Positions 1 through 64,000 of a DNA stretch of 64,000 bases are shown here, piece after piece. Both the position numbers and the translations under genes were made by a program. Each line of letters begins with the position of its first letter. The stretch's first letter is position 1. The DNA is from Favolaschia claudopus (taxonomy: Eukaryota; Basidiomycota; Agaricomycetes; Agaricales; Mycenaceae). A model generated the notes under the pieces. That model saw nothing but the letters and a program-made list of their open reading frames with translations. It had not been told where the DNA came from and searched no databases. The DNA is taken from contig JAWWNJ010000208.1 of the NCBI GenBank assembly GCA_037176885.1, positions 1 through 64,000 on the forward strand, read 5' to 3'.

Positions 1-161
1 TGAGGGTGAGTTCTTTATCTATCTACCTACTTGTATTTACTTACTCATTGTGTAGTTATTGCGCCTTCCGCGCATTTTCAGGTATTTAATATACAGTCTT
101 TCATCCCACATTGCGGGAGACTGAGGTTATTGCGCCTTCCGCGCATTTTCAGATTCTGTTA
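1..161 (+). mobile_element. Truncated Ty1/copia LTR (family A)
   Basis: This is identical to the last 161 bp of the 308-bp LTRs at 46128-46435 and 51062-51369. It ends in ATTCTGTTA and is followed by GACTTCGTCC, the same flank that follows the 3' LTR at 51369. The LTR insertion therefore predates the segmental duplication. The rest of the element, or a solo LTR, lies to the left of the window. Confidence 0.95.
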
Positions 162-339
162 GACTTCGTCCCCATAGGTGGAGAAGTCGTGCTTCAGTCC
201 GTGGGGGTTTCACGGAAGTTGCCGGAACTGGCGCTTATTAAATTACGACGCGCACTGGGTGCTTACAAAGCAGGGACCCGTTCATTTGTAAGCATCTGCA
301 TTTCGGCGATGAATGGGGAAGCAAGCTTCCCCATCACTA

Positions 340-743
340 CTATCGTGCCAAATAGGTCTGGATTTTCACAATGGGTCTGGATTTTCGATTTTCCTCTCCT
401 CCCTTTGCACTTTGGGTCTCCGGATTTTTCGGCATTTATTCCGGTACCAATTCCTATGGTGGATCTAAAATTTTGACGATTTCATGCAAGTCCAATGTCA
501 AGAAACATTTGCCGTTTTCTCGAGGTTTTTGATCTGTCCTGTCAATCCATCAAAATACCTTGATGAAAGCCCGTTTTTCTTACTGCCCTCCTTTTGCCGT
601 ATCGCTACGAAACTTGCAGGATCTATAGCCCAATGGCATACAAACAGATTCCGAAAAGTCCGGAGGTCCAAATCGAAAAGGGAGAAGAGAAAAATTGAAA
701 ATCCAGACCCGTTGTGCAAATCCAGACCTATTTGGCACGATAG
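340..743. mobile_element. TA-flanked MITE, family 1, copy 1
   Basis: The element is bounded by CTATCGTGCCAAATAGGTCT and its reverse complement and flanked on both sides by TA. The terminal inverted repeats extend about 45-50 bp. It is 404 bp and non-coding; short ORFs inside it are incidental. TA target duplication and inverted termini fit a Tc1/mariner-type non-autonomous element. A sibling lies at 4034-4439, and both recur in copy B. Confidence 0.9.
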
Positions 744-745
744 TA

Positions 746-2832
746 ATTGCTTCTCCATTATTCTTTAGTTCTACCGCGGCGGATCTACAGATTGCTAGTC
801 TCGGAAACCCAGACCTTTATATGGTGCGCTCGGCCTAACTTATTAGTACATAAACACCAAACAGGAACGAATTTTTTTTAATAAAAGTGCAAGGTGACCG
901 CCATAAACCAGAGGGTTTATGAACGTAAAACAAGAAACAGGAGGCAAGTAAAGAAAGTGTACTCCGAGAGTAAAAGCTGCTGCAGAATAGCTCAAAGAAA
1001 TCGGGACGCTGCGAGTCTGCGACGCAAAACCGGCATAAGATGAACTTAAAGCGGCCCGGGCCGATTTTGAGTACAACGGACTTGCGGGGAGGGAGGTTAA
1101 ATATGGGAGCTGGAAGCGACAAGGTAGTTAAAAAAAAAAAGATCTAGCACCAAATGGGCGACGAGCGTAGCTGAAAACCGCGAACGAAGCAGTTTCAAGT
1201 TGGTTTGAATTCAAAATTCAAGGCAGTTTGCTGAGCGCATGAGCGGGCCGGGTAGCCCGTGACAGAACGTAATCGTTAAACAAATTGATCGGCAGTCTTC
1301 GGACAAGTTGCAAGGAAACAATCAGCTTCAGAAATTATGGGCCTGCTAATGGCTCGAAGATACAGATGTCTTGAATAGATAAATACTACGAGCGTAGGAT
1401 CCCAACCATCAAACCTCGTCAAATTGCGTGAACGCGCCAGAAACACACGATGACTAATTTCAAACGAGTAATTTGATGTTTGTACATGTTAGAAAAAGTG
1501 AACAGAATCCACACATAAGTAGCCAAACCTTAGTCTCGGAAACCCAGACGTTCCTACGTAGTCCTTGTAGGCGTAGAGCAGAGCTGTTTCCTAATCGGTA
1601 ATTACAATGACAGCCTTTGACGTTTGATTGATTTTGAAGGTGATGGGAAAAAGGACGTAAGGACGTCTGGGCCACTTTCCTGGGGCCACCTACCATAACC
1701 CCCCAAACACGCATTCTTTTGCCTTTGGAAGCTGGAAAATCCCGCAAAGTGTAATTCAAGTCTTAGCTAACACCCTACTACATCTGTATGCCCGCAATTG
1801 AGTCAAAATCCGCCATTATGTCGCGTGTATGTTGGGTACTGTATTTAGCTGTATTCAGCGGTCTGTCCAAGGGCTGTGGAGAGTGCTTGTGGAGGCCAGG
1901 GTGACAGTCACCACCCTCCGGAGGCATGGCCATGTATATGTCGGCGACCCCGAGCGAAAGGCGGTAAAGTGCGGGGGTGTCGGCTCGGGAGTTATGGTAG
2001 GTGCTCCAAGGAAAGTGGCCCAGACGTTCCTGGCAACTCTTGGAAATTCACCCGTAAACCTCGTGAAATTCATGGAGTTCAAGTTGCCTCGAACACGGTA
2101 CATGGTTCTGGTCACCAGTACTGGTTGTGTTCCTAATACAGTAATATAGTCAATTTACATGTACATACTTTGAATACCGTAACTTAGTAATCGTTAGTAA
2201 AGACTTGTTGTACTTGTTCAGTAAGTACTTCCGTGCAAAAGAGAAAAGACTAATACTTGTATGTTGACACTAGTCAAAGCGAGGGGTACGTAGTAGATTT
2301 TTCATGCAGTTTTCACGTATTTTTCAAGTGACTTTCGGGAGTATTGGAAAAAAATCCAACACAGTGAAAGAGTTTTCATTGGAATATGAGTTGGATATCA
2401 TTCCCAAACCATGTGAATTAACACCATGGAATGTCCCACTCACATAGTTGGACCCAGTGAAAATATCTCCGTGAAATTCACAACTCCATAGTGGAATTCA
2501 CAGAGTTTTCCGGTGAATTTCCCATTGAAACCTTGTGAACCAACTATGGGAAAGTCAGGGTGTTATGCGACCACAGTGTGCTGCCTTCGAGGAATTTGAC
2601 TTCTTGCGATGAGGAACATCGAGGGAAACGGCTATTTTTGCGGGCGTTTCACGGTGGGCTTGAGATTGTTGGAATTCTGAGGCTGTGACGCACCTCCTCG
2701 CGAACTCTCTAGAATATTCTTTTGACTCACATTTACAGAACCTAGTAGAATTAGCTAAGATACCTACTGTAGTATAAATACCAGACTGAATCTACAGTGT
2801 AGGGCATCTGTTTGCCCTAACACACATTTTAT
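746..2832. other. No recognised gene
   Basis: I see no convincing coding region here. Notable features are an imperfect inverted repeat (about 1650-1710 against 1985-2040), two copies of GTCTCGGAAACCCAGAC (about 798 and 1532), a stretch near 2470-2560 rich in short repeats around GTGAAATTCAC, and a TATA-like GTATAAATA near 2771. All of this recurs in copy B. Confidence 0.5.
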
Positions 2833-3609
2833 CTAACCGTAGTGTGATTGCAAACCTATTTCATTGTTCTTGATCTCGGCATACTTACCGGCAAAAATCC
2901 AACAGAGATATGGAAATCGGGATGAGAGCATGAGCCAAGAGTTTGAAGAGTAGGTTGGATGCGCGTTGAACGAATTAATTGAAACGTTCGAAATCGACGA
3001 CCTTGAGGTATGGATATCGCGGGCATATTGAGGGATTAGTTTGAAAAGCTCTGCGAGGCGCGTTTTTGGTGATTGCAAACATCGCAGATATTGATACAAT
3101 AGTTCAGCGGCAGCAATTGACTAGTATTAACGAAAGCGCAATTGTGTGTTGATATTGGAGGAACGATTCTTGAATCCGCTTGAGGCACGTCTCCCAGAAG
3201 CCCGCAAAAAATCACTGGGATCGGGGTAGAGATGGTGGCAGAGGTGAAGAGGTCCAGGGTAACACAGGAAGCGGCGTAGTTTTGCTTTGCTGCGCATGTA
3301 TTGCTGTAGAATAAAGCTGTAAAGATTTCTGCCAGACATACCCAAATTAAATGCAGTATTTAAATTGCAGAAGGCTGAGTGCCAGAAGCGCAGCAAACTG
3401 TTGTTCAGCTGCGATAGGAGATGGAATCCAGGGTTCCCAAATCGGTGCAGTTCTGCATTGGAAGCAGTGGCGGGGACCATGTCAGTTAATTGGAATGAGT
3501 TCAAAGTTATCAACTTATCAGAGTCCATTTCTGTCAACACTGTGTCTTCAGCCAGGGCCAATCCAAGCTGGGCAAGTAGCAATTTAGGGTATCCAAGGAG
3601 TCTCAGCAC
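2833..3609 (-). other. Possible unidentified gene or relic (minus strand)
   Basis: Two adjacent minus-strand frames lie here: 3127-3609 (160 codons, with a Leu-rich N-terminus) and 2833-3099 (88 codons). A good donor-like GTAAGTATG lies on the minus strand near 2885-2893. I recognise no domain. The two copy-B differences I read in these frames both change an amino acid, which gives no sign of constraint. It may be a relic coding region of an old element or of a host gene; the coding call is weak. Confidence 0.2.
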
Positions 3610-3752
3610 GTAGCTTTACTGAGTATCGAAGCTCGAGGGCCGGGTGCCTCAAGTGCGACTAAAGAATTAAATTACAGTGACTTGAATTTGTGCGATATCT
3701 ATGATTAAATATTAGATTTCTACGATTTCAAAGTCATTCCTGGCAAATATTA

Positions 3753-3879
3753 GGCTCCATTCGGTTGTCGTGTCTTAGCGTCACTTAGCGTCACTTTGGA
3801 GCACTTGGGAAAAATTCCACGCCAAATTTTTGGTGAGAAATACTCTTAAGTGACGTCAAGTGCTCCGAGATGACGCATA
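3753..3879. mobile_element. GGCTCCATTCGG MITE, 3'-truncated copy
   Basis: It begins GGCTCCATTCGGTTG, preceded by TTA, and matches in inverted orientation the intact 138-bp copy at 35510-35647. The far terminus is lost (homology stops near 3879). The preceding TTA here and the TGA pair at the intact copy suggest a 3-bp target duplication of PIF/Harbinger type; that assignment is inference. Confidence 0.75.
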
Positions 3880-4033
3880 TCCACCTGCCTGACCCCAAAC
3901 ATCCGCACAGCCGTTAGGAAAGACCTGCAACTCGAGTCTCCTGTCGGCGTGATATGACAGACATTAGCTGGAATCTTAGCGAGTCCCGATTAGGCCATTT
4001 TCTGACGTAATAAAGATACCGCGGTATTATCTA

Positions 4034-4439
4034 CTATCATGCCAAATAGGTCTGGATTTTCACAATGGGTCTGGATTTTCGATTTTTCTCTCCTCCCTTT
4101 GCACTTTGGGTCTCCGGATTTTTCGGCATTTATTCCGGTACCAATTCACTATGAGTAGAGCTAAAATCCTCACGATTTTATGCAAGTCCAATGTCAAGAA
4201 ACGTTCGCCGTTTTCTCGAGGTTTTTGATCTGTCCTGTCAATCCATCAAAATACCTTGATGAAAGCCCGTTTTTCTTACTGCCTTCCTTTGGCCGTATCG
4301 CTACGAAACTTGCAGGATCTATAGCCCAATAGCATACAAACAGATTCCGAAAAGTCCGGAGGTCCAGATCGAAAAGGGAGAAGAGAAAAATTGAAAATCC
4401 AGACCTGTTGTGCAAATCCAGACCTATTTGGCACGATAG
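4034..4439. mobile_element. TA-flanked MITE, family 1, copy 2
   Basis: It has the same termini and length as 340-743 (left end CTATCATGCC, right end GGCACGATAG) and is flanked by TA on both sides. It differs from copy 1 at scattered positions, so the two are independent insertions and not a local duplication. Confidence 0.9.
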
Positions 4440-4934
4440 TACCCACAGCACAAGTATCTAGATTAAATTAGGCTAAATCATGACGCACTATACTCATCTT
4501 GTCTTGACTCGACGCTGGACATTAATTTCGCTGCCTGCGTTTCACTTTCGGCTGATATTTCGCCACTTATAAACTTAAGGGTACTAAGGGAATGAAAGTT
4601 TGAGGAGTAACAGTATCAAATATTTGAGATGGAACGGGAAGGAAGGGGAAGAGGGACTTGACTTGAAGTTCTATTATATGCCGTACCTGGCCAGTAGTGA
4701 GGCTATGCGGCAGTACAAGAGGGGAGGTTAAGGTTACATGATCACTGGTAGGTTACGGGACGATTATGGTAAACAGAAAGGAAATGGAAAATTGGTATCT
4801 TGTAAGGAAAATGGTATGATGAGGAGAGACATGAACGTGTGAATGGGGAACCTGTGTGTGTAGGAGAGTGAGGTACTATAATGGGGTTGCGTGAATCAGA
4901 AACAAAGACAACGAAAGGGAGAGAGAGAGAATAT

Positions 4935-5112
4935 TTAATGAGCGTGTTGTTGAATGAACGGAAGGGGATGAATCGAAGACTTATCCAACGACTCATGCAG
5001 GTCCTTCATTCGCCCCGCGAGCGTCACTAGCAACTCCTTGCGCTTAGGACACGAATACGAATCAGCGCGATGCTTGCCGCCACAGTTTAGGCATGCGACG
5101 GGCCCCGAACAC
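4935..5112 (-). pseudogene. Retroelement gag/ORF1 zinc-knuckle remnant (minus)
   Basis: Reading down from 5093, the frame gives CLNCGGKHRADSYSC followed by PKRKELLVTLAGRMKDL and a stop at 4935-4937 (53 codons from the first Cys). The pattern C-x2-C-x3-H-x6-C is a gag-type zinc knuckle like those in fungal LINE ORF1 or gag proteins. Only this C-terminal piece is readable. A diverged second copy of the same peptide is encoded on the plus strand at 5331-5486. Confidence 0.6.
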
Positions 5113-5559
5113 GGGAAGAGGGAGACATAGGGTGGGTATGAATCAAGGATGAAGAATACAGAAGAATAAAAGAGAGCGGAGAGGATTAACGAGGGGATTG
5201 TATGTACGGGAGAGGGTGGACCGACGACTTATCTAAAGCCTGGTGAAGGTCCTTCCTTCATGCGCTCCGCCAGAGTCACCGCCAACTCTTTCCGACGCGG
5301 GCAGGTATACGAATCCGTGGCCCTGTGGAATGCCTCAATTGTGGTGGAAAGCACCGCGCGGATTCGTATACCTGCCCGCGTCGGAAAGAGTTGGCGGTAA
5401 CTCTGGCGGAGCGCATGAAGGACCTTCACCAGGCTTTAGATAAGTCGTCGGTCCACCCTCTCCCGTACATACAATCCCCTCGTTAATCCTCTCCGCTCTC
5501 TTTTATTCTTCTGTATTCTTCATCCTTGATTCATACCCACCCTATGTCTCCCTCTTCCC
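5113..5559. repeat. Long near-perfect palindrome (about 200-bp arms, about 40-bp spacer)
   Basis: The arms 5113-5317 and about 5359-5559 are reverse complements with one 4-bp indel and about one substitution. The spacer, about 5318-5358, holds the start of the plus-strand zinc knuckle. The arms are more alike than the coding copies at 4935-5112 and 5331-5486, implying a recent inverted duplication or gene conversion. The identical structure is at 56323-56769. Confidence 0.92.
5331..5486 (+). pseudogene. Retroelement gag/ORF1 zinc-knuckle remnant (plus)
   Basis: 51 codons starting CLNCGGKHRADSYTC and ending in TAA at 5484-5486. It is the same C-x2-C-x3-H-x6-C knuckle and basic/amphipathic tail as the minus-strand remnant at 4935-5112. 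A (TCAAA)n tract lies about 280 bp downstream, resembling the simple-repeat tails of fungal LINEs. No reverse transcriptase remains. Confidence 0.6.
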
Positions 5560-5761
5560 CTTCCTTCCCGTTCCATCTCAAATATTTGATACTGTTACTC
5601 CTCAAACTTTCATTCCCTTGCGCGATACTTAACCTTCTTTTCCTCTCTCGTTATAGTCTATATTACCGTTTCCAAACTACCTACTATATGAAATCCCCCG
5701 CCGACCCTTACCGTACTGCTGCATAGCTCTTCCGTAGCCAGGTACAGCATATATTAGAACT

Positions 5762-5786
5762 TCAAATCAAATCAAATCAAATCAAA
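5762..5786 (+). repeat. (TCAAA)n tract
   Basis: Four to five TCAAA units follow the gag remnant. This may be the 3' tail of a non-LTR element; the link is inference from position. Confidence 0.7.
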
Positions 5787-5794
5787 AATTGTGC

Positions 5795-6175
5795 CCCACG
5801 GGTATGAATTCTCCCAATGGGTCTGAATTCTTGATATTCCTGCTTCCCCGTCGACCCTTTGGCCTCCGGAATTTTCGGGATGAGTTCCTATGATTCTTTT
5901 CTATGGGTTTGCAGAGTTCTATTGGGATACAGAGAGGGTGAGGTGTTGAGGAAAGGGTACCGATTCATCAAGGTAGATTGATGCGGTGATGATTGAGATC
6001 AAAATACTCGCCAACTCGGTAATTACTTTTGGACCAATTCCCTTCCTCGTAGCTCAAGTGCTTTGGGTATCTGGCAGAGAATTAGTGAAAGAATAAATCC
6101 CGAAAAAATCCGGGGGCAAACGATGGACGGGGGAGCAGGAAATATCGGAAATTCAGACCCATTCATCAGGAAAAA
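5795..6175. repeat. Diverged inverted-repeat element (MITE-like)
   Basis: About 5815-5855 and 6128-6166 are imperfect reverse complements sharing AATGGGTCTGAATT. The motif resembles the subterminal AATGGGTCTGGATT of the family 1 MITEs, so this looks like an older relative. No clear target duplication. Confidence 0.45.
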
Positions 6176-6458
6176 AACCGCAGACTATTAAGCCGTATAT
6201 AGTCGTGATAGCTCTCATAGTCCTGTAGCTTGACCCCCAAAATATAGCGCGTCATAGCTGTCAGCAAGAAATCTGTAGGACGGTGTAGTTGCCATAGCTC
6301 CGTGCTCAAGATATATATCATCGTAGCTCGGTAGCGCCATAGGCTATGTATTCATGTATAGTGAGATAATTTACAACTCAGATTTCAAGATGGGCACAGA
6401 AAAGAGCGAAAAGATAAATAATTTATTGTACCGTACATACGAATACTTGTATCTAGAT

Positions 6459-7018
6459 TCAAGCCATGCCCTCGTCATCGAACTCCCCGTCCTCATACTC
6501 TTGCATTGCGTCCTCGAAAGTCTTGTCGGTGAACACAGGAGCGGTGACAGTGGTGAGGGGCTGCGCTCCGGAATGGAATCTGAGAGCAGAAAAATTGAAT
6601 GATGAGAAGGAGGGATTATAAAGAAGAGATAACACACCGTCCGACTGATGCGAGACGCCTCAAAATCTTGTCCATCAGCTGATACTTGTCAGTACCAGCT
6701 GCGTACAGCTCCAGGGCGTTGATATGAGCTTCATACACCTTGCGGTATTCGTTGGCGGTGAACGGAACATCAGTCCGTATACCGGTGATGTGTTCGTCGA
6801 TGTTGTTCTCGATCTGAGAAAAATAGATGTCAGTCAATAAACAATGATAGCTAAATGCGACGTACCACGGTCAAAACCAGCGTCAGCGCCCGCAAGGGAA
6901 GAGGACTGAAGAACTCTGGGTGCTTTGGTCCTTCGTCGCGCTGGTTGGCAAACCACATGGCGTTGACAACGGCTTGAATGATGGGATGGTGGTATAGCGT
7001 AATCCTTGTTGGCGTAGT
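6459..7018 (-). pseudogene. 5'-truncated DUF6532-type gene (3' end, two introns)
   Basis: The minus-strand exons 7018-6866, 6813-6638 and 6579-6459 join in frame through introns of 52 bp (GTACGT..CAG) and 58 bp (GTGTGT..CAG). The peptide includes HHPIIQAVVNAMWFANQRDE, FFSPLPLRALTLVLTV, IENNIDEHITG, FTANEYRKVYEAH and an acidic C-terminus ending DDEGMA. This matches the C-terminal part of the basidiomycete DUF6532 family (function unknown). The frame is closed by TAA at 7021, just before an inverted repeat and the gag at 7081, so the 5' half is missing. Intact splice signals and the absence of frameshifts indicate recent truncation. The family call is from memory of its conserved YxHPxIQ..WF..DEG pattern. 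Confidence 0.6.
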
Positions 7019-7030
7019 TTACGCAGGGCA

Positions 7031-7118
7031 CCCCCAAAGTGCCGCCACTGCCGCAGTACTGCCGCCAATGACCGCCGAGAGTGTTGGTAAAAGTGCCGCC
7101 TCCATGGCGGCACTTTTG
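7031..7118. repeat. Short GC-rich inverted repeat
   Basis: CAAAGTGCCGCC near 7035 pairs with GGCGGCACTTTTG near 7106, and AAAAGTGCCGCC also forms a tight local hairpin at about 7089-7117. It lies at the junction between the DUF6532 fragment and the gag ORF and may be a tiny MITE or the scar of one. Confidence 0.5.
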
Positions 7119-8022
7119 TCACAATGTCATTCTCAAGCCTATCCCTCCAAAGGAATACGATGGCTCACCGGATGCCATTGCATTCCATCGATTCGTCAAG
7201 GAAGGATCGAATTATGTTCAATTCGGAAAAGTTCCAACCGACCAACGAGTGTTTTACTTGTCGTACTACTTGACGGCTCGTGCACTTGAATTCTACAACA
7301 GTAAAGTTGAGAATGACGAGCATGTTTGGACTTTGAGTGAATTCTTCTGGGGTTTATTCAATTTTTGTTTTCCTGTGAACTTCCGCGAGAAGCAACGCAC
7401 TCGATTGCGTTCTTGCCTTCAAGGCACTAAGTCAGTGTTGATTCACAAGGCCGAATGGGAGCGGATATACAATACCATTGGTCTTAAAGCCAACCAGGAG
7501 AAGGTCGTAATGTTCTGGCGGAGCCTCAACGCCGACATACGCAAGGAAATGTTCCGGGACAAACTCGATCCGGAAACCTCCTCTTGGGCTGAAGTCACTG
7601 CTGGTGCTGAGAGCGCTGAAATTATCGTCAAGGTTGACGACGATAACGATGAAATTGATATGGCTGAATCGAGTAAGACTCAATTCAGACCCGATGAACC
7701 CAAATTGGAAACAGATGTGAACGAGAAACGTCGTACCGGAGGGCGCGTTATCTCGGTTTCCAGTGCTGAACCCGAACCTCCCAAGTCGAAATCTCGTGAC
7801 AACGGCAGCCATTTGTCTGCCAAGAAGCGGAGTGAATACCTTGCAGCTGGTTTATGCTTTAACTGTGGTGTACAGGGTCACCTTTCTCGTAACTGTCCTG
7901 AACTCAACACGATGGTTTCGAAAGGAGGGCCTCCTGGTTTTGCATCCCACGCGGTTGATTTCGCGCTGAACGATGATCGCGATGCTCTGTTGGAGAGCAC
8001 GGAAGTTCTTGAACACTTCTAA
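7081..8022 (+). CDS. Ty3/gypsy-type Gag (orphan)
   Basis: 313 codons. The homologous part starts about 18 residues in (IPPKEYDGSPDAIAFHRFV), so the listed ATG is not a trustworthy start and the true N-terminus is probably lost. The retrotransposon gag core (about residues 20-160) includes YYLTARALEFY and EFFWGLFNFCFP. An acidic linker follows, then a CCHC knuckle CFNCGVQGHLSRNCP near residues 258-272. A TAA ends the ORF at 8022; no protease, RT or integrase follows, and LTR-like sequence begins about 190 bp downstream. It is therefore a pol-deleted, non-autonomous element. The ORF is unbroken, and identical in both duplicated copies as far as I can read. Confidence 0.8.
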   Translation: MLVKVPPPWRHFCHNVILKPIPPKEYDGSPDAIAFHRFVKEGSNYVQFGKVPTDQRVFYLSYYLTARALEFYNSKVENDEHVWTLSEFFWGLFNFCFPVNFREKQRTRLRSCLQGTKSVLIHKAEWERIYNTIGLKANQEKVVMFWRSLNADIRKEMFRDKLDPETSSWAEVTAGAESAEIIVKVDDDNDEIDMAESSKTQFRPDEPKLETDVNEKRRTGGRVISVSSAEPEPPKSKSRDNGSHLSAKKRSEYLAAGLCFNCGVQGHLSRNCPELNTMVSKGGPPGFASHAVDFALNDDRDALLESTEVLEHF

Positions 8023-8207
8023 ATTCGCACAATCTCCTCCCTCGACATCGAAATGGTCGTCGAGGAGGGCGAGGATACCCAAATGGTTTGATTTTGATTT
8101 TTCGAAGACCATTTCGAAGACCATTTCGAACGTTGAATTAATTTTGAACAAGATTTATTGATTTTTGTATGAAGATTGAGCTCGTCGTGGTCGACGATCT
8201 GGAGGGC

Positions 8208-8450
8208 GGATGTGACGGATCGGCGTTCGCATCCGCTCACGGCGAGATCTGCCCGTTTCGTCCCCATGACTCCATGTACACAGCCTTGATTTTCCTGTAT
8301 AAGTAGTTTAGTTCTTGTCGTAGTAGCTTTTCCCTTGGTCAATCTAAGACTTACACCAGTTCTTTTGTTTGATCCACTTGTGCCGGAACTCGACTCGCCT
8401 TCGCTTCCGTCACAATTGATCAACAATTGTGAGTGGTCGGGTGGTTGACT
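8208..8450 (+). mobile_element. Possible LTR after the orphan gag
   Basis: A purine-rich run (GGAGGGCGGA) precedes TGTGACGGATCGGCG, and a TATA-like TGTATAAGTAG sits about 110 bp in, as in an LTR promoter. The end point is not fixed because no second copy of this LTR is present. Low certainty. Confidence 0.3.
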
Positions 8451-8602
8451 TCTTCCAAGATATGTTCTATCTTTGCAGTACAGATTCCCAAAAGAAGCAG
8501 GCTTTGTGAACATGGCTTCAACTTGACCCTCGCCGCGGCCTTTTTCGAGTTCTCAAATTTGTCATAGGACCCGTTTTCCTCAGGGTATCGCAGCCTACAC
8601 AA

Positions 8603-8920
8603 GCATCCGTCTCGATCTGTGTCATTGCTTCGTCTCGGCTTGCTGAAGAATATACAATTGAAGGTTCTACACCCAATCCTGTACGTCTATCTCTTTTCCC
8701 CTTCCAACTATCTCAACTTGATATCTCCTCAAAGGCGACAGATGATCCGAGAACTCCTAGCCGTGCTCATGATCACCGTGTATCCAACGAACTGGCATCG
8801 CGTCTTGCTCAAAATACAGCGATGGCTAGCCCTAGTCCACGGCAGCGCGACCGTCGTTCTTACGCACATAAGATAGAGAGCGTGGGATCCCCGCACCCTT
8901 ATGTCAGCATCACACTGTGA
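8603..8920 (+). pseudogene. Unidentified coding fragment, possibly gag N-terminus
   Basis: A frame with no ATG at its start runs to TGA at 8918-8920. It encodes a hydrophilic peptide containing SRLAEEYTIEGSTPNPVRLS and SNELASRLAQNTAMASPSP. Composition and position downstream of the LTR-like stretch suggest the start of another gag. I cannot name it. Confidence 0.3.
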
Positions 8921-9121
8921 CATTGTCACGCTCGACGTCGAGGGCTTATAGCACGATGCCAAGGTCCAGATTGGGAATTTTGCCCAATACAAGTCTTAGA
9001 TAGAGGTTCAATGAAGGGTTCCTATTGGGCAGACTTGCCAAAATGTCCCTTGGTCTCTTGCTATATGATCCATAAAGAAATTGCGACCACTTTTTTTTCT
9101 CAGTGTTTCTATGTGGTTTTC

Positions 9122-10082
9122 TATGACGTTCCAGGCGTTGCAAAAATCAAACCACGAAAGAAAATTGAGGCGCAGAAAAAAAAAATTAGGAAAGTCTCGG
9201 GATGAGCTCAGGACTGCAGCAGCATAGTATGGGTGCCTCAAGGAGGTCCGGCGCCACCGGAATCGACACAATTCGCAGCGGAATGCATCCATCGGGGCGG
9301 AACACCCGATTTGATCAGGTCGGGAATCACCGACACAGCTTCGGATTTACCGGCCGTAACGCTTCACTTTGCGTGCGAGTTGAACTACTCAGCTTGTTCA
9401 GTTGCGAAGTACGAACTGTAATCTATAGTATGGACATATGATGTGCATTGCCTCTCAATCTCAGTGACTTTTGCTCCGTGTCCATCGACAATATCATTAT
9501 TACTTAGCATGATACCATCAGCTGTCACATCACGAGGTCTGTGACATAACGCGACAAAAATTGACCACGTTGGACATTCCAGGACAAAATCTGCTTTCAA
9601 CGTTGAATGCTCCGAGAGCTAGCGTGTTCTCAGTCAGATATAGAGTAGCAATGGCCCCACTCCCATTGCAAAACAGCAGACAAAATGAACAATGAAAATA
9701 TCCAGAAAAACTCCAAAGTGAGCTGTGTGATCTTGCTGAGCATCCCTATAGGGCTTTTGCTATCAGCAACTAATAGTACCTGGGAGCCTCAGGTCTATAC
9801 ACTCGACGTTGTAGGGCTACGAGGCGGCAAGGATGTGAGTCGGTGCCAGGTCCGCTAAATCCGAAGCTGTGTCGGTGATTCCCGACCTGATCAAATCGGG
9901 TGTTCCGCCCCGATGGATGCATTCCGCTGCGAATTGTGTCGATTCCGGTGGCGCGGGACCTCCTGTAGACACCCATACTATGCTGCTGCAGTCCTGAGCT
10001 CATCCTGAGACTTTCCTAATTTTTTTTTCTGCGCCTCAATTTTTTTTCGTGGTTTAATTTTTGCAACGCCTGGAACGTCATA
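9122..10082. mobile_element. Foldback element with about 230-bp inverted repeats
   Basis: It starts TATGACGTTCCAGGCG and ends with the reverse complement; the arms (about 9122-9352 and 9853-10082) are highly similar. GTTTTC flanks both sides (9116-9121 and 10083-10088), a probable 6-bp target duplication. About 500 bp of internal sequence has no convincing ORF. It is non-autonomous, superfamily unknown. The same element is at 61111-62071. Confidence 0.85.
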
Positions 10083-10129
10083 GTTTTCTCACCAAACGCT
10101 CTCATTTTTTCGTTCTTTTTTCTTCCCCA

Positions 10130-10840
10130 ATGGCCAACGACGACCCCTCGCCCTTCAGTGAGGCTCAGCTGGCCGCACTTACGGCCATTAGAGGGTTTGC
10201 GAAGAGCCATTGGAGCCATTGAATGGCTACCGATTTCCGCGCGCATTAGGAGACTTTGATGGGCCAAACTTTCATGTAGAAGTTAAGAAGAACTGCCTGG
10301 AATGAAGTCGAGTACTCGGACTGGGGGTATCTTTTGTCAATACGTCGGAATTTGGACACTTGTTTAGCCATTAGCCATTCAATGGCTGCATCGCAAACAG
10401 GCTATTGTGACCCGGCCATTGCCGACAGCTCCGCCAACCCTTTGGGCGGCTCCGCCCCGTCATCGAACGCAGCGAACGGCAGCGGAAATGTTACGGTCCC
10501 CACTACCAATGCCGCCGGTGAGTTTGACAATTTCGCTTCCGCCTCCTTTCGGTCCCCCACGATGTGGTACCGCCGCGTCAAGCTGGCGCACATCGACGCC
10601 ATTGTGAATGGCACCTTCGAAGCCGACGACCTCCCCAAGCTCTCCTCCATCGCCGCCGCTGCCGCCGCTGCCCCCGTGCCCATCCTCTTCCACCCGACTT
10701 CTGGTGTTGCCTCCCCGGAAGAACCAGAGGAAGCCCGATGCGGGTCTTCCCCGCGCATGGGTCAAGGCATTCCCCTCCTTGCCCCCGCTCCTTGATGCCT
10801 GGGTGACTTACACCGGCATCCGCTCCCTCATTGACACCAC
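10130..10840 (+). pseudogene. Degenerate gag-like ORF
   Basis: A start at 10130 gives MANDDPSPFSEAQLAALTAI and stops at 10222. The frame resumes further on with RSPTMWYRRVKLAHIDAIVN and DDLPKL (about 10550-10640), then shifts to AWVKAFPSLPPLLDAWVTY (about 10750-10810). An Ala-repeat region (GCC runs) precedes the frameshift. The text resembles gag-like proteins of basidiomycete retroelements but has lost its frame. It is cut at 10841 by an inverted copia LTR. Confidence 0.4.
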
Positions 10841-11803
10841 TAACAGAATCTGAAAATGCGCGGAAGGCGCAATAACCTCAGTCTCCCGCAATGTGGGATG
10901 AAAGACGGTATATTGAATACCTGAAAATGCGCGGAAGGCGCAATAACTACACTAACTCGGCAAAAAAAATGTCCGATGGGTTTTTTGTCCGTATTGCCGT
11001 GTTAATACCTGTATTCGAGAGCAAACAACTTCTGAGCGCACACGATACTGAGACCGATTGTTATGCTACCTCGCCGCCGTGCAATCCCTTGATCCGCCAT
11101 CAAATGAGCAGAATTCCCAAATAGCCAGATTTTCAATTTGAGTAGGGATTTTTTCTGACAATATCTGAGTGCGCAGAATGAAAGAAGACCCAAATACAAG
11201 TACTTTCACAAGTCAAACCTTATGAAAATATTCAGCCGTTTAAGCGCTATAGGCTCGACAAAACTGCCATATTTCGGCAAATTCCGGTCAACTCGGTCGA
11301 AAATGGTCACTTTGCGAGGGCTATAGCGCCTGTTTGCCTGTATATTTTTCCACAGTTCAAATTGGCGCATAGCTCGCTGGACCTCAGGCTATAACATGAG
11401 CAGATCAGCTCCCCGCACCAAAAGAATTTGACTGACTTGTAAAGTCGGCCGATATCAAAATTCCCATGTTTGCGCTCGGCGTGATGGCGTATCAAAAATT
11501 TGCCCAAAACCAAACCCAAAGAATAAGGCATCTGGATCCTATGAACACAACTATAAGAAGCAATCATCGAAATACAGGCCAGAAATCAATCGGACATTTT
11601 TTTTGCCGAGTTAGTGTACACAATGATAAATACAAGTAAGTAGATAGATAGAGAACTCACCCTCAGTCTCCCGCAATGTGGGATGAAAGACTGAGAGTGG
11701 TGGACAGACGAGCGCGGTTTATATGTAAGAACAAGGCTGTATGATAAGTATCAGATATCTATCAAGGGCCGGAGCGGCGGGGCGGCTACCCAGAATAATG
11801 ACA
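10841..11803 (-). mobile_element. Inverted copia LTR (family A) split by a MITE
   Basis: From TAACAGAATC (10841) to the rightmost ACA (11803) this is the reverse complement of the 308-bp family A LTR, interrupted by a 667-bp MITE at 10950-11616. Its outer end carries a short deletion relative to the LTR at 46128. The candidate left target duplication is ACCAC (10836-10840). Downstream (11804+) lies the polypurine tract and 3' end of pol, so this is the 3' LTR of a minus-strand element. Confidence 0.93.
10950..11616. mobile_element. TA-flanked MITE inside the LTR
   Basis: The termini are CACTAACTCGGCAAAAAAAA and its reverse complement, with 28 bp matching. TA lies at 10948-10949 and 11617-11618, and removing the element restores the LTR (AAC-TA-CACAATG). 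No transposase ORF. Tc1/mariner-like by TA target. Present in both duplicated copies, so older than the duplication. Confidence 0.95.
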
Positions 11804-11997
11804 CCCCCACTCGACCCAGGCCGTAGTCCCATAGATAGACGGAATTTGGAGTGCTTGTCATGAGATAAAGGTTTTGTGAAAATATCGGCCACCATTTCAT
11901 CTGTAGGATACCACAAGACAATACATTCTCCGGTGCGAACCAAGTCATCACGGACAAAATGATATTTTCTTTGTATATGCTGAGTCCTAGCGCGAAG
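11804..11997 (-). pseudogene. 3' end of copia pol (family A), truncated
   Basis: The minus strand encodes the RNase H tail of family A pol: RARTQHIQRKYHFVRDDL, DEMVADIFTKPLSHDKHSKF, GLRPGSSGG. It matches the end of the ORF at 47817-51074 with a few substitutions. The match stops at about 11997, where sequence of the KH-element LTR begins, so the 5' part of this copia copy was lost. Confidence 0.9.
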
Positions 11998-12076
11998 GGC
12001 CCTCGATAACAAACCTGGGGATCAGAGATCCCCAGCGGACTATTTATATACAAGAGGTGACGTAAGATATGACATA
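11998..12076 (-). mobile_element. Fragment of KH-element-type LTR
   Basis: It matches the left part of the 185-bp LTR at 12929-13113 (GATAACAAACCTGGGGATCA to GACGTAAGATATGACAT) with a 10-bp internal deletion near 12003, then diverges. It may be a related LTR subfamily. The same junction is present at the end of the window (about 63983-64000). Confidence 0.7.
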
Positions 12077-12382
12077 CAGTCATAGAATGGAGAGAACAAT
12101 AAGGGAATGAAGAGGGGAGTACCCTCACAGTCATAGATAATAGAATGGAGAGAACAATAACAATTGAGAATGGAGCACAGCCCCATAGAATGGAATGGAG
12201 CACAGCAATGGAATTCAGAGAGGGATGGTGCCTGAATTGAGAATGAAGCAGACAATCAGTCTACAGAGTCAGGCACAGGGTGGGCATCCTGATGACGTAA
12301 TTGATCAGGGATCAACAGGATCAGAGGTTTTGATGAAATCAACTGGCCAGACTGTGACACATCCGACGCTTTGGTCCCGCCA
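12077..12382. repeat. Dispersed repeat, unit 12154-12326
   Basis: 12154-12326 recurs almost unchanged at 34888-35059 inside another element; both end in GGATCAACAGGATCAGAG. A shorter motif, ACAGTCATAGA..ATGGAGAGAA, is duplicated between 12077 and 12156. No coding potential recognised. Confidence 0.75.
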
Positions 12383-12819
12383 TAGTGTTGCCGGAAGCTG
12401 GAGCTAGCTCCGAGCTGAGTTCAACTCCAACTCGACCCCTTCCCAAAAGCGGCACCTCGAGGTGATGCCAGCTCGCCTCGACTCCACCCTCGTCACCCAA
12501 AGCGGACGACGTGACATTTCCGGCGGAGTAACTGAGTGACATCACACTCCCTACCCAGTTTCTGTATTGGCTGTTTCTTGGCCGTTTTCGACGTAAAAAA
12601 AGCAGTTTGAGCTTGAAGAGAGCTCAGGAGAACCTTCCACATAAAAATTTGGTCCATTCTCCCCTGAAATTTTGCCCTTCGGGTGGAAAGATGAACCCTG
12701 GGACAGTAGATTCCCATATCTGGTATCAGCTCTGAGCCAGCTCCGCTCAACTCGAGCTGACAGCGAGCTGATGGGCAATCAACTCGAGTTCAGCTCCAAC
12801 TCAGCTCCCGGCAGCACTA
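12383..12819. mobile_element. hAT-like MITE (8-bp TSD)
   Basis: The termini TAGTGTTGCCGG and its near-perfect inverse (CCGGCAGCACTA) are flanked by exact 8-bp repeats TCCCGCCA (12375-12382 and 12820-12827). Subterminal AGCTC/GAGCT motifs are abundant. 437 bp, no ORF of interest. An 8-bp duplication and TAGNG termini are characteristic of hAT. Confidence 0.95.
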
Positions 12820-12928
12820 TCCCGCCATCCTCTTTGCTACCGAATCCTTTAATGCGGTGATCAGGGCGAAGGGTAGGATCCCATCAATTACCGGTAACCC
12901 ACCAGCACAACCGCAGACACACTATACC

Positions 12929-14513
12929 TGTAAGGGGAGAAGGGCCCAGGAGCCAAGTCGATAACAAACCTGGGGATCAGAGATCCCCAGTGAACTACTT
13001 ATATACAAGAGGTGACGTAAGATATGACATAAGTGAGCACACAGCATGATGTCTTGGAGACAGAGAACTTCTGCCCAGGTCAGAAGACGTCATAGCTGTG
13101 GAATCCCCTGACATCACCCCCTCTTCAAGATTCGTCGCCTCGACGAAGACCAGAGCCCAGTAGAATGAACGATCCTTCAAAATCCTGGATCGCCACGGAA
13201 GAGTAGGTTGCCCTGGGAGTCAATCCGCGAATCAGACGCAGACACTGCACCGCCTCGCCGTGCCGTCTGTTGTCGACGTCCCCTTTCAGGTCGGATAGCG
13301 TCAATGGCCATAGGCGAAGGAGCTACTGAACGTGGAGAGGGGGACGGGACCGCAGTGGGCATGGCCACCGAGGGGGCATAAGGAGTAGAGTTGGGGCGGG
13401 GAGTAGGAATAGGGGACGCCATTACCTGCGTAGGAATAGAGATGGTGGCAGGGTTATGGGGTAGGGAGTGAAAGGCGGGGTAGGAAGACTCCTGTGGTGC
13501 AAATCGCACCCCAGACTTCCTTGGCTGTGTAGCGGCACCTGGGTGCGGCTGAGCACTGGCCGCTGGAGGGGGTGGAACCGGAGCCGGTGGCTGAGACGGA
13601 TGGACGGGGTGTGCGCGCTTCTTCAGCGGGCGAGCGCCCTCGCCAGAAGCGTTCGGTAAAACCGGCACCGGGCCAGGAGGGGGAGGGGCAGGGTCCCCGG
13701 AAAGGCGTGACGGACCTTTCTTCTTAGAGCGGATACGCTTACGCATGAAACGCTTCCCAAGCGCAATTAGCGCTTCACCGATTTGCTGGTCGGTACCACG
13801 GATAGATACACGGCGCTCCAAGGGGGAAGCCTTATCAGTATAGGCTCGAAGTTGGGCGCCGGAGATGTCGTGCGACTGATGAAGACCCTTACCACCACGG
13901 CCAACAATATGCCCGACGACCGAGTCAGGCACCACAAGCGTACACGAGTAGCGGGACGGTGCGTCCTGTGCAGTAGGGAGGGTTTCGGCGAGTGGTATGG
14001 CGGTGTGGCCGACAGCGATGATGGCAGGGGTAGGGGCTGGGGTTGATGGTTCAGAGCCCCAGCGAGCGCCATCCCAGGAGAAGCGCCAGGCATGCCCTCG
14101 GGGAGTAGAGGCTGCAGTGTCCCCAAACTCAAGACGATCAAGACGGTCGTGGACGCGCTGTAGCTCGCTTCGAAGGAGAGTGCAGTAGGAATAAAGGTCC
14201 TGAGGAACTGCGGGGGTTGCCATAGCAAGGGAGGTGTAAGGTCGATGGTAGGATGAGGGCAGAGTAGGAAGTAGGGTGGTCGGCTGGGGCTAGGAGAGTG
14301 CCAGAGTCGAATAGAAGGTTTGTTATGCTGTAAGGGGAGAAGGGCCCAGGAGCCAAGTCGATAACAAACCTGGGGATCAGAGATCCCCAGTGAACTACTT
14401 ATATACAAGAGGTGACGTAAGATATGACATAAGTGAGCACACAGCATGATGTCTTGGAGACAGAGAACTTCTGCCCAGGTCAGAAGACGTCATAGCTGTG
14501 GAATCCCCTGACA
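12929..14513 (-). mobile_element. Complete small LTR retroelement encoding a KH-domain protein
   Basis: Two identical 185-bp LTRs (12929-13113 and 14329-14513; TGTCAGGGG...CCCCTTACA on the minus strand) bound a 1215-bp interior. The exact 5-bp target duplication ATACC lies at 12924-12928 and 14514-14518. The interior has a 105-bp leader, one 348-codon ORF, and a polypurine tract (GAAGAGGGGGTGA) next to the 3' LTR. There is no protease, integrase or RT, so it must move in trans. The primer-binding site is unclear: the leader begins GCATAACAAACC. Size fits TRIM or small-LTR elements, but those usually lack an ORF. Confidence 0.95.
13177..14223 (-). CDS. KH-domain RNA-binding protein of the small LTR element
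   Basis: 348 residues. A short N-terminal helix-prone segment (LRSELQRVHDRLDRLEF, residues 17-33) precedes a Pro/Thr-rich linker. A type I KH domain follows at about residues 92-158: LVVPDSVVGHIVGRGGKG with the GxxG loop at G108-G111, then SGAQLRAY and RRVSIRGTDQQIGEALIAL. A basic stretch (KRFMRKRIRSKKKG) comes next, then a long Pro-rich region and an Arg-rich C-terminus (RPERGRRQQTARRGG). KH domains bind single-stranded RNA or DNA, so a Gag-like role in binding element RNA is a reasonable inference. The start is chosen because the second copy (23556) begins identically after the same 105-bp leader. Confidence 0.88.
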   Translation of the reverse strand: MATPAVPQDLYSYCTLLRSELQRVHDRLDRLEFGDTAASTPRGHAWRFSWDGARWGSEPSTPAPTPAIIAVGHTAIPLAETLPTAQDAPSRYSCTLVVPDSVVGHIVGRGGKGLHQSHDISGAQLRAYTDKASPLERRVSIRGTDQQIGEALIALGKRFMRKRIRSKKKGPSRLSGDPAPPPPGPVPVLPNASGEGARPLKKRAHPVHPSQPPAPVPPPPAASAQPHPGAATQPRKSGVRFAPQESSYPAFHSLPHNPATISIPTQVMASPIPTPRPNSTPYAPSVAMPTAVPSPSPRSVAPSPMAIDAIRPERGRRQQTARRGGAVSASDSRIDSQGNLLFRGDPGF

Positions 14514-14756
14514 ATACCGTGAACATTGACTGCAGTGCGCAACATCTTGGGACATCATACAACGGTGACTAGAGAAATTTCAGAAAACATATTCCTATCT
14601 CCAGTTATGATTACATAATGACCAAAATTTTTTGAACCTCGAAATCGTTGAAATTGAGCTAAATCCAGCAGGTGTTGTTTTCGTGTCGAAATTTTTGCCG
14701 CGTGACGCGTGACGTGACACGTCATGTGACCGCTCGTTGTAAGTGACTGACGCCTA
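14514..14756. other. No recognised feature
   Basis: AT-rich flank to the right of the KH element's ATACC duplication. I see no gene or repeat. Confidence 0.5.
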
Positions 14757-15176
14757 AGGTAGGGGACAGACAAATACGGTTACCCCACGTGATTTCACCT
14801 TTTTGAGAAGATGTAGTCCGTTTGACCTGTATTCGAGCGAAAATAAAAAATCCGGCCCAACAGTTTTGTGAGGACTTACACCTCCTACATGCATGCACTT
14901 GTAACTTGGAAAAATCTGGAGAACTGAGAGACTAGTTCTCGATTGATGCAAAACGAAGGATTTGATGGGATTTGTGAAGTCTCCGATCAATTATGGAACT
15001 AGTCCTCCAGTTCTCGCTGTGCGTAGCCATAATTTGATTGGTGAGTCCTAGGGATGTCTTTGCACAAAACTGTTGAGCCAGATTTTTTATTTTCTCTCGA
15101 ATACAGGTCAAACGGACTACATCTTCTCAAAAAGGTGAAATCACGTGGGGTAACCGTATTTGTCTGTCCCCTACCT
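14757..15176. mobile_element. TA-flanked foldback MITE
   Basis: The termini AGGTAGGGGACAGACAAATA and the reverse complement form arms of about 110 bp with scattered differences; TA lies at 14755-14756 and 15177-15178. 420 bp, non-coding. Tc1/mariner-like by target site. Confidence 0.93.
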
Positions 15177-17200
15177 TACCTTAGCAGATTGGATACTTTG
15201 AACAGCAACGCGAATACCCGCTCGCAGACGATATTATTTATCATACGATACCCTACTTATTGCGTAGTTACTTACTGCGCCGGCTTCTTAGCTACGTAGA
15301 GTAGCTTGTGCCGTTAACCGACTCTCTCTCTCTCTCTCTCGCCACACCAACCCGATATGGAAGGGGGGTAGAGAGCACGTGCAGTTGATAGTGTGTCCGA
15401 TGACAAGATCGGACACCTCTTGGAAAAGGGCGTAGTACTGTCAAAGTATTACTGTACCATTTCGTCCGAAGATTCATCAAACTTATTCCAAAATATTTAC
15501 GCTCGGCGTCACGCATCAGAGCGGTGCCGGGATGCCGTCGCGTGACCTGATCGCTCGGTGATCGTTCCCAATCGGGAAACTCACTTTCGTCGGCAGCGGC
15601 GCGTTGGCCTCGCTGGCTCCAAGCCTCCAACAGCTTTGATGACTCAATATAGCGTGTAGATGTATATTTACTCCAGTTTGAAAGCTCTAGGGAAGCAATA
15701 CAGGCCGAAATTAGGAGAATTCACTGTGGGATTTGTATATTTTCAGCTGTTAGGCTCAGTTTTCCGCCGAATTTAGGGCTGCATGTCTGCTGGATGACGC
15801 GTTCAAGCTCCTGCATCCATCTTCGAGTTTGTCAGAGGCGGAGAAAGTGTTCTGAGTACATATGACGGAGAAATGGTGAAGAGAACCCTTTGATTTCCTT
15901 TTTGGGATGTTCAACTTGGCTTCGACACGATTTTACGCCGAATATGCAGCCTCTTTGAACATTCTGAAGACGTAGTATCATTAAGTAGGTCTAGTAGATT
16001 CTCTCCAAAGACTCACGAGAGCAGAGAGCGCCGGAATAAAGCACATCGAATTTATTTCGCTGCGTAAGTGAATCCGGGGAGCGTAGTAAGTACTTACGCG
16101 GGGTAAATTTACGGTAAAGATCGTAAATTTTGTAAATCGGCCCTCGGCTAAAGGTCTAGGGCTTCCCATACGCGGTATATGACGGTAAATCCATCACGCC
16201 GCTTAGCGTTGTGATCAAGATTTACTTTCTCAACTTACTGCGTCAGTCCGCGCGTTTGCCAGCGTTCAGACGCATTTTGAGCGTCTCTTATAATAGTATG
16301 AGCATGAAATCATATTCTACGCTCCAAAAAACGCGTCTTATTGACGTGTACGACACGCAAATCAGCCAACTTACATCATTCCATCAAAACAACACTGAAG
16401 AGCAATATGGGACTTGCGCGTGTGCAGACCCGTACCCACGTTCAGAATTAGTCTTAGTAGATGTATATAAGCATTCTAGCCCATTTTCTGAGTACGGGAG
16501 CCCGTTTTCGACCCCAAATAATTACTTTTTTGTGAAAACCTCGTGATTTAGAATGTGCTGCTTCCTCAGCTTCAGTAGGGATTTGAAGGAACGTTCCTGA
16601 TGTCAATATTGCGTGATTAATGAATACAGAGTACAGTCTGACCCTATATACAGGAGTCCTACCTCTTAAAGGGCATGCAGAAGTGGCAAACAAGCCATTG
16701 ATTCCAACTGAGTCCAATTTTCTATCCCAAGAGCCATCAACTCAATAGAAAGTCCTTCCCCCATCATACCTCTCTTAGTATGAGCTAAATGATGAGTCTT
16801 TGGGTCCAGAAATACAGCTGTATTGTTCCTTGAGCTCAGCAATGAGCCCGGTATGTATATTGCCTTGTTTCTCACGAAAAACCGTTTTCAAAATATTTTT
16901 TTCTTTCCAGCAAGTAGCTATAGACTCAATGAACTCGTCAATCTAAATGGGCTTCCAATTAGAGCACCCAACATGCAGGAGCGCGCGAGGGTGCAGCTTG
17001 TTTCCTAAACAGGAAACAGATTGACAGCTGATGGGATTCTGATGCCGACTCGGCGATTTACCGTGCCGTGACATATTTACTGATCAAAACGTAAATATAA
17101 GCAGATAAAGAGTCTTATGTAATTTCGCCCTCCGAGATGCCCGTAAAATTTTGTTTTGAATTAAGGCGATTTTTACACACATCAATTGTCATCAAACAAA
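15177..17200. other. No recognised gene
   Basis: There is a (TC)n tract at about 15323-15343 and several open but unconvincing frames, including a minus-strand one ending near 16666 (HHLAHTKRGMMGEGLS). I cannot link any to a known family. This could be old element sequence. Confidence 0.4.
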
Positions 17201-17208
17201 ACCGGCTG

Positions 17209-18177
17209 TAGGGTCCTGTTTATAATTCCCAGAGCAATTATAAACGGTTTGTTAATTTTTGTTTGTAAACAGGGTGTTTATAAACCGGTTTACAAACATA
17301 CCTGCCAAATTACCCCAAACTCAAGTTTTCCCGCTGATTTGAACGATTTTTTGCTCCAGGCGGCTTTAGTGAACTTTTAGCAGCAAATAAATGCAGTATA
17401 AGAACAATCCTGCATATAAATTGGATGTGGTTGTTTGTTGAACTTCGTCCATTGTGAGGCAATTGTAGGGCTTGAACCCGTCCGTCAGAGTGACGGACAG
17501 ACGGACGGGACGGACGGACGGACGCCGTCCGTCTTGAGCTTGAGGATGCTCATCCGACGGACGGCGACTGACGGGACTGTGCCGTCTGACGGGGATGTCG
17601 ATCCAACTTGTATAATTTTGTTGCTGGGTGCCGTGCCGAGGTGAGCAACATGTTTCTTGTTGATCCTAACATAAGGAATCAACTGATTTTGAAGATCTTC
17701 ATGTGGTTTAGGCGCAAAAGGTGCAGTTTTTGTGTCCGGCAGCCGTCGAAACGGACGGGACGGACGGACGGCAGCCGTCCGTCTCGAGCTTTGGAGAGGT
17801 GCCTGACGGACGGCACCATCCTTGCCGTCACGATCTGACGGCCGTTTTGTGACGGACGACGGACGGGACGGACGGGTTAAAGCCCTAGGCAATTGTTGCC
17901 TTCAGATATAGGTGATTGATGCCTCGGATAGTTCCACCGGTGTGGTTTCGCCTCCAAAATGAACACAAATTGAACAAGAATCCTCCGACGTCTCCGCTCA
18001 GCAGAAAAGTTGCCAGAACTGTGGCTGATTTGGGCCCACATTGGGGTAAAATACACACCTGATACGAATTAAAAACCAGCCAATCTGGCCCAACCCATTT
18101 AAAAACAGGTTTATAAACCGGTGTTTATAAACATTTTATAAACCTGTTTACAAACATGTTCAATAAACAGGACCCTA
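17209..18177. mobile_element. hAT-like MITE carrying a second hAT-like MITE
   Basis: The termini are TAGGGTCCTGTTTAT and CAGGACCCTA. The left 8-bp flank ACCGGCTG (17201-17208) reappears at 18426-18433, after a further MITE that landed exactly on the right terminus. Subterminal repeats of TTTATAAAC and TTTACAAAC are dense at both ends. Without its nested insert it is about 540 bp. Confidence 0.85.
17466..17887. mobile_element. hAT-like MITE with GACGG-repeat arms (nested)
   Basis: The termini are TAGGGCTTGAACCCGTCCG and CGGACGGGTTAAAGCCCTA. Exact 8-bp target duplication GGCAATTG at 17458-17465 and 17888-17895. Subterminal regions are runs of GACGG/CCGTC, which look like a satellite but are symmetric arms of this element. 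422 bp, no protein. Confidence 0.95.
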
Positions 18178-18423
18178 AGTACTGTACTATTCCGACCGGT
18201 GGTTCACGGCCGGCTGTGAACCGAACAATTTTGGTCTCCGTAACGCATAACAGCGACTTTTTCGGCCCAAAAAGGCAATTAAATGTCAAAATTTTCGTTC
18301 CGGCATTTGCCGGAGCACCATATATGGTAATTTTTGCTTGATTGCCGGCCGGTGAACAATGTTTCCAGTGAACAATTAGGCTAACGCGTAACGCCCAGTG
18401 AACAACCGGTCGGAATAGTACAG
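18178..18423. mobile_element. TA-flanked MITE abutting the hAT terminus
   Basis: The termini contain CTGTACTATTCCGACCGG and the inverse; the left end has four additional bases (AGTA). TA lies at 18176-18177 (the last two bases of the hAT terminus) and 18424-18425. 246 bp, non-coding. Confidence 0.82.
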
Positions 18424-18433
18424 TAACCGGCTG

Positions 18434-19773
18434 TGACCTGTGACCTGAATCTTCGGTCGAAATGGTACGCGTTTGTTTATCCTTGTTTACAGCGCGTTCC
18501 GTACCTCAACGACGGGATCGCCACCGCTGCTAGGCACACATTCGGAGTTTCTCGGGATGTTCACTACACCTCATTTTGTCTGTAATGCGTTGAGGGACTT
18601 ATAAAATTCGCTCTACGGCAAAAGTTCAAACGCTAAGTACCTTATCTACAACTCGGCACGTGACTGACACGTTCTTTACTTTTTCCCTCAGAGTCATTTG
18701 AATCTATTTGACTTGCCGCTTCCTACAGTCCCCCTTGCGCCTACACTGTAGAGAGAAGTCGCAGCCGGAACAGCCGCGCGTGCGCTGGCTCGTTCGGCCG
18801 TGGCATGGGGCCAGCCTGACCGCGCGACCGCGGTCGGCATGACTGTGCCCGCACGGGATTCTCAGCTGCGTTATGGCCAATTTCGCGGTCAACCTGGCTG
18901 CGCTACCACAGCCAGCGCGACCGTGGCCCACAGTCAGTGCAGCCGCGCCTTCACAGTCAGCCTAGCAGTACCCTCACAGTCATTGTACTCTTTGGTTGCG
19001 CTCGATCCAATTCGTGATAAAATCTTGTATTACTATTCAATCTACATACTACTACTACCCCCAAGCTGTACTATAGACCATTATACCCCTGCAATTGATA
19101 ATCCTCACAATCCTAGCAAAGGGAGTCAGTTAAGGAACTTCCATGAGCTACCCACTCACTGGCCGAGCAAATATCCTCTAAGACCACGCCCGACGCGCCG
19201 TCTCCTATCCAACTCCATATCAGAATCGTAAAAGTATTCACCATTGCACAGCACTCACCTAGACACGTTTTTGGTGAATCTATGACATATCTCAGAATCA
19301 TATTCGTCGCTCGATGTGACGGCACTTAGCTGTAACCAAACCACATATTGTTCACGAAATCTAAGTGTCAAGTGGGAGTGAGGTCAGCGAGATTCTCCTC
19401 TAGGTAATGATGCACCTTTTTGAATGGTGCGCGTCGTCCCGTTGTTTCGCAATATGAGTGGGGGCGGAATCAGCGAGGTTCTCTTACAGACGACAATGTA
19501 CCTTTTGATACTGGCGCGCATAATGAGCTGGTGCTGTCCACCATATGTTAGCTATTGTATATACTATATCTTATATCTTACATACCTTCGAAGGTCCAAA
19601 TTCATGTCGACCGATCTATCCAAAGAAATTCCCGTTAGCAAGCGACATAACAGAACAAGTGTTCGCGATACCTGTAGAATCCTACCTTAGCTTCAACTGG
19701 GCCGCAAAGCCGACCTATACGAAACTCACGAGAGTGAAGCCGGCACCGTCTTGAGAGTCACCCCAGAAGTCAC
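18434..19773. other. No recognised gene
   Basis: 18700-19000 is GC-rich with repeated CACAGTCA motifs and some plus-strand open frame (18800-19231). No domain is recognisable and no repeat partner occurs elsewhere in the window. Confidence 0.4.
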
Positions 19774-21390
19774 TCAATAAATCAGTGCTGATAAATGTAT
19801 GGCGAAGCGACTCACCGCGCACGTCGATTTCGCTCGTTCTACTAGATTGGATGCTGACTTGCTGAATTTTAGAGTCGAAACTGCGCGTTTGATGGCGCGA
19901 GGCGGGGACTTAGGTGTTGTCCGGTCAGAAGACGGTGGGGTCGGGATAGTTGGTGGCGGCGGGAGACGAAGGGGTGGTGATGGCGAGAGAAGCGCGGGGG
20001 ATTGCGGTCGCGTGGGAAACGGCGTTGAGAGAGCGGCGAAGAGGGAGTAGCGGGAGCGCCGTGTCGAGGGCTTGAGGGGCAGGATTGGTGGAGATCGGAA
20101 ACGAGCGAATGGCGGCGGTGTGGGGCTTGGATGGAGGATTTGAGGTAGAAGGCGGAGTGTTGGCGAGGAAGGCAGCGGTGTCAAAGCCTGATTGACGACA
20201 GGCTGTCAAGTTCCCTTGGGGACGATGGCGCCGGGCGGCGGTAGCGAATAGGAGTTGGGTGGGATTGCGAGGTAGGCGGTAGTTGGGCTGAGGAACGGCG
20301 GCGAGGTAGACGTAGCGTAGAGTAGACACAGGGAACGTGGGGGAAAGTGGCGGCGGGGCGTCAGCGTCGTCATAGAGAGAGGGAGGTAAGGGTCAGGCTT
20401 GCGTGAGCGGACGTGGACGGCGTTGCTGATTGAACGAGCGCATCTTGACGGCCCTCGAGTGTGGCGTTCGTTGTCGTGCTGGAATTGACGTGTCGGTATG
20501 AGGGTTGTGGAGTGTGGAGGTGGAAGGGTCGAGGGCGCCGTTTCGAGCGAGGAAGCTGGTGTGGTGTAACGGGTCTTGAAGTGAGTCAGTTATGCGCAGA
20601 GACGCAGCAATGAGAGTTACTCGCCCAGTATCCAACGTCGACACATTTCCCAGGATACTTCCAAACGTCGCAAACGAATCCTGGCACTTGACGAGCCCGC
20701 CGGCGACCATCCAGTCAAATGTGTCGAATGAGAAGCCTCCGCAGGGAGCTGCGAATTGAGCTCGTTGAGGGTAGAGGAGGGAGGAGGGGCAAAGAGGAGG
20801 AGAGACACATTTTCGCGCTCAGCAGAAGGAGCTGAAGGGAGGTGGATGAGACCGACGAGGGGGAGAGAGTTAATGACACACGCACCTTTAATCAGAATAC
20901 AAGGTGGCCGATGGCGTGTTGCAGAAATTGGTGATTGGGAATGAGATCGTGGCGGAAACGAGCGGTTGACGAGCGAATTGACGAGGCGGAACGTCGTGGA
21001 GTGTCGAGGTGGTTGAATCCGAGTCTCTCCGCATACGTTCCCATCAAGTCTTGAAGCTAATTGCAAAGTATCGAGAGGCTGAGGAGCGCGTGAATCAGCG
21101 ATGCAAATGATGGTCATACCATGTCCCTCGTGCCGGTCAAAGAGAGGTGGGAGGGGATAGTTGGCAAGCTCAAAAGAATTCAAACGTTTCATAGTCGTCA
21201 GAGCACCCGGATGAGGCACTTGAACGCGTCTTACGGGCGCGATGTCGATCAAAGACGCAATCAGCCTCAGAGGCCGAAATTTGGGCATTATCGGGTCGTC
21301 TCAGCGGCGTGGGACGTGTCGATGACCTGCATGAGATGGCTTGTATCTTCAGGTGCATTGAGGCACGGGAAGCCGCGGGACGAGCCACAA
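19774..21390 (-). other. Possible multi-exon host gene, function unknown
   Basis: This GC-richer block carries several long minus-strand frames: 20617-21288 (223 codons, with MTIICIADSRAPQPLDTLQL), 20393-20710 (VKCQDSFATFGSILGNVSTL), 19925-20329 and 19774-20184 (SPPRAIKRAVSTLKFSKSAS). Frame changes between them are compatible with short introns, but I could not fix the splice sites. A Ser/Pro-rich C-terminal half is suggested. No domain recognised. It could be a host gene or a decayed one. Confidence 0.3.
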
Positions 21391-21399
21391 GATCCTATC

Positions 21400-22967
21400 C
21401 TATCCTATACTTGAAAACAGGGCCAGGCCATCAGTCGCGTGACTTTTGACAGAAAATCACGGGGTCAATGTCGAGATGTTGAGATCGTACTAGACGTCGC
21501 GAGCGGAGCGAGCGCAGCGGGGTAACCCGCCGGGGTTTGGGGCGGCCAGCCCCAACAAGCGCTAGCAGAGTTGTCATTACATACATACAGCTGAGTGGGA
21601 GAGATATCTTGTCTCCACCCCGGACTTGCTTGCGTCAATTTGATGAAGAGGGCAGGTCAACTAGAGAGCAGTGTTGCCGGGGGGAGCCGACACATATCTT
21701 AATGCGCATACCAGCAGTCTTCCCCGAACTTGCATCCGATGGAACAAGAACAACATTAGGCGTAAAGTGCTTCGGAATGACTTCTAATCGTGCTCGCAAT
21801 ACAAATCCGACCTTCTGAGAGTCACGGAAAGGTGCCCTGAGTAAAAGAGTACAACGTACCTTACAAATGCGGGAGAGAGGATTTGTAAGCAAGCCATTGA
21901 TATATTGGGCATGAACTTCAAAACGAAGCTCGCTGCACTCCGCTCAAAGGCGAGGGAGCCAAGGCAGCCCCTACATCACTACAGGATACAGAACAAAACC
22001 GTAGCTACGCGAGTGCGCAGAAAATAGCAAAACTAACTAGGAGTGGGTGGGTGGGCACGAGAAAAGAGGGATGACAGCGACGGGGGGAGCAGACTAGGGT
22101 CATGGAGGGGGACTGGACAAGAAGAATTATATACACACCCAATCTTGTAGTTAAAATCCTTGACAAGATAAGCCAGTCGCTGAGCACAAACGCTTCTTCG
22201 ACATTGGGGAGGAACAAGTCGAAATTCACGAAAACTCAAAGTTCCTCATTCAAGAAATCACTCGCTTGGCAAAATCCGGGTATTATTTAGAACATTTCGT
22301 TGCTGAAGCGAAGCAGAGGGGAGTTAGTTCCCACGGTCCAAAATTTCGGAAAACACCCACTCTTGGGTATTTCCAGTTGATCTGGCCAGGTTTCAGGTCA
22401 AAATTTCAAAAATTCCGGTCTGACATGAAGTCACGTCCCCCACCATACGCAGACCAATTAGACCGGATGTTATACCCCACTTTCCTATGGAAGAATATTT
22501 TTGGAGCAAGTGTGGTGTAAGAAAGTCAACATGTTGGGACAAAAAGTCGGCGTCACATCGTGACCAGAAGGTGGGACGGCTGGGGCGAAAAAGTCTTAAG
22601 GCTCCGCCAAAACTGATTATTTTGCTTAGGTTCCGCGTAACGTATTGTAGGGAATCGGTCTCGCCACAATATGAGCGTGCTTAAAATTTTAAATCGACGG
22701 CAGGATCTGAAGAAATGATGATTCTCGCATGAAACTGCTTGCATTTTAACAAAATGAAAAGGGAAAAATAAATCCGAATGCTCATTTTGTTTTTACGAAC
22801 CTTTTGAATAAATCTGCTGATTCAGAATTTTAGTAGATGTCCGTGGAAGAAAGCCTTAGGGTTTGGAAAGTTGGAACCGAGGCCCCCAGCGAGCCAAACA
22901 AAGCCAAAGCTGCCGCTTTCGGCCCTTTAGTTGCCGGAGCCCACTATAGTGCTTCGGTCCGGGGGAG
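21400..22967. other. Mostly unrecognised; GC-rich hairpin and one minus frame
   Basis: About 21490-21560 contains GAGCGGAGCGAGCGC and CCCCGCCGG-like inverted motifs of the kind often seen near the 3' ends of fungal DNA elements. A minus-strand frame at 21635-21892 (85 codons, LEVIPKHFTPNVVLVPSDAS) may be a short exon. Nothing is identified with confidence. Confidence 0.3.
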
Positions 22968-23138
22968 TGTTGAAGTCTGGGTATTTGTCCCGTTCATACT
23001 ATTGGCAGAATAGCTCAGTCGGATACCTTCGGGTCAGAGCATCTCACATGATATGAGAAGGTCGCAGGTTCGATTCCCCCGAAGAGCTGTTCTGCCAATA
23101 GTGTGTGAACGGGACAAATACATACCCAGACTTCAACA
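22968..23138 (+). mobile_element. Palindromic LTR-like unit with tRNA-like core
   Basis: TGTTGAAGTCTGGGTA...TACCCAGACTTCAACA, 171 bp, is preceded by a polypurine run (GGGGGAG). The two halves are near-perfect reverse complements for about 50 bp. The core has a tRNA A-box (TAGCTCAGTCGG), a B-box (GGTTCGATTCC), a 7-bp GGCAGAA/TTCTGCC pairing, and a TCTCA/TGAGA hairpin. A D-loop insertion and a complementary insert after the T-loop form an additional CTTCGGG/CCCGAAG stem. It looks like a solo or 3' copia LTR carrying a tRNA-derived sequence. No target duplication found. Confidence 0.6.
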
Positions 23139-23555
23139 TTGAAGGCACAGAGGCCAGAACATTCCGTGTTGTTCTTGTTTGGCGGTACTGAGAAGGCTCG
23201 GCCCGAATAACCTTTTATGGTAATATTAAGTGATGTACATTATATTTCAGCCAATTCTGCCCAGAAAGTATCGAAAAACCCACAGCTATGACGTCTTCTG
23301 ACTTGAGTAGAAGTTCTCAGTCCAGAAGACATCATGCTGTGCTACTTATGTCATATCTTACGTCACCTCTTGTATATAGAGTAGTCCGCTGGGGATCTCT
23401 GATCCCCAGGTTTGTTATCGACTTGGTTCCTGGGCCCTTCTCCCCTCACAGCATAACAAACCTTCTATTCGACTCTGGCACTCTCCTAGCCCCAGTCAAC
23501 CACTCTACCTCCTACTCTGCCCTCACCCTACCATCGACCTCACACCTCCCTTGCT

Positions 23556-24464
23556 ATGGCAACCCCCTCGGCCCCTCAAGATCTCTATTCCTACTGCTCT
23601 CTCCTTCGAAGCGAACTGGAGCGCCTTCATGACCGCCTCGATCGCCTAGAGTTCGGAGACGCTGCAGCTTATACACCCCGGGGGCATGCCTGGCGCTCCC
23701 ACTGGGATGGTGCTCGCTGGGGCTCTGCCCCTACAACCCCAGCCCCTACCCCTGCTATCATCGCTGTCGGCCACACCGCCATACCACTTGCCGAAACCCT
23801 CCCTACTGCTGAGGACTCACCGTCCCGCTACTCCTGCACCCTTGTGGTGCCTGACTCGGTTGTCGGGCATATCGTTGGCCGTGGTGGTAAAGGTCTCCAT
23901 CAGTCGCACGACGTCTCCGGCGCCCAGCTTCGAGCCTATACGGATAAGGCTTCCCCCCTGGAGCGCCGTGTCTCTATCCGTGGTACCGACCAGCAAATCG
24001 GTGAAGCGCTGATTGCGCTTGGGAAGCGGTTCATGCGTAAGCGTATCCGCTCCAAGAAGAAAGGTCCGTCACGCCTTTCTGGGGACCTTGCCGCTCCCCC
24101 TCCTGGCCCGGCGCCGGTTTTGCTGGACGTTTCGAGTGAAGGTGCTCGCCCGCTGAAGAAGCGCGCACACCCTCCCTATTCGCCTCTGGCCTCTGCTCCG
24201 GTTCCACCCCCTCCAGCGGCCAGTGCTCAGCCGCGCCCAGTTGGCGCCACTACACGACCAAGGAAGCCTGGGGTGCGATTTGCACCACAGGAGTCTTCTT
24301 ACCCCGCCTCTCACTCCCTACCCCATAACCCTGCTACCACTTCTATTCCTACGCAGGTAATGGCATCCCCTATTCCTACCCCCCGCCCCAGCTCTACTCC
24401 TCATGTCCCCTCGGTGGCCATGCCCACTGCCGTCCCGTTCCCCGCTCCACGCTCATCAGCTCCT
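23556..24464 (+). pseudogene. KH-domain protein, 5' part of split ORF
   Basis: Residues 1 to about 303 align with the intact protein at 13177-14223, including the KH domain with GxxG at VGRGGKG. The ORF runs on into the insertion and stops at 24551, giving a 331-codon chimeric frame. The KH domain differs from the other copy by a single residue (I to V after HD), while the Pro-rich tail differs at many. The remaining C-terminus is at 30105-30245. Confidence 0.9.
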
Positions 24465-26408
24465 TGGAAGGCTGCCGTATTGTGGAGGCAGTCAACACTA
24501 GGGGAATCAACCAGACAGAGCTCAGAGAAGCCAAGAATGACAGAACAATAGTGTGGTCATTCAAGAGAGGCCACTAGAGAAAGAGTACATGGTGGTCAAG
24601 ACCAAGAAGAGAAGATATGTAACTAATCTACAGTCACAATCAATATACGATCAAATATGTAACAGAACAGATCACAGTCTTGTCAGGGGAACCCCCCGCT
24701 TCCCCGACCCGCTCCGCTATTCCTTGCATCACTCCAGCCTTCTTGGGAACGCTACTCCCTCCAGACTTCCCCCTTTGTCACACCTTCCTCCTTCCAACCC
24801 CCCGTTCCCCTCCTCGACAGACTCCTGTCGACCCTGCGCTCCTACAGCTAGTGCTCAGCGCAACCCAGTTCCCTACTGGTCTTCCGGTCAGACTTCTAGC
24901 CCTCCGAGAGCTCTGGTACCCCCGAGCTCCGGCCCTCCGGACTCCGGCTCCGGTTTCCCACGCTCCCCGGACCACAGGGTATCTTCGGGCCTTCGTCGGT
25001 CTACGATCTCTGGACCAGTATTGTGATCCTCCCTCTTCTGGGCATATCCCTGGCTCCCTGCTACTGTTGGATCATCTGATCATTGATATCACATCATAGA
25101 TGCTGTGCTACTACATAGTTCCCACGCACCGTGAGAAGTCACGCGTCACGCGCACTTTTACTGTGACGCCTGGGCATGGACTCCTTACTCTGTTCTCTAA
25201 GGATTCTCCCTCTGCCCAGGTGAGTAGACACTCTTCCTCTTGTTGTAGCTAGCCCACTAAGGATTCTCCCTCTGCCCAGTGCTTCTTGGACTCTTGAGTA
25301 CCTCGGGCCTCAGGCCCTGGCAGCTGTTGCCCTTACAGCAGAACAGAGTCACCAATAGCGGACCCTATTCCCTCCTCCTCTGTCCTCACAAGAGTAGCAG
25401 ACCATCTTGGTGCATTCTTTGGGCATGGAGGTCGCTGAGTAGCCTCTGCCCCATGGCTTGGTGTAGGATTTGGGTTTTGGGACTGCAACACAAGTATGTG
25501 TGTCTACCACTGAAAGTCTTCTTCCCTTTCCCTCCTGCATCCCATGGACCCCCTCCTCGGCATTTGCCACCTCTCGTCGACTTCTCCTCTTCTTGTGTGT
25601 GGCCAACTGCCGTTTAGGCTCGTGCCAGATGCCACTGCTCGTCACTGGCTCACACTGGCACTTCGACTACTCCTTCCCCTCTCCCTCTGTGACCTTGGGC
25701 CTGTTCTTGTGTCGTCTGGCCTCGAGTCTCACTCCCCCTCTTGACCGGTGAGCTTCCTTTCCTCTTGCCTTCGTGGGTGTGGCTTGGAGGGAGCACTGTC
25801 GAGAGTTGCAAGGTTGCTCAAGTCCATATCTCCCCGGCCTCCCCGTCCTTAGGGGTGTCCGCCGGTGCCTAGGGACCTCTGAGCGCCTGCAGTCTGCATG
25901 GAGATTGGGTGGCGGGGCAACTCGTTGCTGGCAGCTCGTCGAGCTGCTACAGTTGCCACCCCCTTCCTTCGAAGGATTCTCCTATCGTGCAGGCTGTAGC
26001 CAACTATACCTCTTTATCTGCTTTCTCTGGGTACTCGTGCGTTTGTGCAAGAGCGGGAAGCTTATGTCTGGGCTTGCTGGGGGCCATCCGCTGCCTTCTC
26101 TGCAGCCTGGTGTCTGACTCGCACCCTTCCCTTCCACTCTCCATCCCATCCCCTTGACTCTGTGTCCTGGCGTCTGTGTGTTTGTCCAATGTAGCGTCCC
26201 CGCGGCAGCGGTGGCGTTGACGGCGGGGATTCATGATTCGTCTTGATACTGTTGTCTCGTATTGCATGGTCGCAATCATGAAGGGGGGCTCCATACGCCG
26301 CGTCATTTGATTTCAAGGTGGGAAGGTTGATTCTGACCTCCCCCCTGTGATGCTCGCTGTGGGGCTCCTTGCTCATGCGCACCGCTGCACTTTAGGTAGA
26401 CTCTGCCT

Positions 26409-26680
26409 GGTGAAGGGGGGCTCGCCTCCTCTCGCCTGTCTTCACCATGTCCACCTAGTGCATAGTGTTCCGCCCTCTTGTCAGTAGAACCTCTCTGGTG
26501 AAGGGGGGCTTGTCTCTCAAGCCGCCCTTCACTCTACTCACAATGGCCGTCTTCGTCTTCCAATCTGGTGAAGGGGGGCTCGTCCCTCGTCCCCTTCACC
26601 TACGATGACTTGCGCATGAGACACTGCGAGCGGTGTCTCAAATCCAGTGAAGGGGGGCTCATTCCCCCCCCCCCTTCACT
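26409..26680 (+). repeat. Array of four GTGAAGGGGGGCT hairpins in the LARD interior
   Basis: GTGAAGGGGGGCT(C/T) begins near 26410, 26499, 26569 and 26648, each followed 20-25 bp later by CTTCAC, so each can fold into a stem of six or more base pairs. The spacing (about 70-90 bp) is regular but the sequence between is not conserved. Related AAGGGGGGCTC and GAAGTGGGGCT motifs occur at about 26281 and 28049. A structured packaging or primer region of the element RNA is one possibility. Confidence 0.75.
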
Positions 26681-26801
26681 AACCGCTCCTGGTCCTTCTC
26701 CCACCATGCTCTGCATTGGGTTACTAATGGGTCTCTTACGTCCACCACATTTGTCCTCCCCCCTCCTTCCGTTGACTCGGCCTGCCACTCACGCCACTTT
26801 C

Positions 26802-26998
26802 CTACGTTACGTCTCCGCACACCCCTAGTCATGGTGCATGCGTGATGGCCGGCCTTCAAAGCCGGCTTGCGGCGTCTTGGTATATTTGGCTGGATGTCAT
26901 GTCGACGAGGTACCTTGCCCTGCCATTGTTTGCGCTGCTACCCTACGTTATGCCTCCGCACACCCCTAGTCACGGTACGTGCGTGATGGTTGAGCTAG
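26802..26998 (+). repeat. Direct repeat in LARD interior
   Basis: About 55 bp at 26802-26860 (CCTACGTTACGTCTCCGCAC through GCGTGATGG) recurs with few changes at 26941-26998. Confidence 0.7.
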
Positions 26999-29900
26999 CT
27001 TTTGTGTCCTCGACCTGCGGCATCTTGGAATACCCAGCGCAGCCATGTGTATCAAGGTAGCTTTGTGCACGATGCCGCAACATTAGGAGCGTCTCTTGGC
27101 CTCCGCCCTATTAGGCATTGGGCACGGTGTCAATCCCTTGCGCCCTTCTTGAACCACCAACCCTTCCTTGCCATCCTGCTGCCGCTCCCTATGTTGTGTT
27201 TCCATGGGCCTATATCCGTCCGGCTACGTTCTCTACGAGCCCCGGTGGGAACTGGGGCCTTGAGTTGACCATGTGATGGCCGATCCCGTTGATCGGCTTG
27301 TAACACCTTGGCTAGCAGCAGGAAGGCGGTTGTTTTGGTTCTATCCCCGTGTCGTTGCACCGCTAGGTGCTGCTGTCCGCTACGTGCGGTGCAGTGTGCC
27401 CCGACATTCTAGACGGCATGGCGGATACCTCCAGCCCTCGTACAACCTCCCAGTGCACCCTGTGACCACCATCCAATTTTTTTTTCCGCTGTGGCCATAG
27501 GCCCCACCGGATGTGTGTGTCGAGGCGCCACACTGTGAAGGTGGGCTGGAAGGGGTAGAGCTGAGGAAGCGACAAGAGGGAGCTTCCTCCTACAGGAGCG
27601 ACATTTGGAGCTCCATACCTGTTACTCTCCCCCCTTTGCGCAGAGAGTACAGTAGGAGCGTAGCGACTACTGGCCACACTCTGCGGGTCAGTGGACTGCT
27701 GCAGGATTGGACAGCTGAGAGGATGTACAAGCCTAAGCACTGACCAGTACAATATCAAGGAGTGGCGGGACAGGATATGTCTGCCTACTCCTTGAGGGTC
27801 ATGCTGAAGACTTGGGCATCTGAGAAGCAGTGTACAAGGCAAAGCGCCGACCGTAGCTCAATGGTCAAAGAGCGCATGACGGAGACCTGTGGGCAAGGGA
27901 GGCATGACCTTTTTTTTCCCCTCCCACCCTCCCTTTTGTGTCACTTCGCGCCGGGTCGTCGCAAAGCGTGAAGCGGGGCTGTGTCTTTTTTCCCTTCGAA
28001 GTTTGCTCTGCGCTCTCTGCTTTGGATGTGTCGGGTCGCCACATTCTGAAGTGGGGCTGATGTCAGGGGAACCCCCCGCTTCCCCGACCCGCTCCGCTAT
28101 TCCTTGCATCACTCCAGCCTTCTTGGGAACGCTACTCCCTCCAGACTTCCCCCTTTGTCACACCTTCCTCCTTCCAACCCCCCGTTCCCCTCCTCGACAG
28201 ACTCCTGTCGACCCTGCGCTCCTACAGCTAGTGCTCAGCGCAACCCAGTTCCCTACTGGTCTTCCGGTCAGACTTCTAGCCCTCCGAGAGCTCTGGTACC
28301 CCCGAGCTCCGGCCCTCCGGACTCCGGCTCCGGTTTCCCACGCTCCCCGGACCACAGGGTATCTTCGGGCCTTCGTCGGTCTACGATCTCTGGACCAGTA
28401 TTGTGATCCTCCCTCTTCTGGGCATATCCCTGGCTCCCTGCTACTGTTGGATCATCTGATCATTGATATCACATCATAGATGCTGTGCTACTACATAGTT
28501 CCCACGCACCGTGAGAAGTCACGCGTCACGCGCACTTTTACTGTGACGCCTGGGCATGGACTCCTTACTCTGTTCTCTAAGGATTCTCCCTCTGCCCAGG
28601 TGAGTAGACACTCTTCCTCTTGTTGTAGCTAGCCCACTAAGGATTCTCCCTCTGCCCAGTGCTTCTTGGACTCTTGAGTACCTCGGGCCTCAGGCCCTGG
28701 CAGCTGTTGCCCTTACAAGTCTGATATAATGATAATGTAAGATAAGGAATCAATCCCGCAACGACGATATAAGATAAGGAGTCAATCCTACAGTGATAAG
28801 AAAGCAAGGTGCATGAGATCGTCAATGAGGATAAGGGCGAGTTGACGATATAAGGAATCCAACAGTCAAGTGGGGATCAGCCAAAGGACAAAGGATGTGA
28901 GGACCAATGATGATCAGTCAGAGGTTGCGGATGAAGATACAATGCAGGATCGCAAGGAGCAATGAGGACTGAGGCAATGGTGTGCTAAACCAAGGCTGAG
29001 GAAGCAGTGGTATCAATACAATGTGAGCGGCAGGTGACAGTGCAGCGAACAAGGAATAGAGTCAATCCCGAAGGAGAGACTGGACGGTGATGCAGTGAAG
29101 GCAGCAATGGACAGTGATGGTTCAGACTGCAAAGGCGACAACATGAATGGGATGAAGTCGAGTGGCGGAAGTCATATTATGGGAGAATAGAGGACGACCA
29201 GAGGATGACGATACTGATGAGAGTATGGTCCGGTGGGATGACAGTACCACAATAAATGGATACAGTACGGCGGGATGACAATACCTGATGAGTAAAGTCC
29301 GGGGTGTGGTGCAGTATAAGGAAACATACACCCAGTGTAATACAGAGGTGATATGAGGGACACATGTATGCAGAGGCGGAGAGGAAGGGAGGAATCAGAC
29401 GACGTGTATCAAGGAGGATGATTCTGGAAGATCAATATAACTCCAAGAGGCCAAGCCTAGAACAACAGTGTGTCTGGAAACCACGGAGGTCGGTGAGGAA
29501 GATGGAGTACAGCAGTGATCTGCCTCCGAAAGGGACGGTGAGGAGAAGGGAAGAGCACAGCGGTGATCCGGCTCTGAGGAGGACAATAAAAGAGTGTCAA
29601 TGGGATGCCAATCTAAAGACGGGGACAGAACCGATGTTGCCATCATCAGAACTGGGAGGCGGTAGAGGAGGAGGTCAATGGTTCGCTAGGCCAGAGACAG
29701 GGACTATGCTGATGTTGCCATCATCGTATAGAGATAAAGGTTTGATCATGCCGGTAATGCAGAGGATCGGAAGGGAGGAATGATCATGGCGGAATATCGG
29801 ATAGAAAATGATCATAGGAAAGAGCGGTGACTGAGAAAAGGGTAATGGTTCACATCTGGAGCTTCGGTGATAAGCTGTACAAGCCAAAGTGCAACAGTGA

Positions 29901-30104
29901 GGGTTCCAGATGGGAATATCCTGGAAGGCATCCAGAAGTAGTTAAGCTCGGAGGCACAGAAAGAACGGCAGATCTCAGGTCCTGTGTGATGGAAGAACAG
30001 TAATGTAACGGAATCATAGATGTGCGGTATCGTAATAGTGATGTGTGGATTCGGTATGTGTGTGTCAGAATGTAGTAAGGTTGGGGCAGCATCCTTACAC
30101 TCCT

Positions 30105-30245
30105 TCGCCCATGGCCATTGATGCTGTTCGACCTGAAAGGGGACGTCGACGACAGACGGCACGGCGAGGCGGTGCAGTGTCTGCGTCTGATGCGCGGATT
30201 GACTCCCAGGGCAACCAACTCTTCCGTGGCGATCCAGGATTTTGA
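30105..30245 (+). pseudogene. KH-domain protein, C-terminal part of split ORF
   Basis: It encodes MAIDAVRPERGRRRQTARRG through LFRGDPGF and a stop, collinear with the last 45 residues of the intact KH protein. It resumes exactly after the CTCCT duplication of the upstream insertion. Confidence 0.9.
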
Positions 30246-30498
30246 AGAATCGTTCATTCTACTTAATGTGAGAATGGGGGTGAAAGAGTGGATTCAAAGT
30301 ACTAAAGTACAGGCTTGCTGTAGGTAGCTTAAATACTGTTCGGAATATGAAATGTATCTAAGGGAGAATAACACATGAATGTGCAGAGCACATTGTATCT
30401 AGACAACGTGTACTCGTTGGATAGGCAATGAGTAAGATATGAAATATAACTGCGGATATTCAGGTGGATGCATAGCTAAGGAATTTCAACACTCCCCC

Positions 30499-33400
30499 TC
30501 AAGTACGAACCATACCGAGTTGAGAAACAAGGTATTCGTGCTTGCCTTTGTCGAGAGGTTTTGTGAACAAGTCGGCGACGTTTTCAGCAGTTGGGCAGTA
30601 GGAAACTGATACTTCGTTTGAAGTAATCTTCTCCCGGATGAAGTGGTGACGGACGTCGATGTGTTTGGAACGAGCGTGAAATCCAGAGTTCTGAGCGAAG
30701 GAAATAGTTCCCTGATTATCGACGAAGATGCGAGTGGGATGAGTCGGGGTATAGTCGAGTTCTGTGAGGATAGAACGAAGCCAGGTGGCTTCTCGCGCTG
30801 TGGAACCTAAGGCCATATATTCAGCCTCCATGCTCGAGAGAGCAGTTGTGGGCTGTTTCTTGGAGTTCCAAGTAACGGCTCCCCCTGAAAGCGAGGAGAG
30901 GTAGCCAGTTACAGAGCGGCGGTCGTCTGGCGAGTTGGCCCAGTCGGCGTCGGAGAAGAGCTCGATGTTGACGGACATATTGGGCGAATATTTAATGCCG
31001 AGATCAATGGTTCCGCGTAGGTAGCGAAAGACGCGCTTCACAGCGGTAAGATGAACGGGTCCAGGGTTCAGGTTGAACTGGGAGAGGGTCTGGACGGCGT
31101 AGCTGATGTCGGGGCGAGTGGAAATAGCGGCATACATAAGTGAACCGACCATGTGTTGGTAAACGTGTTTGACATCGGGATGATGTTCGCCGTCAGGAAG
31201 CTTAACAAGCTTGACGTGCGGATCCATTGGAGTAGCAACGGGATTTGCCTGATCCATCTGGAAGCGTTCGAGAATTTTTGTGATGTACTGCGTCTGGGTA
31301 AGAGAAATTGAACCGGACGCGTCGCGCGTAATTTCCATGCCGAGAAGTTGGCGGATCTGAACGAGTTTCTTGACGGAAAACATGGATGCAATCTCGTTTT
31401 CAGCGGATTCCATGAGCGCGGGGGTGGATGCGAGTACAGTCATGTCATCAACATGTACAGCAACAATGGTAATATTATTGCCGTCGCGTTTGATGTAGAT
31501 GCATTGGTCCGAAAGAAGTCGAACATAGCCTTTGAGGATGAAGGCTTTGTTGAGCTCAAGATTCCAGACGCGGCCGGACTGTTTGAGTCCGTAGAGAGCC
31601 TTGAGTAGGCGGAAGACGTGTGTGGTGCCGTCGTGAAAACCTTCAGGTTGTTGCATATAAATTTCTTCTTCTAGTTTCCCGTTGAGGTAAGCGCCTATAA
31701 CGTCAACGACGTGAATGTCGAGGTTGTAGCGAGCGGCAAGAGCGAGGAGAAGGCGGATAGTCTCCATGCGTACAACGGGTGCGAAAGTTTCGTCAAAATC
31801 AATGCCGGGGACTTGAGAAAATCCCTTTGCAACAAGGCGGGCTTTGTACCGAACGATGGTGCCGTGTTCATCGCGTTTGGTGCGGAAAACCCATTTGCAG
31901 GCGACAGCGGTGCGATCCTTGGGAAGAGGAGCAAGAATATAGGTGCCGAGGGCTCGGAGTTGGTCCATTTCTTCGTTCATGGCTTTCTTCCATTCAAGCC
32001 AGTTCGAACGGGATTCGGCTTCCGCAACGGTGAGCGGATCACTCGCGATGGGATCAGTAGCAAGTAGAACTGTGTCTGGTTTGGCGTATTTGTGGGTACG
32101 AGGGCCAAGAATGATATTGTCCTCGGAGATCTTGCTAGTGATGTCGCGCGGAGCTTTGGGAGGTGGTGTAGGCGAGTTGTATTCGCTCGGAAGAGGCGTG
32201 AGAGTGCTCTGTGGAGAGAGAGGTTGTACCGGCGTCGATGCCGGTTGAGGTTGGATTTCCGGAACCTCTGGCTCAGTTGTATCAAAACTGGATGTCTCCC
32301 CCTTGAGCTGAGGTGCAGGAATATCGGAAGAATTGAATTCGTCATCAATAAAGGTGATATTCCGAGAGGTTGCAATTTTTCTCGTCTTGGGGTTGTAATA
32401 GCGCCACGCGTCGTCAGTTAGTCCAGTGAAGATGCAAGATTTCGTTTTCACAGCAATCTTTGGGTTGGATTTATCCTGAATGAGGACTTCGCAGGGCTGT
32501 CCAAATTCCTGAAGCGCAGAAACGTCGGGTTTCTTGCCCCAAAAAGCCTCGTCGGGAGTTGCCGATGTGCCGAGGGCACGGCTAGGCGACCGGTTTTTAA
32601 GGTAGACAGCGTAAGCGATGGCTTCAGGCCAGAGAAAAAGCGGGAGACCACGCGCAGCTAGCATGGCGCGTGCATGTTCAACAAGTGTGCGGTTGAGTCG
32701 TTCAGCAACACCGTTGGATTGAGGAGAATATGGAGCGGTGAGCTCTAGTTTGATTCCCTTGGAGTTAAGGAAACGGCGTGAATCCCCAGCAAAGTACTCG
32801 GGCGCGTTGTCAGAGTGAATGGTTTTCAAGAGTTTGCCGGTTTGAGTGAGAATAAAAGCTTCGTAATTCTGAATCTTTTCGAAAACTTGTGTCCGGGCTT
32901 TCATGAAGTTCACATGAGTTCGACGTTTGGCGCCGTCGGTAAAGGAGATGTAATAGCGTTCGCCGTTGATGCCGGTGATGCGGCTAGGTCCCCAGACGTC
33001 GGTAAAAGTCATTTGGCCGATTTCCGTGTAATCACGCTCAGAGGCGGAAGGGAAAGGCTGTACATGAGACTTGGATTGGACGCAAGCGAGACATTGTGTC
33101 GAGGTTTTACTGGAAGGGTCGACATTCATCCCTTCAACCATGTTGTGGTTCTTCAAGAGTTTGACTGAATTCGGCGAGATGTGGCCAAAAATTCGATGCC
33201 ATTTGCCCCAGGAGTGCGCGGATGTGGCGGGAAGAGCTACCGGCGGGGTTTGGGATTCTAATTCAGACTGTGTAGGAACAGTAGGAGGCGCGGCAGGTGG
33301 CGCGGGCGGCGGTGTAGCCGGAAGAGCAATGTTAGCGGGTTTGACAGCAGGCTGGTGACGGCCGCGGGTAATTTTGACAACGTAGAGATTGCCGGATTTT

Positions 33401-34200
33401 GTTCCGCGCATGATCTCATGGCCGTTCGGATCAAGGACCTGCATGATACCTTGCTTAAAGTTGACGGTAAAGCCAGCCTCGGTCATACGACCGATGGAAA
33501 TGAGGTTGTAGGGCGAATCAGGGACATGGAGAGAATCCCGAAGGGTGATCTGGTAAGCAGAATTCTTCACATGAGAGGCAATAACAGCGGAACCAGTTCC
33601 GGAGCAAGACGCGCTGCCGAAACCAACAACAGATTTGTTTTCGGTAGTTGTGTAGGTGCTGAAAAAGTCCTGTGATTTTATGATGTGCTTACTGCAGCCA
33701 GAATCTGCAAGCCAACAACCGGGGGTGAGCGCGGGCTCGGAAGATGAGCGCGCCATGAACGCGTAATCCGAATTAGGCTGTTCCTCGGCAACGTTTGCCG
33801 AGTGATGATTCTTCTCGTAACGCTCGGCTGATTTGCGAGCATTCTTCTCTTTCTCAGCTTTCGTGAATGTTTTGCCGGCCTTCGTGTCACGACAGTCGCC
33901 AACAACATGCCCAACACGTCCACACCCATAGCAATTAACTTTGGAATTGAATTTGGTGCGGTGGTTATGATTATGGGAATGTGCTGCTAAGGCAACTTCG
34001 TCGGAAAGGGGCTTCGCCTTGCGACGGCGGTCCTGCTCAAGAATACGAGCAACAAGCTTCGAAGATTCGTCAAGGGAGTTGGTATCGACGCCCGAAATGA
34101 ACGTGTCCCAAGAGTCGGGTAAGGAAGTGAGAAGAGTGATGGAGAATTCGGGTTCGGAGAGAATTGATTGCTGAGAAGCAAGTTGGGTGCCGGTATGAAC
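30499..34200 (-). CDS. Copia family B Gag(C-term)-PR-IN-RT-RNase H
   Basis: The minus-strand frame is open from 34200 to the stop at 30499. It begins with the gag tail (TGTQLASQQS, LLTSLPDSWDTF) and a CCHC knuckle CYGCGRVGHVVGDC. Then come protease (WLADSGCSKHII), integrase (HRIFGH, DVWGP, HSDNAPEY, QSNGVAER), RT (YMQQPEGF, LYGLKQSGRVWN, HVDDM in place of YVDDM) and RNase H (ELFSDADWA, ALSSMEAEY, VADLFTKPLDKGKH). The internal ATG at 33756 is not the true start: translation would begin in gag at 37547 but for the insertion. All copia domains are in the usual IN-before-RT order. Confidence 0.93.
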   Translation of the reverse strand, partial: VHTGTQLASQQSILSEPEFSITLLTSLPDSWDTFISGVDTNSLDESSKLVARILEQDRRRKAKPLSDEVALAAHSHNHNHRTKFNSKVNCYGCGRVGHVVGDCRDTKAGKTFTKAEKEKNARKSAERYEKNHHSANVAEEQPNSDYAFMARSSSEPALTPGCWLADSGCSKHIIKSQDFFSTYTTTENKSVVGFGSASCSGTGSAVIASHVKNSAYQITLRDSLHVPDSPYNLISIGRMTEAGFTVNFKQGIMQVLDPNGHEIMRGTKSGNLYVVKITRGRHQPAVKPANIALPATPPPAPPAAPPTVPTQSELESQTPPVALPATSAHSWGKWHRIFGHISPNSVKLLKNHNMVEGMNVDPSSKTSTQCLACVQSKSHVQPFPSASERDYTEIGQMTFTDVWGPSRITGINGERYYISFTDGAKRRTHVNFMKARTQVFEKIQNYEAFILTQTGKLLKTIHSDNAPEYFAGDSRRFLNSKGIKLELTAPYSPQSNGVAERLNRTLVEHARAMLAARGLPLFLWPEAIAYAVYLKNRSPSRALGTSATPDEAFWGKKPDVSALQEFGQPCEVLIQDKSNPKIAVKTKSCIFTGLTDDAWRYYNPKTRKIATSRNITFIDDEFNSSDIPAPQLKGETSSFDTTEPEVPEIQPQPASTPVQPLSPQSTLTPLPSEYNSPTPPPKAPRDITSKISEDNIILGPRTHKYAKPDTVLLATDPIASDPLTVAEAESRSNWLEWKKAMNEEMDQLRALGTYILAPLPKDRTAVACKWVFRTKRDEHGTIVRYKARLVAKGFSQVPGIDFDETFAPVVRMETIRLLLALAARYNLDIHVVDVIGAYLNGKLEEEIYMQQPEGFHDGTTHVFRLLKALYGLKQSGRVWNLELNKAFILKGYVRLLSDQCIYIKRDGNNITIVAVHVDDMTVLASTPALMESAENEIASMFSVKKLVQIRQLLGMEITRDASGSISLTQTQYITKILERFQMDQANPVATPMDPHVKLVKLPDGEHHPDVKHVYQHMVGSLMYAAISTRPDISYAVQTLSQFNLNPGPVHLTAVKRVFRYLRGTIDLGIKYSPNMSVNIELFSDADWANSPDDRRSVTGYLSSLSGGAVTWNSKKQPTTALSSMEAEYMALGSTAREATWLRSILTELDYTPTHPTRIFVDNQGTISFAQNSGFHARSKHIDVRHHFIREKITSNEVSVSYCPTAENVADLFTKPLDKGKHEYLVSQLGMVRT

Positions 34201-34426
34201 GAAAATCGAAAACGAAAACGCGGCTAGCTGATAATGATCAGGCGGCCTTCCAGGCCATCAAGTCCATCAATTGCCAGCATTCAGAAACGAAAATGACCGG
34301 GCAAAGAAGCCGAGAGGATTGACAGTCACAGTATATCAATGTACGTGGTGTATTGTGTCATCGGCCGCTTGCCGAACGCGTCCGAGTGGCTGTACCAGGT
34401 CACGCACGCGGCGTGTCTTAGCACTT

Positions 34427-34540
34427 AATTGGGGGAGCTTGCTCCCCCTTTTATCTTTATCAGAGCCGTCACCGAAAAGCAATAAGCTGTGCCAGAGAGC
34501 GTTTTGATGGCGTCACTGCCCTTGACGTGCGCACGTCAAG
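34427..34540. repeat. Two strong hairpins
   Basis: GGGGGAGC/GCTCCCCC flank a TT loop at about 34434-34451, and CTTGACGTGCGCACGTCAAG near 34521-34540 is a perfect 20-bp palindrome. Function unknown. Confidence 0.6.
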
Positions 34541-34887
34541 ATTGGCATGCTCCGAGTGATACGATGTTCTTCCGAGTGATCCAGCCTGATCCCTACTGAT
34601 CCAGATTAATTGCAACCGATGACGCACGATGGCCCGGGTGCACGGGTGATTGATCCTGCCAAAAGCTGCTTAACGGAAGTGAAAAATACAGTTCTCCTTT
34701 TCTGTCATACACGATACAGAGGGCAGGTTCTCGACGACTCCTTATCCATGGTAGGGAGTCTCTGAGACAGGGATGAATGACTGTCACAGACAGGCCAGAG
34801 TTCCCAGGGTAACAATGTCTTAGTCAGTCAAGACGAAATAAAAACACTAAGGTACATGGGTAGAGCCAGAGCCCTAAGTGAAAATAG

Positions 34888-35059
34888 ACAATAACAATTG
34901 AGAATGGAGCACAGCCCCATAGATGGAATGGAGCACAGCAATGGAATTCAGAGAGGAATGGTGCCTGAATTGAGAATGAAGCAGACAATCAGTCTACAGA
35001 GTCAGGCACAGGGTGGGCGTCCTGATGCCGTAATTGATCAAGGATCAACAGGATCAGAG
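34888..35059. repeat. Dispersed repeat, second copy
   Basis: Matches 12154-12326 with few differences and the same ends (ACAATAACAATTGAG to GATCAGAG). Confidence 0.85.
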
Positions 35060-35509
35060 AAAATAAATGATATCAATGTTAGTGTCTGTATAGAGAGACT
35101 ATGGTTCTGACTTCTGAATCACGATGATAAGCTAGTCAAAAACTTGATTGGTGGTTCATCCTTCAGAACGTCATTGCCCGGCATAAGTAAAGTGGCTCAT
35201 TAATCAAGTCTGTGGAGGATTATGTCCGAATAAGGCATACCTCAGTGATCCGACTTGATCCCGCACGTTCCGGTCAATTATTGACATGGTATCGATCAAC
35301 ATCAGCCATTTCTCGGCCTTTTCCGTCGAACCAAGTCGTCCTCGACTCCTCGCCCAATCCATAGAAGAAATGGCAGAAGAAAAATTAAAGATGTCACTAC
35401 ACTTAGGCTTGTCAATGATGAGCACCAATACTGCCAGCTCATTTGCTGCATAATCTTATATGGAAGAATCCTTAGCAAAGTTGAACTTCAATTTCTGTTA
35501 GAACACTGA

Positions 35510-35647
35510 GGCTCCATTCGGTTGCGTCACTTCGGAGCACTTGACGTCACTTAAGAGTATTTCTCACCAAAAGTTTGGCGTGGAATTTTTCCCAAGTGCT
35601 CCAAAGTGACGCTAAGTGACGCTAAGACACGACAGCCGAATGGAGCC
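35510..35647. mobile_element. Intact GGCTCCATTCGG MITE (138 bp)
   Basis: Begins GGCTCCATTCGGTTG and ends with CAGCCGAATGGAGCC; flanked by TGA on both sides (35507-35509, 35648-35650). Inverted relative to the truncated copies at 3753 and 54963. The 3-bp TNA target fits PIF/Harbinger, as inference. Confidence 0.88.
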
Positions 35648-37079
35648 TGATACTTATGAAGTTCCCTAGCCATTAGTTGACTCCATTGATTTGTTTTGTA
35701 CATATATGCTGGGAGATTTTTTGAATTCAACGTACGGTTGAGCGCAAAAGTGAGCCGATAACGGCGCAAACCCTGTACGTCTTATGCACGTTTTTCACTT
35801 ACCTAGATCTTGGCGCATATTCAATAGATGGGCCGCACTTGAGCAATGTCTAGCCCGAGGAGGCCAGTCGTTGCCCCTTGTGCAACCTATACAGAAAATG
35901 GATCTTTAGTACCATGCATGAGCTGTAGATCCTGTGTAAGTAGTATCAGCGGCTGAGACATATTCAATTTGATTTGAACGGCCATTCTCAGTAAATTTGA
36001 AGCCCATGATTCTATTCGGCGCATTCAAAAGTTCTTGAAGCGGATTTACCTTGCTGAACATGCTCTGAAGCATGCATCTTTGATTTCAGTCTTAGTGTGA
36101 GTTTGTTGCTTGGAACCCTCAGTGCAAGTCGAAATTTGGTTAATCGGCTTTTTCGGACGTGCTGTGGGAACGGCCGAGGGATCTTCCGAGGACATCTTGA
36201 ATTTGATTGGCTGGATTATGTCCCGGGGAGGCACTTGCTCCGGAAGGACGTACCTCTTACCATATCTTGAAAACCTCTGATGTGCCTAATCAAGACATAG
36301 AAATCAAGATTTTCTGACGTCTTTTTGGGAGCTACAGCAGCCTGAGAAAGCTGATTTTTGGGGAACAGGGTCTCAGATACATAGTGAGTCTCTCTCTTTT
36401 CTTTCCTTTTCTCTCTCTCTTTTTGCAACGTGAAAACTTGAATTCTCCGGGCTCTCCACAGACATAATTCATAAGCCAGTAAAGTTTTGTTCACAACAGT
36501 AGATTATGTGCGTGAAAAGAATCCGGCCGAATTATGCCCCCAAACAACAGCGCAACATTGTTAATTTAGGTGCCATTCCAGTAACAATTTACACAAGCTC
36601 CCCCTGCTGTAGGCTGGTACTCCGGCATACAAATCATATTTGAAGAGTGAAGATCACTTCACTTCAAAATCATAAAATAGAAATTTTTACGATACCCAAG
36701 TATGAGATTCGTGGCAAACATGATACTTATAGACAAACACTAAAGGTATGTAAATACGAAACAAGAATGGACTACATAAAGTAAACAAATATTATTATTT
36801 TATATTTATCTGTTGATTTGTGTTGGCTGCCGGCAGTAGCTAAGTTGCACGAGCGTCTCAATTTGCGGAGGGAAAAAACGGCAATTTCGGTTATTTTTAA
36901 GTAGTAGCCGAGCATCGGAACGGGACCAACATGAGCATGTACGTGACCGTTTGGCGTCATAGAGCCGACCTTGACTTGTTCCGTGCCGACTGCTTCATTT
37001 TCGTTTCTGAACCTGCTGCCGACGGGCACCACCGGCCATCTATCGGCTATTCTATATATAGTCGTTTTCGTTTTCGTTT

Positions 37080-37547
37080 CTAGTACATATATACTCGTTG
37101 GGTGCGCAAATTGGTGAGTTTGCGGATGTGTTCCTCGATGCTGGTGCCTTCTTCGCACTGGATACGGAAGAGTTGGCGGCGGAGGGAAACAACGGAAATT
37201 ACGCCTTTCGGCTGGTAAGTGTCGGCAAGGGTCTTCCATGCTGCCGCAGAGGATTCCGCGTTGGTGATGTATATCAGCGGATCATCCGACACGCGTAGTC
37301 GGATCTGGGATAGGGCCTGGCGGTCTTTCTTGACCCAGGCAGTGATACTCGCGGCGACGAGGCCGCGGGGGTCAACAATAACACCGTCATCGTTGTATGC
37401 ATGAACGGGTTTGGGAGTCGTGCCATCGACGTACTCGATGAGACTCTGGTCAGTCAAAATGTCGACGATCTTGACGGCCCAAGTAGGGTAGTTCTCCTCC
37501 CCGAGGAGATGTTGGATGCGGTACGCAGAGGACGTGGAGTCAGACAT
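37080..37547 (-). pseudogene. Copia family B Gag N-terminal part
   Basis: Starts MSDSTSSAYRIQHLLGEENY with the typical copia gag opening (GEENYPTWAVKIVDIL), then YITNAESSAAAWKTLADTYQ and EEHIRKLTNLRTQ. The frame stops inside the inserted element at 37080. It continues at 34200 in the same sense after removal of the insert. Confidence 0.9.
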
Positions 37548-38063
37548 CGTAGTACGCGAGATAAAGCAAGCTTAGGTGCTGTGGTGCGAGAGGCAGAGTT
37601 GAGCGTCGCAAAAATGCGCAGTGTAGGCAAGTAGAGTGGGAGAAGGTCAGTTACGGCGCGGGCCAATAACCTAATGTGAGAATGGGGGTGAAAGAGTGGA
37701 TTCAAAGTACTAAAGTACAGGCTTGCTGTAGGTAGCTTAAATACTGTTCGGAATATGAAATGTATCTAAGGGAGAATAACACATGAATGTGCAGAGCACA
37801 TTGTATCTAGACAACGTGTACTCGTTGGATAGGCAATGAGTAAGATATGAAATATAACTGCGGATATTCAGGTGGATGCATAGCTAAGGAATTTCAACAC
37901 TACTGGGCTTTGGTCTTCGTCGAGGCGACGAATCTTGAAGAGGGGGTGATGTCAGGGGACTCCACAGCTATGACGTCTTCTGACTTGAGTAGAAGTTCTC
38001 AGTCCAGAAGACATCATGCTGTGCTACTTATGTCATATCTTACGTCACCTCTTGTATATAGAG

Positions 38064-38409
38064 TAGTCCGCTGGGGATCTCTGATCCCCAGGTTTGTTAT
38101 CGACTTGGTTCCTGGGCCCTTCTCCCCTCACGCCATTATTTTTTGCCACCACTGTAAGATTCGCGTTTTGTAACCCTAAGTTAGGACTACCTCCGATTCC
38201 TCTGAAATAAAAATTTCACCTATAAACCATACCCTAGTTCCTGCTAAATCTCGAATCCCGAAGGATTTTGAGCAAAATTGGGACTGGTCATGAAGTTTTG
38301 GCCGCAACCATAGTCCGCTGGGGATCTCTGATCCCCAGGTTTGTTATCGACTTGGTTCCTGGGCCCTTCTCCCCTCACGCCATTATTTTTTGCCACCACT
38401 GTAAGATTC
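38064..38409 (+). repeat. 99-bp direct repeat spanning the LTR end
   Basis: 38064-38162 and 38311-38409 are nearly identical. Each contains the last ~68 bp of the KH-type LTR plus about 30 bp of flank (GCCATTATTTTTTGCCACCA). Because flank and LTR end are copied together, this is a local duplication made after insertion, not a second insertion. Confidence 0.9.
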
Positions 38410-38693
38410 ACGGATTTGGGACTTCACTGGATTCTTCTGCCTTCGCTTTCGAACATCGCGCGACTGAGACACGCCGAAGCCTGTCTAACTTGATGCAGTT
38501 GTGTTTTCCTTGGTGTGGATTTGTACCTCGGCAGCTCTTTTCATCGTGATGTGCGTGTTTCTTCAGTTTTACATGACTTGGTACAGGGCGCCTCTGCGGC
38601 CGACTCCACTCTTCCCTCGCCTATCGTCGCGTCTCTGGAGTTCCTGAAGCGCCCTATAATGCCATGGCGCTGGCGTATCGTGGCCCACGATAA

Positions 38694-38882
38694 TAGAGCC
38701 TTTGCGGTAGCCACTGGCGGCTAATTTTACTCACGACTCACTAAGCACCTGGTCTCAAGTAAGCCACCCTGAGCAGCTGTTATGAAGCACAACTCAAGGT
38801 GGCTAACTTGGCCCAGGAGCATCAGTGGTCGTTGTGTGGCACGAGCCGCCAGTTCGTGTGGCGGCTCACCGCAAAGGCTCTA
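38694..38882. mobile_element. MITE with TAGAGCCTTTGCGGT ends
   Basis: 189 bp bounded by TAGAGCCTTTGCGGT and its exact reverse complement; further inverted match (GCCGCCA/TGGCGGC) inside. No clear target duplication. Termini resemble hAT. Confidence 0.7.
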
Positions 38883-39252
38883 ATCACCCAGTCGACACAG
38901 CTTGCAAGACATGACCAACATACCCCGCGTCGCAGGTTCAGGGGCTGGGGATGTCGATGAGGAACGAACGCTACAAAGAGCTGATCGCAGCAGCTGGCAC
39001 AGCAGGAGAGATCGAGTCGACGCAGCCGGCGCGTCCCCAATGAGGATCGGGCTCATTCACCAGCACCCGGCCCTCGCGTCCCCCAATCAACCCTTTGGTG
39101 CGCGACATAACTTACCTTCGCTCACTGAAAAAGTCCACAGCACAGCTTATTCTATGTAGCCCTACCTTAGCTTATTGCTTTTCGGTGGTGGCTCTGAGAT
39201 CACAAAAGGCGCTAGATCAGATGGACAAAAGTAAGGTAAGTACATGCCATGA

Positions 39253-39428
39253 CAGCTAACTGCAAAATTCAAGAGCACTTTCAAAAAAAAGCTCGCTGAT
39301 GCACGTCGGCGCTCCACCGCTCAGCACGCCCCAGTCCAACGGGATTTCGTGGGGCCTGATGCCGCCATAGGGAGCCTGACGTCAGCCACCAGACTTTCGT
39401 GGCTGCTCTTGGATTTTGCAGTTAGCTG
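39253..39428. mobile_element. MITE with CAGCTAACTGCAAAAT ends
   Basis: 176 bp. The left CAGCTAACTGCAAAATTCAA and right inverse match over 25 bp with one difference. No clear target duplication. It lies just downstream of the NLR gene's stop. Confidence 0.75.
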
Positions 39429-39462
39429 GAGAGTCTGTGTACGTCCCTTTGAGAGAATGAGG

Positions 39463-42400
39463 TTAATGATCAATTAAACCACTATTACGAAATTGATCAT
39501 CGATGCACTTCTCCCACTCTGTTCCGTGAACAAATCTAGAGACATCCAATGTGTTTACCCCACCGGGGGCAATCACGTAAGAACACCACGGCATGCAGAA
39601 CTCATTTTGAAGGAAAGGGGGGATCCACACCAGCCTCAGGGATGCGGAAGCAACCCATCCGTCTTGAAAGTTACCAGGGGATATGAGCGGAAATTCAGCT
39701 GGATGAAGAGTTACATGGTGGGTGGAGGCATGCTCTTGGGATGGCACATTCCACACACGTATCGTTCGGTCGCCTCCCCCCGAGACGACACGCAGGCCGT
39801 CCGGCGAGAACCCAACTGACGCAACCCTGTTGTTGTGACCCTGCAGCGGCTCACCAACCTGTTCACCTGTGGTGGCGTCCCAGATGCGCACTGTTTGGTC
39901 TCGGGATCCAGACACGAGGCGTGAGCCATCCAGCGAAAACGCAACAGAGGTGACCCGCTGGCTGTGTCCCTGGAGTGGCTTGCCAACCGGAGCGCCTGTA
40001 GCGGCGTTCCAGATTCTTACTGTTCGGTCGTCGGACCCAGAGGCAACGCGGAGGCCGTCCGGCGAGAACACAACAGCAGCGACCAAGTCACTGTGCCCCT
40101 GCAGTGGCTCGCCGACCGGCACACCCGTGGCGGCATTCCAGATGCGCACTGTTCGGTCTCCAGATGCAGAGGCAACAAGCAGGCCGTCCGGCGAGAACGC
40201 CACAGATGTGACCCAATCATTGTGCCCTTTCAACGATTCGCCCACTGGAGAGCCTGTGTTGGCGTTCCAAATGCGCACCGTTTGATCGCCGGACCCAGAG
40301 ACGAGGCGTAGGCCATCCAGAGAGAACGCAACAGAGGTGACCGGCTGGCTGTGCCCCCTGAGTGGCTCGCCAACCGGAGCACCTGTAGCAGCGTTCCAGA
40401 TCCGTACCGTTCGATCGTCAGACCCAGAGACCACAAGAAGGCCATCCGGCGAAAACGCAACAGCGGCGACCAATTCACTGTGCCCCTGCAGTGGCTCGCC
40501 GACCGGCACACCCGTGGCGGCATTCCAGATGCGCACTGTTCGGTCTCCGGACGCAGAGGCAACACGCAGGCCGTCCGGCGAGAACGCCACAGATGTGACC
40601 CAATCGTTGTGCCCTTTCAAAGATTCACCCACTGAAGAGCCTGTGTTGGTGTTCCAGATGCGCGCCGTTCGGTCAGCGGAGCCGGAGACAACGCGGAGGT
40701 TGTCTGGCGAGAACGCAACAGAGGTGATATGACTGGTATGCCCGTGCAGTGGCTCACCAACTGGCACACCAGTGGCGACATCCCAACAGCGCGCTGTTTG
40801 GTCCCCCGACCCGGAGATGAGGCGCAAGCTGTCCAGCGAGAAGGCGATAGAAGTGACAGAATGCCTGTGCCCCTGCAGTGGTGGGCCGATTGGAGCACCT
40901 GTGATGGCGTTCCATATGCGAATCGTTTGGTCCCTTGACCCAGAGGCAAAGCGGAGGCCATCCTGGGAGGAGGCAACAGAGGTAACCCAATGATTATGCC
41001 CCTCCAGCGGCCCGCCAACCGATACACCTGTGGTGGCGTCCCAGATGCGGACTGTCTGGTCCATCGACCCAGAGACGATTCGTAGTCCGTCCGGCGCAAA
41101 CGCCACCGACATCACCGTGTCATGGTGTCCTCGGAGCGGCTCGCCAAGCGGAGCACCTGTGGCGGCGTCCCATATGCGCACCGTTCGGTCTACAGACCCA
41201 GAGACAAGTCGCAGGCCGTCCGGCGAGAACGTAACGGAGGTGACTGACCCGTCATGCCCCTGGAGTGGCTCGCCAATTGGTGCACATGTGCTGGCATCCC
41301 AGATGCGCGCCGTTCGATCCCCGGACCCGGAGACAATGTGCAGGCTGTCTGGCGAGAACGCAACAGAAGTGACGCATGTCTGATGCCCGCGCAGCGGCTT
41401 GCCCACTGGAGCCCCTGTGGCGCAGTCCCAAATACGCACTGTTCGGTCGGCGGACCCAGAAACAATGTGCAGGCCGTCCGGGGAGAACGCAACAGACGTG
41501 ACAGATTCGGTGTGGCCCCGGAGGGATTTTTCAACAGCTGACCATGAATGCGGCAAAATGCAACCGAGAAGACGAGGGAACGACGACAAGTAATGCGCTC
41601 GGATCATGGAATGTTTCGGTGCCAGAGGAATTGCTGAAATGTATATATGTGGTACACTGGCTGCAATTGCAGGTGCAAACACAGCAACAAATTTCTCGGC
41701 ATCGTCGAGGAACATTTCAGCCCAGTTATCCTTCCCCTGACAATGTTGCCTTGAGCCTAATACTGGTTTCTAGAGAACTGAGGCTCACCAGCACATATCT
41801 CTGTCCCTGCTGCAGTATGTTCTCGGCATATGCCACTTTCCCCTTTATACTGAGCACCTCCAACCAAAACAAGAACTTGCTACCAAGGAAGCTCTTCAGT
41901 ACGTTCAGTATCACATGATCGAAAGAGGAGTCCTCCAGATGGTTTGCCCAAAACTGGCTGGCATATGTCAATGCCTCTGGTAAGTATGCTTCTGTCAAGC
42001 CAGGAACTTCGGAATTGAGAAGGTGAGAGTTCGGGTGATTACAAAGATTGAAGGCGAGATGTTGTTGTAGGACTACGAGACATCCGCGAGCCAAAGATTT
42101 CTTGGCTGCCACGACATCAAAGCTCCAAGGTCTGTCAGAAGCAGACTCCATGATGAAATCAGCAAAGGACGGATGGAGGGCGCGAGCGGGAAGACCGACG
42201 CTCCATTGAATGACGGAGCCAAGGCATTCCAGAACCCTGGCCGCAGTGCCATGGTGAAGAGCGAGAATCATGTCTAGTGCGCTGGCTGTCAGAGGTGCCT
42301 TGGCTAGAGTAATGGTAGCCAGGATATCGGCTGCGGGTCGCCTGAAATTTTCATCGCCCCAGTCTCCATCACTTTGGAGTGCGAGAGTATACAGTTGCCC

Positions 42401-44616
42401 AAGATTGCCTCCTTCTCGGAACGGGGTTTTGAGGAGAGCTTCAAGGCGTGTACAGGGTTGGAAAGAGTTCTTTCCCTCCACAAAATCCAACGCAGTTGCT
42501 GCCCAAATGAATAAGTTTCCCGATAACTCGATCAGACGCAGTGTTTGTTCCGGACCAGGCCATATTGGATCAAGAAAAGGATGCCTTAGTCTTATTGTAG
42601 CCAACCGATTGTGGATGTACACAGCAATATCTTCAGTGCTCCCAGTGGCTATGTTTAGAGAGCGCTGTTCAATCGCAGTTTGGCGTTGGAAGAGCTTGGT
42701 GATCCCCGAATCTGGGCGTGAAGTCACAAAAAATTTGAACGCTGAGGGAAGTTTGGTGAAGGAATTGGCAATTAAGTTGGCAACAAAGTGTCGAAAGTGA
42801 TCGGCACACTCATCCAGTGCGTCCATAACAATGACAATGGGACCAACAAGATGCTGCTTCGCAGAATCAAGTGGGCCCTGAAGGAGTGCTTGGAATTGCT
42901 CGTCGAGTGAAGCTGAGAGGAGGGTCGAGTCACGTGACAGTGCATTGCAAATGGCTTGCTCGATGTGTGGGTTTGCCTTGGCCAGACCAAATGCAATGGC
43001 ATGGAGGACAAGTGTTGGCTCTCCCCCGACTACGTCATCACGCGCAAAACGGAGTGTTGCCCCCAGACGCCCGAGCCGACGAAAATGGGCAGAGATGCTT
43101 GTCGCAATAGTGCTTTTGCCAGAGCCTGCCACCCCCGAGAGCCAGACGACTCGAGCTTCCGACGGGGTCAGCAGCTGCTGGGCAATTTCCGCGATAAGCC
43201 TCGTTCGTGTACCCTGTAGGCATTCTCGATGCATAAGCGGTCGCTGGGAGGGCACTGTGAGTTGACTGAGCGCATTGAAATTCTCTGCCAATACATTCAG
43301 CCGAAGCCCAAGACGAGGGACAAAAAGAGGCGTACCAAGTCTCTCGACTCTGTCGAAAATTTGTGACGATACCACCATTGTCTGAACTACAGCTCCACGA
43401 TCAAAATGATCTTTCAATGTGATCAATTCCTCAGCTAGCTCATCAATCTTTTGTTCAGCACCAGAGAAAAAATTATTAGCAATTCGTCCTAATTGCAATG
43501 GCATCATTTGACTAAAGCAGGTCGAAATAAGTACGAACCTAAGAACCCATGCCCCGAGTATTCGCGAATAAGCAGAGCACACTCGACGGTCTGTATAGTG
43601 ATCCGCAGAACAATGTCCTCGAGCGACTTTAATCTTGTAACAACCGAGTCAGTCTCTGCTGCGAAGGCGTAAAGCTTGGCCATTGCTTCCACCAGCTTCA
43701 CAATCTTGTCATCCATCTCACGCTGACGGCTTATCATCTGAAGACGAAGTGTTATTGCGGTGGAAGAGCGCGGATTGGAATCCCCATACCTTGTACACGA
43801 AAGTCAAGACATTCCACGCCGTGGTTGCATATGGATGGATCTTGTCATTCAGTCAGCCAACATGATTGAGATCACTTGGTTGCTTTGCCTTTGCAAGTTC
43901 ATCCCCGACCTTCACGATGTTCTCAAGCGCCGAAAGGATGCCTTCAAAAGCGGCTGACACTCGCGAGCTAGAAGTTACTTCTTCGATATGTTGAATGAAG
44001 CTCGCCGCATGTGCGACCAGTGATGAGTTTTCTAAATTGGACACGTCTCCGGAGATATGCGCGGTGGCCTGACTTCCCGTCAAATCGCGCAGACTGACAG
44101 ACAGACGACCTAAAACATCGCCGTTGGATTTTATGTCGAGCCAGACTGTTGATTCTATTGAAGGTGTCAAAAAGGACGGGCAAAAAAACCACGCACCATC
44201 ATCTGAAAGAGATCGTTCCATCAAATCTTCAACTAGAATGCTCGCCTCTGCAATAAGCCTATCGGGACCAATAACGTCGTGGTACAGGCGAAAAACCAGA
44301 CACATGGATAGCGAGGGTGAGGGTCTGAGCTCAAACGTCAGCGATCAGAACATGTTCATTTGAAGTGGCGGACAAATCCAAGTCATGATTCCAGATGGGC
44401 TTCTTATCCTCCTTCACTACCCGCGTTTTCAAAATTCGATTCTCAGTACCATTGGCATACACCTCCACATAAAGATTTGGCAGCGAGCTTCTGAAATCGC
44501 GGAAACCCGGCTGCCAAACGATGACTTCGGCACGGCAGACTGGATGATAGTAAGTAAAAGGTGAGACGATCGTACCATCGTCCGAGCTCAGGCCCACCTT
44601 GAAGTGTGAAAGCCAT
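39463..44616 (-). CDS. NLR-type STAND protein: C2, N-terminal helical domain, NACHT, 14 WD40; in-frame TGA
   Basis: My model joins six exons: 44616-44598, 44539-44374, 44324-43790, 43737-43539, 43488-41789, 41736-39463. The introns are 58, 49, 52, 50 and 52 bp and the total is exactly 1631 codons. Order: C2-like domain (NLYVEVYANGTE, IWNHDLDL, LVFRLYHD), a helical region (HPYATTAWNVL) typical of basidiomycete NLRs, NACHT with Walker A GVAGSGKST (~425-433) and Walker B VIVMDALDECAD (~524-535), then 14 WD40 repeats of 43 residues (~944-1545) and an 85-residue tail. Such fungal proteins are thought to act in non-self recognition and cell death. One TGA (codon 219, 43853-43855) interrupts exon 3, so this allele may be inactive. 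The 49-bp intron has a weak GTCCGC donor; the rest are well supported. Confidence 0.85.
39853..40626 (-). repeat. 387-bp tandem duplication of three WD40 repeats
   Basis: 40240-40626 (repeats 8-10) and 39853-40239 (repeats 11-13) are adjacent, equal in length and nearly identical. Differences are concentrated at a few codons (for example S-E-L against S-D-L, SQP against SQR). High internal identity with scattered amino-acid changes is typical of fungal NLR sensor domains that evolve by repeat shuffling. Confidence 0.93.
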
Positions 44617-44646
44617 AGAAGAGCAAGTCAACACGTATTTAGCACG

Positions 44647-44690
44647 TGGAAGAAAAGAAAAGAAAAGAAAAGCAGAAGAGAAGAAGGGTA
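44647..44690 (+). repeat. (AAAAG)n tract upstream of the NLR gene
   Basis: GAAAAGAAAAGAAAAGAAAA and degenerate continuation within about 75 bp of the NLR start codon; on the gene's strand a CT-rich promoter-proximal tract, common in fungal promoters. Confidence 0.7.
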
Positions 44691-46127
44691 AGTACTGGTT
44701 GTTTTTGTTTTGGAGTCCACCGTTAGGTTCCGAACCCGAACCGCACCTGAATTCAGGTTTTTTTGTTAATCCCTTTTATAGTACTCGCGTGAGGCTTATG
44801 CAGGTTCACCGTTCACCGGGTGACGAGGTGCGAAATACTTATACGCAAAAAGACGCAATGCAGTAATTGATCAAGTCTTGGATAACTTGGCGTCATAGAT
44901 CGTAGCCTCAGTAGGCTAGCTATAAGGCCCTTCAACAAACACTGACAAAGGGGTGAAATTCAAATATCGACCATCTTGTTTTGATATTTTATAAGCGATC
45001 ACTAGCAGTGGTCTTAGTAAAGTAAGTGGCTGCATAGAGAACAGAGATAGAGGACTACACACTACATATCATTCGCCTCAAATCGGATTCTAGGGGAGGC
45101 ATGACATCCGAGATCAAGGGACGTGTTCCTGCCTCTTGAGAACAAGAGTGTCGGTTGTTTGATGCACTTCACTTGGCTTGAACGATGGAAGATTCCATCG
45201 GGATGCGCACCGACGAGCTAATAATGCTTGCGTCTGTCCGATGATATTTTCGTCGTTCGCGGCAATTTTTGGGAAGGCAGACCCAATGGGACTTGAGCCA
45301 TGAATTTCGCCTACACCGCAGACCTGAAGCGCAGTGCGGCAGGGTTACTATAGTTTGAGTAATTAATCCGAAGTCCACGCGAGGTATGAGCCGGAAGCGC
45401 TCTTGCTCAGCGCCGCGCTGATGTTAACTCCTTGGGCTGACATCGTCGCAATAAGTACCTTCCATCTCCCAGCTGGCCACCGCTGTGCCATGCTCGCCCT
45501 TGGCCCCGGAGCCAATGACTTGATTTCGGATGGATTCACATTCAGCGGCTTCCTCGTCCAGTAGCTGTGCAGCTGCAGGCGGAGCTCCGTCAAGGGTTAC
45601 TCTTCTTGCCTTCTTCAACGCGAGTGGCGCTGACGGCGACTTAAAGACTCACTTTAACGGTATGTACGCGTCTTCTGAGTTATTTGCTCCCCGAGCGGTC
45701 ACCGAAACAAGAGGCGAGCGATCTGATTCTCTGGGTTGGAAGTTGATGTGTGCACGTGTTCCTGCCGTAACCTCCTTGATCGATGGCTTCGACGACCACA
45801 GAAAAAATATGGAGGACACTTTTGTGAAGGCAGAGGTAGTCTAGGACACTACCACTACAGTACTGGGCAAAGCAATGAAGTGAGGCTCGGTGCATCCGTA
45901 GACTTGCTCACAATCGAGCCTATCGAGGGCTTAGTCAGAGTTGCCCGATTTGGGGGGGTGGGTCGTGGGTATTTTTCCGTGATAAGGAGATCGCACGCCT
46001 CTTGCACCGTAATATTATGTAAATGGACTTGACGGCTCAGTAGCATCGCCTAAACACCACCAAACAGGAACTTTATTGCAGCACATCAGAGCCTTCCCAA
46101 ATTAAAACATGTTGGGGATGGGGACTT
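44691..46127. other. Mostly unrecognised; possible minus-strand exon
   Basis: A minus-strand frame at about 45424-45640 (KKARRVTLDGAPPAAAQLLD, ECESIRNQVIGSGAKG) has coding-like composition, with a donor-like GGTACTTATT near its end; I cannot identify it. The right end is the target flank of copia A: GACTT at 46123-46127. Confidence 0.35.
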
Positions 46128-46435
46128 TGTCAGAATATGAATTATTCCGGGTAGCCGCCCCGCCGCTCCGGCCCTTGATAGATATCTGATAGTTATCATA
46201 CAGCCTTGTTCTTACATATAAACCGTGCTCGTCTGTCCACCACCCTCAGTCTTTCATCCCACATTGCGGGAGACTGAGGGTGAGTTCTTTATCTATCTAC
46301 CTACTTGTATTTACTTACTCATTGTGTAGTTATTGCGCCTTCCGCGCATTTTCAGGTATTTAATATACAGTCTTTCATCCCACATTGCGGGAGACTGAGG
46401 TTATTGCGCCTTCCGCGCATTTTCAGATTCTGTTA
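46128..46435 (+). repeat. 5' LTR of copia A with internal repeats
   Basis: A TATA-like ACATATAAACC sits near 46214. Two modules are each present twice: CAGTCTTTCATCCCACATTG..AGACTGAGG (46247-46279 and 46368-46400, able to form an AGTCT/AGACT hairpin) and TTATTGCGCCTTCCGCGCAT (46330 and 46401). Their placement in R/U5 suggests a regulatory or termination role. Confidence 0.9.
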
Positions 46436-46610
46436 GGTTATGGGCCACCGAGCGCTAGCTCTCTGAAGACGTACCTATTGGAAGACTCACCTGCTCGCTC
46501 ATCAGAGCTCGAAGCATCACAAGCACAGACTTGTATCAATCAATCAATCACACGACCTGTTGCCGAAATTCCCTCGGACTCTGGTTATCTCACCTCGGAC
46601 TTCTCACACA

Positions 46611-47813
46611 ATGTCAACTGCGGCAAACTCGGCTTCTTCTGAGCTTTCCGGAGCAGAAGACTGGCCGATTTTTCATGTTAATGCTACAGTGGAACTGCGC
46701 CTACAGGGAGTCTACACTCTGCTTGAATCTGTTATCCTCGCTGCAAATGCAGCTGATGCCTCTGTTGCTGCTGCTGCCGTCACTCCTCTGCCTGCCACAG
46801 CTCCTGTTGCTGGAGTAGCTTTCAAGGATACCCCTGGCGAACGTAATAGCCGTGCTTTAGGTGTCATTCAGAAGCTTCTTTCAGCAGAACTGCGCACAGA
46901 GTATGTCAACGAATCTAATGCTGGAATTCTCTGGGCCAAACTGCGCCAGCGCTTTGAAGCAGAAAATCGTGCCGATTCTGCAATGGGTGTTCTAGCAGAA
47001 CTTTTTAGCACCAAGCTCGTTATTGAAGGCGAACCAGAGCTCATGGATCGCAACAAGATTCTTTCTCATGTAGCTGCTATCAAGACCTGCTTTGATAGGC
47101 TTGCACGCCTGGAATTTCCATTCCCCCCAGAGCTTCAGCCTCTCATTCTGCTCAGCACTCTACCAGATGATAGCTACTGGACAGGCATTAAAGGGAACAT
47201 TGTTTCCTCTCTTGGTACAGGCATAACTTGGGATAAAGCTCGTGCTCGCCTGATTACTCTTGGTAAACTACCAAAGAGTGAGAACGGCGACGACACTGCT
47301 CTAGCTGCTAAATCCACAAACCCTGGCAAAGGAAAGCCATCTGCCAAGGGCGATAAACATTGCCTTATACATGGACAGAATAAATCTCATACCTCCGATA
47401 ACTGCTATCAGTTGAAGAATCTAGCGCAGGGATCAAAGGACTCAAAGAAGAATGACAAGCAGAAGTCTGAGAAAGCGAGACCTAGAAAGCGCCGTGACAA
47501 GGCAAATGCCTCTGCTACTACAGATTCTGAATCTGATTCCGATGACTCGGAACATGGACATTTAGCTGTACCTGTTGTTTCCCAGAAATCTTATGCTGCT
47601 ATGTCTGCTTATCTTTTGAGTGATGCAAACCCTTCATCCAAAGCTGTGGTAATTGACTCTGGTGCTTCTACTACCATGACACCAAATGAGGCATGGTTTG
47701 AGACAGGTTCTTATAAAATACTCAATCCACCGAAAAGGGTGCGGCTTGGAAATGACACATATTGTGATGCAGTTGGAACTGGAACCATCCGTCTATCTTG
47801 CAAAACAAAGTGA
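46611..47813 (+). CDS. Copia family A Gag plus start of protease
   Basis: MSTAANSASSELSGAEDW is taken as the start; an upstream in-frame ATG at 46560 adds 17 unlikely residues. The gag core (about 70-230) includes ILWAKLRQRFEAENRADSAM and LQPLILLSTLPDDSYW. A variant zinc knuckle, C-x2-H-x5-H-x4-C (CLIHGQNKSHTSDNC), is followed by a Lys/Arg-rich tract and the protease active site VVIDSGAST near the end. The ORF stops at TGA 47811-47813, in the middle of protease. The next codons continue in the same frame as pol. Confidence 0.92.
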   Translation: MSTAANSASSELSGAEDWPIFHVNATVELRLQGVYTLLESVILAANAADASVAAAAVTPLPATAPVAGVAFKDTPGERNSRALGVIQKLLSAELRTEYVNESNAGILWAKLRQRFEAENRADSAMGVLAELFSTKLVIEGEPELMDRNKILSHVAAIKTCFDRLARLEFPFPPELQPLILLSTLPDDSYWTGIKGNIVSSLGTGITWDKARARLITLGKLPKSENGDDTALAAKSTNPGKGKPSAKGDKHCLIHGQNKSHTSDNCYQLKNLAQGSKDSKKNDKQKSEKARPRKRRDKANASATTDSESDSDDSEHGHLAVPVVSQKSYAAMSAYLLSDANPSSKAVVIDSGASTTMTPNEAWFETGSYKILNPPKRVRLGNDTYCDAVGTGTIRLSCKTK

Positions 47814-47816
47814 GGG

Positions 47817-50800
47817 ATGTCTGATGTCTCTTTACGTGCATTACATGTCCCAACCTTTGGTATCACACTTGTCTCAGTGCAACAAATGGCTAAAAAGGGA
47901 TACAATAGCATGTTCGAAGCAGATAGCTGCATTGTTCGAAACCCAAAAGGGCAAAGAATGATTGAAGCCAAGCATCGGAAGGGACTGTACCACATTGTCT
48001 ATACTCCTTTGAGTGAAGATCCACATGCACTATTTGCTATGGATATCAATCATCTTCATCGAATATCTGGTCATACAAATTTCCAACTATTACAGAAATC
48101 TGTTGCTAAAGGCCGACTTGGTGAAATTACATCCTTGACAGGAATCCCCAAATTCTGTGAACCCTGTGTTCTTGGGAAAATGAAGAAATTACCATTTTCC
48201 AGAAGTCAAACCAAAGCTCGTGGTCCTTTAGATATTGTATCATCTGATGTTGGTGGTCCAGTAACGCCTGAAGGCCCAGGTGGAATACGCTACTGGGTGG
48301 TCCTTATAGATCATCATTCCTCTGAGGTGTGGATTCTATTTGCCCAAAAGAAATCCCAAGTCTATTCAAAACTCAAAGAATGGCGAAAATCTACTGAGGC
48401 ACATTTTCGTGCTCAAATTGCTAATTGGGAATTCTGTGAGGGCTGGACTCGATTCTTTTGCACAGATGGGGGTGGTGAATTCACGTCTCATCAAATGGAA
48501 ACAGAATTCAAACGTCTAGGCATCATCCATGAAACAACAGCACCTTACACCCCAGAGCAAAACGGAGTAGCAGAGCGAATGAATCAAACACTTGTTTCCA
48601 GAGCTACAACTATGTTGATTGCCTCACGCCTTCCTCGTAAATTTTGGGTCTTAGCAATGCGAGCAGCTGGTTATACTGTGAATAGAACACCTACTTCAGC
48701 ACAGGAATTTGAAATACCTCATGAGAAACTCTTTGACCGTCCAATAAACATACGACACCTGCATCCCTTTGGCTGTAGAGCTTATCCTCTCATTCCTAAA
48801 GAAAAGCGTCACAAGCAGAAATTTGGTGATAAAGCAAAGCGGTGCATCTTTGTTGGCTACCATGAAAACAGTAAAGCATATGACTTGCTAGTAATCAACA
48901 AAGATGGTTCTTATGGCGAAACCATCACATCTAGGCATGTTCGGTTTGATGACCAGGAACTTCATTCACCTATAGAACCAAAGCTTGAGGCACCTGCTAC
49001 ATCTAGGAAAGAATATGAGGATTTTGCTCAGACACTGCGAAAGAGGTCTACCCCATATTATGGTGATAATGACGATGATGATGAACCGCCGGACACTCTA
49101 CCTCACCCAATACCAGGTTCAGTGGGGGATAATCTAAGTCAGGCTGATCCACCATCTATTGTCCATCCATCAAATAGGGGAGCTCCACCATTGCGCAAGG
49201 TCGCAGGCGTACGACAGGAACCTACTAGGCGGTCAACACGTCCACATGCAAGGGCACAACATCCCACTGCTGAGTACGACAGAATAGCTGAAGGACCACA
49301 GCATCAGTCAAAAGCTCAGCGTGATGCAGAGAATGCAGCACGTAAACAGGCAAAAGAAAATGAAGCTTCTGTCGAACCAGACATTGAAGTCCCTGATGCT
49401 CCAGAGGCAGTCTTGCTTGCTTCTCTAGATGATGCTATTGAAGAAGCCTTTTTAGCTCAGAACCCTCTTGACCCTTCTAGTTGGCAAGAAGCATTGCAGG
49501 GTCCTAATGCTGAACATTGGAAAGCTGGACTTGAAGAGGAACTTGCTGGTTTCCGAGCAAATGATGTCTATGATGTTGTTCCCATACCAGACGGTGTCAA
49601 GCCTATTAAATCCAAAGTGGTTCCCAAAGTCAAAGTGGATGAAACAGGCAAAATTGCTCGTTACAAAGTCCGAATCGTTGCCAGAGGAGATACTCAGAAA
49701 GAAGGTGTTGACTACAAAGAAGTTTTTGCGCCCACTGCCAATCTTGAGTCTGTTCGCATCATTTGTGCTCTTGCTGCCAAATATGAATTAGAACTGGATC
49801 AGCTGGATGTTTCACAAGCCTACCTCAATGGTAAACTGGAGGAAGAAATCTACATGATGCCTCCAGATGGTGTTGAAATTCCAGAAGGTCACTGCTGGCG
49901 ACTCAAGCGTTCATTGTATGGTCTTAAACAAGCTGGGAGAACTTGGAACAGGACTTTTGACACAGAGATTCTAAAACTCGGATTTCATCGCTTGAATTCA
50001 GAGACCTGCCTTTATGTTTATAAAGAAGGCAAACAGACTTGTTTTGTTGTGGTCTATGTTGATGATCTTCTTGTTGCTGCAACTTCTAAAGAATTCTCTT
50101 CCAAAGTCAAAAGAATGCTTTCATCTACTTTTAAGATGCGAGACCTAGGTCCAGCCAAATACCTCCTTGGGATCGAGATCGTTCGAAACCGTAAGAAGCG
50201 CACCATTGCACTGAACCAGCGTCAGTATATTGACAAAGTCCTTTCTCGCTATGGCATGACAGACTGCAAACCTGTATTCACGCCTATGTCTACTGCAACC
50301 CCGCTCACAGAGAATGACCCTGATGACGACAGTATCATTACCCATATGGCTATGGTCGAAGGTGGATCTATTGTTCCATATCAGAGTGTAATCGGGTCTG
50401 CTATGTATGCCATGCTAGGTACTCGACCAGATCTTGCATACAGTGTAGGAGTACTTGGTCGATTTAGTGCAAAGCCAAAGAGAATTCATTGGGCAGCAGC
50501 AAAACGACTTCTTCGATACCTCAAAGGCACCCGTCATTGGGAACTTGTATACAACGGGGCTGACATCAGCATGGACATGCAATTTCTGGGATACAGTGAT
50601 GCCAATTGGAATGGAGACAGAGATACATCTCGTTCTACTTCTGGTTATGTGTTCATTGTCAACTCTGGAGCAATCGGATGGTCTAGCCGTCGGCAATCCA
50701 TGGTCGCTCTATCTTCTACTGAGAGTGAATACATTGGACTTGCAAATGCAGGACAACATCTAGCATGGTTAAGATCCTTTTTTGACGAACTAGGCCAACA

Positions 50801-51074
50801 TCAGAGAAATCCCACTGAGTTGAGATGTGATAATCGAGCTGCCATTATTCTGTCCCAGGATCCACAATACCGTGCTAGGACTCAGCATATACAAAGAAAA
50901 TACCATTTTGTTCGTGATGACTTGGTTCGCACCGGAGAATGTATTGTCTTGTGGTATCCTACAGATGAAATGGTGGCCGATATTTTCACAAAACCTTTAT
51001 CTCATGACAAGCACTCCAAATTCTGTCTATCTATGGGACTACGGCCTGGGTCGAGTGGGGGTGTCAGAATATGA
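47817..51074 (+). CDS. Copia family A Pol: rest of PR, IN, RT, RNase H
   Basis: 1085 codons in the same frame as gag, two codons after the TGA. Protease remainder (LHVPTFGITLVSV), integrase zinc finger (HRISGH..CEPCVLGK), and catalytic D-D-E at SSDVGGP (~143), TDGGGEF (~219) and QNGVAER (~250). RT has LDVSQAYLNGKLEEEIYM, LYGLKQAGRTWN and YVDDL (~746). RNase H has FLGYSDANW, ALSSTESEY and VADIFTKPLSHDKHSKF. The listed ATG is probably not used; expression would be as Gag-Pol. Apart from the TGA the coding region looks intact. Confidence 0.95.
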   Translation: MSDVSLRALHVPTFGITLVSVQQMAKKGYNSMFEADSCIVRNPKGQRMIEAKHRKGLYHIVYTPLSEDPHALFAMDINHLHRISGHTNFQLLQKSVAKGRLGEITSLTGIPKFCEPCVLGKMKKLPFSRSQTKARGPLDIVSSDVGGPVTPEGPGGIRYWVVLIDHHSSEVWILFAQKKSQVYSKLKEWRKSTEAHFRAQIANWEFCEGWTRFFCTDGGGEFTSHQMETEFKRLGIIHETTAPYTPEQNGVAERMNQTLVSRATTMLIASRLPRKFWVLAMRAAGYTVNRTPTSAQEFEIPHEKLFDRPINIRHLHPFGCRAYPLIPKEKRHKQKFGDKAKRCIFVGYHENSKAYDLLVINKDGSYGETITSRHVRFDDQELHSPIEPKLEAPATSRKEYEDFAQTLRKRSTPYYGDNDDDDEPPDTLPHPIPGSVGDNLSQADPPSIVHPSNRGAPPLRKVAGVRQEPTRRSTRPHARAQHPTAEYDRIAEGPQHQSKAQRDAENAARKQAKENEASVEPDIEVPDAPEAVLLASLDDAIEEAFLAQNPLDPSSWQEALQGPNAEHWKAGLEEELAGFRANDVYDVVPIPDGVKPIKSKVVPKVKVDETGKIARYKVRIVARGDTQKEGVDYKEVFAPTANLESVRIICALAAKYELELDQLDVSQAYLNGKLEEEIYMMPPDGVEIPEGHCWRLKRSLYGLKQAGRTWNRTFDTEILKLGFHRLNSETCLYVYKEGKQTCFVVVYVDDLLVAATSKEFSSKVKRMLSSTFKMRDLGPAKYLLGIEIVRNRKKRTIALNQRQYIDKVLSRYGMTDCKPVFTPMSTATPLTENDPDDDSIITHMAMVEGGSIVPYQSVIGSAMYAMLGTRPDLAYSVGVLGRFSAKPKRIHWAAAKRLLRYLKGTRHWELVYNGADISMDMQFLGYSDANWNGDRDTSRSTSGYVFIVNSGAIGWSSRRQSMVALSSTESEYIGLANAGQHLAWLRSFFDELGQHQRNPTELRCDNRAAIILSQDPQYRARTQHIQRKYHFVRDDLVRTGECIVLWYPTDEMVADIFTKPLSHDKHSKFCLSMGLRPGSSGGVRI

Positions 51075-51369
51075 ATTATTCCGGGTAGCCGCCCCGCCGC
51101 TCCGGCCCTTGATAGATATCTGATAGTTATCATACAGCCTTGTTCTTACATATAAACCGTGCTCGTCTGTCCACCACCCTCAGTCTTTCATCCCACATTG
51201 CGGGAGACTGAGGGTGAGTTCTTTATCTATCTACCTACTTGTATTTACTTACTCATTGTGTAGTTATTGCGCCTTCCGCGCATTTTCAGGTATTTAATAT
51301 ACAGTCTTTCATCCCACATTGCGGGAGACTGAGGTTATTGCGCCTTCCGCGCATTTTCAGATTCTGTTA
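51062..51369 (+). repeat. 3' LTR of copia A
   Basis: Same as the 5' LTR over all 308 bp by eye. Followed by GACTT and then by the unique sequence shared with 162 onward. Confidence 0.97.
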
Positions 51370-51547
51370 GACTTCGTCCCCATAGGTGGAGAAGTCGTGC
51401 TTCAGTCCGTGGGGGTTTCACGGAAGTTGCCGGAACTGGCGCTTATTAAATTACGACGCGCACTGGGTGCTTACAAAGCAGGGACCCGTTCATTTGTAAG
51501 CATCTGCATTTCGGCGATGAATGGGGAAGCAAGCTTCCCCATCACTA

Positions 51548-51953
51548 CTATCGTGCCAAATAGGTCTGGATTTTCACAATGGGTCTGGATTTTCGATTTT
51601 CCTCTCCTCCCTTTGCACTTTGGGTCTCCGGATTTTTCGGCATTTATTCCGGTACCAATTCCCTATGGGTGGATCTAAAATTTTGACGATTTCATGCAAG
51701 TCCAATGTCAAGAAACATTTGCCGTTTTCTCGAGGTTTTTGATCTGTCCTGTCAATCCATCAAAATACCTTGATGAAAGCCCGTTTTTCTTACTGCCCTC
51801 CTTTTGCCGTATCGCTACGAAACTTGCAGGATCTATAGCCCAATGGCATACAAACAGATTCCGAAAAGTCCGGAGGTCCAAATCGAAAAGGGAGAAGAGA
51901 AAAATTGAAAATCCAGACCCGTTGTGCAAATCCAGACCTATTTGGCACGATAG
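51548..51953. mobile_element. TA-flanked MITE family 1 (copy-B counterpart of 340-743)
   Basis: Same termini and TA flanks. Two bases longer than in copy A owing to the indel near copy A position 450. Confidence 0.9.
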
Positions 51954-54042
51954 TAATTGCTTCTCCATTATTCTTTAGTTCTACCGCGGCGGATCTACAG
52001 ATTGCTAGTCTCGGAAACCCAGACCTTTATATGGTGCGCTCGGCCTAACTTATTAGTACATAAACACCAAACAGGAACGAATTTTTTTTAATAAAAGTGC
52101 AAGGTGACCGCCATAAACCAGAGGGTTTATGAACGTAAAACAAGAAACAGGAGGCAAGTAAAGAAAGTGTACTCCGAGAGTAAAAGCTGCTGCAGAATAG
52201 CTCAAAGAAATCGGGACGCTGCGAGTCTGCGACGCAAAACCGGCATAAGATGAACTTAAAGCGGCCCGGGCCGATTTTGAGTACAACGGACTTGCGGGGA
52301 GGGAGGTTAAATATGGGAGCTGGAAGCGACAAGGTAGTTAAAAAAAAAAAGATCTAGCACCAAATGGGCGACGAGCGTAGCTGAAAACCGCGAACGAAGC
52401 AGTTTCAAGTTGGTTTGAATTCAAAATTCAAGGCAGTTTGCTGAGCGCATGAGCGGGCCGGGTAGCCCGTGACAGAACGTAATCGTTAAACAAATTGATC
52501 GGCAGTCTTCGGACAAGTTGCAAGGAAACAATCAGCTTCAGAAATTATGGGCCTGCTAATGGCTCGAAGATACAGATGTCTTGAATAGATAAATACTACG
52601 AGCGTAGGATCCCAACCATCAAACCTCGTCAAATTGCGTGAACGCGCCAGAAACACACGATGACTAATTTCAAACGAGTAATTTGATGTTTGTACATGTT
52701 AGAAAAAGTGAACAGAATCCACACATAAGTAGCCAAACCTTAGTCTCGGAAACCCAGACGTTCCTACGTAGTCCTTGTAGGCGTAGAGCAGAGCTGTTTC
52801 CTAATCGGTAATTACAATGACAGCCTTTGACGTTTGATTGATTTTGAAGGTGATGGGAAAAAGGACGTAAGGACGTCTGGGCCACTTTCCTGGGGCCACC
52901 TACCATAACCCCCCAAACACGCATTCTTTTGCCTTTGGAAGCTGGAAAATCCCGCAAAGTGTAATTCAAGTCTTAGCTAACACCCTACTACATCTGTATG
53001 CCCGCAATTGAGTCAAAATCCGCCATTATGTCGCGTGTATGTTGGGTACTGTATTTAGCTGTATTCAGCGGTCTGTCCAAGGGCTGTGGAGAGTGCTTGT
53101 GGAGGCCAGGGTGACAGTCACCACCCTCCGGAGGCATGGCCATGTATATGTCGGCGACCCCGAGCGAAAGGCGGTAAAGTGCGGGGGTGTCGGCTCGGGA
53201 GTTATGGTAGGTGCTCCAAGGAAAGTGGCCCAGACGTTCCTGGCAACTCTTGGAAATTCACCCGTAAACCTCGTGAAATTCATGGAGTTCAAGTTGCCTC
53301 GAACACGGTACATGGTTCTGGTCACCAGTACTGGTTGTGTTCCTAATACAGTAATATAGTCAATTTACATGTACATACTTTGAATACCGTAACTTAGTAA
53401 TCGTTAGTAAAGACTTGTTGTACTTGTTCAGTAAGTACTTCCGTGCAAAAGAGAAAAGACTAATACTTGTATGTTGACACTAGTCAAAGCGAGGGGTACG
53501 TAGTAGATTTTTCATGCAGTTTTCACGTATTTTTCAAGTGACTTTCGGGAGTATTGGAAAAAAATCCAACACAGTGAAAGAGTTTTCATTGGAATATGAG
53601 TTGGATATCATTCCCAAACCATGTGAATTAACACCATGGAATGTCCCACTCACATAGTTGGACCCAGTGAAAATATCTCCGTGAAATTCACAACTCCATA
53701 GTGGAATTCACAGAGTTTTCCGGTGAATTTCCCATTGAAACCTTGTGAACCAACTATGGGAAAGTCAGGGTGTTATGCGACCACAGTGTGCTGCCTTCGA
53801 GGAATTTGACTTCTTGCGATGAGGAACATCGAGGGAAACGGCTATTTTTGCGGGTGTTTCACGGTGGGCTTGAGATTGTTGGAATTCTGAGGCTGTGACG
53901 CACCTCCTCGCGAACTCTCTAGAATATTCTTTTGACTCACATTTACAGAACCTAGTAGAATTAGCTAAGATACCTACTGTAGTATAAATACCAGACTGAA
54001 TCTACAGTGTAGGGCATCTGTTTGCCCTAACACACATTTTAT

Positions 54043-54819
54043 CTAACCGTAGTGTGATTGCAAACCTATTTCATTGTTCTTGATCTCGGCATACTTACCG
54101 GCAAAAATCCAACAGAGATATGGAAATCGGGATGAGAGCATGAGCCAAGAGTTTGAAGAGTAGGTTGGATGCGCGTTGAACGAATTAATTGAAACGTTCG
54201 AAATCGACGACCTTGAGGTATGGATATCGCGGGCATATTGAGGGATTAGTTTGAAAAGCTCTGCGAGGCGCGTTTGTGGTGATTGCAAACATCGCAGATA
54301 TTGATACAATAGTTCAGCGGCAGCAATTGACTAGTATTAACGAAAGCGCAATTGTGTGTTGATATTGGAGGAACGATTCTTGAATCCGCTTGAGGCACGT
54401 CTCCCAGAAGCCCGCAAAAAATCACTGGGATCGGGGTAGAGATGGTGGCAGAGGTGAAGAGGTCCAGGGTAACACAGGAAGCGGCGTAGTTTTGCTTTGC
54501 TGCGCATGTATTGCTGTAGAATAAAGCTGTAAAGATTTCTGCCAGACATACCCAAATTAAATGCAGTATTTAAATTGCAGAAGGCTGATTGCCAGAAGCG
54601 CAGCAAACTGTTGTTCAGCTGCGATAGGAGATGGAATCCAGGGTTCCCAAATCGGTGCAGTTCTGCATTGGAAGCAGTGGCGGGGACCATGTCAGTTAAT
54701 TGGAATGAGTTCAAAGTTATCAACTTATCAGAGTCCATTTCTGTCAACACTGTGTCTTCAGCCAGGGCCAATCCAAGCTGGGCAAGTAGCAATTTAGGGT
54801 ATCCAAGGAGTCTCAGCAC
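54043..54819 (-). other. Possible unidentified gene or relic (counterpart of 2833-3609)
   Basis: Same two frames (54337-54819 and 54043-54309), with one amino-acid change in each (H to Q, K to Q) relative to copy A. Unidentified. Confidence 0.2.
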
Positions 54820-54962
54820 GTAGCTTTACTGGGTATCGAAGCTCGAGGGCCGGGTGCCTCAAGTGCGACTAAAGAATTAAATTACAGTGACTTGAATTTG
54901 TGCGATATCTATGATTAAATATTAGATTTCTACGATTTCAAAGTCATTCCTGGCAAATATTA

Positions 54963-55089
54963 GGCTCCATTCGGTTGTCGTGTCTTAGCGTCACTTAGCG
55001 TCACTTTGGAGCACTTGGGAAAAATTCCACGCCAAATTTTTGGTGAGAAATACTCTTAAGTGACGTCAAGTGCTCCGAGATGACGCATA
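54963..55089. mobile_element. Truncated GGCTCCATTCGG MITE (copy B)
   Basis: Counterpart of 3753-3879; preceded by TTA and truncated at the same point. Confidence 0.75.
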
Positions 55090-55243
55090 TCCACCTGCCT
55101 GACCCCAAACATCCGCACAGCCGTTAGGAAAGACCTGCAACTCGAGTCTCCTGTCGGCGTGATATGACAGACATTAGCTGGAATCTTAGCGAGTCCCGAT
55201 TAGGCCATTTTCTGACGTAATAAAGATACCGCGGTATTATCTA

Positions 55244-55649
55244 CTATCATGCCAAATAGGTCTGGATTTTCACAATGGGTCTGGATTTTCGATTTTTCTC
55301 TCCTCCCTTTGCACTTTGGGTCTCCGGATTTTTCGGCATTTATTCCGGTACCAATTCACTATGAGTAGAGCTAAAATCCTCACGATTTTATTCAAGTCCA
55401 ATGTCAAGAAACGTTCGCCGTTTTCTCGAGGTTTTTGATCTGTCCTGTCAATCCATCAAAATACCTTGATGAAAGCCCGTTTTTCTTACTGCCTTCCTTT
55501 GGCCGTATCGCTACGAAACTTGCAGGATCTATAGCCCAATAGCATACAAACAGATTCCGAAAAGTCCGGAGGTCCAGATCGAAAAGGGAGAAGAGAAAAA
55601 TTGAAAATCCAGACCTGTTGTGCAAATCCAGACCTATTTGGCACGATAG
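55244..55649. mobile_element. TA-flanked MITE family 1 (counterpart of 4034-4439)
   Basis: Same termini and TA flanks; one substitution inside (TTATGCAAG to TTATTCAAG). Confidence 0.9.
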
Positions 55650-56144
55650 TACCCACAGCACAAGTATCTAGATTAAATTAGGCTAAATCATGACGCACTA
55701 TACTCATCTTGTCTTGACTCGACGCTGGACATTAATTTCGCTGCCTGCGTTTCACTTTCGGCTGATATTTCGCCACTTATAAACTTAAGGGTACTAAGGG
55801 AATGAAAGTTTGAGGAGTAACAGTATCAAATATTTGAGATGGAACGGGAAGGAAGGGGAAGAGGGACTTGACTTGAAGTTCTATTATATGCCGTACCTGG
55901 CCAGTAGTGAGGCTATGCGGCAGTACAAGAGGGGAGGTTAAGGTTACATGATCACTGGTAGGTTACGGGACGATTATGGTAAACAGAAAGGAAATGGAAA
56001 ATTGGTATCTTGTAAGGAAAATGGTATGATGAGGAGAGACATGAACGTGTGAATGGGGAACCTGTGTGTGTAGGAGAGTGAGGTACTATAATGGGGTTGC
56101 GTGAATCAGAAACAAAGACAACGAAAGGGAGAGAGAGAGAATAT

Positions 56145-56322
56145 TTAATGAGCGTGTTGTTGAATGAACGGAAGGGGATGAATCGAAGACTTATCCAACG
56201 ACTCATGCAGGTCCTTCATTCGCCCCGCGAGCGTCACTAGCAACTCCTTGCGCTTAGGACACGAATACGAATCAGCGCGATGCTTGCCGCCACAGTTTAG
56301 GCATGCGACGGGCCCCGAACAC
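56145..56322 (-). pseudogene. Gag zinc-knuckle remnant, minus (copy B)
   Basis: Counterpart of 4935-5112, same CLNCGGKHRADSYSC knuckle and stop. Confidence 0.6.
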
Positions 56323-56769
56323 GGGAAGAGGGAGACATAGGGTGGGTATGAATCAAGGATGAAGAATACAGAAGAATAAAAGAGAGCGGAGAGGATTAAC
56401 GAGGGGATTGTATGTACGGGAGAGGGTGGACCGACGACTTATCTAAAGCCTGGTGAAGGTCCTTCCTTCATGCGCTCCGCCAGAGTCACCGCCAACTCTT
56501 TCCGACGCGGGCAGGTATACGAATCCGTGGCCCTGTGGAATGCCTCAATTGTGGTGGAAAGCACCGCGCGGATTCGTATACCTGCCCGCGTCGGAAAGAG
56601 TTGGCGGTAACTCTGGCGGAGCGCATGAAGGACCTTCACCAGGCTTTAGATAAGTCGTCGGTCCACCCTCTCCCGTACATACAATCCCCTCGTTAATCCT
56701 CTCCGCTCTCTTTTATTCTTCTGTATTCTTCATCCTTGATTCATACCCACCCTATGTCTCCCTCTTCCC
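56323..56769. repeat. Long palindrome (copy B)
   Basis: Counterpart of 5113-5559; arms and spacer unchanged, including the 4-bp arm difference. Confidence 0.92.
56541..56696 (+). pseudogene. Gag zinc-knuckle remnant, plus (copy B)
   Basis: Counterpart of 5331-5486; CLNCGGKHRADSYTC and the same TAA. Confidence 0.6.
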
Positions 56770-57667
56770 CTTCCTTCCCGTTCCATCTCAAATATTTGAT
56801 ACTGTTACTCCTCAAACTTTCATTCCCTTGCGCGATACTTAACCTTCTTTTCCTCTCTCGTTATAGTCTATATTACCGTTTCCAAACTACCTACTATATG
56901 AAATCCCCGCCGACCCTTACCGTACTGCTGCATAGCTCTTCCGTAGCCAGGTACAGCATATATTAGAACTTCAAATCAAATCAAATCAAATCAAAAATTG
57001 TGCCCCACGGGTATGAATTCTCCCAATGGGTCTGAATTCTTGATATTCCTGCTTCCCCGTCGACCCTTTGGCCTCCGGAATTTTCGGGATGAGTTCCTAT
57101 GATTCTTTTCTATGGGTTTGCAGAGTTCTATTGGGATACAGAGAGGGTGAGGTGTTGAGGAAAGGGTACCGATTCATCAAGGTAGATTGATGCGGTGATG
57201 ATTGAGATCAAAATACTCGCCAACTCGGTAATTACTTTTGGACCAATTCCCTTCCTCGTAGCTCAAGTGCTTTGGGTATCTGGCAGAGAATTAGTGAAAG
57301 AATAAATCCCGAAAAAATCCGGGGGCAAACGATGGACGGGGGAGCAGGAAATATCGGAAATTCAGACCCATTCATCAGGAAAAAAACCGCAGACTATTAA
57401 GCCGTATATAGTCGTGATAGCTCTCATAGTCCTGTAGCTTGACCCCCAAAATATAGCGCGTCATAGCTGTCAGCAAGAAATCTGTAGGACGGTGTAGTTG
57501 CCATAGCTCCGTGCTCAAGATATATATCATCGTAGCTCGGTAGCGCCATAGGCTATGTATTCATGTATAGTGAGATAATTTACAACTCAGATTTCAAGAT
57601 GGGCACAGAAAAGAGCGAAAAGATAAATAATTTATTGTACCGTACATACGAATACTTGTATCTAGAT

Positions 57668-58227
57668 TCAAGCCATGCCCTCGTCATCGAACTCCCCGTC
57701 CTCATACTCTTGCATTGCGTCCTCGAAAGTCTTGTCGGTGAACACAGGAGCGGTGACAGTGGTGAGGGGCTGCGCTCCGGAATGGAATCTGAGAGCAGAA
57801 AAATTGAATGATGAGAAGGAGGGATTATAAAGAAGAGATAACACACCGTCCGACTGATGCGAGACGCCTCAAAATCTTGTCCATCAGCTGATACTTGTCA
57901 GTACCAGCTGCGTACAGCTCCAGGGCGTTGATATGAGCTTCATACACCTTGCGGTATTCGTTGGCGGTGAACGGAACATCAGTCCGTATACCGGTGATGT
58001 GTTCGTCGATGTTGTTCTCGATCTGAGAAAAATAGATGTCAGTCAATAAACAATGATAGCTAAATGCGACGTACCACGGTCAAAACCAGCGTCAGCGCCC
58101 GCAAGGGAAGAGGACTGAAGAACTCTGGGTGCTTTGGTCCTTCGTCGCGCTGGTTGGCAAACCACATGGCGTTGACAACGGCTTGAATGATGGGATGGTG
58201 GTATAGCGTAATCCTTGTTGGCGTAGT
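57668..58227 (-). pseudogene. 5'-truncated DUF6532-type gene (copy B)
   Basis: Counterpart of 6459-7018 with the same exons, introns and truncation point, so the truncation predates the duplication. Confidence 0.6.
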
Positions 58228-58289
58228 TTACGCAGGGCACCCCCAAAGTGCCGCCACTGCCGCAGTACTGCCGCCAATGACCGCCGAGA

Positions 58290-59231
58290 GTGTTGGTAAA
58301 AGTGCCGCCTCCATGGCGGCACTTTTGTCACAATGTCATTCTCAAGCCTATCCCTCCAAAGGAATACGATGGCTCACCGGATGCCATTGCATTCCATCGA
58401 TTCGTCAAGGAAGGATCGAATTATGTTCAATTCGGAAAAGTTCCAACCGACCAACGAGTGTTTTACTTGTCGTACTACTTGACGGCTCGTGCACTTGAAT
58501 TCTACAACAGTAAAGTTGAGAATGACGAGCATGTTTGGACTTTGAGTGAATTCTTCTGGGGTTTATTCAATTTTTGTTTTCCTGTGAACTTCCGCGAGAA
58601 GCAACGCACTCGATTGCGTTCTTGCCTTCAAGGCACTAAGTCAGTGTTGATTCACAAGGCCGAATGGGAGCGGATATACAATACCATTGGTCTTAAAGCC
58701 AACCAGGAGAAGGTCGTAATGTTCTGGCGGAGCCTCAACGCCGACATACGCAAGGAAATGTTCCGGGACAAACTCGATCCGGAAACCTCCTCTTGGGCTG
58801 AAGTCACTGCTGGTGCTGAGAGCGCTGAAATTATCGTCAAGGTTGACGACGATAACGATGAAATTGATATGGCTGAATCGAGTAAGACTCAATTCAGACC
58901 CGATGAACCCAAATTGGAAACAGATGTGAACGAGAAACGTCGTACCGGAGGGCGCGTTATCTCGGTTTCCAGTGCTGAACCCGAACCTCCCAAGTCGAAA
59001 TCTCGTGACAACGGCAGCCATTTGTCTGCCAAGAAGCGGAGTGAATACCTTGCAGCTGGTTTATGCTTTAACTGTGGTGTACAGGGTCACCTTTCTCGTA
59101 ACTGTCCTGAACTCAACACGATGGTTTCGAAAGGAGGGCCTCCTGGTTTTGCATCCCACGCGGTTGATTTCGCGCTGAACGATGATCGCGATGCTCTGTT
59201 GGAGAGCACGGAAGTTCTTGAACACTTCTAA
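58290..59231 (+). CDS. Ty3/gypsy-type Gag (orphan), copy B
   Basis: 313 codons with the same product as 7081-8022: gag core, acidic linker, CCHC knuckle CFNCGVQGHLSRNCP, TAA stop, and no pol downstream. The first difference I see in this area is just after the stop (a C to T near 59331). Confidence 0.8.
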   Translation: MLVKVPPPWRHFCHNVILKPIPPKEYDGSPDAIAFHRFVKEGSNYVQFGKVPTDQRVFYLSYYLTARALEFYNSKVENDEHVWTLSEFFWGLFNFCFPVNFREKQRTRLRSCLQGTKSVLIHKAEWERIYNTIGLKANQEKVVMFWRSLNADIRKEMFRDKLDPETSSWAEVTAGAESAEIIVKVDDDNDEIDMAESSKTQFRPDEPKLETDVNEKRRTGGRVISVSSAEPEPPKSKSRDNGSHLSAKKRSEYLAAGLCFNCGVQGHLSRNCPELNTMVSKGGPPGFASHAVDFALNDDRDALLESTEVLEHF

Positions 59232-59811
59232 ATTCGCACAATCTCCTCCCTCGACATCGAAATGGTCGTCGAGGAGGGCGAGGATACCCAAATGGTTTGA
59301 TTTTGATTTTTCGAAGACCATTTCGAAGACTATTTCGAACGTTGAATTAATTTTGAACAAGATTTATTGATTTTTGTATGAAGATTGAGCTCGTCGTGGT
59401 CGACGATCTGGAGGGCGGATGTGACGGATCGGCGTTCGCATCCGCTCACGGCGAGATCTGCCCGTTTCGTCCCCATGACTCCATGTACACAGCCTTGATT
59501 TTCCTGTATAAGTAGTTTAGTTCTTGTCGTAGTAGCTTTTCCCTTGGTCAATCTAAGACTTACACCAGTTCTTTTGTTTGATCCACTTGTGCCGGAACTC
59601 GACTCGCCTTCGCTTCCGTCACAATTGATCAACAATTGTGAGTGGTCGGGTGGTTGACTTCTTCCAAGATATGTTCTATCTTTGCAGTACAGATTCCCAA
59701 AAGAAGCAGGCTTTGTGAACATGGCTTCAACTTGACCCTCGCCGCGGCCTTTTTCGAGTTCTCAAATTTGTCATAGGACCCGTTTTCCTCAGGGTATCGC
59801 AGCCTACACAA

Positions 59812-60129
59812 GCATCCGTCTCGATCTGTGTCATTGCTTCGTCTCGGCTTGCTGAAGAATATACAATTGAAGGTTCTACACCCAATCCTGTACGTCTATC
59901 TCTTTTCCCCTTCCAACTATCTCAACTTGATATCTCCTCAAAGGCGACAGATGATCCGAGAACTCCTAGCCGTGCTCATGATCACCGTGTATCCAACGAA
60001 CTGGCATCGCGTCTTGCTCAAAATACAGCGATGGCTAGCCCTAGTCCACGGCAGCGCGACCGTCGTTCTTACGCACATAAGATAGAGAGCGTGGGATCCC
60101 CGCACCCTTATGTCAGCATCACACTGTGA
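59812..60129 (+). pseudogene. Unidentified coding fragment (copy B)
   Basis: Counterpart of 8603-8920, same frame and TGA. Confidence 0.3.
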
Positions 60130-60272
60130 CATTGTCACGCTCGACGTCGAGGGCTTATAGCACGATGCCAAGGTCCAGATTGGGAATTTTGCCCAATACA
60201 AGTCTTAGATAGAGGTTCAATGAAGGGTTCCTATTGGGCAGACTTGCCAAAATGTCCCTTGGTCTCTTGCTA

Positions 60273-61050
60273 CAGTCTTGTACCTGGTAATGGGACGATC
60301 AAATCTTTTGTCGACATTTACCCAAAAATGACATGATTTTTATGAAATCTGAGGGCGCCGATCCAGTCTTTGGGTCCAAATCAATGTTCGGGCAACATTG
60401 TGTAGCTATCGCCTGGGAGTAGGCCTATATCGGCCAAGATCAAGGTGAAAAGTCGTTATCAGTGCAAGGAAGTGGAAATGGGACGTCACAACAGTCACGC
60501 CGGCTATTCAAGTTTTGACGCGTTTTTTTTGCTGTTTTCTCTGTTTGCTCCCTTCGGAGAAAGTTCTAGTCGCCCAAGGTAAGCTATTAGATACTGCCAG
60601 GCAGTTTGTTTGACCTCTGCAGCTCGAATTCGGGCCATACTCTCAACCCGGGGGGATACCCAAATGGGGAAGGTGAACATCATTCTCCAGCATTTTCCTG
60701 AAGTTTTGCTTTGTGGCCTGTCTAATTTTGCTTCTCTGCCCTCGGTATATCATAGGGACGTTCATTGTGCATACAATCATGTTTCTGCTTAATATTGAGG
60801 CCATAGAAGCACTCAACACTGAGAAAACCTAAGCCGATGCCGTGATTTGATTTCACTTTTCAAGACTTGGCAGATTGTTTTGAGCGCAGAAGTAGAATGA
60901 ATGCAATAGCCAGTCTAGCTTCGAAATATGTTGTTCCTTACATGTTGAACTTATGGTCTGAAAAGGGATTCGGATACACTGTGTATATTGCGCTCAGAAA
61001 TTGGGTTTGTCCCATTACTATATGCTGTCCCATTACCGGGTACAAGACTG
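60273..61050. mobile_element. 778-bp MITE present only in copy B
   Basis: The ends are CAGTCTTGTACCTGGTAATG and the inverse of CAGTCTTGTACCCGGTAATG (24-bp TIR, one mismatch). TA lies at 60271-60272 and 61051-61052, and copy A has the empty site with a single TA at 9063-9064. No transposase ORF. AATGGGAC is repeated twice near the right end. Tc1/mariner-like by target. The allele pair gives direct evidence of movement. Confidence 0.97.
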
Positions 61051-61110
61051 TATATGATCCATAAAGAAATTGCGACCACTTTTTTTTCTCAGTGTTTCTA
61101 TGTGGTTTTC

Positions 61111-62071
61111 TATGACGTTCCAGGCGTTGCAAAAATCAAACCACGAAAGAAAATTGAGGCGCAGAAAAAAAAAATTAGGAAAGTCTCGGGATGAGCTCAG
61201 GACTGCAGCAGCATAGTATGGGTGCCTCAAGGAGGTCCGGCGCCACCGGAATCGACACAATTCGCAGCGGAATGCATCCATCGGGGCGGAACACCCGATT
61301 TGATCAGGTCGGGAATCACCGACACAGCTTCGGATTTACCGGCCGTAACGCTTCACTTTGCGTGCGAGTTGAACTACTCAGCTTGTTCAGTTGCGAAGTA
61401 CGAACTGTAATCTATAGTATGGACATATGATGTGCATTGCCTCTCAATCTCAGTGACTTTTGCTCCGTGTCCATCGACAATATCATTATTACTTAGCATG
61501 ATACCATCAGCTGTCACATCACGAGGTCTGTGACATAACGCGACAAAAATTGACCACGTTGGACATTCCAGGACAAAATCTGCTTTCAACGTTGAATGCT
61601 CCGAGAGCTAGCGTGTTCTCAGTCAGATATAGAGTAGCAATGGCCCCACTCCCATTGCAAAACAGCAGACAAAATGAACAATGAAAATATCCAGAAAAAC
61701 TCCAAAGTGAGCTGTGTGATCTTGCTGAGCATCCCTATAGGGCTTTTGCTATCAGCAACTAATAGTACCTGGGAGCCTCAGGTCTATACACTCGACGTTG
61801 TAGGGCTACGAGCCGGCAAGGATGTGAGTCGGTGCCAGGTCCGCTAAATCCGAAGCTGTGTCGGTGATTCCCGACCTGATCAAATCGGGTGTTCCGCCCC
61901 GATGGATGCATTCCGCTGCGAATTGTGTCGATTCCGGTGGCGCGGGACCTCCTGTAGGCACCCATACTATGCTGCTGCAGTCCTGAGCTCATCCTGAGAC
62001 TTTCCTAATTTTTTTTTCTGCGCCTCAATTTTTTTTCGTGGTTTAATTTTTGCAACGCCTGGAACGTCATA
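61111..62071. mobile_element. Foldback element with about 230-bp arms (copy B)
   Basis: Counterpart of 9122-10082, flanked by GTTTTC on both sides; two substitutions seen. Confidence 0.85.
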
Positions 62072-62118
62072 GTTTTCTCACCAAACGCTCTCATTTTTTC
62101 GTTCTTTTTTCTTCCCCA

Positions 62119-62825
62119 ATGGCCAACGACGACCCCTCGCCCTTCAGTGAGGCTCAGCTGGCCGCACTTACGGCCATTAGAGGGTTTGCGAAGAGCCATT
62201 GGAGCCATTGAATGGCTACCGATTTCCGCATTAGGAGACTTTGATGGGCCAAACTTTCATGTAGAAGTTAAGAAGAACTGCCTGGAATGAAGTCGAGTAC
62301 TCGGACTGGGGGTATCTTTTGTCAATACGTCGGAATTTGGACACTTGTTTAGCCATTAGCCATTCAATGGCTGCATCACAAACAGGCTATTGTGACCCGG
62401 CCATTGCCGACAGCTCCGCCAACCCTTTGGGCGGCTCCGCCCCGTCATCGAACGCAGCGAACGGCAGCGGAAATGTTACGGTCCCCACTACCAATGCCGC
62501 CGGTGAGTTTGACAATTTCGCTTCCGCCTCCTTTCGGTCCCCCACGATGTGGTACCGCCGCGTCAAGCTGGCGCACATCGACGCCATTGTGAATGGCACC
62601 TTCGAAGCCGACGACCTCCCCAAGCTCTCCTCCATCGCCGCCGCTGCCGCCGCTGCCCCCGTGCCCATCCTCTTCCACCCGACTTCTGGTGTTGCCTCCC
62701 CGGAAGAACCAGAGGAAGCCCGATGCGGGTCTTCCCCGCGCATGGGTCAAGGCATTCCCCTCCTTGCCCCCGCTCCTTGATGCCTGGGTGACTTACACCG
62801 GCATCCGCTCCCTCATTGACACCAC
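62119..62825 (+). pseudogene. Degenerate gag-like ORF (copy B)
   Basis: Counterpart of 10130-10840 with a 4-bp deletion near 62227 and one further substitution; the same frameshifts, cut by the inverted LTR at 62826. Confidence 0.4.
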
Positions 62826-63788
62826 TAACAGAATCTGAAAATGCGCGGAAGGCGCAATAACCTCAGTCTCCCGCAATGTGGGATGAAAGACGGTATATTG
62901 AATACCTGAAAATGCGCGGAAGGCGCAATAACTACACTAACTCGGCAAAAAAAATGTCCGATGGGTTTTTTGTCCGTATTGCCGTGTTAATACCTGTATT
63001 CGAGAGCAAACAACTTCTGAGCGCACACGATACTGAGACCGATTGTTATGCTACCTCGCCGCCGTGCAATCCCTTGATCCGCCATCAAATGAGCAGAATT
63101 CCCAAATAGCCAGATTTTCAATTTGAGTAGGGATTTTTTCTGACAATATCTGAGTGCGCAGAATGAAAGAAGACCCAAATACAAGTACTTTCACAAGTCA
63201 AACCTTATGAAAATATTCAGCCGTTTAAGCGCTATAGGCTCGACAAAACTGCCATATTTCGGCAAATTCCGGTCAACTCGGTCGAAAATGGTCACTTTGC
63301 GAGGGCTATAGCGCCTGTTTGCCTGTATATTTTTCCACAGTTCAAATTGGCGCATAGCTCGCTGGACCTCAGGCTATAACATGAGCAGATCAGCTCCCCG
63401 CACCAAAAGAATTTGACTGACTTGTAAAGTCGGCCGATATCAAAATTCCCATGTTTGCGCTCGGCGTGATGGCGTATCAAAAATTTGCCCAAAACCAAAC
63501 CCAAAGAATAAGGCATCTGGATCCTATGAACACAACTATAAGAAGCAATCATCGAAATACAGGCCAGAAATCAATCGGACATTTTTTTTGCCGAGTTAGT
63601 GTACACAATGATAAATACAAGTAAGTAGATAGATAGAGAACTCACCCTCAGTCTCCCGCAATGTGGGATGAAAGACTGAGAGTGGTGGACAGACGAGCGC
63701 GGTTTATATGTAAGAACAAGGCTGTATGATAAGTATCAGATATCTATCAAGGGCCGGAGCGGCGGGGCGGCTACCCAGAATAATGACA
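62826..63788 (-). mobile_element. Inverted copia LTR (family A) split by a MITE (copy B)
   Basis: Counterpart of 10841-11803, preceded by ACCAC. Contains the MITE at 62935-63601. Confidence 0.93.
62935..63601. mobile_element. TA-flanked MITE inside the LTR (copy B)
   Basis: Same ends (CACTAACTCGGC) and TA flanks as 10950-11616. Confidence 0.95.
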
Positions 63789-63982
63789 CCCCCACTCGAC
63801 CCAGGCCGTAGTCCCATAGATAGACGGAATTTGGAGTGCTTGTCATGAGATAAAGGTTTTGTGAAAATATCGGCCACCATTTCATCTGTAGGATACCACA
63901 AGACAATACATTCTCCGGTGCGAACCAAGTCATCACGGACAAAATGATATTTTCTTTGTATATGCTGAGTCCTAGCGCGAAG
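63789..63982 (-). pseudogene. 3' end of copia pol (family A), truncated (copy B)
   Basis: Counterpart of 11804-11997, same RNase H tail and same junction to KH-type LTR sequence, which continues to the window edge. Confidence 0.9.
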
Positions 63983-64000
63983 GGCCCTCGATAACAAACC

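Follow-up and report, generated by a model that had tools for sequence, protein, structure and literature searches.

We analysed a 64,000-nucleotide window of the Favolaschia claudopus (Mycenaceae) genome, in which the minus strand at 12929-14513 carries a 1,585-bp LTR element, here called the KH retroelement; all of its features described below lie on that strand. The three structural features named in a first-pass annotation were all found: two identical 185-bp LTRs, with the 5' copy (TGTCAGGGGA...CCCCTTACA) at 14329-14513 and the 3' copy at 12929-13113; a target-site duplication, ATACC, at 14514-14518 on the element's upstream side and at 12924-12928 on its downstream side; and a polypurine tract, GAAGAGGGGGTGA, at 13114-13126 directly ahead of the 3' LTR. 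A primer-binding site, ATAACAAACCT, is located at 14316-14326, 2 nt inward of the 5' LTR. Paired TG...CA LTRs, a short target duplication, a primer-binding site and a polypurine tract identify the element as an LTR retrotransposon. It lacks the gag and pol of an autonomous one, and its one evident gene encodes a protein with a KH domain.

Along the RNA strand, the LTR contains, in order, TATATAAG, a perfect palindrome and AGGTTTGTTAT. The first of these (14398-14405 in the 5' LTR) reads as a TATA box and would function as one, its first base lying 34 nt ahead of the predicted RNA start. The palindrome, CTGGGGATC-TCT-GATCCCCAG (14370-14390), overlaps the predicted RNA start by 2 nt, and both of its 9-bp arms are kept in 94 of 95 pattern matches at fetched loci, a count in which one arm's end was set by the pattern itself and the loci partly overlap. 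Two matches have the 3-nt loop inverted, from TCT to AGA. The RNA is predicted to begin with AGGTTTGTTAT (14361-14371), a putative self-primer placed by its complementarity to the primer-binding site.

The first ATG past the predicted RNA start opens a 348-codon ORF (13177-14223) for the 348-aa KH protein, and the leader between the two is 148 nt long, with 41% C, 13% G and no upstream ATG. This ORF had been described as the only one in the element, and it is there as described, together with a second ORF of 226 aa that overlaps it in another frame (13767-14447). We do not count the second ORF as a gene because its own ATG is upstream of the predicted RNA start.

Copies and recent mobility of the family

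The KH-element family in F. claudopus is large, young and recently mobile. The genome contains 450 occurrences of a 21-nt LTR motif at no more than one mismatch (reversed control, 0), and a search with the KH protein gave at least 120 matches, a lower bound since 116 of 1565 candidates were scored; about 58 of these 120, by an eye count, cover residues 1-348 with no stop. At 27 of the best 30 loci with the protein, the LTR pair is complete; LTR pieces flank both sides of the remaining three. Exact 5-bp duplications accompany 25 of the 27 pairs, and the two LTRs are identical in 20. When grouped by flank, the 27 pairs represent 24 distinct sites, 22 of which have duplications, all 22 different. 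The proposal of an LTR family whose only evident gene encodes a KH protein is borne out by these loci, and the outcome that would have spoken against it, homologues lying outside LTRs, was not seen in this genome, where all 30 loci have LTR sequence on both sides.

In the published 265-Mb F. claudopus assembly, 86.8% of BUSCO genes are duplicated (PMC10905254), so that both haplotypes of many loci are probably included and our copy counts inflated. Three pairs of loci (L009/L011, L012/L015 and L016/L017) share flanks and duplications, as expected if both haplotypes were assembled. Among the 100 motif places listed of the 450, 48 make 24 pairs that are 1,197-1,573 bp apart and 52 are unpaired, which may be solo LTRs or LTRs with diverged partners; no internally deleted derivative was found in this set, and no pair is 300-1,100 bp apart. 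At C33:272128/272175 and C20:1537155/1537325, LTR motifs lie 47 and 170 bp apart, perhaps through nested or tandem LTR insertions. The window also contains a diverged, older KH element of a subfamily about 90% identical (plus strand; 23280-24465, 30100-30263 and 37900-38131), which is apparently split by other sequence and has its 3' LTR at approximately 37950-38131.

Fold, selection and ancestry of the KH protein

The KH domain noticed by eye in the first-pass annotation is recovered by Pfam profile PF00013 at residues 94-153 (13765-13944), with E = 4.6e-6 and 26.7 bits against a cut-off of 21.5, and the protein also has the GxxG loop and the fold expected of such a domain. An AlphaFold2 model has a helix (residues 10-39) and a KH fold (about 91-163) along with long disordered stretches, with low confidence overall (mean pLDDT 57.3, pTM 0.30). 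The best Foldseek matches to this low-confidence model are KH domains (1we8, PCBP, hnRNP K, FUBP1 and Nova), with a best E of 2.5e-3 and none at 1e-3, and comparison of sequence profiles placed Nova-1 and PCBP2 on top.

The KH protein is under purifying selection, which is strongest on the KH domain. Pairwise Nei-Gojobori counts, which ignore mutation bias, against three diverged copies, all of one subfamily, gave dN/dS of 0.26-0.36 overall, 0.16-0.18 ahead of the KH region, 0.05-0.21 within it (residues 88-165) and 0.56-0.65 after it. In the comparison with the window's own diverged copy (23280-24465), the overall value was 0.26, and the KH region had 13 synonymous changes in 62 sites versus 2 nonsynonymous changes in 172 (Fisher p 8e-7). 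For the KH region of a second diverged copy, Fisher p was 1e-4, and the C-terminal part of one diverged copy gave 0.06. In pairs of younger copies, where there are few changes, dN/dS ranges widely, with some values at about 1 or above.

The protein had also been proposed to stand in for Gag while a helper element packages the RNA. The helper part of this proposal appears probable, as set out below, whereas a capsid role is not supported. That no gene other than that of the KH protein is evident between the LTRs, and that the protein's modelled N-terminal helix could oligomerise, would fit a Gag replacement that forms its own particle or a protein derived from the N-terminus of a Gag. We compared it with the Gags of two chromoviruses from the same genome, L061 and L047: residues 1-88 were equalled by 2 of 500 shuffles against the L047-type Gag frame and by 45 of 2000 against the L061 Gag N-terminus. 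The model, however, has no capsid-like fold, hhalign gave probabilities of 0.3% for L061 Gag and 0.5% for L047 Gag (E 0.13, at KH-protein residues 21-84), and BLASTP found no significant match to either Gag (E 4.1 for L061 and 1.2 for L047). The scores of four homologues against the L061 Gag N-terminus were mixed, with two at 4 and 12 of 1000 shuffles and two at about 180 of 1000. Some of the shuffle scores are marginal, the regions tested are rich in proline and threonine and the tests are uncorrected; the N-terminal resemblance may be taken as a weak lead in proline-rich sequence. Descent from Gag is not supported, and we regard either form of the Gag explanation as very unlikely.

A search for homologues of the protein, as the first-pass annotation had recommended, gave 66 at E <= 0.001 from 7993 candidates scored. 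The closest are from F. claudopus itself (98%, 60 member sequences), and the set as a whole comes from Favolaschia, eight named Mycena species, Dendrothele bispora, Tetrapyrgos nigripes and metagenome contigs. A tree built from 31 homologues unites the rows of each of the four named species that have several, places Favolaschia next to M. citricolor (100/99), and sets Dendrothele and Tetrapyrgos apart together with five metagenome rows (100/99). This arrangement would fit long residence over recent transfer, with long branches that leave the details unsure. Four metagenome homologues (P0033, P0034, P0038 and P0043) end in RRGDGS or RRGDES, which is a reading of the window element's bases just ahead of the polypurine tract, and the Favolaschia proteins P0018 and P0020 have the C-termini LRRGDKS and LHRGDES. 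Of the eleven metagenome homologues, nine are on contigs of 1,310-1,814 bases, near element size, in a type of data set where short contigs are common. The C-termini and contig sizes indirectly suggest that the homologues of other species may also lie between LTRs.

When the KH search was widened toward host-like proteins, 60 of 97 candidates matched, and all belong to the same family by their names and domains. Within the genome, 150 KH matches were scored of 194 candidates, of which 42 are in multi-KH clusters at 11 loci that we read as haplotype copies of four host genes; among the other 108, 80 score exactly the same as the window copy (counted by hand). KH elements are thus the likely source of most KH-domain matches in F. 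claudopus. We then placed fourteen element-type domains in a tree with 15 host KH domains of 4 genes, a comparison called for at the outset, and the fourteen make up a single clade (100/99) with a long branch, placed weakly beside the middle one of the three KH domains in two host genes (82/89). These middle domains are 33% identical to the element's over 58 residues, the best match by E-value among the 15 host domains, and 34% over 32 residues; a further host KH domain reaches 39% identity over 38 residues. Because the element domains form one distant clade, the KH domain would have been acquired once, long ago, in the sampled set.

The suggestion of a captured host gene that became essential to the element is thus possible, with the ORF kept by selection, but such a capture would be old. 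A different version, in which the protein comes from a captured host gene and rides along without any role in transposition, draws on KH being a common host domain and on the presence of multi-KH genes in this genome. We consider it extremely unlikely, given purifying selection that peaks at the KH domain, 66 homologues across several genera and an element clade far from the host domains tested.

Self-priming signature and a candidate helper

The predicted RNA 5' end, AGGTTTGTTAT, is an exact 11-nt complement of the primer-binding site, and the chance of such a complement in a 185-bp LTR is about 4e-4 by a rough estimate over eight offsets with equal base frequencies. The pattern AGGTTTGTTAT-N20-50-ATAACAAACCT has 136 matches in the genome (reversed control, 0), and those listed, roughly the first 100, are all of the KH-element LTR type. 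In the same context, the element's primer-binding site has 0 genome matches outside the KH type. The 5' 68 nt fold with a primer/site stem, at a z of -2.43 with 5 of 200 shuffles as good. Complementarity between the first 11 bases of the RNA and its own primer-binding site is described for Tf1 in the relevant part of one account (PMC7175516), and self-priming is proposed for Tj1 in another (PMC4600332). The KH element has the hallmark of the Tf1/sushi group, with an RNA start that is itself predicted, and would self-prime reverse transcription in the same manner.

To look for a helper, we used a pattern built from the polypurine tract and the LTR start, which matched 395 places in the genome (reversed control, 0); a longer LTR start matched one place. 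About 100 of the 395 places were listed, and these comprise KH elements plus two other types, for each of which one locus was fetched and has a chromodomain just upstream. Forty-two matches include LTR pairs 5.3-5.6 kb apart, and the one such locus that was read, L061, is an apparently intact chromodomain Ty3/gypsy element with identical 333-bp LTRs and the duplication GTGGT. Its domain matches are Gag, protease, reverse transcriptase, RNase H, integrase, Tf2-type SH3 and chromodomain; the zinc-binding part of the integrase is clear while the rve core is under its own cut-off, as is one of two protease matches.

L061 and the KH element both have 5-bp duplications and the LTR start TGTCAGGGGA, and a block that takes in the polypurine tract together with 10 bp at the start of the 3' LTR (13104-13145 in the KH element) matches L061 at the same position in 36 of 43 columns (E 2e-5), of which about 20 bp were preselected by the search pattern. 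Independent of that pattern are CGTCGAGGCG upstream, the LTR end/primer-site junction CCCTTACA|GCA and the self-primer geometry. Outside the termini, the LTRs of the two are unrelated. The self-primer of L061 is 12 nt long (AGCCTTTCTTCT/AGAAGAAAGGCT), and that of L047, read by eye, is AGTGTTTTTATT/AATAAAAACACT; both appear to differ from the KH element's in both partners, as expected of a covarying primer and site. The best fold of the L061 5' end has the 12-bp primer/site stem, yet shuffled sequences fold just as well (z 0.04). The two elements agree in LTR termini, polypurine block, length of the duplication and priming mode, in a comparison based on one complete L061 copy and partly preselected, and we take an L061-type chromovirus as the best helper candidate.

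The helper could instead be another element, such as a second chromovirus of the L047 type or a Ty1/copia element. L047 is a 6.5-kb chromovirus with 498-bp LTRs that also appears to be self-priming and has a polypurine tract similar to the KH element's, and a copia 3' end adjoins the KH element (by eye). On the other hand, the LTR ends and primer-site junction of the L047 type differ from those of the KH element, its LTR has no significant match with the KH LTR, and the LTR start of the copia piece is unlike the KH element's, so that we view these alternatives as unlikely. A same-LTR helper, reached through a KH-like LTR piece at 12003-12076 that led to L047, was rejected, since the piece is chimeric and the L047 LTR does not significantly match.

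The chimera occupies 11719-12359 on the minus strand and consists of 284 bp of L047-type chromovirus LTR (12076-12359), 74 bp of KH-element LTR (12003-12076) and then, by eye, the Ty1/copia 3' end. A 241-bp stretch that spans its first junction (12060-12300) has four full-length occurrences in the genome. Elsewhere in the window, a 313-aa ORF on the plus strand (7081-8022) resembles, by eye, a gypsy-type Gag with a CCHC zinc knuckle.

Possible role of the KH protein and relation to known elements

Taken together, the sequence features suggest a satellite-like model, to which we give about even chances, in which the RNA is self-primed, an L061-type chromovirus supplies the enzymes in trans, and the KH protein serves its own RNA. 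Transcription would start about 34 nt past the first base of the LTR TATA box, and the first 11 nt of the RNA would fold back onto the primer-binding site and prime reverse transcription, as their complementarity implies. Gag, reverse transcriptase and integrase would be supplied by a chromodomain Ty3/gypsy element resident in the genome, judging by the common LTR ends, polypurine block and primer-site junction. The sole protein made would be the KH RNA-binding protein, which purifying selection suggests is needed by the element that encodes it, and it would most likely bind its own RNA around translation and protect it, chaperone it or steer it into helper particles.

Since the ORF is selected even though the enzymes would be supplied in trans, the KH protein probably favours its own coding RNA, and we infer from this selection that it acts in cis. 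For a protein that has an RNA-binding domain without a recognisable capsid or enzyme, the simplest role is that of an RNA adaptor, chaperone or protector, and a cis-acting RNA-binding or packaging adaptor appears most likely. PCBP-like KH domains prefer C-rich RNA, and our guess is that the C-rich, G-poor leader of the KH element would suit a domain of this type; the leader of L061 has 32% C and 21% G.

Alternatively, the KH protein may act on the host side, where it would shield element RNA from silencing or decay, or aid its export or translation, rather than its packaging. The model predicts a helix, a KH fold, disorder and nothing else, and the nearest solved KH domains are those of Nova, PCBP and hnRNP K, which are regulators of RNA fate. 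However, if the protein acted freely, every copy would profit from it and selection on each ORF would be weaker, yet selection is seen; by this indirect argument, we find a host-side role somewhat unlikely. The cis-acting adaptor could be extended to a broader picture, which we put forward tentatively as a genuine possibility short of probable: long-lived retrotransposon satellites across mushroom lineages that have lost gag and pol and keep one cis-acting KH protein to mark their RNA for the particles of self-priming chromoviruses. If so, the satellite KH protein would be a packaging adaptor encoded by a parasite's parasite. Such an element would raise the question of why a protein can be kept in cis while enzymes are borrowed in trans, and it would offer a small natural system for how retrotransposon RNA gets chosen for packaging.

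To our knowledge, the non-autonomous LTR elements described so far are non-coding or keep gag. In the open-access literature, which omits most subscription papers, we found no earlier description of an LTR element defined by a KH protein. The proteins whose KH domains are closest to the element's by profile and fold, PCBP, hnRNP K and Nova, carry several KH domains, whereas the KH element encodes a single one, in a clade distinct from the host multi-KH genes. The KH element is a non-autonomous LTR retrotransposon that does not have the defining features of TR-GAG and TRIM elements, the closest types found. If its protein does recruit RNA, non-autonomous LTR elements can evolve their own RNA-recruitment factor with another fold than Gag.

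A TR-GAG element has been seen to transpose without most of its own proteins (PMC8704663). The single ORF of these plant elements is Gag, whereas that of the KH element matches KH only, without significant similarity to Gag and with marginal N-terminal shuffle scores. TRIMs have short LTRs, no pol, high copy number and, in plants, 5-bp duplications, all of which are common to the KH element; they are also under 1,000 bp, without protein-coding ability, and those of plants have a tRNA-type primer site (PMC3532108), unlike the 1,585-bp KH element with its selected ORF and self-priming signature. LARD elements, in the same source, are large and non-coding with LTRs of about 4.4 kb (PMC3532108), compared to 185 bp here. 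Helenus, Ajax and Cassandra are presented in the pertinent text as non-autonomous LTR retrotransposons whose unusual component is a sequence resembling a small-RNA gene (PMC10886601), and they are like the KH element in being non-autonomous and defined by an unusual component. An Rfam search of 12900-14550 gave no match at E <= 1, so that a small-RNA gene in the LTR does not provide that component here. Tf1 is autonomous and carries gag and pol, and the KH element, which has neither, has the same 11-base geometry between its 5' end and primer-binding site.
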